Positions 1-64,000 of a stretch of 64,000 nt of DNA are shown piece after piece. The stretch is from Caldimonas tepidiphila (lineage in GTDB: Bacteria > Pseudomonadota > Gammaproteobacteria > Burkholderiales > Burkholderiaceae_C): assembly GCF_003569765.1 (NCBI RefSeq), contig NZ_QXMG01000019.1, forward strand, positions 1-64,000, in the 5' to 3' direction. Below the pieces are notes generated by a model, which worked only from the letters and a program-made list of their open reading frames with translations, ran no database searches and had not been told where the DNA came from. Every line of letters begins with the position of its first letter. Position 1 is the stretch's first letter. Made by a program: the position numbers and the translations under genes.

Positions 1-459
1 AGCATGACCGGCACGCAGATGCAGCACGTCATCTACAAGGAGACGTCGATGCTCTACACCGGCGTGGCCAACGGCGAGCTGAACTTCGCGCTCGGCTCGC
101 TCGCCACCGCCGGCCCAATGATGCGCGCGGGCAAGATCAAGTTCCTCGCCGTCACCGCGCCCAAGCGCCACCCCGCCTTCCCCGACGTGCCGACGGTGGC
201 CGAGTCGGGCGGGCCGGCGAACTACGAGCTGACGGGCTGGACGACGATCGCGGCGCCCAAGGGCGTGCCCAAGGCGGTGGCGGACAAGATCCAGAAGGAC
301 GTGGAGGCTGCGCTGGCCGAGCCCGACGTCAAGGAGCGCTACGCCGCCTTCGGCTACGACAGCTTCCCGACCACGCCGCAGCTCTTCAACGCCTTCGTCG
401 CGGCCGAATCGGCCAAGTACAAGGACGTGATCCGGCGCGCCGACGTGGCGCTGGACTGA
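1..459 (+). CDS. Bug-family (TctC-like) solute-binding protein, C-terminal part
   Basis: This is the last 152 residues of a protein whose start lies before the window. The visible part matches the C-terminal lobe of Bug/TctC periplasmic binding proteins: it has the family sequence FLAVTAPKRHPAFPDVPTVA, followed by a GWTTIAAPKGVPKAVADKI segment. Family members bind small carboxylates for tripartite tricarboxylate transporters, but many are orphans without membrane subunits, and none are visible here. It ends 23 bp before the DUF1932 oxidoreductase and may be the first visible gene of the protocatechuate operon. The ligand is unknown. Confidence 0.88.
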   Translation, partial: SMTGTQMQHVIYKETSMLYTGVANGELNFALGSLATAGPMMRAGKIKFLAVTAPKRHPAFPDVPTVAESGGPANYELTGWTTIAAPKGVPKAVADKIQKDVEAALAEPDVKERYAAFGYDSFPTTPQLFNAFVAAESAKYKDVIRRADVALD

Positions 460-482
460 TTCCGCTGCAAGGAAGCCACTCC

Positions 483-1415
483 ATGAATCCCCTGCAATGG
501 AAGGTCGGCCTCGTCGGCTACGGCGAGGTCGGCCGCATCCTGGCCGAGGACCTGCGCGCGCAGGGCGTCGGCGTCTCGGCCTACGACCTGAAGCTCGACC
601 GCGACGAGACCGCGGGCGCGCTGCGCGAGCATGCAGCCGCCCACTGCGTGCGGCTCGTAGGCTCGCACGCCGAGCTTGCGGCACGCAGCGACTTCGTCGT
701 CAGCGCGGTGACCGCGAGCCAGGCGGTGCCGGTGGCCGAGGCCTGCGCGCCGGCAGTGCGGCAAGGGGCCTTCTTCCTCGACTTCAACTCGGCCTCGCCC
801 GGCGCCAAGCAGCGTGCGGCCGCGCTGATCGACGCGGCCGGCGGCCGCTACGTCGAGGGCGCGGTGATGACCTCGATCCCGCCCTACCGCATCAGGGTGC
901 CGCTGCTGCTCGGCGGCGCCTCGGCGGCGGAGCTCGCGCCGCTCCTGAACACGCTCGGCTTCGACGCCAAGGTCGCGAGCGAGAAGCTCGGCGTCGCGTC
1001 GGCGACCAAGATGTGCCGCAGCGTGATGATCAAGGGCCTGGAGGCCATGGTCATCGAGAGTTTCACCGCCGCGCGCCACTACGGCGTCGAGGACGCGGTG
1101 ATCGCGTCGCTGCAGGAGACCTTCCCCGGCATCGACTGGGAGAAGCAGGCCGCCTACTTCTTCCAGCGCGTCATCGAGCACGGCCGCCGACGCAGCGAAG
1201 AGGTGCGCGAGGTCGCCGAGACGGTGCGCGACGCCGGGCTCGAGCCCTGGTCCGCCGCCGGCACCGCCGAGCGCCAGGCCTGGGTGGCCGATCTCGCCGA
1301 CGCGGGCCTGTTCGGGCCGAAGGGCACGCAGGAGTTCGCGCGCAGCCCCGACTGGCGCACCGAGGCCGACCGCATCCTGGGCCATGTGCGCACCCCCGCA
1401 TCCAACAAGGACTGA
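483..1415 (+). CDS. NAD(P)-dependent oxidoreductase with DUF1932 domain
   Basis: The protein has 310 aa. A Rossmann dinucleotide-binding motif GYGEVG lies near residues 12-17, as in 6-phosphogluconate/3-hydroxyisobutyrate dehydrogenases. The C-terminal half has the DUF1932-type helical region (TKMCRSVMIKGLEAM and a long amphipathic stretch). It is followed after only 4 bp by the 2-pyrone-4,6-dicarboxylate hydrolase gene, so a role in the protocatechuate 4,5-pathway or in processing a side product is inferred. The substrate cannot be told from sequence. A start at 483 fits; it follows an AAGGAAG-like ribosome site at 470-476. Confidence 0.82.
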   Translation: MNPLQWKVGLVGYGEVGRILAEDLRAQGVGVSAYDLKLDRDETAGALREHAAAHCVRLVGSHAELAARSDFVVSAVTASQAVPVAEACAPAVRQGAFFLDFNSASPGAKQRAAALIDAAGGRYVEGAVMTSIPPYRIRVPLLLGGASAAELAPLLNTLGFDAKVASEKLGVASATKMCRSVMIKGLEAMVIESFTAARHYGVEDAVIASLQETFPGIDWEKQAAYFFQRVIEHGRRRSEEVREVAETVRDAGLEPWSAAGTAERQAWVADLADAGLFGPKGTQEFARSPDWRTEADRILGHVRTPASNKD

Positions 1416-1419
1416 ATCC

Positions 1420-4593
<3,174 letters not shown>

Positions 4594-4716
4594 CGCGGGG
4601 ACGGGCGCGCGAAAGCGCCCCTCCCCCGATGCCACGCGCCCCATCCACCGCCGGCCTGCCCTCTTCCCTGCGAGGACGGCGGGCCGCGTCCCCGTGATAC
4701 CGGAGAAACGCCCCCC

Positions 4717-5703
4717 ATGACCCCGCGCAAAGTCGGCCCCTTCAGCGTTCGGCCCATCGGCCTCGGCTGCATGAACCTCAGCCACGCCTACGGCGTGCCG
4801 CCCTCGCCCGAGGCGGGCGAGGCGCTGCTGCGGCGCGCGCTCGAGCTCGGCGTCGACTTCTTCGACACCGCCGCGCTCTACGGCTTCGGCGCCAACGAGG
4901 AGCTGGTCGGCCGGGTGCTCGGCCCCCACCGCTCGCGCTTCGTGCTGGCGAGCAAGTGCGGCATGACGGGCGTGGACGGCAAGCGTGTGATCGACGGTCG
5001 GCCCGAGACGCTCAAGCACACCTGCGAAGAGGCGCTGCGGCGGCTGCGCACGGACGTGATCGACCTGTATTACCTGCACCGCTGGGACCGGCAGGTGCCG
5101 ATCGAGGACAGCGTCGGCGCGCTCGCCGACCTGGTGCGCGAGGGCAAGATCCGCGCGATCGGCCTGTCCGAGGTCTCGGCCGCGACGCTGCGGCGCGCGC
5201 ACGCGGTGCACCCGATCGCCGCGGTGCAGACCGAGTACTCGCTGTGGACGCGCAATGCCGAGATCGCGGTGCTCGAGGCCTGCCGCGAGCTCGGCGCCGC
5301 CTTCGTCGCCTTCAGCCCGCTGGCGCGCGGCTTCCTCGGCGGCGCGCTGCGCGACGTGTCGGGCTTCGACGCGAAGGACATCCGCCGCGCGATGCCGCGC
5401 TTCTTCCCCGACAACTATGCGCAGAACCTGAAGCTGCTCGACGGCTTCGAGGCGCTCGCGCGCGAGGCCGGCTGCACCCCGGCGCAGCTCGCGCTCGCGT
5501 GGCTGCTCGCGCAAGGGGAGCACGTCGTGCCGATCCCGGGCACGACGCGCATCGCGCACCTGGAGGAGAACTTCGCCGCCGCGTCGCTGCGCATCGACGC
5601 GGCGCTGCTCGAGCGCGCGGGCGCGCTCCTCAACCGGCACACGGTGGCCGGGCCGCGCTACCCGGCCGCCACGCAGCAGGAGATCGACACCGAGGAGTTC
5701 TGA
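4717..5703 (+). CDS. Aldo/keto reductase
   Basis: This 328-aa protein has the (beta/alpha)8 aldo/keto reductase signatures. The catalytic Asp and Tyr are in DFFDTAALYGFG, the Lys in LASKCGM and the His in DLYYLHRWD. The C-terminal cofactor region VPIPGTTRIAHLEEN is typical of NADP-dependent AKRs related to YhdN/AKR13. The ATG at 4717 follows CGGAGAAA. It lies 123 bp after pmdC on the same strand and may be part of the aromatic operon, but the substrate (an aldehyde or ketone) is unknown. Confidence 0.88.
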   Translation: MTPRKVGPFSVRPIGLGCMNLSHAYGVPPSPEAGEALLRRALELGVDFFDTAALYGFGANEELVGRVLGPHRSRFVLASKCGMTGVDGKRVIDGRPETLKHTCEEALRRLRTDVIDLYYLHRWDRQVPIEDSVGALADLVREGKIRAIGLSEVSAATLRRAHAVHPIAAVQTEYSLWTRNAEIAVLEACRELGAAFVAFSPLARGFLGGALRDVSGFDAKDIRRAMPRFFPDNYAQNLKLLDGFEALAREAGCTPAQLALAWLLAQGEHVVPIPGTTRIAHLEENFAAASLRIDAALLERAGALLNRHTVAGPRYPAATQQEIDTEEF

Positions 5704-5815
5704 ACCGAAGCGGCGTCCCCCACGACCGCCGCCCCCGATCCGGCCCGTCGCCCCGCGCACGGCCACAACCGCCCCCGCTGCGCCCCGGCGCAGCTTGATC
5801 GACGAGAGGTATTCC

Positions 5816-6826
5816 ATGCATGCGAAGAAGTCTCCTTCCTCCTCCGGCCTGACGCGGCGCGCGCTGCTCGGCGCGGCCGCCGCCGGCACGGGACTCGCCG
5901 TGCTGCCGGGCGCCGCCCTCGCGCAGGCGAACTTCCCGAGCAAGCCGATCACGCTGATGGTGCCCTTCGCGCCGGGCGGCATCGCCGACATCACGGCCCG
6001 GGCGGTCGCCGAGGCGATGGGCAAGACGCTGGGCCAGACCATCGTCATCGACAACCGGCCGAGCGCCGGCAGCATCGTCGCGACCCAGGCGGTGGCGAAG
6101 GCGCAGCCCGACGGCCACACGCTGCTGCTGATGAGCAACGCCAACGCCGTCAGCGAAGGCCTGTTCAAGAAGCTGCCCTACGACATCACCAAGGACGTGG
6201 TGCCGGTCACGACGCTCGGCTTCTTCGACCTGGTGCTCGCGGTGGACGCCAACTCGCGCTTCAAGTCGCTGAAGGACCTGGTGGCCTACGCCAAGGCCAA
6301 CCCCGGCAAGCTGACGATCGGCACGATCGCGATCGGCTCGACGCAGCACCTCTCGGCCGAGCTGTTCAAGACGCGCGCCGGCATCGATGCGCTGGTGGTG
6401 CCCTACAAGGCCTCGCCGGCAGTGCTGACCGCGCTGCGCTCGGGCGAGATCGATGTCGCCTTCGAGATCCTCGGGCCGACGCTGCCGCAGATCACCGGGG
6501 GCGCGGTGCGCGCGCTGGCCGTGACCTCGTCCAGGCGCAACGCGACGCTGCCGGACGTGCCGACGGTGCAGGAGGCGGGCGTGCCGCAGTACGACGTCGC
6601 GTCGTGGAACGCGCTGGCCGCCCCGGCCGGCACGCCCAAGGCGGTGATCGACAAGCTCAACGCCGCGGCGCGCGAGGCGGTGGCTTCGCCCGCGGTGCAG
6701 CAGCGCATGAAGGAGCTCGGCATGCGCGGCCAGACCGGCACGCCGGCCGAGCAGCAGGCCCTGCTCGCCAGCGAGATCAAGCGCTGGCGCGAGGTCATCA
6801 CCGCGGCGAAGATCCAGCCGGAGTGA
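5816..6826 (+). CDS. Bug-family tripartite tricarboxylate transporter substrate-binding protein
   Basis: This is a complete 336-aa periplasmic binding protein. The N terminus has a twin-arginine-like signal (TRRALLG followed by a hydrophobic stretch ending ALA-QA near residue 38). The mature part has the family motif PFAPGGIADITAR, the GTIAIGSTQHLSAELFK ligand-loop region and LPDVPTVQEAG. A TTG 21 bp upstream is in frame, but ATG at 5816 is chosen because GAGAGG (5803-5808) precedes it. No TctA/TctB membrane genes are nearby. It ends at a strong terminator, and is plausibly the last gene of the pmd-AKR transcription unit, scavenging an aromatic acid or carboxylate. Confidence 0.9.
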   Translation: MHAKKSPSSSGLTRRALLGAAAAGTGLAVLPGAALAQANFPSKPITLMVPFAPGGIADITARAVAEAMGKTLGQTIVIDNRPSAGSIVATQAVAKAQPDGHTLLLMSNANAVSEGLFKKLPYDITKDVVPVTTLGFFDLVLAVDANSRFKSLKDLVAYAKANPGKLTIGTIAIGSTQHLSAELFKTRAGIDALVVPYKASPAVLTALRSGEIDVAFEILGPTLPQITGGAVRALAVTSSRRNATLPDVPTVQEAGVPQYDVASWNALAAPAGTPKAVIDKLNAAAREAVASPAVQQRMKELGMRGQTGTPAEQQALLASEIKRWREVITAAKIQPE

Positions 6827-6851
6827 AGCCGCCCCGCCGGGCAGCATGAGG

Positions 6852-6882
6852 AAGGGGCCGCGCTTGCGGCCCCTTCTTCTTT
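6852..6882 (+). terminator. Rho-independent terminator after the Bug gene
   Basis: A perfect 10-bp stem, AAGGGGCCGC/GCGGCCCCTT (6852-6861 and 6866-6875), with a GCTT loop is followed by CTTCTTT. It lies 25 bp after the Bug stop codon and closes the first operon. Confidence 0.88.
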
Positions 6883-6991
6883 GAGCGACGCGTTGCGGCC
6901 CCAGCACGCCGCCAGGCTCGCAAGCCCGAAGCCGAAGCAGGCCGATCGCGCGATCGGTGCCGGTTTCCGGACATAAGTCACGACGCAGGAC

Positions 6992-7019
6992 TCAAGAAAC
7001 GAGTCCGCCTTGCCGAATC
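6992..7019 (+). promoter_or_regulatory. Candidate sigma-28 (FliA) promoter of the first chemoreceptor gene
   Basis: TCAAGAAA at 6992-6999 and GCCGAATC at 7012-7019 are separated by 12 nt. The FliA consensus is TAAAGTTT-N11-GCCGATAA, so the -10 matches strongly (GCCGA) and the -35 partly (T-AAG). It lies about 105 bp before the chemoreceptor ATG, and the other chemoreceptor in this window has an even better copy. A GGACTC-N7-GAGTCC inverted repeat (6988-7006) overlaps the -35. Confidence 0.5.
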
Positions 7020-7124
7020 AGATCGACCGGTCTTTGACGAAGATCAATCTTTGCGCGCAAAAGCGGGCCGCGCCCACCACCGGCTGCATCCCGGCTCCCC
7101 CACAGGAAAGAAGGCGTCTAGGAA

Positions 7125-8747
7125 ATGGCACTCGCCGACATGAAAATCTCCACCCGGCTCACGCTGGGCTTCGCCGCGATGTTCGCGCTGATCGCACTGA
7201 TCGGCGCGGTCGCGATCCTGAAGGTCAACCGCGTGGACGCACTGTTCGAGCTCGCGCTCGAGGACCGCTACCCGAAGATCCAGCAGTTCCAGGCGGTCAA
7301 GGCCAACGCCGACGAGATGGCGCGTTCGTTGCGCAACCTCTTCATCATGACCGACCCGGCGCAGATCGAGGGAGAGTACGCCTCGATCCGCAAGAACGGC
7401 GAGGAAATCGACGCGCTGCTCGCCAAGCTGGAGGGCATCATGAGCACCCCGAAGGGCAAGGAAGGGTTCGCGAAGCTCAAGGCGGCTCGCGACGCCTACC
7501 TCGTGCCGCGCGACAAGCTCCTCGCCACGCTGAAGGCGGGCCAGGTCGACGAGGCGCGGCGCCTGCTGCTCGAGGAGATGCGACCCCGCCAACTGGAATA
7601 CATGGCCGTGCTCGACCTGCAGATCGAGATCGGCAACAAGCTGATGGCGGACGCCGCGCTGGCCGCAGAAGCCGAGGTCAACAACACGCGCAACATCGTC
7701 GCCGCGCTGCTGGCGCTGGCCGCGGCGCTCGCCGGCTTCATCGGCTGGTCGGTGCAGCGCGCCACCGTCGCGCCGCTGAACCACGCGGTGGAGATCGCCC
7801 GAGGCGTGGCCGCCGGCGACCTGTCGATGCAGATCCGCGCCGAGGGCCGCAACGAGACCGCGCAGCTACTGGCCGCGCTCGACGAGATGAAGAGCCGCCT
7901 CGCGGCGATCGTCGGCGAGGTGCGCGACGGCGCCGAGGGCGTGGCCACCGCGTCGGCGCAGATCGCGTCGGGCAACAGCGACCTGTCCGCGCGCACCGAG
8001 CAGCAGGCGAGCGCGCTGGAGGAGACCGCCGCGTCGATGGAGCAGCTCGCGAGCACCGTGAAGGCCAACGCCGACAACGCGCAGCTCGCCAACCAGCTCG
8101 CGATGGCCGCGTCGTCGGTGGCCGCGCAGGGCGGCGAGGCGGTCGGCCAAGTGGTCGAGACGATGCGCGGCATCAGCGAGAGCTCGCGCAAGATCGCCGA
8201 CATCATCGGCGTGATCGACGGCATCGCCTTCCAGACCAACATCCTCGCGCTCAACGCGGCGGTGGAGGCCGCGCGCGCCGGCGAGCAGGGCCGCGGCTTC
8301 GCGGTGGTCGCCGGCGAGGTGCGCACGCTCGCGCAACGCAGCGCCGAGGCGGCGCGCGAGATCAAGTCGTTGATCACGTCCAGCGTCGAGCGCGTCGAGC
8401 AGGGCACCGCGCAGGTCGACCAGGCCGGCGCGACGATCGGCGAGGTGGTGGCCTCGATCCGCCGCGTCACCGACGTAGTCGGCGAGATCAGCGCCGCGAG
8501 CAGCGAGCAGAGCGCCGGCGTCGCGCAGGTCGGCGAGGCGGTGGCGCAGATGGACCGCTCCACGCAGCAGAACGCGGCGCTGGTCGAGCAGTCGGCCGCC
8601 GCGTCGGAGAGCCTGAAGCAGCAGGCGGGGCAGCTGGTGCAGGCGGTCGCGGTGTTCCGCCTCGCCGGCAGCGGCAGCCACGCGCCGGCCGCGCCCGCCA
8701 CCGGCAGCGTGGGCGCCGGCGCCGGGCGGGAGTGGATCGCCGCCTGA
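7125..8747 (+). CDS. Methyl-accepting chemotaxis protein (four-helix-bundle sensor)
   Basis: This 540-aa inner-membrane chemoreceptor has TM1 near residues 12-31, a helical periplasmic sensor of about 155 residues resembling 4HB_MCP, and TM2 near 188-208. A HAMP domain follows, then a long cytoplasmic signalling coiled coil. The highly conserved hairpin tip ([21 protein letters not shown]) is near residues 367-387, with Phe at 369. It would signal to CheA/CheW. It lacks an obvious xWxxF tail for CheR tethering. The gene is monocistronic: it follows a terminator and ends 3 bp from the convergent LysR pseudogene. Confidence 0.92.
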
Positions 8748-8750
8748 GCC

Positions 8751-9666
8751 TCAGGCCGGCAGCGCCGCCGCGCTCGGCGCGGCGGCCGCCACCGCCTCCA
8801 GCTCGCCGCGCACCCAGCGCTGCACCGGGTCGGCCTGGTGGCGCCGGTGCCAGACCATGTACATCGGCATCGCGGGGCAGTCGAGCGGCACCTCCGCATG
8901 CGCCAGGCCGCGCAGCAGGTCCAAGCAGCCCGGGCAGCGTCGCGAGCATGCGGCTGCCGCAGAGGAAGGGCCGGATGCCGGCGAAGCCGGGCACCTGCAC
9001 CGCGAAGCGCCGCCTCACCCCGCGCTCGGCGAGCACCCGGTCGAGGTCGAGCGCGCGCCGCGGCTCGTAGAGCACGGTGACGTGCTCGGCCTCCAGATAC
9101 TCCCCCAGGTCGCGCGGCGCGTCGCGGCAGCCAGCGTCGTAGAACACCCGGTAGCGGTCCTCGAACAGGCGCTTGAGCAGCATGTCGCTGCCGTCGGGCG
9201 GGCGCGGCGTGACGATCAGCTGGCAGTGCTCCTCGCGCAGCATCTCGGCGGTCGGCGCGTTCGACGCGATCACGCGCAGCACGAGCCCCGGCGCCTGCGC
9301 GCGCAGCCGCCGCAGCAGCGCCGGCAGCAGCAGGTCGCGCTGCAGGTCGTTGGCCGCGACGGTCAGCGTCATCGACAGCGTCGCCGGATCGAACCCGGTG
9401 GCGGTGGCGAAGCCGCGCATCTCGTCGAGCAGCCGCCGCGCGCGCAGTGCCAGCGCCTCGGCATGCGCCGTCGGCACGATGCCGCGGCCGCACTTCACGA
9501 ACAGTGGGTCGCCGACGATCGCGCGCAGCTTGTCGAGCAGGTGGCTCACCGCCGACTGCGTCACGCCGAGCCGCTGCGCGGCGCGCGTCACCGACTTCTC
9601 CTCGATCACCGCCAGCAGCAGTTGCAGCAGCCGTCCGTCGAGGTCCAAATGATCGAACTTGCTCAT
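8751..9666 (-). pseudogene. LysR-family regulator gene interrupted by a frameshift
   Basis: Reading from ATG at 9666, the protein has a normal LysR helix-turn-helix (VIEEKSVTRAAQRLGVTQSAVSHLLDKL) and effector domain up to PFLCGSRMLATLPG. The frame is then lost at about 8918-8935. A one-base shift restores a normal C terminus (DLLRGLAHAEVPLDCPAMPM, then MVWHRRHQADPVQRWVRGEL) ending at a stop at 8751. One extra base near TTGGACC would explain it. It is divergent from the second ligAB pair and was probably its regulator. It is either a recent pseudogene or a sequencing error; the rest of the gene is intact. Confidence 0.8.
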
Positions 9667-9671
9667 GGATC

Positions 9672-9687
9672 GCATCAGTATCGATGC
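9672..9687. promoter_or_regulatory. Inverted repeat upstream of the LysR gene
   Basis: GCATC-N6-GATGC lies just upstream of the LysR start in the divergent LysR/ligA2 intergenic region. Its position fits autoregulation, but the arms are only 5 bp. Confidence 0.3.
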
Positions 9688-9755
9688 GTTTATCTTTGGC
9701 TCGCCGCCCTGAATACTCCCTGCGGTGCGCAGCCGGACCGCCTCCCGCCCCGGCG

Positions 9756-9769
9756 TTGACACAGGTCAA
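9756..9769. promoter_or_regulatory. TTGAC-N4-GTCAA dyad upstream of the second ligA
   Basis: A perfect 5-bp dyad TTGAC-ACAG-GTCAA lies 14 bp before the ATG of the second alpha subunit and just upstream of its AGGAGAGA ribosome site. It resembles FNR/FixK-class half-sites (TTGA-N6-TCAA), and a LysR-type T-N11-A can also be read in it. It is too close to the ATG for TTGACA to act as a -35 element. Confidence 0.4.
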
Positions 9770-9783
9770 ACCAGGAGAGAGAC

Positions 9784-10131
9784 ATGAGCAAGCCCAAGCG
9801 CGAGATTGAGGGCACGACGATCTTCGACGGCGAGCAGGCCCGCAAGGGCTACGCGCTCAACAAGATGTGCTTCTCGTTCAACGACAAGGAAAACCGCGAG
9901 GCCTTCGTCGCCGACGAGGACGCGTACTGCGCGAAGTACGGCCTGAACGCGCAGCAGCGCGAGGCGATCCGCTCGCGCGACGTGCTCGCGCTGATCGAGG
10001 CCGGCGGCAACGCCTACTACCTCGCGAAGTTCGCCGGCATCTTCGGGCTGGACATGCAGGACATCGGCGCCCAGCAGACGGGCATGAGCAAGGAAGAATT
10101 CAAGGCCCACCTCGTGGCCCAGGGGCAGTGA
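9784..10131 (+). CDS. Second LigA-like extradiol dioxygenase alpha subunit
   Basis: This 115-aa paralogue of PmdA has the same IEGTTIFDGEQARKGYALN start and AGGNAYYLAKFAGIFGLD core, but lacks the long C-terminal tail of the first copy. AGGAGAGA at 9772-9779 precedes the ATG. The stop is followed 2 bp later by the second LigB-like gene. Family knowledge says such alpha subunits pair with class III extradiol dioxygenases. The partner enzyme may act on protocatechuate, gallate or another carboxylated catechol. Confidence 0.88.
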   Translation: MSKPKREIEGTTIFDGEQARKGYALNKMCFSFNDKENREAFVADEDAYCAKYGLNAQQREAIRSRDVLALIEAGGNAYYLAKFAGIFGLDMQDIGAQQTGMSKEEFKAHLVAQGQ

Positions 10132-10133
10132 AC

Positions 10134-10970
10134 ATGGCGAAGATCATCGGCGGCATCACCACCTCCCACGTGCCCGCGATCGGCAGCGCGATCGCGCGCA
10201 AGGTGCAGCACGAGCCCTACTGGAAACCCTTCTTCGACGGCTTCATCCCGGTGCGCCAGTGGCTGGCCGAGGTGAAGCCGACCACGGTCGTGGTGGTCTA
10301 CAACGACCACGGCCTGAACTTCTTCCTCGATAGCATGCCGACCTTCGCGGTGGGCTGCGCACCCGAGTACCGCAATGCCGACGAGGGCTGGGGCATCCCG
10401 CAGGTGCCGCCCTTCCCCGGGCAGCTCGACCTGTCCTGGCACCTGGTCGAGTCGCTGGTCGACGAGGAGTTCGACCCGGTGACCTGCCAGGAGATGCTGG
10501 TCGACCACGCCTTCACGCTGCCGATGGCGCTGCTGTGGCCGCAGCAGGACTGGCCGGTGAAAGTGGTGCCGGTGTGCATCAACACGGTGCAGGCGCCGCT
10601 GCCCTCGGCGCGGCGCTGCTGGAAGCTCGGCGAGGCGATCGGCCGCGCCGTGCAGTCCTGGCAGGCCGACGAGCGGGTGCTGGTGCTCGGCACCGGCGGG
10701 CTGTCGCACCAGCTCGACGGCCGCCGCGCCGGCTTCATCAACAAGGAATTCGACCTGAAGTTCATGCGCAGCATGAGCGAGGACCCGACGTGGGCGACAC
10801 GGTTCTCCACCGAGGACCTGGTCGAGCACGCCGGCACGCAGGGGATCGAGCTGCTGATGTGGCTGACGACGCGCGCCGCGCTCCGCGGCGAGGTGCGCAA
10901 GCTGCACGAGAACTACCACATCCCGATCTCGAACACGGCCGCTGGCCTGATGCTGTTCGAGAACCGCTGA
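10134..10970 (+). CDS. Second LigB-like class III extradiol dioxygenase catalytic subunit
   Basis: The protein has 278 aa. All catalytic positions of LigB are kept: His12 (TTSHVPAIG), His59 (VYNDHG), His192 (GTGGLSHQL) and Glu239 (GIELLMW). It differs from the first copy across much of the middle of the protein (for example ARKVQHEPYWKPFF and the QVPPFPGQLDLSWHL segment), so it is a diverged paralogue and not a recent duplication. It forms a two-gene unit with its alpha subunit, with a broken LysR gene divergent. Substrate preference (protocatechuate, gallate or a methylated analogue) cannot be assigned. Confidence 0.88.
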   Translation: MAKIIGGITTSHVPAIGSAIARKVQHEPYWKPFFDGFIPVRQWLAEVKPTTVVVVYNDHGLNFFLDSMPTFAVGCAPEYRNADEGWGIPQVPPFPGQLDLSWHLVESLVDEEFDPVTCQEMLVDHAFTLPMALLWPQQDWPVKVVPVCINTVQAPLPSARRCWKLGEAIGRAVQSWQADERVLVLGTGGLSHQLDGRRAGFINKEFDLKFMRSMSEDPTWATRFSTEDLVEHAGTQGIELLMWLTTRAALRGEVRKLHENYHIPISNTAAGLMLFENR

Positions 10971-11475
10971 GCGTCGCGCCCGCCCCCCGTGCTTCCGGGA
11001 AGCGGGCTTTCGTGCCAGACTTCACGCTCGGCCCCCCGCCTGCGGGGGCCGGCCTGCGGCGCCCTCCCTCCCCCGGAAGATGTCGCGGCGGGGACAGCCC
11101 GGCCCCTTCCCGGCGACGACCCCGATCCCCGCCGCTGCCCAGAACTTCCCTGCATCCTCCCATGAGGAATTTGCATAAGGTGCGCGTTCGGCCGCGTTAC
11201 CTCAGGATTACACTGCCCCTCCGGTTGCCCCCGTCTCGCGCGCACGCAAGTCCACCACCTGCGGCGCCGGGGAGCCGCACCGTGCATCCACCCGATGCAG
11301 CGGTTCCGGCTTCCGGCATCCGGGCCCTACCCTAGGGAGCTCTTACGTAACCCGCTTGAAACCCGTCCGCCTTCGCGGCATTCGGCAAGTCCCGCACACC
11401 TCCGGCCCGCGCCCACCGCCCGTCCCGTCGTCCCGAGGCTTCCCGAATCCCGTGATTCCAACGTTCGGAGAGACC
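10971..11475 (+). other. 505-bp gene-free region before the PEP carboxykinase gene
   Basis: No supported ORF lies here. A GCTTC-CGG-GAAGC hairpin extended by GGG and followed by CTTT (10991-11010) may terminate the second ligAB unit. A second GC hairpin with arms at 11029-11036 and 11044-11051 has no T tract. Nearer the gene, CCCTAGGG (about 11330-11337) resembles half-sites of the CTAGGGT palindromes at 13.8 and 14.2 kb. No convincing -35/-10 pair is evident. The long leader suggests regulated expression of pckG. Confidence 0.4.
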
Positions 11476-13341
11476 ATGAACCAGCCCGTGATGCGCGGCG
11501 TCGAGCTCAACGCGCCCACCTATGTCAAGAACGCCAAGCTGCTCGCCTGGGTGGCCGAGATCGCCGCGCTGACGCAGCCCAAGGACATCTATTGGTGCGA
11601 CGGCAGCCAGGAAGAGTACGAGCGCCTGTGCCAGCAACTCGTGGACGCCGGCACCTTCAAGAAGCTCAACCCCGCCAAGCGCCCGGGCAGCTTCCTCGCG
11701 ATCACCGACCCGTCGGACGTCGCCCGCGTCGAGGACCGTACCTTCATCTGCTCGCAGAACCAGGACGACGCCGGCCCGACCAACAACTGGATGGCCCCGG
11801 CCGAGATGCGCGCGCTGCTGCAGACCGGCAACAACGCGCTCTTCAAGGGCAGCATGAAGGGCCGCACGATGTACGTCGTGCCCTTCAGCATGGGCCCGCT
11901 CGGCTCGCCGATCGCGCACATCGGCATCGAGCTCTCCGACAGCCCCTACGTCGCGGTCAACATGCGGCTGATGACGCGCATGGGCCGTGCCGTCTACGAC
12001 GTGCTGGGCGTGGACGGCGAGTTCGTGCCCTGCGTGCACACGGTCGGCGCGCCGCTCGAGGCCGGCCAGGCCGACGCGAAGTGGCCCTGCAACAAGACCA
12101 AGTACATCGTCCACTACCCCGAGACGCGCGAGATCTGGTCCTACGGCTCGGGCTACGGCGGCAACGCGCTGCTGGGCAAGAAGTGCTTCGCGCTGCGCAT
12201 CGCGTCCACCATGGGCCGCGACCAGGGCTGGCTCGCCGAGCATATGCTGGTGCTGGGCGTGACCAACCCCGAGGGCAGGAAGTACCACGTCGCGGCCGCC
12301 TTCCCGAGCGCCTGCGGCAAGACCAACTTCGCGATGCTGATCCCGCCCGCGGGCTTCGAGGGCTGGAAGGTCACGACCATCGGCGACGACATCGCCTGGA
12401 TCAAGCCCGGCGCGGACGGCCGCCTCTACGCGATCAACCCCGAGGCGGGCTACTTCGGCGTCGCCCCGGGCACCAACATGCTGACCAACCCCAACTGCAT
12501 GCGCTCGCTCGACCGCGACGTGATCTTCACGAACGTGGCGCTGACCGACGACGGCGACGTGTGGTGGGAAGGCATGAGCGACGAGGCCCCGGCGCACCTG
12601 ATCGACTGGCAGGGCAAGGACTGGACGCCGCAGATCGCCAAGGAGACCGGCGCCAAGGCCGCGCACCCGAACGCGCGCTTCACGGTCGCCGCGACCAACA
12701 ACCCGGCGCTCGACCCCGAGTACGACAACGCCGCAGGTGTGGCGATCGACGCCTTCATCTTCGGCGGCCGCCGCTCGACCACCGTGCCGCTCGTGACCGA
12801 GGCGCGCAACTGGACCGAGGGCGTCTACATGGCCGCCACGATGGGCTCGGAGACCACCGCCGCCGCCTTCGGCCAGCAGGGCGTGGTGCGCCGCGACCCG
12901 TTCGCGATGCTGCCCTTCATGGGCTATCACATGGCCGACTACTTCGCGCACTGGCTCAAGGTCGGCGAGAAGCTGCAGGCCCAGGGCGCGAAGCTGCCCG
13001 GCATCTTCTGCGTCAACTGGTTCCGCAAGGGCGAGGACGGCAAGTTCGTCTGGCCCGGCTACGGCGAGAACATGCGCGTGCTGAAGTGGATCCTCGAGCG
13101 CGTCGAGGGCCGGGGCCAGGGCCAGGCGAACGTGTTCGGCGTGTCGCCGAGCTACGGCGACCTGCACTGGAGCGGCTTGGACTTCGGCCCCGAGCAGTTC
13201 GACAAGGTGATCGGCATCGACCGCGCCGCGTGGCAGCAGGAGATGAAGCTGCACGACGATCTGTTCACGCAGCTCGGCGCCAAGGTGCCGCAGGCGCTGC
13301 GCGACGTGAAGGCGAAGATCGAGGCGCAGCTGCAGGGCTGA
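11476..13341 (+). CDS. pckG: Phosphoenolpyruvate carboxykinase (GTP)
   Basis: The protein has 621 aa, the usual length of the GTP-dependent class. It converts oxaloacetate and GTP to phosphoenolpyruvate, CO2 and GDP at the start of gluconeogenesis. The diagnostic P-loop [13 protein letters not shown] is at about residues 275-287. The Mn-binding and kinase-2 region ([11 protein letters not shown]) and the GTP-class block [13 protein letters not shown] are present. The frame is open 120 bp upstream, but ATG at 11476 follows TTCGGAGAGACC and matches family N termini. It makes metabolic sense beside catabolic operons feeding the TCA cycle. It is single-gene, closed by a terminator at 13393. Confidence 0.96.
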
Positions 13342-13392
13342 GCCCCCCGTGCCTCGCAGGACGGCTGCGGCCCTCCTGCCTGCACCAGCGAC

Positions 13393-13419
13393 AAGGCCCC
13401 TCGCGGGGCCTTTTCTTTT
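13393..13419 (+). terminator. Terminator of pckG
   Basis: The stem AAGGCCCC/GGGGCCTT (13393-13400 and 13405-13412) with loop TCGC is followed by TTCTTTT. It lies about 50 bp after the pckG stop. Confidence 0.88.
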
Positions 13420-13462
13420 GCCCGCCCGCCTCCTTCGCTGCCGCGGGCAGTCCGGCAGGCAT

Positions 13463-13485
13463 GAAAAAGGGCCCTCGCGGGCCCT
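13463..13485 (-). terminator. Terminator of the small gene at 13527-13787
   Basis: The stem AGGGCCC/GGGCCCT (13468-13474 and 13479-13485) has a four-base loop. Read on the minus strand it is followed by TTTTT (plus-strand A run 13463-13467). It lies 42 bp beyond the stop of the minus-strand gene. Confidence 0.8.
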
Positions 13486-13526
13486 GATTCCGGGAGCGGG
13501 CGGCCCTCGGGCCGCCTCTCGGCGCT

Positions 13527-13787
13527 TCAGCGCCGTTCGTCGAGCATGCCTTCGCAGCGCATCGCGGCGGCCCGGAGGTCGGCCGCCAGGTTGGGCTGCG
13601 AGGCCTCGAAGCTGCGCGCGACCCAGCGCATTTCCTGCGCGGCACGCAGCGCAGCGCGGCGCTCGGCCGCCCGCCTGAACGAACGGCCCACAGCACCGAA
13701 CACGAGCGCGGCGAACTCGCCCAGCGCCTTGGCGCCACGGGGGTTGATGTCGCGGGTGGCAACGTGAAGAGTGAGAGTGGTAGCCAT
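13527..13787 (-). CDS. Small hypothetical protein, first of a tandem paralogous pair
   Basis: This 86-aa protein, probably cytoplasmic and mostly helical and rich in Ala and Arg, was not recognised as a named family. Its key feature is a paralogue at 13907-14170 with the same layout: LHVA near the N terminus, then PRGA, LGE-AALVF-AVGRS and RAAERR, and LAADLRAAA near the C terminus. More than half the residues agree by eye. Upstream there is a perfect CTAGGGTATACCCTAG palindrome 43 bp before the ATG, and a GAAAGGAAAC ribosome site read on the minus strand. It has its own terminator, which supports real expression. Function is unknown. Confidence 0.72.
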   Translation of the reverse strand: MATTLTLHVATRDINPRGAKALGEFAALVFGAVGRSFRRAAERRAALRAAQEMRWVARSFEASQPNLAADLRAAAMRCEGMLDERR

Positions 13788-13829
13788 CTTTGTTTCCTTT
13801 CCGGTCCTTCGTCGACCGTGGAATGAATT

Positions 13830-13845
13830 CTAGGGTATACCCTAG
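13830..13845. promoter_or_regulatory. Perfect 16-bp palindromic operator candidate, copy 1
   Basis: CTAGGGTATACCCTAG is self-complementary over all 16 bases and lies 43 bp upstream of the start of the small gene at 13787. The second paralogue has a near copy at the equivalent place. It is an unusually perfect palindrome in GC-rich DNA. Confidence 0.65.
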
Positions 13846-13906
13846 GTATCTTTCCAATGAATTGCGTGAATCCTAGACATTCACGCCAAGCATTTCTTGG
13901 TCCGCT

Positions 13907-14170
13907 TCAGCGTTCTGCCTGCGCCACGCTCTCGCAGTGCTTCGCGGCTGCGCGCAAGTCGGCGGCGAGCTCGGGCTTCGAGGACTCGAAGCTCCAGGCG
14001 AGGCGGCGCAACTCGACGGCCGCGAGCCGCGAACCACGACGCTCGGCGGCGCGGGTCAGCGAGCGGCCCACCGCACGGAAGACCAGCGCGGCCAGCTCGC
14101 CGAGCGGGCGGGCACCGCGGGGGCTGACGTGACGTGCGGCAACGTGGAGATTGACAGTGGTGGAGGCCAT
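13907..14170 (-). CDS. Small hypothetical protein, second of a tandem paralogous pair
   Basis: This 87-aa paralogue of the protein at 13527-13787 aligns end to end with at most a one-residue gap. The conserved core LGELAALVFRAVGRSLTRA and the C-terminal KPELAADLRAAAKHC stand out. The ATG at 14170 is preceded on the minus strand by GGAAAGCAAG. The promoter region also resembles copy 1, including the CTAGGGT palindrome and CCAATGAATTG and ACATTCACG blocks, so gene and promoter were duplicated together. A LysR gene is divergent at 14304. Function is unknown. Confidence 0.72.
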   Translation of the reverse strand: MASTTVNLHVAARHVSPRGARPLGELAALVFRAVGRSLTRAAERRGSRLAAVELRRLAWSFESSKPELAADLRAAAKHCESVAQAER

Positions 14171-14214
14171 CTTGCTTTCCTTTTTCCGGTCGGACACCGA
14201 CCATGGAACGCAGT

Positions 14215-14230
14215 CTAGGGTAAACCCTTG
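14215..14230. promoter_or_regulatory. Imperfect palindromic operator candidate, copy 2
   Basis: CTAGGGTAAACCCTTG matches copy 1 (13830-13845) at 14 of 16 positions. It lies 44 bp upstream of the second small gene and 73 bp upstream of the divergent LysR start, so it could serve both directions. Confidence 0.6.
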
Positions 14231-14303
14231 ATATGAAGCCAATGAATTGATGGAATCTTTGACATTCACGTTTCGTATTTCTTCGACCTGACGGAGACGC
14301 CCG

Positions 14304-15266
14304 ATGCCCTTCCGCACCCTCGACCTGAACCTGCTGCGGGTGTTCGACCAGGTGATGGCCGAGCAGAACCTGACGCGCGCCGCCGACCGGCTCGCGATGA
14401 CGCAGCCCGCGGTCAGCAACGCGCTGCGCCGGCTGCGCGAGGCCCTGGGCGACGAGCTGCTGGTGCGCACCGCCTTCGGCGTGCGTCCCACGCCGCGTGC
14501 CGAGGCGCTGTGGCCGCATGTGCGCAGCGCGCTCGCGGAGTTGCGCGATGCGATCGAGCCGGCCGAGTTCGACCCGCGCCGCGAGGAGGTGAGCTTCCGC
14601 TTCGCGATGGCCGACGCCACCGCCGCGAAGCTGATGCCGGCGCTGGTGGGCCGCATCGAGCGCGCGCAGGCGCTGGTGAACCTGCGCGTGCAGCCGCTGG
14701 CCACGCGCGACCCGCGCCCGCTGCTCGAGCGCGGCGAGGTGGACTTCGCGGTCGGCTACTTCCCGGACGCGGTCGCGGCGCTCGTGACGCAGGGCCCGCA
14801 GGCCACGCTGCGGCACGAGCGCATGTGGGACAGCGAGTACGTCTGCGCGATGCGCCCCGGCCATCCGCTCGCCGAGCGGGAGCTGACGCTCGATGCATTC
14901 TGCGAGGCGCACCACCTGCTCGTGAGCTTCTCGGGCCGCGCGCACGGCTTCGTCGACCAGGCGCTGTCGTCGCTCAAGCGCACGCGGCGCATCGTGCTGA
15001 CCGTCAACCAGTTCTTCACCGCCGGGCGCGTGGTGCTGCAGTCGGACCTGCTGACCGTGCTGCCTCGGGACTTCCTGCCCGCCACCGGCTACGAGGACGA
15101 GCTCGTCGTGCGGCCGCTGCCGCTGACGGTGCAGAGCGTGCATGTCGAGGTGCTTTGGCACCAGCGCAACGAACGCCAGCCGGCACACCGCTGGCTGCTC
15201 GACCGGGTGCTCGACAGCGCCCGAGAGGTGGACACGGGCCAGCGCAGCGGAGACGCCACGAAATGA
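14304..15266 (+). CDS. LysR-family transcriptional regulator (NodD/LeuO-like group)
   Basis: This 320-aa regulator has an N-terminal winged helix-turn-helix of the DLNLLRVFDQVMAEQNLTRA type followed by RLAMTQPAVSNALRRLRE (residues 24-41). An effector-binding domain of about 200 residues follows. The ATG at 14304 follows ACGGAGACG. It is divergent from the duplicated small genes and likely regulates them or itself. The CTAGGGT palindrome does not contain a symmetric T-N11-A, so the link is inference. The stop overlaps the next start in ATGA, coupling it to the phosphoesterase. Confidence 0.9.
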   Translation: MPFRTLDLNLLRVFDQVMAEQNLTRAADRLAMTQPAVSNALRRLREALGDELLVRTAFGVRPTPRAEALWPHVRSALAELRDAIEPAEFDPRREEVSFRFAMADATAAKLMPALVGRIERAQALVNLRVQPLATRDPRPLLERGEVDFAVGYFPDAVAALVTQGPQATLRHERMWDSEYVCAMRPGHPLAERELTLDAFCEAHHLLVSFSGRAHGFVDQALSSLKRTRRIVLTVNQFFTAGRVVLQSDLLTVLPRDFLPATGYEDELVVRPLPLTVQSVHVEVLWHQRNERQPAHRWLLDRVLDSAREVDTGQRSGDATK

Positions 15267-16021
15267 AACTGCAGATCCTGTCCGACCTGCACCTGGAGAC
15301 CGAGCAGTTCGATCCGCAGCCGGCGCCGGGCGCCGAGGCGCTGGTGCTCGCCGGCGACATCGACAGCGGCTGGGAGGGCTTGGCGCGCTTCGCCGGCTGG
15401 CCGGTGCCGGTGATCTTCGTCGCCGGCAACCACGAGTTCGACCGGCGCGAGCTGCGCAGCGCCTGGCCGGCGCTGCGCGAGCGCTGCGAGGCGCTCGGCC
15501 TCGTGCTGCTGGAGCGCCAGAGCCTGACGCTCGTCGACGCGCAGGGGCAGCGCGTGCGCTTCCTGGGCACCGTGCGCTGGAGCGACTTCGACCTGTTCGG
15601 TGCGCTGCGGCGCGACAAGGTGATGCGCGCCGCGCGCTACTTCGTCGACGTGATGCGCTCGACGCGCGACGGCGCGCCCTTCGACGCGACGGCGGTGCGC
15701 GAGGAGGCGCTCGCCTGCCGTGCCTGGCTGGAGGGGGAGCTGAGGCGGCCGCGCGGCGACTGGGACCGCACCGTCGTCGTCACGCACTACGGCCCGAGCC
15801 TGCGCAGCGCCGACCCGCGCTACGGCGCGCAGCCCGGCACCGCGAGCTTCTGCAATGCCGACGACGACCTGCTCGCGCGCGCCGAGCTGTGGATCCACGG
15901 CCACCTGCACTGCCGCCAGGACTGGCGCGAGGGCCGCAGCCGCGTGGTCTCCAACGCCCGCGGCCACAGTCCGCGCGGCGAGGCCGAGGGCTACGACGGG
16001 CTCTTCACGGTCGAGGTCTGA
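15263..16021 (+). CDS. Calcineurin-like metallophosphoesterase
   Basis: The protein has 252 aa. The metal-binding motifs of the metallophosphoesterase superfamily appear in order: SDLHLE (residues 7-12), AGDID, GNHEFD, then VVTHYGPS and GHLHCRQDW. No signal peptide is seen, so it is cytoplasmic. It shares ATGA with the LysR stop, which implies co-expression. The natural substrate (nucleotide, phosphodiester or phosphoprotein) cannot be read from the sequence. Confidence 0.88.
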   Translation: MKLQILSDLHLETEQFDPQPAPGAEALVLAGDIDSGWEGLARFAGWPVPVIFVAGNHEFDRRELRSAWPALRERCEALGLVLLERQSLTLVDAQGQRVRFLGTVRWSDFDLFGALRRDKVMRAARYFVDVMRSTRDGAPFDATAVREEALACRAWLEGELRRPRGDWDRTVVVTHYGPSLRSADPRYGAQPGTASFCNADDDLLARAELWIHGHLHCRQDWREGRSRVVSNARGHSPRGEAEGYDGLFTVEV

Positions 16022-16166
16022 GGCGGGCGCGGGGCCGTGCCATGTAAGCATTGCCCTCAGCGGCGGCGTGGGCATTGCCGCCTATGATCGGGTCAGCCCG
16101 GAGCGCCGGGCGCCTGCGCGCCCCGTCCGGCCCTCGAAGAACCCCCCTGATGGAAGGAGTCCCCGA

Positions 16167-16589
16167 ATGAAGATCCTGATCGCCGTGGATGGCAGCGCCT
16201 TCACCAAGCGCATGCTCGGCTACGTCACCGCCCACGACGAACTCTTCACCCCCGGCAACGAGTACACGGTGCTGACCGCGGTGCCGGCGGTGCCGCCGCG
16301 CGCCGCGGCGGTGATCGGCAAGGAGTCGCTGGCCGAGTACTACGTCGACGAGGCCGAGAAGGTGCTCAAGCCGGTGCGCACCTTCTTCGAGAAGCAGGGC
16401 TACAAGATCAAGAGCCAGCACAAGGTCGGCCATCCCGCCGAGGTGATCTCGAAGGTCGCCACCAGCGGCAAGTACGACCTGGTCGTGATGGGCTCGCACG
16501 GCCACTCGGCGCTCGGCAACCTCGTGATGGGCTCGGTCGCCACCCAGGTGCTGGCGCACTGCAAGACGCCGGTGCTGCTGGTGCGCTGA
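16167..16589 (+). CDS. Universal stress protein (UspA family)
   Basis: This 140-aa single-domain UspA protein starts KILIAVDGSAFTKRML. The ATP-binding signature is GSHGHSALGNLVMGSVATQVL near residues 114-134 (G-x2-G-x9-G-S), so it is of the nucleotide-binding type. TGGAAGGAG precedes the ATG. It is alone in its unit, with a GC-rich hairpin (CCGCCCCG/CGGGGCGG, 16599-16617) after the stop. Direct repeats GCATTGCC at 16048 and 16072 lie upstream. Confidence 0.93.
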   Translation: MKILIAVDGSAFTKRMLGYVTAHDELFTPGNEYTVLTAVPAVPPRAAAVIGKESLAEYYVDEAEKVLKPVRTFFEKQGYKIKSQHKVGHPAEVISKVATSGKYDLVVMGSHGHSALGNLVMGSVATQVLAHCKTPVLLVR

Positions 16590-16641
16590 CGCGGCCCGCC
16601 GCCCCGCCACGGGGCGGTCCGCGACGCGCCCGCTGCGCCGC

Positions 16642-16845
16642 TCAGCGCGCGCAGCGCCGTCGCAGTTCGCGCAACTCCTCGGCGCTGCGCGGCAGGGTGC
16701 GCGGCGGCGCCTCTGGCCGCGGCGCGAGGCTGAGATCCAGCCCCAGTTCGGCGCCGAACGCGGCCGGGTCGTCGGTGGCCGCGGCCACCGACTTTCGACG
16801 GCGCATCGGCAGATGGAGCCAGCCAGGGAGTTTCAGGGCAAGCAT
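16642..16845 (-). CDS. Small basic hypothetical protein
   Basis: This possible 67-aa protein reads from ATG at 16845. It is positively charged (LHLPMRRRKS in the first third) with a C-terminal SAEELRELRRRCAR helix. It was not recognised, and there is only a weak GAGG ribosome site. The frame stays open further upstream, so the start is uncertain. It is kept as a low-confidence call because its codon use resembles real genes and it fills the gap between the universal stress protein and the PhoD gene. Confidence 0.4.
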   Translation of the reverse strand: MLALKLPGWLHLPMRRRKSVAAATDDPAAFGAELGLDLSLAPRPEAPPRTLPRSAEELRELRRRCAR

Positions 16846-17019
16846 GTGAGACCTCGTCGCTCGGCTTCGGGACTGTTGCGCACGATGCACTGTGCCGGTG
16901 CGCGTTGTTACCAGTCTGAGGGTGCCCTGAAACACCGACCACCCCGAAATGAGGGGGATTTCCAGGCCAGTCCCCGCGAACGGGCAGACGGGAGCTCCGG
17001 CGGCGGCCGGCATCCCGCC

Positions 17020-18594
17020 TCAGCCCGTGTGCTGCACGCCGGGGCGGCCGGCTTCCACGACGTAGCGCGCCTGACTGTGGAGCGGCGCATTCTCGAGCAG
17101 CGGGAAGTCGGTGGCACGGAAATCACACAGCGCCGCACCGGGCGTCAGCTCGACGAAGGCATAGCCGCGCTGGTCGCCGCGCGCGTGCACCACGTCGGGG
17201 TTGGAGCGCTGCATCATCGCCACCGTGTTCTCGGCGATGCCGCGGCTGCTGAGCGAGGTCGTCACGAACTCGCTGGCAAGGATCGGCGAGCGCGCGTCGT
17301 TCGGTCGCAGCCGCAACTGCGCGGCGACGTGGCGGTGCACGTCGCCGCCGAGCGCGATCACGTCGGACACGCGCGCCTCGGCGATCGCCGCGAGCAGCCG
17401 CTCGCGCGCCCGCGGATAGCCGTCCCAGGCGTCGGAGTAGACGGCGCGGCCGAAGGGCGTCTGCACCGACGAGGAGCTGATCTGCGAGCCCTGCCCGATC
17501 AGCTTCCAGCGCCTGGCGCTCGCGCGCAGTCCCTCGTGCAGCCAGCGCTCCTGCCCCGTGCCGAGGAGGGTGCGGCGCTCGTCGTCGAGCTCGCTGCAGT
17601 GCATCAGCACGCGCCCGCCGCCGCGCCGGCCGTCGCCGCAGGCCTGCGGGCTGCGGAACTGCCGCCCGTCGAGCGTCCACAACTCGGCGAGCCGGCCCCA
17701 GGTGAAGCGCTCGTGGATGCGCATCGCTGGCCCGTCGGGCGCCATCGCCGGCGACACCGGCATGTGCTCGAAGTAGGCCTTGTAGGCGGCCGCGCGGCGG
17801 CGCAGGAAGTCCTCGGGCGGCACGAGTCCGGCCGAGTAGGCGTCGGCGTAGTCGTTCTGCACCTCGTGGTCGTCCCAGGTCAGCAACCAGGGATGCGCGG
17901 CGTGCGCGGCCTGCAGGTCGGGGTCGCGCTTGTAGTGCGCGTGGCGGCGGCGATAGGCCTCGAGCGTGAGCGGCTCGGGCCCGTCGTGCGGGCGCAGCAC
18001 CGGCTGCCGGCTGCTCGACTCGTAGATGTAGTCGCCGACGAAGAGCACGAAGTCGAGCTCGCGCGCGGCGATCTCGCGGTGCGCGGCGTAGCGGCCGTGC
18101 TCGTAGTGCTGGCAGGACGCGAGCGCCAGGCGCAGGCGCTGCACCGCCGCGTCGGGCGCGGGTGCGGTGCGCGTGCGCCCGACCGTGCTGACCGCGTCGC
18201 CGCTGATGAAGCGGTAGAAGAAGGAGCGGCCGGGCGGCAGCTCGCGCACCTCGACATGCACGCTGTGCGCATGCTGCGGCAGCGCGAGCAGCTCGCCGCT
18301 CGCCCGCAGCTGCGCGAAGCCCTCGTCGTCGGCCAGCTCCCAGCGCACCGGCAGCGGCGCGTCGGGCAGGCCGTGGCCGGGCAGCTGCGGCTGCGGCGCG
18401 AGCCGCGTCCACAGCACCACCGAGTCGGGCCGCGGCATGCCGCTGGCCACGCCCAGCGAGAAGGGATAGCTGCCGTAGCGCGGCCGCGCCACCGAGACGG
18501 GCGCGGCGACGGGGCCGAACAGGCTGCCGAGCGCGAGCGCGGCGGCGCTGCGGCCGAGCAGGGTCAGGGTCTGGCGACGGGGCATCGAGGGCAT
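17020..18594 (-). CDS. phoD: PhoD-like alkaline phosphatase/phosphodiesterase (Tat-exported)
   Basis: The protein has 524 aa. The N terminus has a twin-arginine signal (MPRRQTLTLLGRS, hydrophobic stretch, cleavage probably near VARPR). The PhoD metallophosphatase motifs follow in order: SCQHYEHGRY, FVGDYIYES, WDDHEVQND and GGDVH. It is predicted to be periplasmic, releasing phosphate from phosphodiesters or monoesters. Two start codons are possible (18594 and 18585); both keep the Tat motif. It is divergent from dadA across 227 bp. No Pho box was recognised. Confidence 0.88.
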   Translation of the reverse strand: MPSMPRRQTLTLLGRSAAALALGSLFGPVAAPVSVARPRYGSYPFSLGVASGMPRPDSVVLWTRLAPQPQLPGHGLPDAPLPVRWELADDEGFAQLRASGELLALPQHAHSVHVEVRELPPGRSFFYRFISGDAVSTVGRTRTAPAPDAAVQRLRLALASCQHYEHGRYAAHREIAARELDFVLFVGDYIYESSSRQPVLRPHDGPEPLTLEAYRRRHAHYKRDPDLQAAHAAHPWLLTWDDHEVQNDYADAYSAGLVPPEDFLRRRAAAYKAYFEHMPVSPAMAPDGPAMRIHERFTWGRLAELWTLDGRQFRSPQACGDGRRGGGRVLMHCSELDDERRTLLGTGQERWLHEGLRASARRWKLIGQGSQISSSSVQTPFGRAVYSDAWDGYPRARERLLAAIAEARVSDVIALGGDVHRHVAAQLRLRPNDARSPILASEFVTTSLSSRGIAENTVAMMQRSNPDVVHARGDQRGYAFVELTPGAALCDFRATDFPLLENAPLHSQARYVVEAGRPGVQHTG

Positions 18595-18821
18595 GGCTGC
18601 ATTGTGCGGTGCCGCATGCGACAAGTTCCCCACGCCGGGGTCCCCTGCCTGACCGGGATCGGTCCTGGGCGGCGCCGCACCCGCAGCCGCCCGGCTTCCG
18701 CTGCGCCGCGCGCCGTTCAACAATCGGCGCATGCCCCCCCGCGAGCGGGGCGTCGCGGTCGGCGCGGGACTTGCATCCCGTCCCATGGACACACAAGCCC
18801 CGTGCGGGTCGGGAGTCGTAC

Positions 18822-20141
18822 ATGAAGGTCATCGTCCTGGGTGCCGGCATCATCGGCGTCAGCACCGCCTGGTATCTGCTCGAGGAAGGCCACGAGGTGA
18901 CGGTGGTGGACCGCCAGCCCGGCGCGGCGCTCGAGACCACCTTCGCCAACGGCGCGCAGATCTCGGTGAGCTTCTGCGAGCCGTGGGCCAGCGCGACCGC
19001 GCCGCTGAAGGTGGCGAAGTGGCTGCTGCACGAGGACTCGCCGCTGCTGTTCCGCCCGCGGCTCGACCCGCAGCAGTGGCGCTGGGGGCTGCATTTCCTC
19101 GCGCAGTGCAACGACGCGGCCTTCGCGCGCAACGTGCGCCACCTGGTCGCGCTCGGCCGCTACAGCCACGAGTCGCTCAAGGCGCTGGTGGACGCCACCG
19201 GCATCCGCTACGAGCGGCTGCAGAAGGGCATCCTGCACTTCTTCTCGACGCGCGAGGACTACGAGCACGGCGTGCGCGCCGCGACGCTGATGCGCGAGTA
19301 CGGGGTCGACCGCCGCGTGCTCACGCGCGACGAGGTGCTGGCGGTCGAGCCCGCGCTCGCCGCCTTCGCGCCGCGCCTGCACGGCGGCATCCACACGCCG
19401 AGCGACGAGTCGGGCGACGCACATGTCTTCACGCGCGAGCTCGCGCGGCACTGCGCCGAGCGCGGCGCGCGCTTCCTGTGGGAGCACCGCGTGCATGCAC
19501 TCGAGGTGGCGGGCGGCCGCGTCGAGGCGGTGCATCTCGCGCCCCGCGGGGGCGAGGCGCTGCGCCTCAAGGGCGACGCGGTGGTCGCCGCGCTCGGCTC
19601 CTGGACGGCGCCGCTGCTGCGCCCCTGCGGCATCCGGCTCGACATCTACCCGACCAAGGGCTACTCGGCGACGATGGCGCTGCGCCACCCGGAGCGCGCC
19701 AGCACCGTCAGCCTGCTCGACGACTCGCGCAAGATCGCGATCTCGCGGCTCGGCGACCGCATCCGCATCGCCGGCACCGCGGAGATGGCGGGCTACGACA
19801 CCTCGCTGCACGGCCGCACCGCGCAGCTGCGCTGCCAGGCGCTGATCCGCCGCTACGAGGAGCTGTTCCCCGGCGTGGCCGACACCTCGCAGCCGCAGTT
19901 CTGGGCCGGGCTGCGCCCGAGCACGCCCGACAACATCCCCTACATCGGCCGCAGCCGCATCGCGAACCTGTGGATCAATGCCGGCCACGGCACGCTCGGC
20001 TGGACGCACGGTGCGGGCTCCGGCCGCGCGCTTGCCGAGCTGATGAGCGGGCGGCGCCCGGCGCTCGACTTCGACTTCTGCGGCGCGGTGCCGGGCAGCG
20101 GCCGCGGCAGCACGCATCCCGAGTCGGCGATGGCGGGCTGA
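18822..20141 (+). CDS. dadA: D-amino acid dehydrogenase small subunit (DadA)
   Basis: This 439-aa FAD-dependent membrane-associated dehydrogenase oxidises D-amino acids to 2-oxo acids, passing electrons to the respiratory chain. The ADP-binding motif GAGIIGVSTAW lies near residues 7-17. DadA features are GAALETTFANGAQIS, YPTKGYSATM and the C-terminal WAGLRPSTPDNIPYIGR and GHGTLGWTHGAGSGR blocks. The open frame upstream is ignored because ATG at 18822 matches DadA N termini exactly. No racemase gene (dadX) lies beside it. Confidence 0.93.
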   Translation: MKVIVLGAGIIGVSTAWYLLEEGHEVTVVDRQPGAALETTFANGAQISVSFCEPWASATAPLKVAKWLLHEDSPLLFRPRLDPQQWRWGLHFLAQCNDAAFARNVRHLVALGRYSHESLKALVDATGIRYERLQKGILHFFSTREDYEHGVRAATLMREYGVDRRVLTRDEVLAVEPALAAFAPRLHGGIHTPSDESGDAHVFTRELARHCAERGARFLWEHRVHALEVAGGRVEAVHLAPRGGEALRLKGDAVVAALGSWTAPLLRPCGIRLDIYPTKGYSATMALRHPERASTVSLLDDSRKIAISRLGDRIRIAGTAEMAGYDTSLHGRTAQLRCQALIRRYEELFPGVADTSQPQFWAGLRPSTPDNIPYIGRSRIANLWINAGHGTLGWTHGAGSGRALAELMSGRRPALDFDFCGAVPGSGRGSTHPESAMAG

Positions 20142-20199
20142 AGGCCTGCACAGGAGCGAGGAAGAGGCGACCGGCGCAGCCGGTCGGCAGCGGCAGCCT

Positions 20200-20474
20200 C
20201 ATTTCTTCACAATTATTTCACTCTTTATCTCTTTTCATCCCCCAGATGAGGGATGGGGGCGTCAGAGGGCGCTCAGTACAGTCGTTCCCAGTAGCTGTCA
20301 CACGGGGTCAGAGCCGATCCGGATCGAATCTTGCGAGGCAGGTGCCGAGCTGCGCCATCAAGAGCGATACCAACCAGCCGGCCTCGCCAAAGCTGTCGAA
20401 CACTACAGGCTCCCAACGACGTCCTTTTCAGGACTTCCGTCAGCCCATCCGGCCTTCCGGATGGGCTTTTTTTT
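20200..20474 (+). ncRNA. Candidate non-coding RNA or long 3' UTR
   Basis: After dadA there are 353 bp with no supported ORF. The start (about 20199-20240) is markedly AT-rich for this genome. Then come hairpins CATCCC-N8-GGGATG (about 20236-20255) and GTCC-N6-GGAC (20421-20434), and finally a very strong terminator (20442-20474). The terminator serves only the plus strand, so something is transcribed here: either dadA read-through or a separate small RNA. No clean -35/-10 pair was found, so the 5' end is a guess. Confidence 0.35.
20442..20474 (+). terminator. Strong Rho-independent terminator
   Basis: A perfect 11-bp stem AGCCCATCCGG/CCGGATGGGCT (20442-20452 and 20457-20467) with loop CCTT leads into eight consecutive T residues. 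The T tract is on the plus strand only. Confidence 0.93.
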
Positions 20475-20495
20475 GCGCGGCTGCCCGGCCACGCT

Positions 20496-21458
20496 TCAGC
20501 TGGCAGGCGCGAAGCCGGCGGCGAGCGCCGCGCGCAGGTGCGCGACCAGCTCCTGCACCGCGCGCGGCACCTGCGGGCTCCAGGGCCGCATCGCGTAGAC
20601 GCCCTCGCCGAAGAAGCCGACCGGGCGCCAGTCGGGCAGCAGCTCGCGCAGTCGGCCCGCGCGCAGCGCGGCGGCGGCGCTGAAGTCCGGCAGCAGCGCC
20701 ACGCCGAGGCCGGAGAGCACCGCGTCGCGCAGCACCTCCGAGTTGTTCGCGCGCAGCGGCCCGCCCACCGCCACGCTCACCCGCTCCGGCTCCTCGCCGC
20801 TCGCGCCGCGCTCGAACATCCACTGCGCCGGGCCGCCGCGCAGGTAGGGCAGGCAGTCGTGCGCGGCGAGCTCCGACGGATGCCGCGGCACGCCGCGGCG
20901 GCGCAGGTAGCCGGCCGAGGCCACCAGCAGCGCGCGCGAGCCGCACAGCCGCCACGCCACATGGTTGTCCGGCGGCGCGCTGGTGTGGCGCACCGCGAGG
21001 TCGAACCCCTCCTGCGCCAGGTTCACGAGCCGGTCCGACAGGTCGAGCTCGATGCGGATCTCGGGCCAGCGGCGCAGGAACTCCTCGAGGTGCGGCGCGA
21101 CATGCTGGCGTCCGAGCGCCACCGGCGCGGTGAGCCGCACGAGCCCGCGCGGCCGCCCGGCGAGCTCGCGCACGCCGAGCAGGCCCTGCTCGATCTGCGC
21201 GAAGCTCGCCGCGGTCGAGTCCACCAGCCGCTGGCCGGCGTCGGTGAGCCGCACGCTGCGCGTGGTGCGCTGCACCAGCGGCAGGCCGACCGCGCGCTCG
21301 AGCTCCGCGACGCGCTGGCTCACCGCCGCCTTCGACAGCCCGAGCCGCTGCGCCGCCTTCGTGAAACTGCCCTGCTGCGCGATCACGCCGAGCGCGTGCA
21401 GGTGGGCCCAGAGGGTCTCGGCCCGGCTCGCGGGCGGCGTATCGTGTGGCGTCGTCAT
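20496..21458 (-). CDS. hpdR: LysR-family regulator, likely 3-hydroxypropionate-responsive (HpdR-type)
   Basis: The protein has 320 aa. The N-terminal helix-turn-helix is [21 protein letters not shown] (residues 31-51), and the [12 protein letters not shown] wing and effector domain are typical of the CrgA/AaeR branch. It is divergent from mmsA. An ATTGTTCA-N6-TGAACAAT operator (21465-21486) lies just upstream of its start. The same operator precedes the GMC dehydrogenase at 42.6 kb. In Pseudomonas and Cupriavidus, LysR proteins beside mmsA and a GMC 3-hydroxypropionate dehydrogenase respond to 3-hydroxypropionate; that assignment here is inference from context. Confidence 0.82.
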
Positions 21459-21464
21459 GCCGCG

Positions 21465-21486
21465 ATTGTTCACGCAACTGAACAAT
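21465..21486. promoter_or_regulatory. LysR operator upstream of mmsA
   Basis: ATTGTTCA-CGCAAC-TGAACAAT is an 8-bp perfect inverted repeat with a 6-nt spacer; T-N11-A can be read in it. The same dyad, with a different spacer, occurs at 42477-42498. It lies 18 nt upstream of the mmsA -35 element, the usual place for an activating LysR site. Confidence 0.8.
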
Positions 21487-21504
21487 GTGGTCACGCCCGC
21501 GGGC

Positions 21505-21533
21505 TGTGCAGCGGCCCCGCCCGCGCCTATGCT
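21505..21533 (+). promoter_or_regulatory. Promoter of mmsA
   Basis: TGTGCA (21505-21510), 17-nt spacer, TATGCT (21528-21533). The weak -35 fits an activator-dependent promoter. Both hexamers and both spacings are identical in the promoter of the GMC dehydrogenase gene. Confidence 0.68.
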
Positions 21534-21563
21534 CGATGCAGCAACGCAACAGGAGAGACTGCC

Positions 21564-23084
<1,521 letters not shown>

Positions 23085-23109
23085 GCGCCGCGGCACGCTG
23101 AGCTCCGAG

Positions 23110-23135
23110 AGGCCGGCCGACGCCGGCCTTTCTTC
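23110..23135 (+). terminator. Terminator of mmsA
   Basis: AGGCCGGC/GCCGGCCT (23110-23117 and 23122-23129) with loop CGAC is followed by TTCTTC, 25 bp after the mmsA stop. Confidence 0.8.
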
Positions 23136-23227
23136 ATGGCCCGGCCTGCCCGGGCGAGCAAGAATCGGGTGGCCCGCCGGGTCGGACGCCGGGATACTGG
23201 CGCTCCTGAACCTCAGGTCCCACTCCC

Positions 23228-24130
23228 GTGAACACCGCCAGCACCCTCCGGCTCCTCGCCCTCGCCGCCCTGTGGGGCGCGTCCTTCCTGTTCATGCGCA
23301 TCGGCGCGCCGGCCTTCGGGCCCGCGTGGCTGATGGAGGCGCGCGTCGGCCTCGCCGCGCTCTTCCTCGCCGGCATCGCGCTCGCGCTGCGCCGGCCGCT
23401 GCGACTGCGCGAGCGCCGCGCCCACTACCTGGTGCTCGGCTTCTTCAACTCCGCGCTGCCCTTCCTGCTCTACGGCTTCGCGGCGCGCACGCTGCCGGCC
23501 TCGCTGCTGTCGGTGCTCAACGCCACCGCGCCGATCTGGGGCGCGGTGATCGGCGCGCTGTGGACGCGCACCGCGCTGTCGCCGCGCACGCTCGTCGGCC
23601 TGGCGCTCGGCATCTCGGGCGTCGCGCTGCTGGTCGGGCTCGACACCGCGGTGCTGCACCCCGGCGCGGCGCTTTCGGTGCTGGCCTGCCTGGGGGCGAC
23701 CTGCTGCTACGGCATCGCCTCGGTCTACGCGAGGACCGCGCCGCGTGCGCAGGGGGTCGACCCCTTCTCGAACACGCACGGCAGCATGTGGGCCGCGACG
23801 CTGCTGCTCGTGCCCGCCCTGCCCTTCTTCCCCGCTCCGGCGCCGGCCGCGCCCGGCGCGCTCGCCGCGGTGCTCGCGCTCGGCGTGCTGTGCACCGCGG
23901 TCGCCTACCTGCTGTACTTCCGGCTGATCGCCGACATCGGCGCAACGCGCTCGCTCACCGTCACCTTCCTGATCCCGGTGTTCGGCATGCTGTTCGGACA
24001 CCTCTTCCTCGGCGAGCCGCTCGGCTGGCACACCGCGGCGGGTGCCGCGCTGGTGCTCGCCGGCACCGCGCTCGTCACCGGCTTCTCGCCGGCCGGCCTG
24101 CTCGCCAGAAAGGAGACCGCCCATGGATGA
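23228..24130 (+). CDS. EamA/DMT-family transporter
   Basis: This is an integral membrane protein of 300 aa with about ten hydrophobic helices, in two repeated EamA halves (first half LLALAALWGASFLFMRIGAPAFGP; second half beginning near residue 150). The family exports metabolites such as amino acids or their analogues. The start is a GTG at 23228 with a weak ribosome site; no better start is in frame. The stop overlaps the following Ada-like gene by 8 bp (24123-24130), implying co-expression with a repair protein. The substrate is unknown. Confidence 0.88.
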   Translation: MNTASTLRLLALAALWGASFLFMRIGAPAFGPAWLMEARVGLAALFLAGIALALRRPLRLRERRAHYLVLGFFNSALPFLLYGFAARTLPASLLSVLNATAPIWGAVIGALWTRTALSPRTLVGLALGISGVALLVGLDTAVLHPGAALSVLACLGATCCYGIASVYARTAPRAQGVDPFSNTHGSMWAATLLLVPALPFFPAPAPAAPGALAAVLALGVLCTAVAYLLYFRLIADIGATRSLTVTFLIPVFGMLFGHLFLGEPLGWHTAAGAALVLAGTALVTGFSPAGLLARKETAHG

Positions 24131-24995
24131 GGACACCCTGCCCGGGGTCGAGGCCCGGCACTACGAGCAGGTCGCGAAGGCGATCGGCTACCTGCGGGCG
24201 AACGCGCTGCGCCAGCCGCCGCTCGTCGAGGTGGCGGCCGCAGTGGGGCTGAGCGAGCACCATCTGCAGCGCGTGTTCAGCGAATGGGCGGGCGTGTCGC
24301 CGAAGCGCTTCCTGCAGTCGCTCACGAAGGCGCACGCGCTCGCGGCGCTGCGCGCCTCGGCCGACGTGCTCGACGCCGCGCTCGCCTCGGGCCTGTCCGG
24401 GCCGGGCCGGCTGCACGACCTGATCGTGAGCTGCGAGGCGATGACGCCCGGCGAGGTCAGGGCGCTCGGCGCCGGCCTCGAGATCGGCCACGGCTTCGCG
24501 GCGACGCCCTTCGGCGAGGCGCTGCTCGGCTGGACGCCGCGCGGCCTGTGCCACCTCGAGTTCCGCGACGGCACGCGCGAGGCGCTGCTCGCCGCGCTGC
24601 GCTCGCTGTGGCCGCACGCGACGCTGCGCCGCGACGACGCGGGCGCCGCGGCGCTCGCCGGGCAGGTCTTCCCGCGCCTGCCGGCACCGCGCCGCCTGCA
24701 CCTGGTGCTGCGCGGCACGAACTTCCAGATCCAGGTCTGGGAGGCGCTGCTGCGCACGCGGCCCGGCCAGCTGCTGTCCTACGCGCAGCTCGCCGCGATG
24801 GCCGGCCTGCCGCGCGCTCCGCGCGCAGTCGGCAGCGCCGTGGGGGCCAACACGCTCGGCGTGCTGATCCCCTGCCACCGCGTGATCCGCGGCAGCGGCG
24901 ACTGCAGCGACTACCGCTGGGGCGTGGTGCGCAAGCTCGCGCTGCAGGGCTGGGAGGCGGCGCGCGCCGCGGCGGTGGCCGAGGCAGGCCGATGA
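24123..24995 (+). CDS. AraC-HTH/methylated-DNA-cysteine S-methyltransferase fusion (Ada-like)
   Basis: This 290-aa two-domain protein has an AraC-type helix-turn-helix (ALRQPPLVEVAAAVGLSEHHLQ, residues about 29-50). An O6-alkylguanine-DNA methyltransferase domain follows, with the active-site cysteine in IPCHRVIR (Cys251). It lacks the N-terminal zinc phosphotriester domain of E. coli Ada, so it repairs O6-methylguanine but cannot be switched on in the classical way. The start is ATG 24123, inside the end of the DMT gene. It is probably translationally coupled to that transporter. Confidence 0.9.
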   Translation: MDEDTLPGVEARHYEQVAKAIGYLRANALRQPPLVEVAAAVGLSEHHLQRVFSEWAGVSPKRFLQSLTKAHALAALRASADVLDAALASGLSGPGRLHDLIVSCEAMTPGEVRALGAGLEIGHGFAATPFGEALLGWTPRGLCHLEFRDGTREALLAALRSLWPHATLRRDDAGAAALAGQVFPRLPAPRRLHLVLRGTNFQIQVWEALLRTRPGQLLSYAQLAAMAGLPRAPRAVGSAVGANTLGVLIPCHRVIRGSGDCSDYRWGVVRKLALQGWEAARAAAVAEAGR

Positions 24996-25029
24996 AAAAA
25001 GTGCCGGCGAGAAGGAACTCGACCGGCAC
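24995..25029 (-). terminator. Terminator of the ferritin-like gene cluster
   Basis: The stem GTGCCGG/CCGGCAC (25001-25007 and 25023-25029) has an inner CGAG/CTCG helix. Read on the minus strand it is followed by TTTTTT (plus-strand A run 24995-25000), about 100 bp beyond the ferritin-like stop. It overlaps the Ada-like stop codon region on the other strand. Confidence 0.82.
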
Positions 25030-25129
25030 CTGAAAAGAAGGAACGCGAGCCCATTCTCGCGCCGGGCGCGCCGGGCCCGCAGGCGATGCCCGACGGGATT
25101 CCGGGCATCACGGCACTGCGACCGAGAGG

Positions 25130-26068
25130 TCAGCTGCTGCCCTGGTCCCGCTGGCCCTCGGAGCCCGGGGCGCCACGCGGCGCGGTCGGGTCCAGCCCGT
25201 TGGCCGAGCCGCCGCCGACCGTGCCCTTGATCGGCGGGTTGTCCTCGCCGGGGCTCGAATCGTGGAACAGGCCGCCGCCCGCGGTGGGCATCGCCTCGGA
25301 GCCCGGTGCGATCCGGTCGCGGTCAGCCGGAAGGCTGCCGGTCGCCTCGGCGAGCACCGAGGCCTCGTACATGCGGCGCACCTCGACGAGGTGCTGGTTC
25401 TCCTGGTGCAGCGCCTGCGCGAAGCGCTCGGCGAGCTCCGGGTGGCCCGACTGGCGCGAGAGCGTGATCAGCAGCTCCCAGCCGGCGTTGTCCACCAGCT
25501 CGGCGTCGAGGATCACGTGCAGGCACTGCGACACCGAGGTGCGCGGGTCGGTCAGCACCTGCATCATGCCCATGCCCTCGACGCCGACCATGTCGGCGCA
25601 GGGGGTCTGGGCGGTCGGGTCGGCGCCGATCGAGTCGAGCGCGTCGGCGACCATCGCGAAGTGCTGCGCCTCCTCCATGCGGAAATGGCGCAGCCGGTCC
25701 GCCGCGCCGGCGCCGAGGCTCGCCGGGTCGGCCTCGCACTTGGCGAGCAGCGCGTCGTAGAGGCGCACGCCCGAGCGCTCGAAGGCGAGGCGCTCGCCGA
25801 GCTTGTCGATCAGCACCTGCGGGCGCCGCCCGGTGAGGAAGCCCTTGCCGGTCTCGAGCATGCCGGTCAGCGTGCCCGGCACGGGCACCGAGCCGATCGT
25901 GTCCGACTCGCTGATGTAGCGCTGGCGCATCTCGGACACCGCCTCCTTGTCGCCGAGGGAGGTGGGCACGGTGTGGTCGGTGCCCTCGCGCATCTCGCGG
26001 ATGTCCAGCGGCGACATCTGGATGCCGGTGCGGTTGCGGCCGACGTGGGTCTGCGGTTTCATGGCCAT
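25130..26068 (-). CDS. Ferritin-like domain protein, 312 aa
   Basis: The central part is a four-helix-bundle ferritin-like domain with two E-x-x-H diiron motifs: EEAQHFAM and ENQHLVEV, plus an upstream Glu in AFERSGVRLYD. The flanks are Gly/Ser/Pro-rich and look disordered (C terminus SSPGEDNPPIKGTVGGGSANG). No signal peptide. The open frame upstream is ignored; ATG at 26068 follows a GGAAC-type site. It is the third gene of a three-gene minus-strand set with another ferritin-like protein 29 bp upstream. Likely iron or oxidant stress protection; the exact role is unknown. Confidence 0.85.
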   Translation of the reverse strand: MAMKPQTHVGRNRTGIQMSPLDIREMREGTDHTVPTSLGDKEAVSEMRQRYISESDTIGSVPVPGTLTGMLETGKGFLTGRRPQVLIDKLGERLAFERSGVRLYDALLAKCEADPASLGAGAADRLRHFRMEEAQHFAMVADALDSIGADPTAQTPCADMVGVEGMGMMQVLTDPRTSVSQCLHVILDAELVDNAGWELLITLSRQSGHPELAERFAQALHQENQHLVEVRRMYEASVLAEATGSLPADRDRIAPGSEAMPTAGGGLFHDSSPGEDNPPIKGTVGGGSANGLDPTAPRGAPGSEGQRDQGSS

Positions 26069-26097
26069 GGAATGTTCCTTTCGCGGTCGGCGACGGC

Positions 26098-27267
26098 TCA
26101 GGCCGCGCGCCGGTTGAGTTCGGTGCCCGGGCGCCAGACGTAGCCGGCGGCCACCATCTGCGACGGCGAGCCGTCGGCGTTGAGCTGGGCGCGGTAGTCG
26201 AGCGAGCGCTGCGGCTCCTGCGCCCTGTTCACGAACTGCGAGCCGTCGGCGCGCAGGTCCACCTCGTTGGCGAGCACCTGGCGCACGAACTCGCGCTGGC
26301 TCTTGATCGGCATCGGCTCGGGCAGGTTGGCCGGCAGGATCTCGGCCGCGTCGCGGCGCTCGATGTTCTGGAACATCTCGATCGCGACGTGCAGGTGGCC
26401 GAGCTCGTAGTCGAGGAAGCGCTCCCACAGCGCCTTCAGCCGCGGGTTGGTCTCGGCGTGCGCGCAGGAGAAGTAGTTGTAGACCTCGTTGGCCTCGTGC
26501 AGCACCCACTTCTCGAGCCAGGTCTCGTTCGGGTCGATGATCGACTCGTACTGCGTGACGTGCTGCTCCTCGATCGAGGCGATCTCGGCGTAGAGCTGGC
26601 GCGCCACCGGGTCCGCGAACAGCGGCCCGATGTTCATGTAGTAGTTGTGGGTCTGCTGCTCCGCGGCCATGATGGTCAGCGCGTGCATCTTCGACAGCGG
26701 GTGCGCCTTGGTGCGGTCGTAGTGGGCGCGCAGGTCGTCCTCCGGGTGGCGGTGCTCGTCGATCGTCGGGCGGCCCGGCAGGATGTCGGTGTAGCTCTGC
26801 AGGATGTTGTTGGCATCCTTGCCCTCGAGCCGGTCGAGCAGCGCCGAGTAGCGGTACATGTGGTCGAAGTCCTCGAGCAGCCCGTAGCGGTAGACCTGCG
26901 CGAGGTACTCGTCGGGCTCGCGCAGCGCCACGCCCGCGGTCACGTCGATCGCCACCTGCTCGTAGGCGATGGTGGTCTCCAGCGGCGAGTGGTCAGGGCC
27001 GAGCAGCCAGTTGACGGTGGTCGCCTGGTGCTGCTCGACGCGGCGCACGCGCGCGAGCGTGGCACGCAGCGCCGGATCCGCGTTCATGCGCGCGGCCGAG
27101 TGCGAGAAGCGCAGCGCCTCCATCTCCAGGCCGTTGAGCAGGATCACGTTGATGCGGGTGTAGGCGTCGTCGTCGAGCTTGCTGATGGGTTTCTGGACCA
27201 TGTCGCGCCACGTGAAGCGCTGCCTCTCGAGCGGACAGCCCTTGTTGTCGAGCAGGGAGAAGATCAT
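26098..27267 (-). CDS. Ferritin-like protein, 389 aa
   Basis: This protein is almost entirely helical and carries several Glu/His pairs suited to diiron binding: RRVEQHQATT, AAEQQTHNYYM and SIEEQHVTQYES. The last two are spaced like the helices of ferritin-like folds. No membrane segment or export signal is visible. The start at 27267 is close to a GGAGGTTCC site read on the minus strand. With the downstream 312-aa ferritin-like protein it forms a tandem of non-identical members, a set seen in stress islands of Burkholderiales. The function is not established. Confidence 0.83.
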   Translation of the reverse strand: MIFSLLDNKGCPLERQRFTWRDMVQKPISKLDDDAYTRINVILLNGLEMEALRFSHSAARMNADPALRATLARVRRVEQHQATTVNWLLGPDHSPLETTIAYEQVAIDVTAGVALREPDEYLAQVYRYGLLEDFDHMYRYSALLDRLEGKDANNILQSYTDILPGRPTIDEHRHPEDDLRAHYDRTKAHPLSKMHALTIMAAEQQTHNYYMNIGPLFADPVARQLYAEIASIEEQHVTQYESIIDPNETWLEKWVLHEANEVYNYFSCAHAETNPRLKALWERFLDYELGHLHVAIEMFQNIERRDAAEILPANLPEPMPIKSQREFVRQVLANEVDLRADGSQFVNRAQEPQRSLDYRAQLNADGSPSQMVAAGYVWRPGTELNRRAA

Positions 27268-27405
27268 CGGAACCTCCGGGAAGCGGAAAAGGTGGTGCAG
27301 AAGGCGCGCGGCGCCGACCCTCGCGCCGGCGCCGCCCCCCGTTCGGGGGAGTCAGCAATCGGGAGACCCGCGGCGGCGGCGCGCCGGGGCCGTCCCCTCA
27401 GGCCC

Positions 27406-27783
27406 TCAGGAAGAGATGCCCGGGTCGTCGTTGCGCGGCGCCCACTCGTCGCCCACCTCCTGGCGCAGCATCTCGGCGAGTTCGTCGATCACCGCCTCGT
27501 CGACCACCTCGCCGAAGCGCTTGCCCAGCACCTTCTTCGGGCGGTAGGGCCCGTCCTCGACGTACAGGTAGTCGCCCTTGTCGTCGTGCGGCGTCGAGAT
27601 CGCCGGATCCTGGTAGCGCATCGCGAACCAGCGCCGCATCGCGCGGATCTGCAACTCGGGCGGCGCATCGCGCAGCCAGCCGTCCTGTGGGTCGAAGCGC
27701 GGGTCGTTGATGTCGCCCGCCTCGGGCGGCAGGTCGTAGCCCTCGGGGGAGAGGATCTGGGATTTCTGGGGAGTGCTGCTCAT
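27406..27783 (-). CDS. Conserved-looking hypothetical protein, 125 aa
   Basis: This is an acidic cytoplasmic protein without recognised domain, beginning SSTPQKSQILSPEGYDLPPE and rich in Asp, Pro and Arg. A central RAMRRWFAMRYQDPA block and C-terminal VGDEWAPRNDDPG are the most distinctive parts. The open frame upstream is ignored; ATG at 27783 is chosen, with GAGGATTCC upstream on the minus strand. It heads the minus-strand cluster leading to the two ferritin-like genes (138-bp gap) and is divergent from an SDR gene. A stress-related role is inferred from neighbours only. Confidence 0.7.
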   Translation of the reverse strand: MSSTPQKSQILSPEGYDLPPEAGDINDPRFDPQDGWLRDAPPELQIRAMRRWFAMRYQDPAISTPHDDKGDYLYVEDGPYRPKKVLGKRFGEVVDEAVIDELAEMLRQEVGDEWAPRNDDPGISS

Positions 27784-27925
27784 CGGGAATCCTCGCGACG
27801 CCGGCACGGCGCCTCCGGAGCGGGCGCCTCCGATGCACGGCGGAGATGCAAGACCGGCAGCAAGCCCCTTGCCCGGCGCGCCCGGGCTGCGCGAGGGGCG
27901 CGCCCCGCTGCGCCAGAATCGGCGC

Positions 27926-28708
27926 ATGGACACGACGACTTCCGAACCCCTCTCCCCCCTGCTGCTCGTGACCGGCGCGAGCCGCGGCATCGGCGCGGCC
28001 TGCGCGCGGCTCGCCGCAGCCGCCGGCTGGACGGTGGCAGTGAACTACGCGAGCCGCGCCGACGCGGCGCAGGCGCTGGTGCGCGAGATCGAGGCGCAGG
28101 GCGGGCGCGCCTTCGCGCTGCAGGCCGACGTGGCCGACGACGCGCAGGTGCGGCGCCTGTTCGACGCGCTCGACCGCGAGGCCGTCGCGCGCGGGCTGCG
28201 GCTGCGCGGCCTCGTCAACAACGCCGGCGTGGTGGACGTCGCGGCGCGCGTCGACGCGATGGACGCTGCACGGCTGCAGCGCATGTTCGCGGTCAACGTG
28301 TTCGGCAGCTTCCACTGCGCGCGCGAGGCGCTGCGGCGCATGAGCACGCGCCACGGCGGCACGGGCGGCAGCATCGTGAACCTGTCCTCGAGCGCGGCGC
28401 GCACCGGCGGCGCCGGGCAGTACGTGGACTACGCGGCGAGCAAGGGCGCGATCGACACCTTCACGGTCGGGCTCGCGCGCGAGGTGGCCGACGAGGGCGT
28501 GCGCGTCAACGCGGTGCGCCCTGGCGTCACCGACACCGAGATCCACGCCAGCGGCGGCCAGCCCGGCCGGGCCTGGGAGCTCGCGCCGCAGATCCCGCTG
28601 CGGCGCCCGGGCCGCGCCGACGAGATCGCGCAGGCCGTGCTCTGGCTGCTGTCGGACGCGGCGAGCTACACCACCGGCGCGCTGCTCGACGTGTCGGGAG
28701 GGCGCTGA
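27926..28708 (+). CDS. SDR-family oxidoreductase
   Basis: This 260-aa classical short-chain dehydrogenase has the cofactor motif TGASRGIG (residues 16-23), NNAG (about 98-101), the catalytic Ser in NLSSSAA and the YxxxK pair in YVDYAASKGA. The C-terminal LLDVSGGR ending is typical of FabG-like SDRs. A basic residue after the first beta strands suggests NADPH, but the substrate is unknown. It is divergent from the stress cluster and stands alone. A parS-like site follows 52 bp after the stop. Confidence 0.92.
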   Translation: MDTTTSEPLSPLLLVTGASRGIGAACARLAAAAGWTVAVNYASRADAAQALVREIEAQGGRAFALQADVADDAQVRRLFDALDREAVARGLRLRGLVNNAGVVDVAARVDAMDAARLQRMFAVNVFGSFHCAREALRRMSTRHGGTGGSIVNLSSSAARTGGAGQYVDYAASKGAIDTFTVGLAREVADEGVRVNAVRPGVTDTEIHASGGQPGRAWELAPQIPLRRPGRADEIAQAVLWLLSDAASYTTGALLDVSGGR

Positions 28709-28759
28709 ACGAAAGTCGGCGTGCCGCCAACTGCGACCGTGACGGAATCGCGCCGCGCG

Positions 28760-28775
28760 CGTTTCACGTGAAACA
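28760..28775. other. parS: parS-like centromere site
   Basis: CGTTTCACGTGAAACA matches the conserved bacterial parS consensus TGTTTCACGTGAAACA at 15 of 16 positions, and the inner 14 bases are a perfect palindrome. It lies in the intergenic region between the SDR gene and a small membrane protein gene. ParB binds such sites, which cluster near the replication origin. A second, weaker copy is at 40620. Confidence 0.85.
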
Positions 28776-28863
28776 GCGGCGACGCGGCGCCGGGGGCGGC
28801 CGGGACAATTCGTGCCCACGCCCGCCGGGATCGGCCCGATGGCGCGCGGTTCACGAGGTTCCC

Positions 28864-29073
28864 ATGGATTTCATCTGGAAGGTCTGGCGCCGCCAGCCCA
28901 GGCTCGGCCTGTACCTGCTCGGCCATGTCGCGATCCTGCTCGGCGCCTGGGGCACCGAGGAGAGCGGCTCGATGCTGCCGCTCGCGCTCGGCTCCTCGGC
29001 CGCGCTGATGCTGATGGTGCCGCTGCTGCGGCAGCTGCTCGCTCGTTTCCGCTCCCGCCGGACGCAGCGCTGA
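28864..29073 (+). CDS. Small membrane protein, 69 aa
   Basis: This protein has two hydrophobic segments: LGLYLLGHVAILLGAWG (about residues 14-30) and MLPLALGSSAALMLMVPLL (about 37-55). It ends in a strongly basic tail (RFRSRRTQR), expected to face the cytoplasm. ATG at 28864 follows CACGAGGTTCCC. It is not a recognised family. It stands between the parS-like site and the convergent general stress gene. Confidence 0.6.
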   Translation: MDFIWKVWRRQPRLGLYLLGHVAILLGAWGTEESGSMLPLALGSSAALMLMVPLLRQLLARFRSRRTQR

Positions 29074-29146
29074 GGCGCGCCCGCGCCCGGGGCGCGGGCG
29101 CGTCCTTCACGGGGCAGGCGGCGCGGCGCGCCGCCCGGTCAGGGGC

Positions 29147-29674
29147 TCAGCGGTGGACGTGCTCGCCGTTGTAGGACTTCCACTCGCGCTCGAAGTAGTC
29201 CGCATCCTCCTCGGAGCGCGGACGCACGCCCATCAGGATGCCGCCGTTCTTGACGCCTTCCTCGTAGTGCTTGACGCGCTCCTCGGGGATGCCCCAGCCG
29301 ATCAGTGCGCCGAGCAGGCCGCCGCTGGCCGCACCGGCCCCGGCGCCGGCGAGCGCCGCGGCGATCGGGCCGGCCACCACAAGGCCCAGGCCGGGAATCG
29401 CGATCGAGGTGCCGACCGCCGCCACCGCCGCGGCAATCGCGCCGATCGTGCCGCCGATCGCGCCGCCGATGCCGGCGCCCTCGGCCGCCTTGTTGCCGAG
29501 CTCGGTCTGCTGCTGCTGCGCGCCCGCGCCGGAGAAATGCTGCTGCCGGGTCGCGTCCGACATGACGACGTCGACGTCATTGTTGCCGTAACCGCGCGCG
29601 GTGAGGGACTGGTAGGCGCGCTCGGCGCTGTCGCGGTCGCGGAACAGCCCGGTGACGATTCGGGTATTGGGCAT
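29147..29674 (-). CDS. General stress protein (YflT/GSP17M-like N terminus, glycine-rich core)
   Basis: This 175-aa protein starts NTRIVTGLFRDRDSAERAYQSLTARGY, matching the general stress protein 17M/YflT domain. The middle (residues about 60-130) is a long Gly/Ala-rich hydrophobic region like the glycine-zipper segments of membrane-inserting stress proteins. The C terminus is charged (ERVKHYEEGVKNGGILMGVRP). The minus-strand ribosome site is AAAGGAG. An 8-bp inverted repeat (29705-29726) lies 30 bp upstream. The function is unknown; the family is stress-induced. Confidence 0.8.
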   Translation of the reverse strand: MPNTRIVTGLFRDRDSAERAYQSLTARGYGNNDVDVVMSDATRQQHFSGAGAQQQQTELGNKAAEGAGIGGAIGGTIGAIAAAVAAVGTSIAIPGLGLVVAGPIAAALAGAGAGAASGGLLGALIGWGIPEERVKHYEEGVKNGGILMGVRPRSEEDADYFEREWKSYNGEHVHR

Positions 29675-29704
29675 CTTTGAACTCCTTTGCTGTGAGGTTC
29701 GGGG

Positions 29705-29726
29705 CGTCCGAAATCCGATTCGGACG
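29705..29726. repeat. 8-bp inverted repeat upstream of the general stress gene
   Basis: CGTCCGAA-ATCCGA-TTCGGACG is a perfect 8-bp dyad with a 6-nt spacer, 31 bp upstream of the general stress start. It could be an operator, or a transcript-end hairpin of the GGDEF-EAL gene on the same strand. It has no T tract, so an operator is favoured. Confidence 0.5.
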
Positions 29727-29731
29727 GCTCC

Positions 29732-29755
29732 CGGAGTTCCAGCAATCGGAGTTCC
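29732..29755. repeat. Direct repeat CGGAGTTCC, period 15
   Basis: CGGAGTTCC occurs at 29732-29740 and 29747-29755, adjacent to the inverted repeat upstream of the general stress gene. The spacing of about 1.5 helical turns suggests a regulator or upstream promoter element. Confidence 0.4.
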
Positions 29756-29770
29756 CGGCCCGCAGGGCGC

Positions 29771-32700
29771 TCAGCCCGCCGAGCCCGCCCCGCGCTGCCG
29801 CAGGAAGCGCTCGAACTCCGCAGGCGGCACCGGGCGACAGAGGTGGTAGCCCTGCGCCTCGTCGCAGCCGGCCTCCGCCAGGAAGCCGAACACCTCGGCG
29901 GTCTCGACACCCTCGGCGACCACGCGCAGCTTCAGCGTGTGGGCGAGGTGGATGATGGCCTGCGCCAGGGGCCCCACGCTGACCTCCTCGGCGGGCTGGC
30001 TCAGGAAGCTGCGGTCGAGCTTGAGCACGTCCAGCGGGAAGCGCCGCAGGTAGGCGAGCGAGGAGTGGCCGGTGCCGAAGTCGTCCACCGCGAGGCGCAG
30101 GCCCAACGCCCTGAGCCGCCCGAGCGTGCCCGCGGCGCTGTCCGGATCCTGCATCAGCGAGCTCTCGGTCAGCTCGAGCTCGAGCAGCGCCGCCGCCATG
30201 CCCGCGCTGCGCAGCGCCTCGTCGACCTTGGCCACCAGCCCGCGGTCGTGCAGCTGGCGCGGCGACAGGTTCACCGACACGCTCAGCGGCCGGCCGAAGT
30301 CCCGCACCCACTGCTGGTTCTGCCGGCAGGCCTGCTGCAGCACCCAGGTGCCGATCGGCCCGATCAGCCCGGTCTCCTCGGCCAGCGGGATGAACTGCGC
30401 CGGCGGCACGTTGCCGAGCTGCGGGTGCCGCCAGCGCAGCAGCGCCTCGCTGCCGACCACCTCGAGCGTGGCGACGTCGAGCCGCGGCTGGTAGTGCACC
30501 TCGAACTCCTCGCGCTCGAGCGCGCGGCGCAGCGCGCTCTCGAGCGTGAGCCGCGTGCGCGCCTCCTCCTGCATCTGCGGCGTGTAGAAGCGGTAGCCGT
30601 TGCGCCCCGCGGCCTTGGCGCGGTACATCGCCGCGTCGGCGTTCTGGAACAGCGCCTCCTTCGTGCAGCCGTCGCGCGGGTAGAGGCTGATGCCGATCGA
30701 GGCGCCCACGAAGACCTCCTGCGCGCCGAGCTCGAGCGGGCTGGCGAGCCGCTCGAGCAGCTTCTCGGCCACCGCCACCGCCGACTTCGCGCCCTGGCTG
30801 CTGGGCAGCACCACGACGAACTCGTCGCCGCCGAGGCGCGCCACCAGGTCGCCGGGGCGCAGGTGCTCGCGCAGCCGCTGCGCGACGTCCTTGAGCAGCC
30901 GGTCGCCGGCCTCGTGCCCCATCGAGTCGTTGACCTCCTTGAAGTGGTCGAGGTCGATGAACAGCACCGCGAGCGACTCGCCGCGCAGCGCCGCGGCGCC
31001 GATCATCGCGTCGGTGCGCTCGTTGAGCAGGCTGCGGTTGGGCAGGTCGGTGAGCAGGTCGTGCGTGGCGAGCTGCTCGAGCCGGCGCTCGGTGCGCTTG
31101 CGCTCGGTGATGTCGTTGAGGAAGGCGGTGAGCGTGAGCGGCGCGCCCTGCGCGTCGCGCTCGATGTGGGCGTTCATCAGCACGCTCACCTCGCTGCCGT
31201 CGCGGTGCCGCAGCGCCACGTCGTCGAGCTCGAAGGTGTTGCGGCCGCTGCGGTCCCCGGGCAGGAAGGCGCCGCCGAGCGGGCAGTCGCTGAACAGGAC
31301 CGACAGCGGCTGCCCGACGAGCTCGGCCTGTGCGTAACCCGTCATGCGGCACAGCGCCGGGTTGACCTCGGCGAAGCTCAGGTCGGCCGCGGCGACGAAG
31401 TAGCCCTCGGTGGTGCTGTCGATCAGCCGCGCAAAGCGGGCCTCGCTCCTCGCGAGCGCGATCTCCGCCGCCTTGCGCTCGGTGATGTCGTGGAAGAAGA
31501 CCGACAGGCCGCCGTCGCCCGAGGGATAGGCGCGCACCCACAACCAGACTCCGCGCGGCGCGTAGAAGGCCTCGAACTGCACCGACTGCCGCATCGTCGC
31601 CACCTCGAGGAACTCGCGCTCGAAGACCGTGCCCCGCAGTCCCGGCTCCACCTCGTCGAAGAGGTGGCGGCCGAGCAGCCGCTCGGGCGGGATGTCGGTC
31701 CAGGGGTGGGCGGCGGAGTTGAAGTAGGTGACGCGCAGCTCGCGGTCGAACGAGAAGAAGGCGTCGTCGATGCTCTCGAGCACCGTTTCCAGGCGCTCGT
31801 TGGCCTGCTGCAGCGCCTGCTTCGCGCGGCGCTGCTCGGTGACGTCGCGCGCGGTCGCGTAGAGCATGCCCTGCTGCGGCACCCACTTGGCCGACCAGGA
31901 CAGGTGGATCGTCGTGCCGTCCTTCCTGAGCCAGCGGTTCTCGAAGTCGCGCAGCTCCCCCGGGCCGTCCGCCAGCTGCCCGCGCCACGCGGCGAGGGCC
32001 TGCTGCAGGTCCTCGGGATGCACGAGCTCGTGCCAGCGGCGTCCGAGCAGCTCCTGCGGCTCGAAGCCCGTCATGCGGCAGCCCGCCGGGTTGACGCGCA
32101 GCAGGCGCCCTTCCCCGTCCACGGTGCAGATCAGGTCCAGCGAGTTGTCGACCAGCTTGCGGTTCTCGTCGTTCAGCGCCTGCAGCCGCTGCTCGATCTC
32201 GCGCTGCTCGGTGACGTTGCGCGAGAGCCCGCGGTAGCCGGCGAAGACGCCGTCGCGCCACATCGGCTCGCCGATGATGGAGACGTGGCGCACGCCCAGG
32301 TCCCGGTGCGGATGGGCGACGTAGACGATGTCGCGGAAGGGTTCCCGCCGCGAGAAGCTGTCGAGGTAGGCGCGCAGGCCCGGGTCCTGCGGGTCCGCCG
32401 CGATCTCCTGGCGCGTCCTGCCGAGCAGCACCTCGGCGCTGCCGCCGAGCCAGCCGGCGGCGCCGTCGCTTACCAGCGTGAAGTGCCCCTCGGCATCGGT
32501 CTCCCAGTACCAGTCGGAGGACAGGCGGGTGAGGCGGCGGTAGCGCTCCTCGCGCTCGAGCAGCTGCTGGCGGATGGCGCGCGCCTCGGTGATGTCGCGC
32601 GAGATCGCGATCGCGCCGACCATCTCGCCGCCATGCGGGTCGAACAGCACCCGGGTGAGCGTGGAGACCCAGACATGGCTGCCGTCCCTGCGCTGCACGC

Positions 32701-33361
32701 GCAGCTCGAGCGGCGCCGGCGCGCGCCGCGTGCGCACCTGCGCGGAGACCTCGGCGAGCACCGTCGGCACGTCCGCGGGATGGATCATCTCGTAGGCGTT
32801 GCGGCCGAGCATCTCCACGCCTTCGTAGCCGAGCAGCTGCCGGCACGAGGGCGAGACATAGACATGGTGGCCGTGGACATCGTAGTGCGCGATCAGGTCG
32901 CTCGCGCTCTCGGCGATCAGCCGATGTTCGGCCTCGCTGCGCGCGAGCTGGTCCTGCAGCTCGTACCAGTGCGTGACGTCGCAGATCGTGCCGGTGTAGC
33001 CGATGTAGCGCCCGGCGGCGTCGACGCAGGCCGCGCCGATGCTCTTCATCCAGCGGATCGTGCCGTCGCTGCGCACGATGCGGTACTCGACCTCGTAGTC
33101 CTCGCGCGCGTTGCGTGCGCGTGTCACGAAGTCGACGACCTGCGGCCGGTCCTCGGGATGCATGAACCGGCGCCAGACCTGCGTCGAGAACTGCTCGGCG
33201 CGGTCGAGGTAGGCACGCGCCTCGCGATTGAGCTGGATGCAGACCAGGTTCTCGTCGGTGGTCCAGACCAGCAGCCGCACCCGGTCGGCGAGCCGGCGCA
33301 TCGCCGCCTCCGTGCCTGCCGTCCCGCTCCCGTCGCCCACCCACTTTTCCATTGGTTTCAT
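29771..33361 (-). CDS. Multi-PAS diguanylate cyclase/phosphodiesterase (GGDEF-EAL)
   Basis: This soluble 1196-aa protein has about six tandem PAS/PAC units in residues 1-770 (repeated YFNSA, GYTGTICDVT, RDVTEQRRAK and NDITERK endings). The catalytic domains follow. The GGDEF motif is intact (RLGGDEFVVVLPS, 844-848). The EAL motif is intact (GSEALLRW, Glu972), with the DDFGTGHSSLAYL signature after it. It should be able both to make and to break cyclic-di-GMP, gated by PAS input signals. No membrane segment is visible. A second GGDEF-EAL protein is encoded divergently at 33897. Confidence 0.93.
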   Translation of the reverse strand: MKPMEKWVGDGSGTAGTEAAMRRLADRVRLLVWTTDENLVCIQLNREARAYLDRAEQFSTQVWRRFMHPEDRPQVVDFVTRARNAREDYEVEYRIVRSDGTIRWMKSIGAACVDAAGRYIGYTGTICDVTHWYELQDQLARSEAEHRLIAESASDLIAHYDVHGHHVYVSPSCRQLLGYEGVEMLGRNAYEMIHPADVPTVLAEVSAQVRTRRAPAPLELRVQRRDGSHVWVSTLTRVLFDPHGGEMVGAIAISRDITEARAIRQQLLEREERYRRLTRLSSDWYWETDAEGHFTLVSDGAAGWLGGSAEVLLGRTRQEIAADPQDPGLRAYLDSFSRREPFRDIVYVAHPHRDLGVRHVSIIGEPMWRDGVFAGYRGLSRNVTEQREIEQRLQALNDENRKLVDNSLDLICTVDGEGRLLRVNPAGCRMTGFEPQELLGRRWHELVHPEDLQQALAAWRGQLADGPGELRDFENRWLRKDGTTIHLSWSAKWVPQQGMLYATARDVTEQRRAKQALQQANERLETVLESIDDAFFSFDRELRVTYFNSAAHPWTDIPPERLLGRHLFDEVEPGLRGTVFEREFLEVATMRQSVQFEAFYAPRGVWLWVRAYPSGDGGLSVFFHDITERKAAEIALARSEARFARLIDSTTEGYFVAAADLSFAEVNPALCRMTGYAQAELVGQPLSVLFSDCPLGGAFLPGDRSGRNTFELDDVALRHRDGSEVSVLMNAHIERDAQGAPLTLTAFLNDITERKRTERRLEQLATHDLLTDLPNRSLLNERTDAMIGAAALRGESLAVLFIDLDHFKEVNDSMGHEAGDRLLKDVAQRLREHLRPGDLVARLGGDEFVVVLPSSQGAKSAVAVAEKLLERLASPLELGAQEVFVGASIGISLYPRDGCTKEALFQNADAAMYRAKAAGRNGYRFYTPQMQEEARTRLTLESALRRALEREEFEVHYQPRLDVATLEVVGSEALLRWRHPQLGNVPPAQFIPLAEETGLIGPIGTWVLQQACRQNQQWVRDFGRPLSVSVNLSPRQLHDRGLVAKVDEALRSAGMAAALLELELTESSLMQDPDSAAGTLGRLRALGLRLAVDDFGTGHSSLAYLRRFPLDVLKLDRSFLSQPAEEVSVGPLAQAIIHLAHTLKLRVVAEGVETAEVFGFLAEAGCDEAQGYHLCRPVPPAEFERFLRQRGAGSAG

Positions 33362-33569
33362 CGATGCATCTCCTCAACGACCAGTCCCCGGCGCGGCGCG
33401 CCGCAGGACCGGCGCACCCGCAGGACTCGCCTTCCGGCGTTTTCGACTCGCCCCCGGCCTTCCTGAGCGCAAAGGGGGCCGTGCACAGGAAATATTCGAC
33501 ACGACGGCCCTGCGGGCACATGCCTTGCCGCAAGCCCGACGCCAACCTCACTCAAAAAGGAGCTTGCAG

Positions 33570-33827
33570 ATGCAGGAAATCGACCAGCAGCCGGGCCCGG
33601 GGAGCGACCTCGACGAGATCTACCGCCAGCTGAAGCGGGGCATCGGTCACGAGCACGTGAACGACGACAACGTCTTCGCGCTGATCGAGCGCGCCGAGCG
33701 CGACGGCAACGCGCTGATCGCGCAGGAGTTGCGCGAATGGCAGGCGCCGTGCCGTCCCGACGACCGCGGCCTGCCCTCCACCGTCGCGCCCACGCGCGGC
33801 TTCAACCGGGAAAATGCCAAGCGGTGA
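33570..33827 (+). CDS. Small acidic hypothetical protein, 85 aa
   Basis: An excellent AAAAAGGAG ribosome site (33554-33562) lies 7 bp before ATG 33570. The protein is acidic and helical (DLDEIYRQLKRGIGHEHVND, then LIERAERDGNALIAQELREW) without a recognised domain. It sits between the two divergent cyclic-di-GMP genes, 69 bp upstream of the second. Co-expression is possible, but it need not share function. The function is unknown. Confidence 0.68.
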   Translation: MQEIDQQPGPGSDLDEIYRQLKRGIGHEHVNDDNVFALIERAERDGNALIAQELREWQAPCRPDDRGLPSTVAPTRGFNRENAKR

Positions 33828-33896
33828 CGCGGCACCCCGGCAAGGCGCCTCCCGCGGCGCTGCGGGAGGCCGGCGCGCGCCTTCCCGGCGGGACGC

Positions 33897-37097
<3,201 letters not shown>

Positions 37098-37184
37098 GCC
37101 CCTCCCGCCCCGCGGCCGGCGCGCCGTTTGCCTCGCGCTCGTGCATCGCCCCCTTTTCTCAACCACCCCAGGGAGAACCGACAA

Positions 37185-38354
37185 ATGCGAGCACTCAGAT
37201 GGCACGGCAAGCACGACATCCGCTGCGACACGGTGCCCGACCCCGGCATCGAGCACGGGCGTGACGCGATCATCAAGGTCTCGAGCTGCGCGATCTGCGG
37301 CTCCGACCTGCACCTCTTCGACGGCTTCATGCCGGGCATGAAGGAGGGCGACATCGTCGGCCACGAGTTCATGGGCGAGGTGGTCGAGGTCGGCGCGGAC
37401 AACAAGAAGCTGAAGGTCGGCGACCGCGTGGTCGTGCCCTTCACGATCATCTGCGGCGAATGCGAGCAGTGCCGCCGCGGCAACTTCTCGGTCTGCGAGC
37501 GCAGCAACCGCAACAAGGACCTCGCCTCGAAGGTGTTCGGCCACACCACGGCCGGCCTGTTCGGCTACACGCACCTCACCGGCGGCTATGCCGGCGGGCA
37601 GGCCGAGTACGTGCGCGTGCCCTTCGCGGACATGACGCACGTGAAGATCCCCGACGGCCTCACCGACGAGCAGGTGCTCTTCCTCGGCGACATCTTCCCC
37701 ACCGGCTGGCAGGCCGCGGTGCAGTGCGACATCGAGCCCACCGACACGGTGGCGATCTGGGGCGCGGGGCCGGTGGGCCAGTTCGCCGCGCGCAGTGCGC
37801 TGCTGCTGGGCGCCAGGCAGGTGGTGATGATCGACCGGCTGCCCGACCGGCTCAGCATGGCGCAGGCCGGCGGCGCGATCCCGATCAACTTCGAGGAGGA
37901 GAGCGTGGTCGAGCGGCTGATGGAGCTGACCCAGGGCAAGGGCCCGGAGAAGTGCATCGACTGCGTCGGCATGGAGGCGCACGTGACGCGCTCGCTCGAC
38001 TCGGTGATGGACCGCGCCAAGCAGGCGGTGATGAGCGAGAGCGACCGCCCGCACGTGCTGCGCGAGATGATCTACGTGTGCCGCCCGGCCGGCACGATCT
38101 CGATCCCCGGCGTCTACGGCGGCATCGTCGACAAGATCCCCTTCGGCGCGGCGATGAACAAGGGCCTGACCTTCCGCATGGGCCAGACCCACGTGAACCG
38201 CTGGACCGAGGACCTGCTGCGCCGCATCCAGGAGGGGCAGATCGACCCGTCCTTCGTCATCACGCACAGCGTCGGCCTCGAGCAGGGGCCCGAGATGTAC
38301 AAGACCTTCCGCGACAAGCACGACGGCTGCATCAAGGTCGTGCTCAAGCCCTGA
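37185..38354 (+). CDS. Zinc-dependent alcohol dehydrogenase (FDH-like MDR family)
   Basis: This 389-aa medium-chain dehydrogenase has its catalytic zinc ligands in CAICGSDLH and [12 protein letters not shown]. The structural zinc lobe is [15 protein letters not shown] (four cysteines). The cofactor motif is [14 protein letters not shown]. It resembles the glutathione-independent formaldehyde-dehydrogenase-like branch of MDR proteins. GGGAG precedes ATG 37185 at normal spacing. The next gene, a membrane protein, starts 17 bp after the stop, so the pair is co-transcribed. The substrate is unknown. Confidence 0.9.
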
Positions 38355-38371
38355 ACCGGAGAGACCGAGCC

Positions 38372-38932
38372 ATGGAAACCTCCTACACCTCCCACCCCGC
38401 CTACCGCCCGGTGAAGAACCCGAACTCGCCGCCGCGCGCGTTCGCGCGGCGCCTGGGCTGGTTCAGCATCGGGCTCGGCATCGCCGAGCTGCTGTTCCCG
38501 CGCGCGATCTCGCGCACGCTCGGCGCGCGCCGCGACCGCTCGCGCCTCGTGAGCGCCTACGGGCTGCGCGAGATCGCCACCGGCGTCGGCCTGCTCGCGA
38601 GCCACAACCCGCGCCCGTGGGTGATCGGCCGCATGGCCGGCGACGCGCTCGACCTCGCGACGCTGCTGCCGCTCGTGCGCGGCCTGCATCCGCGCCGCCT
38701 CACCGCCGCCTCCGCGATCACCGCGGTGGCCGGCATCGCCGCGCTCGACTGGTACTGCGAGCGGCGCCTCGCCGCCGAGCAGCAGCGCCGCAACGCCGTC
38801 TGGCGCGACTACAGCGACCGCAGCGGCCTGCCCAAGCCCGCCGCCGAGATGCGCGGCGCGGCGGCCAACGACGGGGTGATCCCGCGCGACATGCGCGCGC
38901 CCGAGGCGATGCGGCCCTACGGCACCGCCTGA
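38372..38932 (+). CDS. Putative membrane protein downstream of the alcohol dehydrogenase
   Basis: This 186-aa protein has moderately hydrophobic stretches near residues 28-45 (LGWFSIGLGIAELLFP), 62-80, 85-105 and 110-128. The C terminus is soluble and charged (QQRRNAVWRDYSDRSGLPKP). It starts 17 bp after the dehydrogenase stop, with CCGGAGAGACC upstream, so it shares the operon. Similar proteins sit beside FDH-like dehydrogenases in other proteobacteria, but no function is known. Confidence 0.75.
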   Translation: METSYTSHPAYRPVKNPNSPPRAFARRLGWFSIGLGIAELLFPRAISRTLGARRDRSRLVSAYGLREIATGVGLLASHNPRPWVIGRMAGDALDLATLLPLVRGLHPRRLTAASAITAVAGIAALDWYCERRLAAEQQRRNAVWRDYSDRSGLPKPAAEMRGAAANDGVIPRDMRAPEAMRPYGTA

Positions 38933-38942
38933 GCGGAAGCCG

Positions 38943-38978
38943 ACGATCCCCGGGCCTGCGGGCCGCGGGGGATCGTTC
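38943..38978 (+). terminator. Terminator after the dehydrogenase operon
   Basis: A 9-bp stem ACGATCCCC/GGGGATCGT (38943-38951 and 38968-38976) has an inner GC helix. Only a short T tract follows. It is placed 10 bp after the stop codon. Confidence 0.6.
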
Positions 38979-39043
38979 CGGCGGCCCCGTGCCGGGGAGG
39001 AGAATCGGCGTTCCGCCCACTTCCTCCCGCACACGAGGCCCCG

Positions 39044-40132
39044 ATGCACGACCTCCTGAAACGGCTCCGGCTGGAGCACCCCATCATCCTCGCGCCGATG
39101 GCCGGCGAGGCCAGCTGCGCGGCGCTGCCGGCGGCCGTCAGCGAGGCCGGCGGGCTCGGCAGCGTCGGCGTCGCCTACCTGGCGCCGGCGCGCATCACGG
39201 CGCTCGCGGCCGAGCTGCGCACGCTCACCTCGCGGCCCTTCGCGCTGAACCTGTTCTGCCCCCTGCCCCACTCGGTGGACGCCGCGCGCGTCGAGGCCTT
39301 CAACGCGCGGCTCGCCGGCTGGTTCGCAGAGCTCGGCCTGCCGCCGCCGGCGCTGCCCGGGCGCGTCGAGGAGGATTTCGACGCGCAGTTCGCCGCGGTG
39401 CTCGAGGCCCGGCCGGCGGTCGTGAGCTTCACCTTCGGCGATCCCGGCGCCGGGCGCATCCGCGCGCTGCAGGACGCAGGCGCGCAGGTCTGGGGCACCG
39501 CCACGCACGCGGCCGAGGCGCTGCGGCTGCAGGCCAGCGGCGTCGACGCCGTGATCGCGCAGGGCGCGGAAGCCGGCGGCCACCGCGGCAGCTTCATCGG
39601 CCCGCGCGACGCCGGCCTGATCGGCACGATCGCGCTGGTGCCGCAGCTCGTCGACGCGCTGGCCGAGGCGGCGCAGTCGCAGGGCCGCGCGCCAGTGCCG
39701 GTGATCGCCGCCGGGGGCATCGCCGACGCGCGGGGCGTGCGCGCGGTGCAGGCGCTCGGCGCCGCCGCGGCGGCGGTCGGCACCGCCTTCCTCGTCGCCG
39801 ACGAATGCCCGCTGTCGGCGCCCTACCGCGAGGCGCTGCTCGGCGCCGACGGCGCCGACACCGTGCTGACGGCCGCGTTCTCGGGACGCTGGGCGCGCGG
39901 GCTCGGCAACGAGTTCACGCGCGCCTTCGAAGGCGCGGCCGAGCGCGGCGAGCTGCCGGACTTCCCGCTTCCGAACGCGCTGACGCGGCCGATGCGCCAG
40001 GCGGCCGCGAAGGCGGGCCGTGCCGGGCTGCTGAGCCTGTGGGCCGGCCAGGCGGTGGGGCTCGCGCGGGCACGGCCCGCGGCAGAGATCCTGCGCGAAC
40101 TCGCGACAGGCTGGGACCGCACGGCGGGCTGA
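39044..40132 (+). CDS. Nitronate monooxygenase (NMO class I-like)
   Basis: This 362-aa flavoenzyme of the 2-nitropropane dioxygenase/NMO family oxidises nitronates such as propionate-3-nitronate with FMN. Motifs in order are PIILAPMAGEAS (residues 14-25), FALNLF, GTATHAAEA, the FMN-binding QGAEAGGHRGSFIG near 170-184 and AAGGIADARG near 224. A single-gene unit, it converges on the antiporter gene. A role in detoxifying nitro compounds is inferred from the family. Confidence 0.9.
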   Translation: MHDLLKRLRLEHPIILAPMAGEASCAALPAAVSEAGGLGSVGVAYLAPARITALAAELRTLTSRPFALNLFCPLPHSVDAARVEAFNARLAGWFAELGLPPPALPGRVEEDFDAQFAAVLEARPAVVSFTFGDPGAGRIRALQDAGAQVWGTATHAAEALRLQASGVDAVIAQGAEAGGHRGSFIGPRDAGLIGTIALVPQLVDALAEAAQSQGRAPVPVIAAGGIADARGVRAVQALGAAAAAVGTAFLVADECPLSAPYREALLGADGADTVLTAAFSGRWARGLGNEFTRAFEGAAERGELPDFPLPNALTRPMRQAAAKAGRAGLLSLWAGQAVGLARARPAAEILRELATGWDRTAG

Positions 40133-40153
40133 GGCCTGCGCGGCAGGCGCCCC

Positions 40154-41413
40154 TCAGGCGCCCTGCTCCTGCTCGCGGCGCTTGCGGTAGCGCTCCATCA
40201 GCGGCGTCGCCGACACGCCGTGCACGATGATCGACACCGCGATCGTGACCAGCGCGGCGTCGGCGACCTCGCGGGCCCAGTCGGCCGGCGCGCCGTGCGC
40301 GATCGCATAGCTCAGGTAGTAGATCGAGCCGACGCCGCGGATGCCGAACCAGGCCACCAGCCGGCGCTGGTGCGGGGGCATCAGCTGCCGCGGCAGCACC
40401 AGCAGCACCGTCAACGGCCGCACCACCAGCAGCATCGCCGCCGCATAGGCCAGCAGCAGCAGCGACCACTCGACGGTGGCGAGCAGCGCGCCGATCAGCA
40501 GCACGACCGTCACCTCGACGAGGTGCTCGCACTGCCCGGCGAAGCGCACCAGGCGCGACGAGTGCGTCGCCTCGGTCTCGCTCGGCGGCGCGGCCGCGAT
40601 CACCCCAGCAAGGCTCTGACGTTCCACGTGAAACACTCCGGCACCCGCAGCAAACACTGCGAGGAAGCCGTAACTGTGGATCTGCAGTGCGAGGCCGTAG
40701 GTCAGCGCGATCACGCCGAGCACCAGGAACTCCTCGGACTCGATCGCGAGGCCGCGTGCGCGCAGCACCACCACGGCGCGCCCGACGCCGATGCCGCACA
40801 GCCAGCCCAGGCCGATGCCGGCGGCGATCGCCCACAGCACGTCCACCGCGAACCAGCGCCAGCCCCAGTCGCCGATCTCGTGCACGCCGAACAGGCCCAG
40901 CGCCAGCATCACCGCCGGGAAGGCGGTGCCGTCGTTGATGCCGCCCTCGGCCGTCAGCGACAGCCGCACCGCGTCGCGGTCGTCGGGCGAGTGGACCTGC
41001 ACCTCGGAGGCGAGCACCGGGTCGGTGGGCGACAGCACGGCCGCCAGCAGCACCGCCGCCGCCACCGGCAGGTCGAGCAGCGCGTAGCCCGCCAGCGCCG
41101 CAAGAAAGGTCGTCGCCACCATGCCGGCGCCAGCGAGCCGGATCGGCGCGCGCCAGCGGGGCGCCGACAGCGGCATGCGCATGCGCAAGCCCACCGCGAA
41201 CAGCGTGATCAGCACCGCGATCTCGGTGATCACCTCCAGCACCTTCGCGTGCCGCACCGGATCGAGCGCGAGCAGCCCCGAGCCTTCCTGGCTGATGCCC
41301 CAGCCGATCGCGAGATAGATCAGCGCCGGCGACAGCGGCAGGCGTTCGACGATGCGGCGCGACAGCGCCATCACGACCAGCACGGCGCCGACCAGGATGA
41401 ACCAGGTCACCAT
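40154..41413 (-). CDS. Cation/proton antiporter (CPA1 family)
   Basis: This 419-aa integral membrane protein has about twelve hydrophobic helices. The functional core is seen in LSPTDPVLASEVQV (residues about 105-118) and LTAEGGINDGTAFP (about 130-143), with the DGTA/ND motif for ion exchange. It exports Na+ or K+ against protons. ATG 41413 is chosen over an upstream in-frame start because it begins at the first transmembrane helix. A parS-like sequence lies inside the coding region (40620-40635), encoding VFHVERQ. Confidence 0.9.
   Translation of the reverse strand: MVTWFILVGAVLVVMALSRRIVERLPLSPALIYLAIGWGISQEGSGLLALDPVRHAKVLEVITEIAVLITLFAVGLRMRMPLSAPRWRAPIRLAGAGMVATTFLAALAGYALLDLPVAAAVLLAAVLSPTDPVLASEVQVHSPDDRDAVRLSLTAEGGINDGTAFPAVMLALGLFGVHEIGDWGWRWFAVDVLWAIAAGIGLGWLCGIGVGRAVVVLRARGLAIESEEFLVLGVIALTYGLALQIHSYGFLAVFAAGAGVFHVERQSLAGVIAAAPPSETEATHSSRLVRFAGQCEHLVEVTVVLLIGALLATVEWSLLLLAYAAAMLLVVRPLTVLLVLPRQLMPPHQRRLVAWFGIRGVGSIYYLSYAIAHGAPADWAREVADAALVTIAVSIIVHGVSATPLMERYRKRREQEQGA
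40620..40635. other. Second, weaker parS-like site, inside the antiporter gene
   Basis: CGTTCCACGTGAAACA matches the parS consensus at 14 of 16 positions (differences at positions 1 and 5). It lies 11.9 kb from the better copy at 28760. Location inside a gene is common for parS sites. Confidence 0.6.
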
Positions 41414-41493
41414 GCGGCACCTCGGGAGCGGGGCGGATTGTTCTTCATGGCACCGGGAGAGCAATCACGGTGCCTTGGGCGGCGAGGGCCGCG

Positions 41494-41877
41494 TCAGCTC
41501 AGCGCGCGGGCCTCGCGCTCGAAGGGGTTGTCGAGATAGGGCCGGCCGCCGCGCAGCCACAGCCACAGGCTGGCGCCGAGATAGAGGGGGTAGAAGAGCA
41601 GGCCCCAGCGCTCGTACTGGCGCACGTGCACGCGCTCGTGGGCGCGGCAGGCGTCGAGCGCGCGGGCGTCGCGCGCGAGGATCACATGGCCGAGGGTGAT
41701 GGCATCGAAACGGCAGGCCGGCGGCAGCCGGCCGGCGAGGCGGCCGAGGGTGCCGCCGCAGACTTCGAGGGTGCCTTCACTCAGCCGCACACTGGCACCG
41801 CCGGCACACATCGGCAGCGCCAGCAGCAGGCCCGGCAGGCTCGCGGGCAGTGCCCAGACCCGCCGCAGCAATCTCAC
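41494..41877 (-). CDS. Small membrane-associated protein with an HExxH motif
   Basis: This 127-aa protein begins at GTG 41877, which overlaps the upstream stop in GTGA. An N-terminal hydrophobic segment (WALPASLPGLLLALP) is followed by CRAHERVHVRQYERWG near residues 85-100. HERVH fits the HExxH zinc-metallopeptidase motif. A hydrophobic helix LLFYPLYLGASLWLWLRG follows. It looks like a membrane-bound minimal metallopeptidase-like protein. Activity is unproven, since no downstream zinc ligand is obvious. Confidence 0.7.
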   Translation of the reverse strand: MRLLRRVWALPASLPGLLLALPMCAGGASVRLSEGTLEVCGGTLGRLAGRLPPACRFDAITLGHVILARDARALDACRAHERVHVRQYERWGLLFYPLYLGASLWLWLRGGRPYLDNPFEREARALS

Positions 41878-42119
41878 GCCTCGCTCGGGGCGCTGGGCAC
41901 GACCTCGCCGAGCTGCACGGCCAGCTCCTTGCAGGACGGCTTGCAGACCATCTCGTTCTTGCCCAGCAGGCGCTTGGACTGGAGTTGGTCGGCAGTGCGG
42001 TGCTTGCCGCACTTGAAGCACGAACGCGTCGTGGCGCCCACCGAGAAGGGCGAGCCGCCGGGCTTGGAGCGATAACGCAGGCCGTCGTCGCGGACCTGGG
42101 TGGTGACGGGTTTCTTCAT
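41874..42119 (-). CDS. Small cysteine-rich (zinc-ribbon-like) protein
   Basis: This 81-aa basic protein has two cysteine pairs: CFKCGKHR (C-x2-C) and VCKPSC (C-x3-C), separated by about 22 residues. A zinc ribbon is likely. Basic residues dominate the N terminus (KKPVTTQVRDDGLRYRSK). ATG 42119 is chosen; the frame is open upstream. The stop overlaps the start of the HExxH protein (GTGA), so the two are translationally coupled. A nucleic-acid or metal-handling role is possible, but not established. Confidence 0.7.
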   Translation of the reverse strand: MKKPVTTQVRDDGLRYRSKPGGSPFSVGATTRSCFKCGKHRTADQLQSKRLLGKNEMVCKPSCKELAVQLGEVVPSAPSEA

Positions 42120-42476
42120 CTTCAGCCTTGTGTTCACTGCGAGGCGCGCAAGCGCGCGATCGCTGCAGATGGGGACGGCAGGCGCCGGTTCAAGCCGGCA
42201 CGCTGTCACGACGGGGCGCCCCGGGGGGGCCGATGCGGGACGTCGCACGCATCCCGCTGCCCGCCGCCCGGTCCCCCATGGACAGGAGCCTCCCGCGGGC
42301 TGCAGGGGCCGGGGCGGGCGGCGACAAGACCGCTATTGTCGCGCGTACCGGCCGGGCGCGGCTTGCGGCCGGGCAAAACCCGTGCCGGCCGCAGCTGCAT
42401 CCGGCAGCACCCCGGTCCCGGCGCTGGGAGCAGTCCGCGGCGCACTGCGCCGCACCGTCTGCCGTGCCCGGCCCCG

Positions 42477-42498
42477 ATTGTTCACGGCGCTGAACAAT
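42477..42498. promoter_or_regulatory. LysR operator upstream of the GMC dehydrogenase gene
   Basis: ATTGTTCA-CGGCGC-TGAACAAT has the same two 8-bp arms as the operator at 21465-21486, with a different 6-nt spacer. It lies 18 nt upstream of the -35 element, exactly as at mmsA. Confidence 0.8.
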
Positions 42499-42516
42499 GT
42501 GATCGCGACCCCGGCC

Positions 42517-42545
42517 TGTGCAGCGGGCCGGCATGCGCCTATGCT
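42517..42545 (+). promoter_or_regulatory. Promoter of the GMC dehydrogenase gene
   Basis: TGTGCA (42517-42522), 17-nt spacer, TATGCT (42540-42545). These hexamers and spacings are the same as at mmsA, and the upstream GAACAATGTG context is also shared. Confidence 0.68.
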
Positions 42546-42592
42546 GCGGCCAGATCGGCACCATCCGGCCGCCGTGCCCCGAGGACAGGTCC

Positions 42593-44338
42593 ATGAGCGA
42601 CGCACCCACCTTCGACTACGTCATCGTCGGCGCCGGCACCGCCGGCTGCCTGCTCGCCAACCGCCTCAGCCGCGACCCCTCGGTGCGGGTGCTGCTGATC
42701 GAGGCCGGCCGCAAGGACGACTACCACTGGGTGCACATCCCGGTCGGCTACCTCTACTGCATCGGCAACCCGCGCACCGACTGGCTCTACAAGACCGAGG
42801 CCGACCCGGGGCTCAACGGCCGGCAGCTGCGCTACCCGCGCGGCAAGGTGCTCGGCGGCTGCTCGAGCATCAACGGCATGATCTACATGCGCGGCCAGTC
42901 GCGCGACTACGACCAGTGGGCGCGGCTCAGCGGCGACGCCGGCTGGGGCTGGTCGCAGTGCCTGCCCTACTTCAGGAAGCACGAGAACCACTGGCGGCTC
43001 GACCCGCAGCAGGCGGCGCAGGCGAGCGAGGAGTTCAAGGCGCTGCACGGCCACGGCGGCGAGTGGCGCGTCGAGAAGCAGCGGCTGCGCTGGGACGTGC
43101 TCGACGCCTTCGCCGCCGCCGCGGTGCAGGCCGGCATCCCGGCCACCGACGACTTCAATCGCGGCACCAACGAGGGCGTCGGCTACTTCGAGGTCAACCA
43201 GAAGGCCGGCTGGCGCTGGAACGCGGCCAAGGCGTTTCTCAGGCCCACCTGCCACGCGCGGCCGAACTTCACGCTGATGACGGGGGCGCAGGTCACGAAG
43301 CTCGTGCTGGAGCGCGACGGCGACGGCGTGCTGCGCGCCGGCGGCGTCGAGCTGATCGACGAGCGCGGCGAGGCGCTGACGGTGCGCGCCGCGCGCGAGG
43401 TCGTGATGGCCGCCGGCGCGATCGGCACGCCGCAGATCCTGCAGCTGTCGGGCATCGGCAGCGGCGCGCTGCTCGCCGACCACGGCATCGTGCCGCAGCA
43501 CGAGCTGCCCGGCGTCGGCGAGAACCTGCAGGACCACCTGCAGATCCGCGCCGTGTTCAAGGTGCAGGGCGTCAAGACACTCAACACGATGGCCAACTCG
43601 CTGTGGGGCAAGGGGATGATCGGGCTCGAGTACCTGCTGCGGCGCAGCGGCCCGATGAGCATGGCGCCCTCGCAGCTCGGGGCCTTCACGCGCTCCTCGC
43701 CCGAGTTCGAGTGGCCCAACGTCGAGTACCACGTGCAGCCGCTGTCGCTCGACGCCTTCGGCGAGCCGCTGCACCGCTTCGACGCCTTCACCGCGAGCGT
43801 GTGCAACCTGAACCCCACGTCGCGCGGCCACGTGCGGTTGAGATCGCCGCGCTGGCAGGACGCGCCGCGCATCTTCGCGAACTACCTCTCGACGCCCGAG
43901 GACCGCAAGGTCGCGGCCGACTCGCTGCGCCTGACGCGGCGCATCGCCGCGCAGCCGGCGCTGAGCGCTTACCGCCCCGAGGAGTTCCGCCCGGGCGTGC
44001 AGTACCAGAGCGACGAGGAGCTGGCGCGGCTCGCCGGCGACATCGCGACGACGATCTTCCACCCGGTCGGCACCTGCCGCATGGGCTCTGCCTCCGACGA
44101 CCAGGCGGTGGTGGACACGCGGCTGCGGGTGCGCGGCGTGCGGGGCCTGCGCGTCGTGGACGCGAGCGTGATGCCGACGATCACCAGCGGCAACACCAAC
44201 TCGCCGACGCTGATGATCGCCGAGCGCGCCGCGGAATGGATCCTGGCCGATGCGGCCCGGCCGCAGCTGCCGCTGTCGGTGGAGGCCGCGTCGCCCGGCG
44301 CCCTCAGGCCCCGGATCGCAGCGTCCGAGTCAGCGTGA
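42593..44338 (+). CDS. hpdH: GMC-family FAD alcohol dehydrogenase, probable 3-hydroxypropionate dehydrogenase
   Basis: This 581-aa glucose-methanol-choline oxidoreductase has the FAD motif VIVGAGTAGCLLANRLS (residues 10-26), PRGKVLGGCSSINGMIYMRG (about 83-102), GAIGTPQILQLSGIG and the catalytic His region FHPVGTCRMG. The C-terminal NTNSPTLMIAERAAEWI helix is conserved. In Pseudomonas and Cupriavidus a GMC enzyme (HpdH) oxidises 3-hydroxypropionate to malonate semialdehyde, which MmsA then converts to acetyl-CoA. The shared operator with mmsA supports that role here. A choline or other alcohol dehydrogenase is the alternative. Confidence 0.8.
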   Translation: MSDAPTFDYVIVGAGTAGCLLANRLSRDPSVRVLLIEAGRKDDYHWVHIPVGYLYCIGNPRTDWLYKTEADPGLNGRQLRYPRGKVLGGCSSINGMIYMRGQSRDYDQWARLSGDAGWGWSQCLPYFRKHENHWRLDPQQAAQASEEFKALHGHGGEWRVEKQRLRWDVLDAFAAAAVQAGIPATDDFNRGTNEGVGYFEVNQKAGWRWNAAKAFLRPTCHARPNFTLMTGAQVTKLVLERDGDGVLRAGGVELIDERGEALTVRAAREVVMAAGAIGTPQILQLSGIGSGALLADHGIVPQHELPGVGENLQDHLQIRAVFKVQGVKTLNTMANSLWGKGMIGLEYLLRRSGPMSMAPSQLGAFTRSSPEFEWPNVEYHVQPLSLDAFGEPLHRFDAFTASVCNLNPTSRGHVRLRSPRWQDAPRIFANYLSTPEDRKVAADSLRLTRRIAAQPALSAYRPEEFRPGVQYQSDEELARLAGDIATTIFHPVGTCRMGSASDDQAVVDTRLRVRGVRGLRVVDASVMPTITSGNTNSPTLMIAERAAEWILADAARPQLPLSVEAASPGALRPRIAASESA

Positions 44339-44867
44339 CGAGCTTCGCGAGCAGCTGCGCGATCTTCTCGCGCGTCTTGTCGTCGGTGAGGCGGCCCTGC
44401 GCGTCGAAGCGCTGCGCGGCGCTGCCGATCATCACCTCCGGCTGCGCGACCACCGGCATGTCGAAGAAGACCAGCACCTGGCGCAGGTGGTACTGCGCCC
44501 GCGCGGTGCCGAGCAGGCCGGTGGACGCGCCCATGATCGCCGCAGGCTTGGCCGTCCAGGCCGCCTGCCCGTAGGGGCGCGAGGCCCAGTCGATCGCGTT
44601 CTTCAGCGCGGCGGGGATCGAGTAGTTGTGCTCGGGCGTCGCGAACAGGATCGCGTCCGCGGCGCGCACCGCGTCCTTCAGGCGCAGCACCGCCTCGGGC
44701 GCGGAGACCTCCAGGTCCTGGTTGTAGACCGGCAGTCCGTCGATCGGGTGGATCTCGAGCGTCGCGCCCTCGGGCACGAGCGACTTGGCGGCCTCGAGCG
44801 CGAGGCGGTTGTACGAGCCCTGGCGCAGGCTGCCGGGGATGCCGAGGATGCGGACGGGATCGCTCAT
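44304..44867 (-). CDS. NADPH-dependent FMN reductase
   Basis: This 187-aa flavodoxin-like protein has the SsuE/ChrR-type phosphate-binding loop GIPGSLRQGSYNR (residues 9-21) and the ATPEHNYSIPAALKNAIDW signature near residues 76-94. It is likely a quinone, chromate or azo reductase, or supplies reduced FMN. It is convergent with the GMC gene and overlaps it by 35 bp, so the two 3' ends are antisense. GGGAGGACT read on the minus strand precedes the start. Confidence 0.9.
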   Translation of the reverse strand: MSDPVRILGIPGSLRQGSYNRLALEAAKSLVPEGATLEIHPIDGLPVYNQDLEVSAPEAVLRLKDAVRAADAILFATPEHNYSIPAALKNAIDWASRPYGQAAWTAKPAAIMGASTGLLGTARAQYHLRQVLVFFDMPVVAQPEVMIGSAAQRFDAQGRLTDDKTREKIAQLLAKLVTLTRTLRSGA

Positions 44868-44936
44868 GAGGGGAGGACTCCTGGATCGGGTGGGGCTCCC
44901 GTTCTACCGCAGGCGGGCGTGCCCGCGCTCCTCGCC

Positions 44937-45371
44937 TCAGTTCCAGCGCCCGTTGGCGCCCCCCACGCTGTAGCGGCCGGCGCCGAGCAGCGCGACGGCG
45001 AGCGCGCCGAACAGGAACAGGCCCTGCAGCTCCAGCGCCCAGCCGCCCTGCTTGCCGAGCGTGAAGAGCTCGCCGGCATGCACCAGCGCCACCGCGACGA
45101 TCATGTTGGCGACGACCACCAGCGCCGCCGCCCGGGTCCACAGCCCGACGATCATCAGCAGCGGCGCGATCACCTCGCCGATGTAGACGCCGTAGGCCAG
45201 CACGCCGGGCAGCCCGACGTTGGCCAGCATGCCCGAGATGCCGGTCACGCCGCCGGTGAGCTTGGCGACGCCGTGCAGCAGCATCAGCAGGCCAACCGTG
45301 AGGCGCAGCACCAGCTTGCCGGCATCGTCGCCAGCGTGCGCGGAGGCAGGAGACCGGGTGACTCTGGCCAT
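44937..45371 (-). CDS. DoxX-family membrane protein
   Basis: This 144-aa protein has four hydrophobic helices. The first ends LLMLLHGVAKLTGG; the second and third carry IGEVIAPLLMIVGLW and ALVVVANMIVAVAL; the fourth is LQGLFLFGALAVALLGAG. That is the DoxX/DoxD fold. It lies 28 bp after the GH1-RmlD fusion on the same strand, and an AAAAGGAGCG site precedes ATG 45371. Family members are linked to redox or thiol homeostasis. It could share the glf operon, but a functional link is not clear. Confidence 0.85.
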   Translation of the reverse strand: MARVTRSPASAHAGDDAGKLVLRLTVGLLMLLHGVAKLTGGVTGISGMLANVGLPGVLAYGVYIGEVIAPLLMIVGLWTRAAALVVVANMIVAVALVHAGELFTLGKQGGWALELQGLFLFGALAVALLGAGRYSVGGANGRWN

Positions 45372-45399
45372 GGTTCGCTCCTTTTCGCGGGACTGTCGC

Positions 45400-47687
45400 T
45401 CAGCCGCCCTGCGCGCGCTGCGCACGCTGTGGCTGCAGCGGCGGGTTCGCGGCCTCGCGGGGACCGAGCTCCGGACGCACGTCGTGCACGTCCTCGCCGC
45501 GGGTGAGGCAGCCGAACACCCGCTCGGGGGCGGCGGCGCCGAGTCCCGTGTCGACCTCGCGGAGGTAGCGCGCCATCGCGTGCTCGAGCGAGGGCATCAG
45601 ACGGCCGCGCTCGGTGCCCAGCACCGCGTAGGCCGGGCGCGGCGCCGGCAGCCCGAGCGTCGCGCAGGGCACGCCCTGCACCAGCTCCTGCGGCAGCCCC
45701 GCCATGCGCGCCGCCAGCCGCGCGAAACCGGCCCAGCTCACCGCGCCGTCGTTCGCGAGGTGCCACAGGCCCTGCTCTCCGTCGATGAGCAGGTCGAGGC
45801 AGGCGCCGACGAGGTCGGGCACGTAGGTCGGCGACACGATCTGGTCCTCGGCCGCGGTCCAGCGCTCGCCGCGGCGCAGCGCCTCGAGCGCCAGCGTGAC
45901 GAAGTTGTGGCGGTCCCAGGGCCCGAAGAAGGCCGAGGTGCGCACCACCAGCGCATGCGGCATCGCGTCGAGCACGCACTGCTCGGCGGCGTGCTTCGCC
46001 TCGCCGTAGGCGTTGAGCGGGCGCGGGGTGTCGCTCTCGACGTAGGGCCGGTCCTGGCGGCCGTCAAAGACGAGGTCCGACGAGAAGGTCAGCAGCTCGA
46101 CGCCGGCCTGCGCGCAGGCGCGCGCCAGCACCGCCGGCCCTTCCGCGTTCTCGCGCCACTGGCGCGGGTCGTTCTGCGCGTCGTCAACGCGCACGAAGCC
46201 GGCGGTGTTGACGATCGCCCAGGGCTGCCAGCGGTCGAGCACGGCCTGCACCGAGGCCGGCTCGCCGATGTCGAGCTCGGTGCGCGTCAGCAGCCGGAAC
46301 GGCAGGCCGCGCACTGCGCACATCCGCGCGAAGGCCTGCCCGAGCGTGCCGGTGGCGCCGGTGATCAGGATCGGCCGCCCGCCCTGCACCTCGCGGGCCT
46401 GCACCTCGCCGTGCGCCGGGTAGATCAGCCGCAGCTCGCGCCGCCACCAGCCCGGCACCGACAGCACCGGGTGGTTGGGCCGGATGCCGTGGCCGAGCTG
46501 GCGCGCCACGCGCGCCAGCGCCGTGGGCCGCGGCTCGGGGCCGCGCACGTCCCACAGCCCCGGCTCGTAGTGGCCGCGCGCCTGCGTCAGCAGGCTGTCC
46601 CAGTCGAAGGCGCCCATCGCGGACCAGACGGTGACGGCGCGCATGTCCACGCCCTCGCCGCGCAGCGTCTGCGCCGCGCGCCAGCCCTCGAGCAGCCAGC
46701 GCAGCTGCTCCTCGCGGGTGCAGCCAAGGTGCACCTCGGTGATCGCGAGCGGGCGGCCGTAGCGCACCGCGGCCTCGCGCAGCCGCGCCTCGAAGCCGCC
46801 GATGTGGCGGCCGAGCACGCGCACCGCCTCGGTGTCGACGTAGCGGTCGCGGCCGTTGCCGCCGTGCAGGTGCGCCGGGTAGCGCTCGAGGCGGTGGTCG
46901 AGGAAGCGCTCGCTGGTCAGATAGCTGTTGATGCCGACGATGTCGGGCGGGCACGGCGCGCGCTGCAGCTCGTCGAGCTCGGAGGGGCCCGCGCCGGAGG
47001 AGGTCAGGTACTTCCACAGCGGGTGGCTGCGCCCCACCCTGCCGCACAGCAGGTCGTAGGACAGCCAGCGGCGCTCGTTCTCGAACTCGGCCTGGTAGCG
47101 CAGCGGCTCGGTGCTGCTAGTGTGGCCGAGGTCGTCGGTCTGCACCAGCTGCGCCGCCGGGTTGACGGCGCGGATCGCGCGCATCGCGAGCACGGTGCCA
47201 CGCACCTGGTTGAGCAGCGCGCGCACGAAGCTGCGGTCGTCGCGGCGATGCGGGTACCAGACGCCGTAGAGCGCGGCGAAGCGCGCGGTAGTCAGCGGCT
47301 CGTTGACCGGCGTCCACATGTCGATCCACGGGTAGCGCCGCGCCACCGCGGCGGCGTACTCGGCGAGCTTCTCAGGGAAGGCGGGATCGAGCAGGTCGGT
47401 GTGGCGCGGACCGCTGCCGTGGTGCAGCAGGCCGGCGATCGGCGCGAGGCCGAGCTCGCGCATGCGCGCGAGCCGGCCGTCGGCCCAGTCCCAGTCGTAG
47501 CGACCGGGCTGCGGGGAGGTGCGCTCCCACAGCAGCGGAAAGCGCATGCGCTTCGCGCCCAGCGAGGCGAGCCGGTCCAGGTCGTCGAGCCGCTGCGCAA
47601 AGCCGCTGAGCTCGATCTGGTCCATGTACGCGTCGCCGACGCGGCTGACGGTCGGTTCGATCCCGACCCAGAGTTCCGGCCCCGCGC

Positions 47688-47691
<4 letters not shown>
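45400..47691 (-). CDS. Fusion protein: GH1-like glycosidase domain plus RmlD-like sugar-nucleotide reductase domain
   Basis: The protein has 763 aa. The first 400 residues form a GH1-like (beta/alpha)8 domain with the acid/base motif TPVNEPLTTARF and the nucleophile region ITEVHLGC, so both catalytic glutamates appear present. The second half (about 435-720) is an SDR of the RmlD/dTDP-4-dehydrorhamnose reductase type, with GATGTLGQAF and the catalytic NAYGEAKHAAE (YxxxK). The start at 47691 overlaps the glf stop (ATGA). The context points to cell-surface polysaccharide or galactofuranose metabolism. The fusion is an unusual combination. Confidence 0.85.
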
Positions 47692-48938
<1,247 letters not shown>

Positions 48939-49278
48939 TCCGTTCAATTCGCTCAAAGCCGATCTCCTTTTGCTGCACTGCGGCGACACCGGCTCAGGAA
49001 GGGCAAGCGGTGTGCCGCCCTGGGGCGTGCCGCCGTCCGGAACAGGGGTCTTGCGGCGTCGCCGGGTGGCGCGAAAGGCATCCCGGGCTTGCGGCAGGCG
49101 CGGCCGGCGACTTGTAACGAGGGGTGGAGCGGCCGGCACCGCGGCGTGGCGCACGGAGCCGGACGGGCGACCCGTGCCGCGCGGCAGCAGGCAGGGGCGG
49201 CACGCACCCTCGCACCGCAGGCCGCCCGGAACGGGCGGGGAGCGTCGGCGGGCACGCCATCTGCCCGTGTGAAGGGCT
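48939..49278. other. 340-bp divergent intergenic region between glf and a phosphoribosyltransferase gene
   Basis: No ORF or RNA gene is supported. The stretch is GC-rich throughout, with no strong hairpin/T-tract terminator and no confident -35/-10 pair on either strand. It must hold both divergent promoters. Confidence 0.5.
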
Positions 49279-50169
49279 ATGGATGAACTGCACATCGCCC
49301 ACTTCATCGACCGGCGCGACGCCGGCCGCCAGCTGGCGCGGGCGCTGACCCGCTACCGCGACGCGCACCCCGTGGTGCTGGCGCTGCCGCGCGGCGGCGT
49401 GCCGGTGGGCTACGAGATCGCGCGCGCGCTGGAGGCGCCGCTCGACGTGCTGCTGGTGCGCAAGCTCGGCGCGCCGGGCTTCCCGGAGCTGGGGATCGGC
49501 GCGGTGGTGGAGGGCCGCCACCCGCAGCGCGTGCTCAACGACCGCGTGATGGAGGCGGTGCAGCCCTCGGACGTCTACCTCGACGAGGAGACCGCGCGCC
49601 AGCTCGAGGAGATCGAGCGCCGCCGCCGCCACTACCGCGGCGACCGCCCGATGACGCCGGTCGAGGGGCGCACCGTGATCCTCACCGACGACGGCGTCGC
49701 CACCGGCGGCACCGCGCGGGTGGCGCTGCGCGCGCTCGCGCGCGCCGGCGTGCGGCACCTGGTGCTGGCGCTGCCGGTGGCGCCGCGCGAGCTGCTGGAG
49801 TCGCTCCAGGAGTCCTGCGACGACCTGGTCTGCCTGCACTCGCCGCTGCACTTCGCATCGGTGGGCGCCTGCTACGGCGACTTCACGCAGGTGCCCGACG
49901 ACAGCGTGATCGAGCTGCTGCAGGCCGCGCGCGCCGCAGCGCCGCCGTCGATGCCGGCCGCGCATGCCGCACCGCCGGAGCTGCGGCACAGGGACGAGCG
50001 CTGGGGCGACCCCGACGTGGCGCCCGACATCGACGAGGAGCCCGAGCCGAGCTCGCCGCTGGCGAGCCTGCCGGCGCGCGGCCCGCAGCCGGTGCCGGCG
50101 CTGCTGCAACCCTGGCCGCTGCGCGACTCCGAGCCGCCCGCACCGCCCGCGCCGCACCCTCCACACTGA
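49279..50169 (+). CDS. Phosphoribosyltransferase-domain protein
   Basis: The protein has 296 aa. The PRPP-binding loop is VILTDDGVATGGTARVAL near residues 133-150, and LALPRGGVPVGYEIA near 35-49 is the family start. The first 220 residues form the PRTase domain. The last 75 residues are a disordered-looking Pro/Glu/Ala tail. These stand-alone PRTases usually have no assigned base substrate. GAAGGG lies only 2 bp before the ATG, which is tight but the best in frame. A strong AGGAGGAGG site then leads to the next gene. Confidence 0.85.
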   Translation: MDELHIAHFIDRRDAGRQLARALTRYRDAHPVVLALPRGGVPVGYEIARALEAPLDVLLVRKLGAPGFPELGIGAVVEGRHPQRVLNDRVMEAVQPSDVYLDEETARQLEEIERRRRHYRGDRPMTPVEGRTVILTDDGVATGGTARVALRALARAGVRHLVLALPVAPRELLESLQESCDDLVCLHSPLHFASVGACYGDFTQVPDDSVIELLQAARAAAPPSMPAAHAAPPELRHRDERWGDPDVAPDIDEEPEPSSPLASLPARGPQPVPALLQPWPLRDSEPPAPPAPHPPH

Positions 50170-50236
50170 GGGGGATGCGCCCGCCGCAGTTTTTTCATAC
50201 TAGCCTGTAGCCCTTGCACCCAGGAGGAGGGACGCG

Positions 50237-50662
50237 ATGGACATGGACTGCGAGATCTACCAGCACCTGACGCAGACCGAGCACGCGATGGAGCGGGCCG
50301 ACCTGCTGTGCCGCGCCGATCCCTGCATCGAGCGCGTGGCCGGCGAGCGCGTGCGTTCGCTGCATGCGGCCGCCACCCGGGCCAAGCGCGATTTCACGCT
50401 CGCGGCCGGGGAGTCGCCGCTGTGCAGGGAGCTCGTCGAGCTGGAGCGGGCGCTGGTGGAAGCTTGCGAGGCCTGCCCGGACACCGCCGGCGCCGCGCCG
50501 ACCGATCACGGGCTGCAGTCGGCGCTGCACGACGCGCTACGCGAGGTGCGCGACCTGCGCCGGCAGCTGCACGGCGACGAGCCGCCGTCCGGCGGCCCGG
50601 ACGTCCCGGGCGGCAACGGCCTCGACCGGGACGGGCCGCACCAGGCCGCGATCCACCGCTGA
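50237..50662 (+). CDS. Hypothetical protein, 141 aa
   Basis: AGGAGGAGG (50222-50230) is a near-ideal ribosome site 6 bp before ATG 50237. The first 115 residues are helical and contain four cysteines (CEIY, LLCRADPC and EACEACPD). The last 30 residues are Gly/Asp/Pro-rich and disordered. Not a recognised family. It follows the phosphoribosyltransferase gene by 67 bp on the same strand. Confidence 0.65.
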   Translation: MDMDCEIYQHLTQTEHAMERADLLCRADPCIERVAGERVRSLHAAATRAKRDFTLAAGESPLCRELVELERALVEACEACPDTAGAAPTDHGLQSALHDALREVRDLRRQLHGDEPPSGGPDVPGGNGLDRDGPHQAAIHR

Positions 50663-51179
50663 GCCGCCCCCGGCGAGGCGCTCACCGTCTCCCCGCCACC
50701 GGGAAACAGGCGCCGTAAGGCGCAGGCCTCCGCAGGCCGTCCTCCCGGGTGTGCGAATGCGCTGTCTGCAGGCCGTAACGCCCTCCCGGGATCGGCATGC
50801 CGTGCCCAATATTCATTGGGGTTTTTCAGGCTTTTCAGTTCGTCGTCAGTGTCGAAAATGCTGCAAATTGGTGCAGGAAAACCCCTAGTGCACGGCTTGG
50901 CCGCGGACCGTACATTCACGTCACTCGCAGCGTCGCCCCCCAGGGACGGCGCTCAAAGCGGGGGTCCGAGGAGACATAAATAAGCTAGCAATAAAAGGCG
51001 CTGCCTGGAGCGGATGCCAAAATACCGAAGGCGCTGGTCACTGACGTGGCCAGCGCCTTTCGTCATTTCGGGGCTTCGTGCTCATCGCTCTCCCTGCATG
51101 GATGGTGCGGCTGCCGGCCCGGCGGCGGCGCCCGAGAGGGTTTGCAAGCAGCGCGCCCGCCCCCCCTCTCCTGGTCCTG
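50663..51179 (+). other. 517-bp gene-free region containing an attenuator-like leader
   Basis: No convincing ORF. The part from about 50800 to 51060 is AT-rich for this genome (for example CATAAATAAGCTAGCAATAAAA around 50973-50996). The 9-mer AAGGCGCTG occurs twice (50995-51003 and 51028-51036), and either copy can pair with CAGCGCCTT at 51051-51059; the second pairing gives the terminator. This upstream competitor suggests an attenuator for the TauE gene, or a small RNA. Promoter elements are not clear. Confidence 0.4.
51028..51060 (+). terminator. Terminator or attenuator hairpin before the TauE gene
   Basis: A 10-bp stem AAGGCGCTGG/CCAGCGCCTT (51028-51037 and 51050-51059) with a 12-nt loop is followed by T and CGTC. 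The T tract is short (TTT including the last stem bases). Confidence 0.65.
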
Positions 51180-51944
51180 ATGCTCGAACTCGCAATCGTC
51201 ACGCTCGCCTCGCTGCTGGCCGGTTTCGTCGACGCCATCGTCGGCGGCGGCGGCCTGATCCTCGCCCCGGCGCTCTTCGGCACCTTCCCCGCCGCGGCGC
51301 CGGCCACGCTCTTCGGCACCAACAAGGGCGCCGCGGTATGGGGCACGGCCTGGGCCAGCGCGCAGTACGCGCGCCGCGTGAGCATCTCCTGGCACGCGCT
51401 GCTGCCGGCGGCCGCCGCGGCGCTCGCCGGCAGCTTCGCCGGGGCCTGGGCCGTGACGCTGGTGCCGGCGGACCAGCTGCGCCGCGCGCTGCCGCTGGTG
51501 CTGATCGCGCTGCTCGCCTACACGCTCGCGCGCAAGGACCTGGGCCGCTCGCATGCGCCGCGCTTCGCCGGGCGGCACGAGGCGCTGGTCGCCTCGGCGG
51601 TGGGCGGCGTGATCGGCCTCTACGACGGCTTCTTCGGCCCCGGCACCGGCAGCTTCTTCGTGTTCCTGTTCGTGCGCCTGCTCGGCTACGACTTCCTGCA
51701 CGCGTCGGCGAGCGCGAAGCTGCTGAACACCGCGACCAACATCGCGGCGCTGGCGCTGTTCACCGCGAAGGGCCATGTCTGGTGGCACCTCGCGGTGCCG
51801 ATGGCGGTGGCCAACGTGATGGGCAGCCTGCTGGGCACGCGGCTGGCGCTGCGCCACGGCGCCGGCTTCGTGCGCGGCATGTTCATCGCCGTGGTCTCGG
51901 CGCTGATCCTCAAGACCGGCTGGGACGCGCTGCGGCTGCCCTGA
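51180..51944 (+). CDS. Sulfite exporter TauE/SafE-family permease
   Basis: This 254-aa protein has about seven to eight hydrophobic helices with the internal repeats of the TSUP family. The family motifs GFVDAIVGGGGLILAPAL (residues 15-32) and the second-half IGLYDGFFGPGTGSFFVFL (about 145-163) are both present. It probably exports sulfite, sulfoacetate or a related organic anion. Upstream in-frame starts reach back to 51078, but they would run from the terminator into a basic segment, so ATG 51180 at the first helix is preferred. No clear ribosome site. Confidence 0.85.
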   Translation: MLELAIVTLASLLAGFVDAIVGGGGLILAPALFGTFPAAAPATLFGTNKGAAVWGTAWASAQYARRVSISWHALLPAAAAALAGSFAGAWAVTLVPADQLRRALPLVLIALLAYTLARKDLGRSHAPRFAGRHEALVASAVGGVIGLYDGFFGPGTGSFFVFLFVRLLGYDFLHASASAKLLNTATNIAALALFTAKGHVWWHLAVPMAVANVMGSLLGTRLALRHGAGFVRGMFIAVVSALILKTGWDALRLP

Positions 51945-51969
51945 GCGCGTCCCGGCCGCTGCCCGCGCC

Positions 51970-52428
51970 TCAGTGCGTACGCTCGAGGTCCACCCAGACG
52001 GTGGCCGGGTAGGAGTTCCAGCGCAGCGTCATCACGTAGGGGTGGCGGCGCACGCGCGCGTGCGTGCCGCTGCGCCCCTGCATACGCACCGGCACCGAGA
52101 TGTCGAGTCCCGGCCCGAAATGCTTGCGTGCGTTGCCCGCCAGCGTGTTCGCGACCTCGCCCACCGCGTCGAGCAGCGCCGAGTCCGACAGGTCCTGCTC
52201 CTGCTGCAGCACCAGCAGCTCCTTGAGCGCCGCGGTGGGCATCGAGACGATGACGTGGCCGTTGTAGGCGCCGGAGAAGGAGACGATGCCGTTGAACTCG
52301 TGGCCCTCGAGATCCTCCACCGCGAGGTAGGCGGAAGTGATCTCCGGCTCGATGCGGGTGGTGACCTGGAAGTAGCGCCGCACCGAGTCGACGAAGAGCC
52401 GCAGGTCGCTTTCGTTCAGGGTTCCCAT
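51970..52428 (-). CDS. cheX: CheX/CheC-type chemotaxis phosphatase
   Basis: This 152-aa protein has the CheX fold signature: a first SDSALLDAVGEVANTLAGNARKHFG helix (residues about 80-104) carrying the E-x-x-N pair (Glu-x-x-Asn in EVAN) that removes phosphate from CheY~P. It is the last gene of a minus-strand operon with a CheY-like receiver (1 bp upstream) and a membrane-bound CheA-like kinase. The three together form a self-contained phosphorelay with a dedicated phosphatase. Confidence 0.85.
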   Translation of the reverse strand: MGTLNESDLRLFVDSVRRYFQVTTRIEPEITSAYLAVEDLEGHEFNGIVSFSGAYNGHVIVSMPTAALKELLVLQQEQDLSDSALLDAVGEVANTLAGNARKHFGPGLDISVPVRMQGRSGTHARVRRHPYVMTLRWNSYPATVWVDLERTH

Positions 52429-52429
52429 C

Positions 52430-52804
52430 TCAGCGCCTCCCGTCCATCAGGTCCATCAGCGCCAGCACCAGCTCGTCGTCGCCGAAGGGCTTGGAGAGGA
52501 AGCCCCGCGCGCCGCGGCGCAGCGCCTGGATCGCGGTGGACTTGTCGTCGAGCGCGCTGAGCACCAGCACGCTCGCGTCGGGCAGCAGCTCGAGCAGCGG
52601 CGGGATGCAGGCGAGGCCGTCGAGCTCCGGCATCGTCAGGTCCATCGTCACCAGCTCGGGCCGCAGGCGCTGCGCGATCTGCAGCGCCTCGCGGCCGTCG
52701 CGCGCCTGCGCGGTCTGCGCGATGCCGGGCAGGCGGCCCTGCGCCACGATGCGGGCGACGCGCCCGCGCACCATGCTGGAATCGTCCACGATCATCAGTT
52801 TCAT
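52430..52804 (-). CDS. CheY-like single-domain response regulator
   Basis: This 124-aa protein is a receiver domain only. The acidic pair is in VDDSSM (Asp7, Asp8). The phospho-acceptor is Asp55 (TMDLTMPELDG), and the conserved Lys is in SKPFGDDEL. ATG 52804 is chosen inside a longer open frame. It starts 17 bp after the kinase gene and ends 1 bp before cheX. With no output domain, it probably acts by protein binding (flagellar switch or other effector). Confidence 0.92.
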   Translation of the reverse strand: MKLMIVDDSSMVRGRVARIVAQGRLPGIAQTAQARDGREALQIAQRLRPELVTMDLTMPELDGLACIPPLLELLPDASVLVLSALDDKSTAIQALRRGARGFLSKPFGDDELVLALMDLMDGRR

Positions 52805-52821
52805 CTGCACTTTCCTCCTCC

Positions 52822-54987
52822 TCAAATCGTCACGCACACGCGGAACGCGGTGCCCGCGCCGGGCCGGCTCGACAGCACCAGCCGCGCGCCGAGCGCCCTG
52901 ACCTGCTGCGACACCACGTCGAGCCCCACGCCGCGGCCGGCATGCTCGTCGGCCTGCTCGGCGGTGGAGAAGCCCGGGCGGAAGATCTGGTTGCCGACCT
53001 GGGCGTCGCCCATCTCCTCGACCTGCGCCGGCGTGAACCAGCCGAGCTCGACCAGGCGGCGGCGGATGCGCGCCATCGGCAGGCCGCCGCCGTCGTCCTG
53101 CACCACCAGCGCGATGCCGCCCTCGTCCTGCCGCGTCTCGAGGCTGACCGTCACGAGCCCCTCGGGCGGCTTGCGCGCCGCCTGGCGCAAGGCAGGCGGC
53201 TCGACGCCGTGCACCACCGCGTTGCGCACGAGCTGGATCGCGACATTGACCAGGCTCACGCGCGTCGCGGTCGGCAGCGCCTCGAAGCCGTCGAGCCGCG
53301 CGTCGAGCCTCACGCGCTTGCCGCCGTCGCGGGCGATGCGGCGCGCCAGCGCGTCGAGCCGCTGCGCGAGGCGCTCCGCGCTCTCCGCGCCGTCGCGCGC
53401 CGCCGGGGCGCGCTGCAGCAGCCGCTTGAGCGCCTGGAGCCGGTTGAGCAGCTCCTCCAGCGGCACCGGGATGCCCAGCAGCGCCTCGCCGCGCGGCGCG
53501 TCGGCCTCGCGCAGCGAGCGCAGCACCGACTCGAATTGGTGCGCGGTGCCCGCCAGCAGCTCCAGCCCCAGCATCGCCGCCTCGCCCTTGAAGGCGTGGA
53601 TGCTGCGGTACATGCGGTCGAGGCCGCGCGCCACCTCGCGCTCGCCGCTGCCGGCGGAGATGCCGCGCAGCACGTCGTTGACCTCCAGCAGCGCGGCCTC
53701 GGAGCGCTCGACGAAGCCGCGCAGCGTGTCGGGCTCGATCTCGAGCGCCTTCACGAGCAGGCCGAACTCGCGCTGCGCCTTCTGCCGCTCGGCGCCGAGG
53801 CGCTGCTCGAGCTCGACGCGCGCGCTGACGTCCTGCACCGTGACGAGCAGGTGGCCGGTCGTGCCGTCGTCCTGCTGCACGCGCCGGAACTGGAAGGCGA
53901 GGTGGCGCAGCTGGCGCTGGCCGAGCCGGTCGCGCACCTGCAGCTCGACCTCGGTGAGCGGGTTGATGCCCTGCACGAGGTGCTCGCGCACGTGCGGCGA
54001 GAACAGCAGCTCGACGTAGGAGCGCGCGTCCTCGAGCACCTTGTCCGACACGAGCGGGCGCAGCACCTCGATGAAGTCCTCGCCCGCGCGCACGCTGCGG
54101 CCGAACATGCGGCTCACCGAGCGGGAGATCTGCGTGCCGAGCTGCATCTGCGGCGTCAGCAGGAACAGGCCCTCCTGCACCGCCGAGAGGATCTGGCGGT
54201 TCTCCTCGTTGGCCGCCTCGACCGCCTCGTCGGAGGCCTTCATGCGGCGGATGAACTTGAAGAGGATGAACAGGAAGTTCAGCAGCGCCAGCACGATGCC
54301 GCCGGCCTGCACCATGCGCAGCACCGCGGCGCGCGAGGCGCCGATGCGCTGCGTCTCGGTCACGAAGTCGTTCGCGGTATCGAGCAGGCGCAGGTTCTGC
54401 GCCTGGCTGTAGCCGAGCGCGGCGCCGAGCTGCGCGGCGGTGAAGCCGTCGCCGGCCAGCAGCGGCTGCAGCGCCTCGTGGTAGGGCGTCCAGAGCGCCT
54501 CGACCTGCCCGAGCAGCTCGCGCCCGCGCGAGGACTCCACCGCGGCGAGGTAGACCGGCTTGCCGTCGCCGCCCGGCACCACGCCGCCGGCGACGAAGGC
54601 TCCCTGCGAGAGCTGGAAGAGCCGGGCGCCGTTGCGCAACTCGGCGAGCGTCTCGGGCCGGTAGGGCTGCCCGGCCGCGCGCGCCGCGTCGAGCTCGAGC
54701 AGCGTGCGCGCGATGCGCTGCGACACGTAGCGCTGGCGACCGGCGAGGTTGATCGCCACCGTGTCCTGGTCGATCTGGAACGAGGTGTAGAAGTTCAGCA
54801 CCAGCACGGCGAGGTCGAACATCAGGAAGAAGGCCACCGCGATGACGATCTCGCGGTACTTCCCGAGCAGGCGGGCGCCGCGCCGGCGCGGCCGGCTCGC
54901 CCGCTCGGCAGGCGAGCCGCGGCCCGGCGGATCGGCGGCAGGAGGCGCCAGCAGCGGTGGCGGCGACGCGTTCAGTGGGACGGACAT
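52822..54987 (-). CDS. Membrane-bound CheA-like histidine kinase with PilJ-type sensor and Hpt domain
   Basis: The protein has 721 aa. TM1 is near residues 52-72 (IVIAVAFFLMFDLAVLVLNFY), followed by a PilJ/NarX-like periplasmic domain (DTVAINLAGRQRYVSQRIA) and TM2 near 220-240. A PAS-like middle follows, then an Hpt domain with His464 (IHAFKGEAAMLGLELL). The CheA-type ATPase is last, with QLVRNAVVHGVE (N box), QDDGGGL (G1) and GRGVGLDVV (G2). The CheW-like regulatory domain of true CheA is absent. It senses directly through its own periplasmic domain instead of via receptors. The first gene of the kinase-CheY-CheX operon. Confidence 0.88.
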   Translation of the reverse strand: MSVPLNASPPPLLAPPAADPPGRGSPAERASRPRRRGARLLGKYREIVIAVAFFLMFDLAVLVLNFYTSFQIDQDTVAINLAGRQRYVSQRIARTLLELDAARAAGQPYRPETLAELRNGARLFQLSQGAFVAGGVVPGGDGKPVYLAAVESSRGRELLGQVEALWTPYHEALQPLLAGDGFTAAQLGAALGYSQAQNLRLLDTANDFVTETQRIGASRAAVLRMVQAGGIVLALLNFLFILFKFIRRMKASDEAVEAANEENRQILSAVQEGLFLLTPQMQLGTQISRSVSRMFGRSVRAGEDFIEVLRPLVSDKVLEDARSYVELLFSPHVREHLVQGINPLTEVELQVRDRLGQRQLRHLAFQFRRVQQDDGTTGHLLVTVQDVSARVELEQRLGAERQKAQREFGLLVKALEIEPDTLRGFVERSEAALLEVNDVLRGISAGSGEREVARGLDRMYRSIHAFKGEAAMLGLELLAGTAHQFESVLRSLREADAPRGEALLGIPVPLEELLNRLQALKRLLQRAPAARDGAESAERLAQRLDALARRIARDGGKRVRLDARLDGFEALPTATRVSLVNVAIQLVRNAVVHGVEPPALRQAARKPPEGLVTVSLETRQDEGGIALVVQDDGGGLPMARIRRRLVELGWFTPAQVEEMGDAQVGNQIFRPGFSTAEQADEHAGRGVGLDVVSQQVRALGARLVLSSRPGAGTAFRVCVTI

Positions 54988-55412
54988 CGATGAGGCTCCA
55001 GTCAGGTGCCGGGTCTGCGCCCGCGAGGGCGGCGGGACCGGGCCGGTCGGGGTTCGAAAGGGCTCGGGTCGAAGCGGGTCGTGCGGCGGCCTCACCGTGC
55101 GCGGCACTTCCCCGGTCGCGGGATGCCGTGGGCCGCCCGCGCCGCCGCGCAAAAAAAAACGCCCTTCCGCCCGTCGCGGCGCGCGAGCGCCGGCAGGACG
55201 AAAGGACGCCGTTGTCCGGAGGGAAGGGCCGCCGTGGCCGATCCGCGGGGAGGTCGCCATTGACCCCCTCGAGGAGGATCAACGCAACATGTATGCCAAT
55301 GTTTCAGGAGCCCGGCTGCACCTTGACCGGGAGCAAGGGGCGGCGGGCCCGTGCCGCACCCGCAAACGGTGCGGCGCGGGCCTCGGCACGGTGCATCGCG
55401 CCCTCGGGCGGC
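54988..55412. other. 425-bp gene-free region between two minus-strand units
   Basis: No ORF was accepted. On the minus strand it has the terminator of the MatB unit (55151-55229) and then about 160 bp upstream of the kinase gene. A short plus-strand frame at 55290 has a GAGGAGGATC site but runs antisense into matB; it is rejected. Confidence 0.6.
55151..55229 (-). terminator. Terminator of the MatB operon with a long loop
   Basis: The stem GCCCTTCC/GGAAGGGC (55161-55168 and 55222-55229) encloses a 53-nt GC-rich loop. Read on the minus strand it is followed by G and nine T residues (plus-strand A run 55151-55159), the strongest T tract in the region. Confidence 0.75.
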
Positions 55413-56948
55413 TCAGCCCGCCGCGAACAGCGCCGCGTGCTGCTCGCGCAGCAGGTTCTTCTGCACCTTGCCCATCTGGTTGCGCGGCAGCTCGGGCACG
55501 AGGAAGACCCGCTTGGGGCGCTTGAAGTTGGCGATGCGCTCCCTGAGCGCCGCGGTGATCGCGGCCTCGTCGAGCGCGGCGCCCGGCCGCGGCACGACCA
55601 GCGCCACGACGCCCTCGCCGAAGTCCGGGTGCGGCACGCCGATCACGGCCGACTCGGCCACGCCGGGCAGCTCGTTGATGAAGCCCTCGACCTCGGCCGG
55701 GTAGACGTTGTAGCCGCCGCTGATGATCAGGTCCTTGCTGCGCCCGACGATGGTCAGGTAGCCCTTCGCGTCGAGGCGGCCGACGTCGCCGGTGCGGAAC
55801 CAGCCGTCGGCGGTGAACTCCTCGGCGGTCTTCTCCGGCATGCGCCAGTAGCCCGAGAACACGTTCGGCCCCTTCACCTGGACGTGGCCGATCTCGTCGA
55901 CCGCGCAGGCGCTGCCGTCGTCGCGCACGATGCGCACGCCCACCCCCGGCAGCGCCGGCCCGACGGTGCCGGCGATGCGCTCGCCGTGCTCGGGCTTGCA
56001 GGGGTTGGAGGTCAGCATCACCGTCTCGCTCATGCCGTAGCGCTCGAGGATGGTGTGGCCGGTGCGCTCGCGGAAGGCCTTGAAGGTGTCGGGCAGCAGC
56101 GGCGCCGAGCCGCTGACGAAGAGCCGCATGTTCGCGCAGGCCTCGCGCGTGAGCCCGGGCTCGGCGAGCAGCCGCACGTAGAGCGTCGGCACGCCCATGA
56201 AGACGGTGGCGCGCGGCAGGCGCTCGACCACCGCCCCCGGCTCGAACCTCGACAGCCAGATCATCTTGCTGCCGTTGAGCAGCGCGCCGTGGATCGCGAC
56301 GAAGAGGCCGTGCACGTGGAAGATCGGCAGCGCGTGGATCAGCACGTCGCCGGGCCGCCAGTCCCAGTGACTTTTCAGCGTGAGCGCGTTGCTGAGCATG
56401 TTGCCGTGGCTGAGCATCGCGCCCTTGCTGCGGCCGGTGGTGCCGGAGGTGTAGACGATGCAGCCGAGGTCGCCCGGCTGCTTCACGGCGATCTCGTGCG
56501 CGTCGCTCATGTGCGCGGCGCGCTCGAGCAGCGAGCCGCTGCGATCCTCGTTCAGCGTGAAGACATGCTTCGTTCCGGCGGTGAAGGCGAGGCGGCTGAC
56601 CCACTGGAAGTTTCGTCCGCTGCAGACGACCACGGCCGGCTCGGCGTTGCGAATGAAATACTCGACCTCGGCGGCCTGGTAGGCGGTGTTGAGCGGCAGG
56701 TAGACGTAGCCGGCGCGCAGCACCGCGAGGTAGAGCATCAGCGCCTCGGGCGACTTCTCGACCTGCGCCGCGATGCGCGCGCCCTCGGGCAGGCCGAGCG
56801 AGGCGAGCAGGTTGGCGATCATCGCGGTGCCGCGCTCGAGGTCGCGCCAGGAATAAACGGCGCCGTGCTCGGTCTCGAGCGCGGGCAGCTCCAGGTCGGC
56901 CGGCCAGGCGGCGCGCAGCGCCGCGAAAAGGTTCGCGCTGTCGTTCAT
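55413..56948 (-). CDS. matB: Malonyl-CoA synthetase-like acyl-CoA ligase
   Basis: The 511-aa adenylate-forming enzyme has the AMP-binding motif YTSGTTGRSKGAMLSH near residues 158-173. The YGMSET block near 297 and the C-terminal lysine region LPRNQMGKVQK are present. Length and sequences such as FHVHGLFVAIHGALLNGSKMIWLSRF are typical of the MatB branch, which makes malonyl-CoA from malonate. A related short-chain acyl-CoA ligase remains possible. ATG 56948 is chosen at the family N terminus. It is the last gene of a minus-strand unit that includes an enoyl-CoA hydratase. Confidence 0.86.
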   Translation of the reverse strand: MNDSANLFAALRAAWPADLELPALETEHGAVYSWRDLERGTAMIANLLASLGLPEGARIAAQVEKSPEALMLYLAVLRAGYVYLPLNTAYQAAEVEYFIRNAEPAVVVCSGRNFQWVSRLAFTAGTKHVFTLNEDRSGSLLERAAHMSDAHEIAVKQPGDLGCIVYTSGTTGRSKGAMLSHGNMLSNALTLKSHWDWRPGDVLIHALPIFHVHGLFVAIHGALLNGSKMIWLSRFEPGAVVERLPRATVFMGVPTLYVRLLAEPGLTREACANMRLFVSGSAPLLPDTFKAFRERTGHTILERYGMSETVMLTSNPCKPEHGERIAGTVGPALPGVGVRIVRDDGSACAVDEIGHVQVKGPNVFSGYWRMPEKTAEEFTADGWFRTGDVGRLDAKGYLTIVGRSKDLIISGGYNVYPAEVEGFINELPGVAESAVIGVPHPDFGEGVVALVVPRPGAALDEAAITAALRERIANFKRPKRVFLVPELPRNQMGKVQKNLLREQHAALFAAG

Positions 56949-56998
56949 CGGGAGGTTCCTCGGCACAAGAGCGGCGATTGTGCCGCGCCCCTGCGCGC

Positions 56999-57559
56999 TC
57001 AGCGGCGCGCCGCCGTCGTCCAGCCGCGACGCTGCGCGTGGGCCTGCGTCTCGGCCGCGTCGAGCCTGCCGGCCTCGAAGCCGCAGCTCGCCACCCGGCC
57101 CCGGAAACCGCCCTGGCCGTCGGGCGCGTGGATCATCATGATCAGCTCGCGGCCCTCCTTGCGCGGGCGGGAGGAGTAGGCCGTGTGGGGGTCGGGCAGC
57201 ATCGCCCGGTACCACTCGAGGCAGGCCTCGGCCTCGGCCCGCAGCTCCGCCGCGGACAGCGGCCGGGACGCCGCGGGCTGCGGACGGGGCCGTGCGGGAG
57301 CGGAAGGCGCAGCGGCGGCAGGCGCCGAGGCGGCGGGGCGCGGGGGCCGTGCCGGCTCGGGCGGCAGCGGCACCAGCTCGCCGCGGCGGTCCGGCACCAG
57401 CCGCTCGCCCCCGCCAGGACAGGCATCCTGCTGGTAGACGGGTTGCCCGTCCTCGATGCAGCGGTGGATGAGCGGCTGCTGCGCGAGGGCCGGCAGCGCG
57501 AGCACGGCAAGACCCAGGGCGCACAGCGCGCCCGGGACGGCGGACAGGGTCTTCTTCAT
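56999..57559 (-). CDS. Secreted hypothetical protein with a DUF4124-like start
   Basis: This 186-aa protein has a clear signal peptide (KKTLSAVPGALCALGLAVLALPALAQ). The next segment, PLIHRCIEDGQPVYQQDACPGGGERL, resembles DUF4124 periplasmic proteins (two cysteines and Tyr-Gln). A Pro/Ala-rich linker follows, and a C-terminal domain carries AEACLEWYRAMLPDP and two cysteines. It is periplasmic. It lies between the MatB and enoyl-CoA hydratase genes (51 and 46 bp away), so it is likely co-transcribed, but has no obvious metabolic link. Confidence 0.75.
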   Translation of the reverse strand: MKKTLSAVPGALCALGLAVLALPALAQQPLIHRCIEDGQPVYQQDACPGGGERLVPDRRGELVPLPPEPARPPRPAASAPAAAAPSAPARPRPQPAASRPLSAAELRAEAEACLEWYRAMLPDPHTAYSSRPRKEGRELIMMIHAPDGQGGFRGRVASCGFEAGRLDAAETQAHAQRRGWTTAARR

Positions 57560-57604
57560 GTTCTGGTCCCTCTTCGGCAGAGATGCGGTGGACATCGGCA
57601 CGGG

Positions 57605-58408
57605 CTAGGCGCCGCTGAAGCGCGGCGCGCGCTTCTGCAGGAAGGCGTTCACGCCTTCGCGGTGATCGGCACAGGGCGCGTAGTCGAAGAGCGCGGCGCG
57701 CTCGGCCGGGGTCGGCCCGCCCGGGCGGCGCAGCAGCTGCAGCGTGCGCTTGTTCAGCCGCGCGGCGTGCGGCGCCCCGGCGGCGATGCGCGCCGCGCTG
57801 GCCTGCGCCTCGGCGGCCACCTCGCCGGCCGGCACGACCCGGTGCACGAGCCCGCGCTGCAGCGCGGTGGCCGCATCGAGCAGCCGCGCCTCGAGCAGCA
57901 TCTCGGCCGCGGTGGCGGCACCGAGCACGCCGAGCACGATCTCCAGCTCGCCGGGCGCCATCGGGAATCCCAGCCGCGCGATCGGCGCACCGAAGCGGCT
58001 GTCCGCAGCGCAGACGCGCAGGTCGCAGCAGGCCGCGACCTCGAGCCCGCCGCCGATGCAGTGGCCGTCGATCTGCGCGACGAGCGGCACCTCGCAGCCG
58101 AGCAGCGCATGCAGCGCCGGGGCGACGATCTCCTCGTGGAATTCGCGCAGGCGCGCCGGCTCGAAGCGGAAGCCCTGCATCTCGGCGATGTCGCCTCCGG
58201 CGGCGAAATGGCCGTCCTCGCCGCGCACGATCACGCAGCGCAGCCGCGCGTCGGCATGCAGTTGCGCCGCAAGCTCGCGCAGCTGCCGCCACATCGCGAT
58301 CGTGATCGCGTTGAGCCGCGCCGGGTTGGACAGCGTGAGCACCGCCACGTCGGGCAGCGCGGCATGCGCCTCGAGGCGCACGAGGCCGGAGGAAGGGGAA
58401 TCGATCAT
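57605..58408 (-). CDS. Enoyl-CoA hydratase/isomerase family protein
   Basis: This 267-aa crotonase-fold protein has the oxyanion-hole region AAGGDIAEMQG (residues 70-80) and GHCIGGGLEVAACCDLRV (about 114-131). The usual catalytic Glu of hydratases is not clearly present after the glycine-rich segment (GFPMAPGELEIVLG), so it may be an isomerase or hydrolase instead of a true hydratase. The gene leads the minus-strand unit ending at matB. Fatty or aromatic acid CoA-thioester metabolism is likely. Confidence 0.85.
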   Translation of the reverse strand: MIDSPSSGLVRLEAHAALPDVAVLTLSNPARLNAITIAMWRQLRELAAQLHADARLRCVIVRGEDGHFAAGGDIAEMQGFRFEPARLREFHEEIVAPALHALLGCEVPLVAQIDGHCIGGGLEVAACCDLRVCAADSRFGAPIARLGFPMAPGELEIVLGVLGAATAAEMLLEARLLDAATALQRGLVHRVVPAGEVAAEAQASAARIAAGAPHAARLNKRTLQLLRRPGGPTPAERAALFDYAPCADHREGVNAFLQKRAPRFSGA

Positions 58409-58589
58409 GGACGAGGGGCACGGAGCCGGAGCCGCGGGGCGCTCCGATTGTGTCGCCGCGCCGGGCGGCTTCCCTCGGGGCCGGCCCGCGCGCGCTTGCG
58501 GGGCCGGCAGTATTGCGCAGATTCGGCGCCCGCCGCATCGGTGCAGGCCCGCAGCCGCCCCTCCCGGGGCGGCCGTCGGCGCCGCCGCG

Positions 58590-58895
58590 TCAGCGCAGGC
58601 GGCCGATGTAGCGCTGCTCGATCGCCTGCGCGGAGCTCAGGAGCGCGTCCGGCGCGGGCGCCGGCACCGGGGACGGCTCGGGCCGGCGGCGGCCGCGCTC
58701 GGCGGCGTAGTGCGCGTCGAGCCGGTCGGCCCACAGGCGCAGGTCCGCGTCGGCCTGCTCGTGGCACAGCCGCACGATGCAGCGGGCGTACTCGTCGTTG
58801 GAGGCCATCCATTCGGTGTCGGTGATGCGGCCGAGCTTGCGGCGCAGCAGGACATGCAGATGGGCGGCAATCGCGATTCGTTCGGAAGTAGGCAT
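58590..58895 (-). CDS. Hypothetical protein, 101 aa
   Basis: This is a charged, mostly helical protein with conserved-looking MPTSERIAIAAHLHVLLRRKLGRITDTEWM start, an EYARCIVRLCHEQADADLRLWADRLD stretch and a basic Pro-rich linker. No domain was recognised. The frame is open upstream; ATG 58895 is chosen because GAGACAGAC precedes it and the residues after it look protein-like. It lies between the hydratase gene and the DUF2892 gene on the same strand. Confidence 0.6.
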   Translation of the reverse strand: MPTSERIAIAAHLHVLLRRKLGRITDTEWMASNDEYARCIVRLCHEQADADLRLWADRLDAHYAAERGRRRPEPSPVPAPAPDALLSSAQAIEQRYIGRLR

Positions 58896-58986
58896 TCGTC
58901 TGTCTCTGCACGGCCCCCGCACCACCGCGGTGCGGGGTGAACGTAACCATGCGAAACGCATGCCAGCGGGCGCGACCCGCAGTTGC

Positions 58987-59184
58987 TCAGTCCCTGCGCC
59001 GCAGCGGACAGGTGCCGAGCCCGAGCAGGGAGTACAGCGGGCAGAAGCCGAGCGCGCCGGTGAGCAGCGGCACGAGGCCGATCCAGCCCCAGAGGCCGAT
59101 CGTGCCGCTGAGCGTCAGCGCGAGCAGCACGAGGCCGGCGACGATGCGCAGGAGGCGGTCGATGCCGCCGACGTTGGATTTCAT
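58987..59184 (-). CDS. DUF2892 (YgaP-type) inner membrane protein
   Basis: This 65-aa protein has two hydrophobic helices: LLRIVAGLVLLALTLSG and LVPLLTGALGFCPLYSLLGLGTC. The Asn-Val-Gly-Gly-Ile-Asp-Arg start and the FCPLY-LLG-GTC ending with two cysteines are the signature of DUF2892. Members are often fused to or near rhodaneses and handle sulfur or cyanide. A CRP-type site (59270-59283) lies 86 bp upstream, and a Crp/Fnr regulator is encoded 2 kb away. Confidence 0.85.
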   Translation of the reverse strand: MKSNVGGIDRLLRIVAGLVLLALTLSGTIGLWGWIGLVPLLTGALGFCPLYSLLGLGTCPLRRRD

Positions 59185-59269
59185 GACAGGACCTCCGCAA
59201 GGAACGCCGCGCGGGCCAGGGGCCCGCAGCCGGCGTTCGCAGTGTCGGGGGTCCGGGACCGTCCGGTCT

Positions 59270-59283
59270 GTGACCCCGGTCAC
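59270..59283. promoter_or_regulatory. CRP-type dyad upstream of the DUF2892 gene
   Basis: GTGAC-CCCG-GTCAC is a perfect dyad; with flanks it reads TGTGA-N6-TCACG, one mismatch from the CRP consensus TGTGA-N6-TCACA. It lies 86 bp upstream of the DUF2892 start and overlaps the chemoreceptor stop codon. The Crp/Fnr protein at 61023 has the CRP-type recognition residues Arg-Glu-x-x-x-Arg (VREIVSR). Confidence 0.6.
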
Positions 59284-60851
59284 GCAGCCGGGCGCGACTC
59301 CAGCCGGAACACTGCCACCGCCTGCACGAGGCGCGCGGCCTGCTCGCTCATCGAGCTAGCCGCAGCGGCGGACTGCTCCACCAGCGCCGCGTTCTGCTGC
59401 GTCATCCGGTCGAGCTGGATGACCGCCTGGTTCACCTGCCGGATGCCGTCCGACTGCTCGTTGGCCGAGGCGCTGATCTCGTTGATGATCGCGGTGACGC
59501 GCTGCACGCCGTCGACGATCTCCTGCATCGTGCCGCCGGCCTGCTGCACGAGCGTCGCACCCGCGTCCACGCGCTCGACCGAGCTGCCGATCAGCGCCTT
59601 GATCTCGCGCGCGGCCTGCGCGCTGCGCTGCGCGAGCGTGCGCACCTCGCCGGCGACCACCGCGAAGCCGCGGCCCTGCTCGCCGGCGCGCGCGGCCTCG
59701 ACCGCCGCGTTGAGCGCGAGGATGTTGGTCTGGAAGGCGATGCCGTCGATCACGCCGATGATGTCGGCGATCTTGCGCGACGCGGTGGTGATCTCCTCCA
59801 TGCTGTGCACCACCTGCGCCACCACCTCGCCGCCGCGGCTCGCGGCGCTGCCGGCGCTGGAGGCGAGCTCGTTGGCCTGGCGCGCGGCCTCGGCGTTCTG
59901 GCGCACGGTGCCGGAGAGCTGCTCCATGCTCGCGGCGGTCTGCTGCAGGCTCGACGCCGCCTGCTCGGTGCGGCCCGACAGGTCCATGTTGCCGGTGGCG
60001 ATCTCGCCCGAGGCGGTCGAGATGCCGTCGGCCGCCTGCCGCACCTCGCCGACGGTGCCGCGCAGCGAGTCGACCATGTGGCGCAGCGCCGCCAGCAGGC
60101 TGCCCTGCGGCGCGTCGTGCAGGCGCACCGACAGGTCGCCCCGCGCCACCGCCTCCATCGCGCGGATCGCCTGCGCCGGCTCGCCGCCAATCTGCGAGCG
60201 CAGGCCGCGCACCACGCCCCAGCCGAGCAGGCCGAGCGCCAGCAGCGCCAGCGCGCCCGTCACCAGGCCGCGCAGCATGCTCGCGCGCTCCTGCGCCGCG
60301 ACATCGTCCATGTAGAGACCCGAGCCGACCATCCAGCCCCAGGGCTTGAATTCCATTAGGTACTGCAGCTTCGGCACCGGCTCGGTCTGGCCCGGGCGCG
60401 GAAAGTAGGACATCACCCAGGCGCGGCCGTCGCTGCTGTCGCGCAGGCTCTTGACGAACAGGGGGACCAGCGGCTCGCCCTTGGACTTCACCTCCACGGT
60501 CCGGCCTTCCCACTCGGGCCGGATCGGATGCATGACGGTGACCGTGTCCATGCGCCAGATGTAGAAGTACTCGGTGCGGCCGTCGGCGCCACCGTAGCGG
60601 GCGGTGCGCACCGCCTCGCGTGCCGCGTGCTGCGCCTGCTCGAGCGTCATCTCGCCCTTCGCGGCACGGGCCTCGTAGCCCGCGATGATGCTGTAGGCCG
60701 CCTCCACCGCCGAGCGCAACTGGACCTCGCGCCCCGCCCTCACCTCCTGGCGGCTGCTCCAGGCCGACTGCAGCGTCACCAGCACCACGCAGGCCAGTGC
60801 CGCGCCCACCAGCAGGGCGATCTGCCTCCCGAAGCTCATCCTTCTCAACAT
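59280..60851 (-). CDS. Methyl-accepting chemotaxis protein with a Cache sensor
   Basis: The protein has 523 aa. TM1 is near residues 9-29, followed by a periplasmic single-Cache (sCache_2) domain with the signature [24 protein letters not shown] and [13 protein letters not shown] near residue 165. TM2 is near 183-204. HAMP and the methyl-accepting coiled coil complete the receptor. The hairpin tip is at about residue 373 ([18 protein letters not shown]). It senses small organic acids in many relatives. A FliA-type promoter lies 60-95 bp upstream (60918-60944). The alternative start 60839 has a poorly placed ribosome site. Confidence 0.92.
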
Positions 60852-60917
60852 GCCGATGTTCTTTCTCTTCCATGCGCGACGGCACCCGCCCCATGCGCGG
60901 CACCTCGATCGCGTCTG

Positions 60918-60944
60918 TCTTCGGCGCAAGGACCGAAAACTTGA
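60918..60944 (-). promoter_or_regulatory. Sigma-28 (FliA) promoter of the Cache chemoreceptor gene
   Basis: On the minus strand, TCAAGTTT (60937-60944) and GCCGAAGA (60918-60925) are separated by exactly 11 nt. The FliA consensus is TAAAGTTT-N11-GCCGATAA, so 7 of 8 and 6 of 8 positions match. It is placed 67 bp upstream of the chemoreceptor ATG. Confidence 0.78.
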
Positions 60945-61022
60945 CGCATTTGCTGGCATCCAAGGAGGATTTGTGCTGGCAACCGTGAAAAAGGACGGGG
61001 CAGCGGCGCGGCACGCGCGCTT

Positions 61023-61721
61023 TCAGGACGGCAAGGCCCCCTGCGCGAGGCGGCGCAGCGCGACCGCGTCGACGATCTCGATGCGCTCGCGCCCGAGGCG
61101 CACCCAGCCCTCGCGCTCGAAGCGCTCCAGCAGCCGCGAGACGATCTCGCGCACGGTGCCGAGTCGCTCGGCGAGCTGCTGGTGCGTGGTGTGCAGCGCG
61201 GGGCCCTGCCCGAGCAGCGCCGCGGCCAGGCGCTGGTCGAGGCGCTGGAAGGCCACAGCCTCGGACAGCGCCATCAGCTCGGCGAGCCGCTCGGCGAAGA
61301 GGCCGAACAGGTAGCGGCGGAAGGGCGCATGCGCGGCCCAGCGCTCGAAGGCGGCGGGCGACAGCACCAGCAGCCGCGTCGGCTGCGTCGTCTCGCCCTG
61401 CGCCGGCAGCACGGCGGCGCCGAACAGGCAGCAGGCCGACAGCAGGCAGACCTCGCCGGGCGCGACGCGGTAGAGCTCGAGCGCGCGGCCGCCCGCCGAG
61501 GCGCGCAGCACGCGCACCTCGCCGTCGAGCACGAAGGGAAAGCCGCCGCAGGGCCGGCCCTCGTCGAACAGCGGCGTGCCGGCGGGCGCCTCCAGCCAGC
61601 GCGCCTCGCGGGCGAGGTCCTCGACGAGCCGCTCGTGCGGCAGCCCCTGCAGGCACGCGTAATGCCGCAGCAGCGCGTCGAGCCGGGCGGCCGATTCGGC
61701 GGGAAGAGATGGAAGAGCCAT
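61023..61721 (-). CDS. Crp/Fnr-family transcriptional regulator
   Basis: This 232-aa protein has an N-terminal cyclic-nucleotide-binding-like beta roll (APAGTPLFDEGRPCGGFPFVLDGEVRVLR) and a C-terminal winged helix (THQQLAERLGTVREIVSRLLERFEREGWV). No Fe-S cysteine cluster is present at the N terminus, unlike FNR, though scattered cysteines occur. The recognition helix has Arg-Glu-x-x-x-Arg as in CRP, predicting GTGA half-sites. It is divergent from otsB. A likely target is the GTGAC-N4-GTCAC site before the DUF2892 gene. Confidence 0.9.
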   Translation of the reverse strand: MALPSLPAESAARLDALLRHYACLQGLPHERLVEDLAREARWLEAPAGTPLFDEGRPCGGFPFVLDGEVRVLRASAGGRALELYRVAPGEVCLLSACCLFGAAVLPAQGETTQPTRLLVLSPAAFERWAAHAPFRRYLFGLFAERLAELMALSEAVAFQRLDQRLAAALLGQGPALHTTHQQLAERLGTVREIVSRLLERFEREGWVRLGRERIEIVDAVALRRLAQGALPS

Positions 61722-61981
61722 GTCCTTTGCAAGTGGCAGGCCCAAAGTCAGGAGTGTAAGTTCGGGATACCGGACCTGTCGCGGATGGAAACCGGGAGGC
61801 GAAACCGGCAAGCGGCACCTGCCCCCGGATCCCGGACGCGGCAGCTTGCCGCCGCCGGCGAGATCCCGCCCGGCGTCCCGGTGCGACAGGAAGGCCCACC
61901 GCCCTGCAGCCAGGGCCGGTGCCGCGCCTCCCGGATGGCCCCGCGGGCGATGCCGCGGCCGATTGCAACAAAAGGAGCGAC

Positions 61982-62758
61982 ATGCAGCCCTTGCCGCCGA
62001 TTGATTCCGATTCCGCCCTGTTCCTCGATTTCGACGGCACGCTCGTCGACCTGGCGCCGCGGCCCGACGCGGTGCGGGTGCCCGAGGGGCTGGTCCGGAC
62101 GCTCGAAGCGCTGTCGCGGCGGCTCGGCGGCGCGCTGGCGGTGGTGTCGGGCCGGCCGATCGACGAGCTCGACGCCTTCCTCGCCCCGCTCGTGCTGCCG
62201 CTGGCCGGCGTGCACGGCAGCGAGCGCCGCGACGCGCAGGGCCGGCGCAGCACGCCGGGCGACGCGCCGGCGGCAGTGCTCGCCGCAGTCGCCGAGGCCC
62301 GGCGCCGGGCCGAGGCGCTCGCCGCCGAGCACCCCGGGCTGCTCGTCGAGGCCAAGCCCGGCGCGGTGGCACTGCACTACCGCGGCGCGCCGCAGCTCGA
62401 GGCGCTGTGCCTGGCGGCGATGCGCGAGATCACGCAGGCCACGCCCGAGCTGAACCTGCTGCACGGCAAGATGGTGCTGGAGGCCAAGCCCTCCCATGCG
62501 AACAAGGGCGCGGCAATTGCTGCCTTCCTGCAGGAGCCGCCGTTCGCCGGCCGGCGTCCGGTCTTCGCCGGGGACGACGTCACCGACGAGGCCGGTTTCG
62601 CCACCGTGCAGGCCTGCGGCGGCACGACGATCAAGGTGGGTCCGGGCGAGTCGATCGCCGCGCAGCGGCTCGACGGCCCGCAGGCGCTGCGCGACTGGCT
62701 GCGCGACGCGCTGGCCCGCCTCGAGCCAACCTCCGCCATGAAAGCCCCGCCCCGATGA
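61982..62758 (+). CDS. otsB: Trehalose-6-phosphate phosphatase
   Basis: This 258-aa HAD-superfamily enzyme has motif I LFLDFDGTLVDLAP (residues 13-26), motif II VVSGRPID and motif IV AGDDVTDEAGF. It dephosphorylates trehalose-6-phosphate in trehalose synthesis, an osmoprotectant. AAAAGGAGCG precedes ATG 61982. The stop overlaps the GH15 start (ATGA), an order found in many otsB-GH15-otsA operons; otsA would lie beyond the window. Confidence 0.94.
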   Translation: MQPLPPIDSDSALFLDFDGTLVDLAPRPDAVRVPEGLVRTLEALSRRLGGALAVVSGRPIDELDAFLAPLVLPLAGVHGSERRDAQGRRSTPGDAPAAVLAAVAEARRRAEALAAEHPGLLVEAKPGAVALHYRGAPQLEALCLAAMREITQATPELNLLHGKMVLEAKPSHANKGAAIAAFLQEPPFAGRRPVFAGDDVTDEAGFATVQACGGTTIKVGPGESIAAQRLDGPQALRDWLRDALARLEPTSAMKAPPR

Positions 62759-64000
62759 GCAGCTTCGAGTCCCCTGCCACCGCCGCCTCCCGCCCCGCCG
62801 CCTCGCTGAACGTGGGCGTGATCGGCAACTGCACCTACAGCGCGCTGATCGATGCGCACGGGCGCATCGTCTGGTGCTGCCTGCCGCGCTTCGACGGCGA
62901 CCCCGTGTTCCATTCGCTGCTGCACGAGCCCGCGGGCGACGACGGCGCCGGCTTCTTCGCAATCGAGCTGGAGAACATGGTGCGCTCGGAGCAGTGGTAC
63001 GAGCCGAACACCGCGGTGCTGCACACGCGGCTGCACGACGACCGCGGCCAGTCGGTCGAGATCACCGACTTCGCGCCACGCTTCATCGAGCGCGGCCGCA
63101 CCTTCCGCCCGATGATGATGGTGCGCCGCGTGCGCCCGGTCTCGGGCGCGCCGCGCATCCGCATCCGGCTGCGCCCGGCCTTCGAGTACGGCCAGCAGCG
63201 CCCGCGCCTGACGCTCGGCAGCCATCACGTCACCTACCACGGCCCCGGCCTGTCGCTGCGGCTGAACACCGACGCGCCGCAGACCTACGTGCTCAACGAG
63301 ACGCCCTTCGTCCTGCACACCCCGCTGAGCCTGCTGCTCGGCCCCGACGAGACGCTCGGCAGCGCGATCCACGACACCGCGCGCGACTTCGAGATGCGCA
63401 CGCGCGACTACTGGCGCACCTGGAGCAAGCGGCTCGGTATCCAGGCGGAGTGGCAGGAGGCGGTGATCCGCGCCGCGATCACGCTGAAGATGTCGCTGTT
63501 CGAGGACACCGGCGCGATCATCGCCGCGATGACCACCAGCATCCCCGAGGCGCCGCACACGCAGCGCAACTGGGACTACCGCTACTGCTGGCTGCGCGAC
63601 GCCTTCTTCGTCGTGCGCGCGCTCAACAGCCTGTCCGAGGTCGGCACGATGGAGGACTACCTGCGCTGGCTGACCAACGTCGTCTCGCAGGCCGACGGCG
63701 GCCATGTGCAGCCGCTCTACGGCATCGGGCTGGAGAAGGAGCTGACCGAGCGCATCGTGCCGCACTGGTCCGGCTACCGCGGCATGGGCCCGGTGCGCGT
63801 GGGCAACCAGGCCTGCGAGCACTTCCAGCACGACGTCTACGGCAACATCGTGCTCGGCGCCGCGCAGGCCTTCCACGACAAGCGGCTGTTGCGCCCGGCC
63901 GGGCGCGCGGAGTTCGAGGCGCTGCAGCTCGTCGGCGAGCAGGCGCTGCGCGTGTTCGACCAGCCCGACGCCGGCATGTGGGAGCTGCGCACGCGCGCGC
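62755..64000 (+). CDS. Glycoside hydrolase family 15 protein, N-terminal part
   Basis: At least 415 residues are visible and the gene runs off the window. It starts MSSFESPATAASRP and then NVGVIGNCTYSALIDAHGRIVWCCLPRFDGD, the GH15 trehalase/glucoamylase-like N-terminal domain. The catalytic domain start is recognisable in QRNWDYRYCWLRDAFFVVRAL near residues 263-283. The coupling to otsB (ATGA overlap) implies trehalose or maltooligosaccharide turnover. The catalytic glutamates lie at least partly beyond the end. Confidence 0.9.
   Translation, partial: MSSFESPATAASRPAASLNVGVIGNCTYSALIDAHGRIVWCCLPRFDGDPVFHSLLHEPAGDDGAGFFAIELENMVRSEQWYEPNTAVLHTRLHDDRGQSVEITDFAPRFIERGRTFRPMMMVRRVRPVSGAPRIRIRLRPAFEYGQQRPRLTLGSHHVTYHGPGLSLRLNTDAPQTYVLNETPFVLHTPLSLLLGPDETLGSAIHDTARDFEMRTRDYWRTWSKRLGIQAEWQEAVIRAAITLKMSLFEDTGAIIAAMTTSIPEAPHTQRNWDYRYCWLRDAFFVVRALNSLSEVGTMEDYLRWLTNVVSQADGGHVQPLYGIGLEKELTERIVPHWSGYRGMGPVRVGNQACEHFQHDVYGNIVLGAAQAFHDKRLLRPAGRAEFEALQLVGEQALRVFDQPDAGMWELRTRA

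Follow-up and report, generated by a model that had tools for sequence, protein, structure and literature searches.

A LysR-type operator-promoter before mmsA and an unlinked GMC dehydrogenase gene of Caldimonas tepidiphila, probably shared through promoter copying

In Caldimonas tepidiphila, the LysR-type regulator encoded divergently from mmsA probably controls mmsA and also, by way of a recently copied operator-promoter, an unlinked GMC oxidoreductase gene 21 kb away, and the two enzymes would act in series on 3-hydroxypropionate (3-HP). This reading, developed for a stretch of 64,000 nucleotides (the window) and followed in related genomes, draws on the architecture of the two promoters, its conservation, the tight pairing of LysR and operator dyad and the excess similarity of the two promoters, from which we infer binding, activation, the inducer, the substrate of the GMC enzyme and the direction of copying. 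According to the proposed mechanism, the LysR-type activator (20496-21458) would bind an ATTGTTC-N8-GAACAAT dyad abutting the start region of lysR, making autorepression likely, and the same dyad, at about -65 of the divergent mmsA promoter, would serve activation once an inducer is bound. In an ancestor of the strain, the whole operator-promoter would have been copied to a place before the unlinked GMC dehydrogenase gene, whereby one regulator would switch on both; the GMC enzyme would oxidise 3-HP to malonate semialdehyde, and MmsA would convert malonate semialdehyde to acetyl-CoA.

Such a mechanism is ordinary and it is the evolution that is unusual, the promoter of a broad LysR clade having probably been copied to an unlinked partner gene. 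Scattered pathway genes are common in bacteria, but the recruitment of a stray gene to a regulon is rarely caught under way. In this case more than 100 distinct mmsA promoters of relatives have kept the operator, and the GMC copy is found in only some members of one genus with the source promoter visible in the same genome.

Two promoters and three genes in the window

The features concerned, in window positions, are as follows.

20496 to 21458, minus strand: gene for a LysR-type regulator, 320 aa from the ATG at 21458 (start codon uncertain), with Pfam HTH_1 and LysR_substrate
21465 to 21486, no strand: operator dyad ATTGTTCA-N6-TGAACAAT in the lysR-mmsA interval, 6 nt upstream of the start codon read for lysR
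21505 to 21510, plus strand: mmsA promoter -35, TGTGCA, footprint positions 41-46, where the majority bases of relatives are TTGGCA
21528 to 21533, plus strand: mmsA promoter -10, TATGCT, mostly TAGACT in relatives, 41 nt after the dyad
21564 to 23084, plus strand: mmsA, CoA-acylating (methyl)malonate-semialdehyde dehydrogenase, 506 aa, by TIGR01722
42477 to 42498, no strand: operator dyad, GMC copy, from the window and genome scans
42517 to 42522, plus strand: GMC promoter -35, TGTGCA, in a place equal to that in the mmsA promoter
42540 to 42545, plus strand: GMC promoter -10, TATGCT, the hexamer common to the window's mmsA promoter
42593 to 44338, plus strand: GMC oxidoreductase gene, 581 aa, probable 3-HP dehydrogenase (DddA/HpdH-like), by Pfam and homologues

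An earlier note on this DNA had claimed the order dyad, 18 nt, TGTGCA, 17 nt, TATGCT before both genes, and direct reading of the letters bore this out to the base at 21465-21533 and 42477-42545. On the mmsA side the 18-nt gap occupies 21487-21504 and the 17-nt spacer 21511-21527, and on the GMC side they occupy 42499-42516 and 42523-42539 respectively. The GTG-TC-CG-like flanks that it had described are also present, as GTG-N-TC-N-CG directly after each dyad. The dyad centre lies at about -65 as counted from an assumed start 7 nt past the -10.

A chance origin of the two dyads was ruled out by shuffles, a whole-genome scan and the expectation from base composition. With up to 3 mismatches allowed, two matches were found in the window against a mean of 0.01 in 100 shuffles, and the search for more copies in the 5.47 Mb draft genome (178 contigs), which the earlier note had proposed, returned two exact places (mmsA and GMC), no third place below 3 mismatches and six others with 3 mismatches each. 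The chance expectation of an exact dyad in 5.47 Mb is about 5e-6, calculated from base composition with the window's 72% GC.

The protein encoded at 20496-21458 is a LysR-type transcriptional regulator, both Pfam domains being above their cut-offs (HTH_1: 1.1e-20, 73.8 bits, cut-off 26.6; LysR_substrate: 4e-34, 118.3 bits, cut-off 28). A match to it was found in 84 of 200 sampled family genomes (E <= 1e-75) and in all nine genomes of the genus (E <= 1e-50). MmsA passes the curated cut-off of NCBIfam TIGR01722 (718.4 bits against 448.5), and its gene is the sole copy in the window genome at E <= 1e-120. The GMC protein carries GMC_oxred_N (1.3e-45, 156.3 bits, cut-off 23) and GMC_oxred_C (6.3e-38, 130.9 bits, cut-off 24.6). 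As choline dehydrogenase BetA it stays under the NCBIfam cut-off (TIGR01810, 486.6 bits against 732.1), the PADLOC scan assigned it no family, and one distant relative (44%) is present elsewhere in the window genome.

The operator before mmsA and its regulator in relatives

For the comparison of mmsA upstream regions, 151 distinct regions with enough sequence were used, one row being kept per distinct 200-nt promoter. With the window's LysR type adjacent, the dyad (up to 4 mismatches) was present in 114 of 116 regions, 113 of these having 0 to 3 mismatches, whereas it was present in three of the 35 regions without that LysR type overall, namely in none of 13 adjoining another LysR type and in three of 22 with neither type adjacent. 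Since related species are not independent, the Fisher P values given in this text are to be read as descriptive. This pairing supports the view that the dyad belongs with the LysR divergent from mmsA. The two misses among the 116 are Cupriavidus plasmids with a 56% LysR beside mmsA and no dyad, and the three dyads standing without an adjacent LysR gene belong to genomes that hold LysR elsewhere: about 2.3 kb off in the same stretch as the mmsA dyad (G111), with the dyad 1.6 kb beyond the end of the LysR gene (G100), or 362 kb from the sole mmsA, which yet retains dyad and TAGACT (G007). This last genome, in which the LysR gene also retains its own dyad opposite an unrelated gene, is a natural case of a regulator separated from its target.

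A footprint was built from 89 promoters bearing the dyad at up to 4 mismatches, and it describes dyad-bearing promoters, not the frequency of the dyad. It has a fixed geometry of dyad, 18 nt, -35, 17 nt and -10, with conservation of both half-sites, of TCA just after, of the first T of the -35 hexamer and of CCTAGACT. Of the 114 dyad-bearing mmsA promoters, 105 have 41 nt between the dyad and the -10 and the other nine have 42, and the same spacing was observed on plasmids of Pseudomonas aeruginosa, Caballeronia and Variovorax. Judged by its sequence, the dyad region is an operator-promoter of the LysR kind with a fixed geometry, and the dyad also borders the beginning of lysR. For regulon prediction and the construction of acid sensors in Burkholderiales, it is useful to have the operator of a LysR clade so well defined.

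The exact dyad core was found in 65 of the 80 LysR genomes scanned (of 91 intended), and twice in 12 of the 65. Among the places listed, the second exact place is the GMC copy in the window genome (G000) and in G005, and a ATTGTTCC variant in the other ten; a wider regulon under the same dyad was thereby ruled out in these 80 genomes.

A sister dyad, ATTGTTCC-N6-GGAACAAT, is present in at least 11 of the 80 scanned genomes, for example at 1501-1522 of each of the loci L340, L341 and L353. A paralogous LysR gene, matching the window's LysR at 34-36%, adjoins this dyad in L340 and L341, and in L340 the gene on its other side is flavodoxin/FMN-reductase-like. Position 8 of the half-site may be what separates the sites of these two LysR regulators.

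Rarity and origin of the operator before the GMC gene

Before GMC genes, the dyad was found in three of the 150 genomes examined (0, 1 and 1 mismatches; next best, 5 mismatches). All three, the window genome, G005 and G006, are among the nine genus genomes examined, the other six being without it. Where GMC is not directly behind mmsA, LysR genomes had the dyad before GMC in 3 of 57 cases and lacked it in 54; another 18 LysR genomes have GMC right after mmsA. Since six of nine genus members and 54 of 57 genomes are without the GMC dyad, shared control is not a general need. By position, 22 of the 84 sampled family genomes with LysR have GMC within 6 kb of it, 21 of them in divergent order. The survey took one GMC locus per genome and omits 12 LysR genomes with GMC absent or not listed, as well as five of those 22, their stretch not being whole. 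At 38 of the 150 GMC loci the upstream sequence was shorter than 2 kb, so that adjacent LysR genes are undercounted.

In eight of nine genus genomes GMC lies 19-47 kb from LysR, the ninth having them on different contigs; the separation is therefore old, and the idea that an insertion recently broke up an mmsA-GMC operon of this strain was rejected. Consequently, the view of the window as a split version of a known regulon was half right: the separation of GMC and LysR is old and it is the operator before GMC that is new. The spacing looked for in related genomes holds at mmsA, at 41 nt in the 105 of 114 promoters given above, but fails at GMC outside the genus. Within the genus, the GMC promoters of G005 and G006 carry TAGACT 51 nt past the dyad, a distance ten nt longer than before mmsA in these genomes. 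In G006, whose GMC dyad has 1 mismatch, LysR is encoded in two pieces in different frames (L225 and L226), by frameshift or assembly error.

The two 69-nt promoters of the window are identical at 57 of 69 positions, while the best of 88 other mmsA promoters reached 49/69 with the window's mmsA promoter and 47/69 with its GMC promoter. Among the 114 dyad-bearing mmsA promoters, the window's is alone in having TATGCT at +41, and the window's GMC promoter has TATGCT too. None of the 12 differences between the two falls on the 24 positions conserved at >=80% (P = 0.003); at the 70% threshold one falls on 29 positions (P = 0.008), and at 90% none on 19 (P = 0.014). This excess identity, together with differences that spare conserved positions, suggests that the mmsA promoter was fairly recently copied to a place before GMC and that the copy was kept functional. 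The GMC gene is most likely a member of the regulon of the divergent LysR. Copying would have run from mmsA to GMC, a direction of which similarity alone is no proof.

That the GMC promoter is no copy, its likeness being due to convergence or being kept because the same LysR reads positions beyond the dyad, is considered unlikely. The footprint does take in positions outside the dyad (TCA, -35, -10), and operators can arise before GMC in another form, because G005 and G006 have the 51-nt version with TAGACT rather than one at 41 nt. However, the excess of identity extends to non-conserved positions: of the 35 spacer positions that lie in neither dyad nor hexamers, the two promoters agree at 26, a number that none of 100000 composition shuffles attained. 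For the mmsA promoters of the eight other genus members, agreement over the 35 is 16-20 with the mmsA promoter of the window and 10-18 with the GMC promoter of the window. Poorer still are the chances of the second dyad being a duplication leftover with no regulation of GMC. Its presence in just three of 150 GMC upstream regions would fit such a leftover, but it is correctly spaced from a promoter-like -35 and -10 as well as from the start of GMC, its 12 drifted positions avoid all 24 conserved ones, and a GMC dyad is also found in G005 and G006. Ownership of the dyad by a regulator other than the divergent LysR is the most improbable of these alternatives; the paralogous LysR has its near-identical dyad beside its own gene, but that dyad differs at position 8 of both half-sites and lies beside a different target, and the dyad of the window goes with its own LysR type in the pairing described above (114/116 against 3/35).

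Recent copying from mmsA thus being preferred for the window, the GMC dyad of G005 and G006 suggests a second, independent gain, because of its 51-nt form and because the GMC proteins of these two genomes branch apart from those of the other genus members in the tree, a suggestion that depends on three genomes and on a tree with weak deeper forks. In the trees, the window's MmsA groups with G203, G092, G140 and G212 (support 95/92), its LysR is grouped with 15 rows that lie outside the genus (90/87) and its GMC sits with six genus members (89/70); support is uneven, and the G006 LysR is represented by one of its two frame-split pieces. A broader proposal, which appears plausible although we would lean slightly against it, is that a second LysR clade, non-orthologous to the one beside the GMC genes of Halomonas and Cupriavidus pampae, runs 3-HP breakdown across Comamonadaceae-like bacteria from a strictly spaced ATTGTTC-N8-GAACAAT promoter, and that an unlinked GMC gene was recruited at least twice in Caldimonas-group genomes. 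The window would then represent a copied promoter with a distance of 41, and G005 and G006 a form with a distance of 51, about one helical turn more. If true, this would be regulon growth by promoter copying caught early.

As a separate observation, the lysR-mmsA pair (window 20496-23084) may come from another lineage by transfer, MmsA and LysR grouping with other genera and GMC with its own genus.

The proposed 3-HP pathway and known regulators

GMC homologues are paired with mmsA or dddC elsewhere, and the pair of the window is linked only via the shared promoter. A GMC homologue stands directly behind mmsA in 43 of the 150 genomes examined, preceded by the window's LysR type in 17, by another LysR type in 9 and by neither in the stretch examined in 17, and the order LysR / mmsA - GMC is present in relatives. 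In Halomonas sp. PA16-9, LysR is followed by adjacent mmsA (79%) and GMC (66% over 357 aa, the match being in two pieces), and a P. aeruginosa plasmid has the window's LysR type (60%) with an exact dyad, then mmsA - acuR - GMC with acuI nearby. The earlier proposal of an MmsA and GMC pair as in known 3-HP pathways agrees with both of these clusters. In Rhizobium, a GMC homologue (69%) lies beside a long CoA-transferase that resembles DddD.

On alphaproteobacterial plasmids (L315 4983-9209, L316 5001-9205, L317 2676-6902), a GMC homologue (67-70%) is followed by a CoA-transferase of about 835 aa with two matched stretches, and a divergent LysR gene precedes GMC, an arrangement resembling a DMSP-cleavage cluster.

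The mmsA - GMC order of Halomonas sp. PA16-9 is like that of the published 3-HP genes dddC and dddA (PMC7940609, PMC13104084). In Halomonas, 3-HP induces DddA 119-fold and the MMSDH next to it 116-fold, and growth on 3-HP requires dddA (PMC7940609). By analogy, the GMC enzyme of the window is probably a 3-HP dehydrogenase and a 3-HP role of the regulon is likely. Among the papers listed by a search of the open-access literature for 3-HP in Caldimonas, none was on this topic to judge by its title.

A regulon for valine or beta-alanine breakdown, in which the inducer would be 3-hydroxyisobutyrate or a related acid and GMC would act on another alcohol, is a doubtful alternative, if the strongest of those weighed. 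MmsA is single-copy in 9/9 genus genomes and would also serve valine breakdown, if that is run, so 3-hydroxyisobutyrate or another acid could be the inducer; MmsR of Pseudomonas denitrificans responds to both 3-HP and 3-hydroxyisobutyrate (PMC6441110), and in 102 of 150 genomes GMC is not directly preceded by mmsA and no LysR was recognised in the stretch examined, a count in which neighbours can be missed where the stretch holds under 2 kb upstream (38/150). Against it stand the mmsA-GMC adjacency in 43 of 150 genomes and in Halomonas, acuR and acuI beside the Pseudomonas plasmid cluster, and the 69% GMC homologue beside the long CoA-transferase in Rhizobium.

Among the closest known systems is HpdR of Pseudomonas putida KT2440 (PMC5431877), likewise a LysR-type activator, whose dyad precedes the -35 in the promoter PhpdH of a 3-HP dehydrogenase gene. 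Its operator, however, is GCCCCTGTGC-n6-GCACAGCGGC as opposed to ATTGTTCA-N6-TGAACAAT in the window, its gene adjoins the target whereas the LysR gene of the window is 21 kb off GMC, and 3-HP is shown to be the inducer there and merely proposed for the window. This HpdR operator (CRE1) has no place in the window genome with up to 2 mismatches, and the HpdR core motif is absent from all 89 promoters of the window's LysR type, which rules it out as the window operator, as well as from all 36 upstream regions of the other LysR type. Among 369 class genomes, CRE1 was matched at 2 mismatches in 15, and none of these 15 loci had a gene homologous to the three of the window or to the other LysR, so that the search yielded no HpdR reference.

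The window's LysR shares about 26% identity with the LysR encoded next to mmsA-GMC in Halomonas and with the one beside the GMC gene of C. pampae, whereas the LysR proteins beside the Halomonas, C. pampae and Rhizobium GMC genes are 47-52% identical to one another. From these identities, the LysR beside GMC in Halomonas and C. pampae is of another clade than the window's, although that clade is itself not proven to be HpdR. The label HpdR-type given in the earlier note is accordingly unsupported, CRE1 being absent and identity to that clade only about 26%.

Other published systems resemble the window in part. MmsR of P. denitrificans is a LysR divergent from mmsA with a dyad operator upstream of PmmsA, centred at -79 with a second dyad at -28, and activation occurs with 3-HP and 3-hydroxyisobutyrate; its operator AATGTGCAA-N15-TTGCACATC is unlike the window dyad, and mmsA is there in an operon with hbdH-4 and not with GMC (PMC6441110), hpdH being a separate operon with its own LysR (PMC4617489). 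Cupriavidus necator also has a divergent LysR gene (hpdR / mmsA-hpdH), and its (methyl)malonate-semialdehyde dehydrogenase and hpdH are co-induced by 3-HP, 156- and 154-fold, but mmsA-hpdH is one operon there as against two separate promoters in the window (PMC5431877, PMC6572756). In Halomonas sp. D47, the LysR-type regulator AcuZ of the dddCA-acuNK genes similarly governs dddC and dddA, with 3-HP/acrylate as effector and action at two promoters, dddC and dddT; the operator sequences are unlike the window dyad (PMC13104084). The LysR beside mmsA-GMC of Halomonas sp. PA16-9, presumably AcuZ from its place, is 26.5% identical to the window's over 181 aa. No description of the window operator was found in the open-access literature, and papers outside it may exist.

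Both LysR clades occur before mmsA-GMC in Comamonadaceae, and from these sequences it looks as if one regulator was replaced there by another at the same job.
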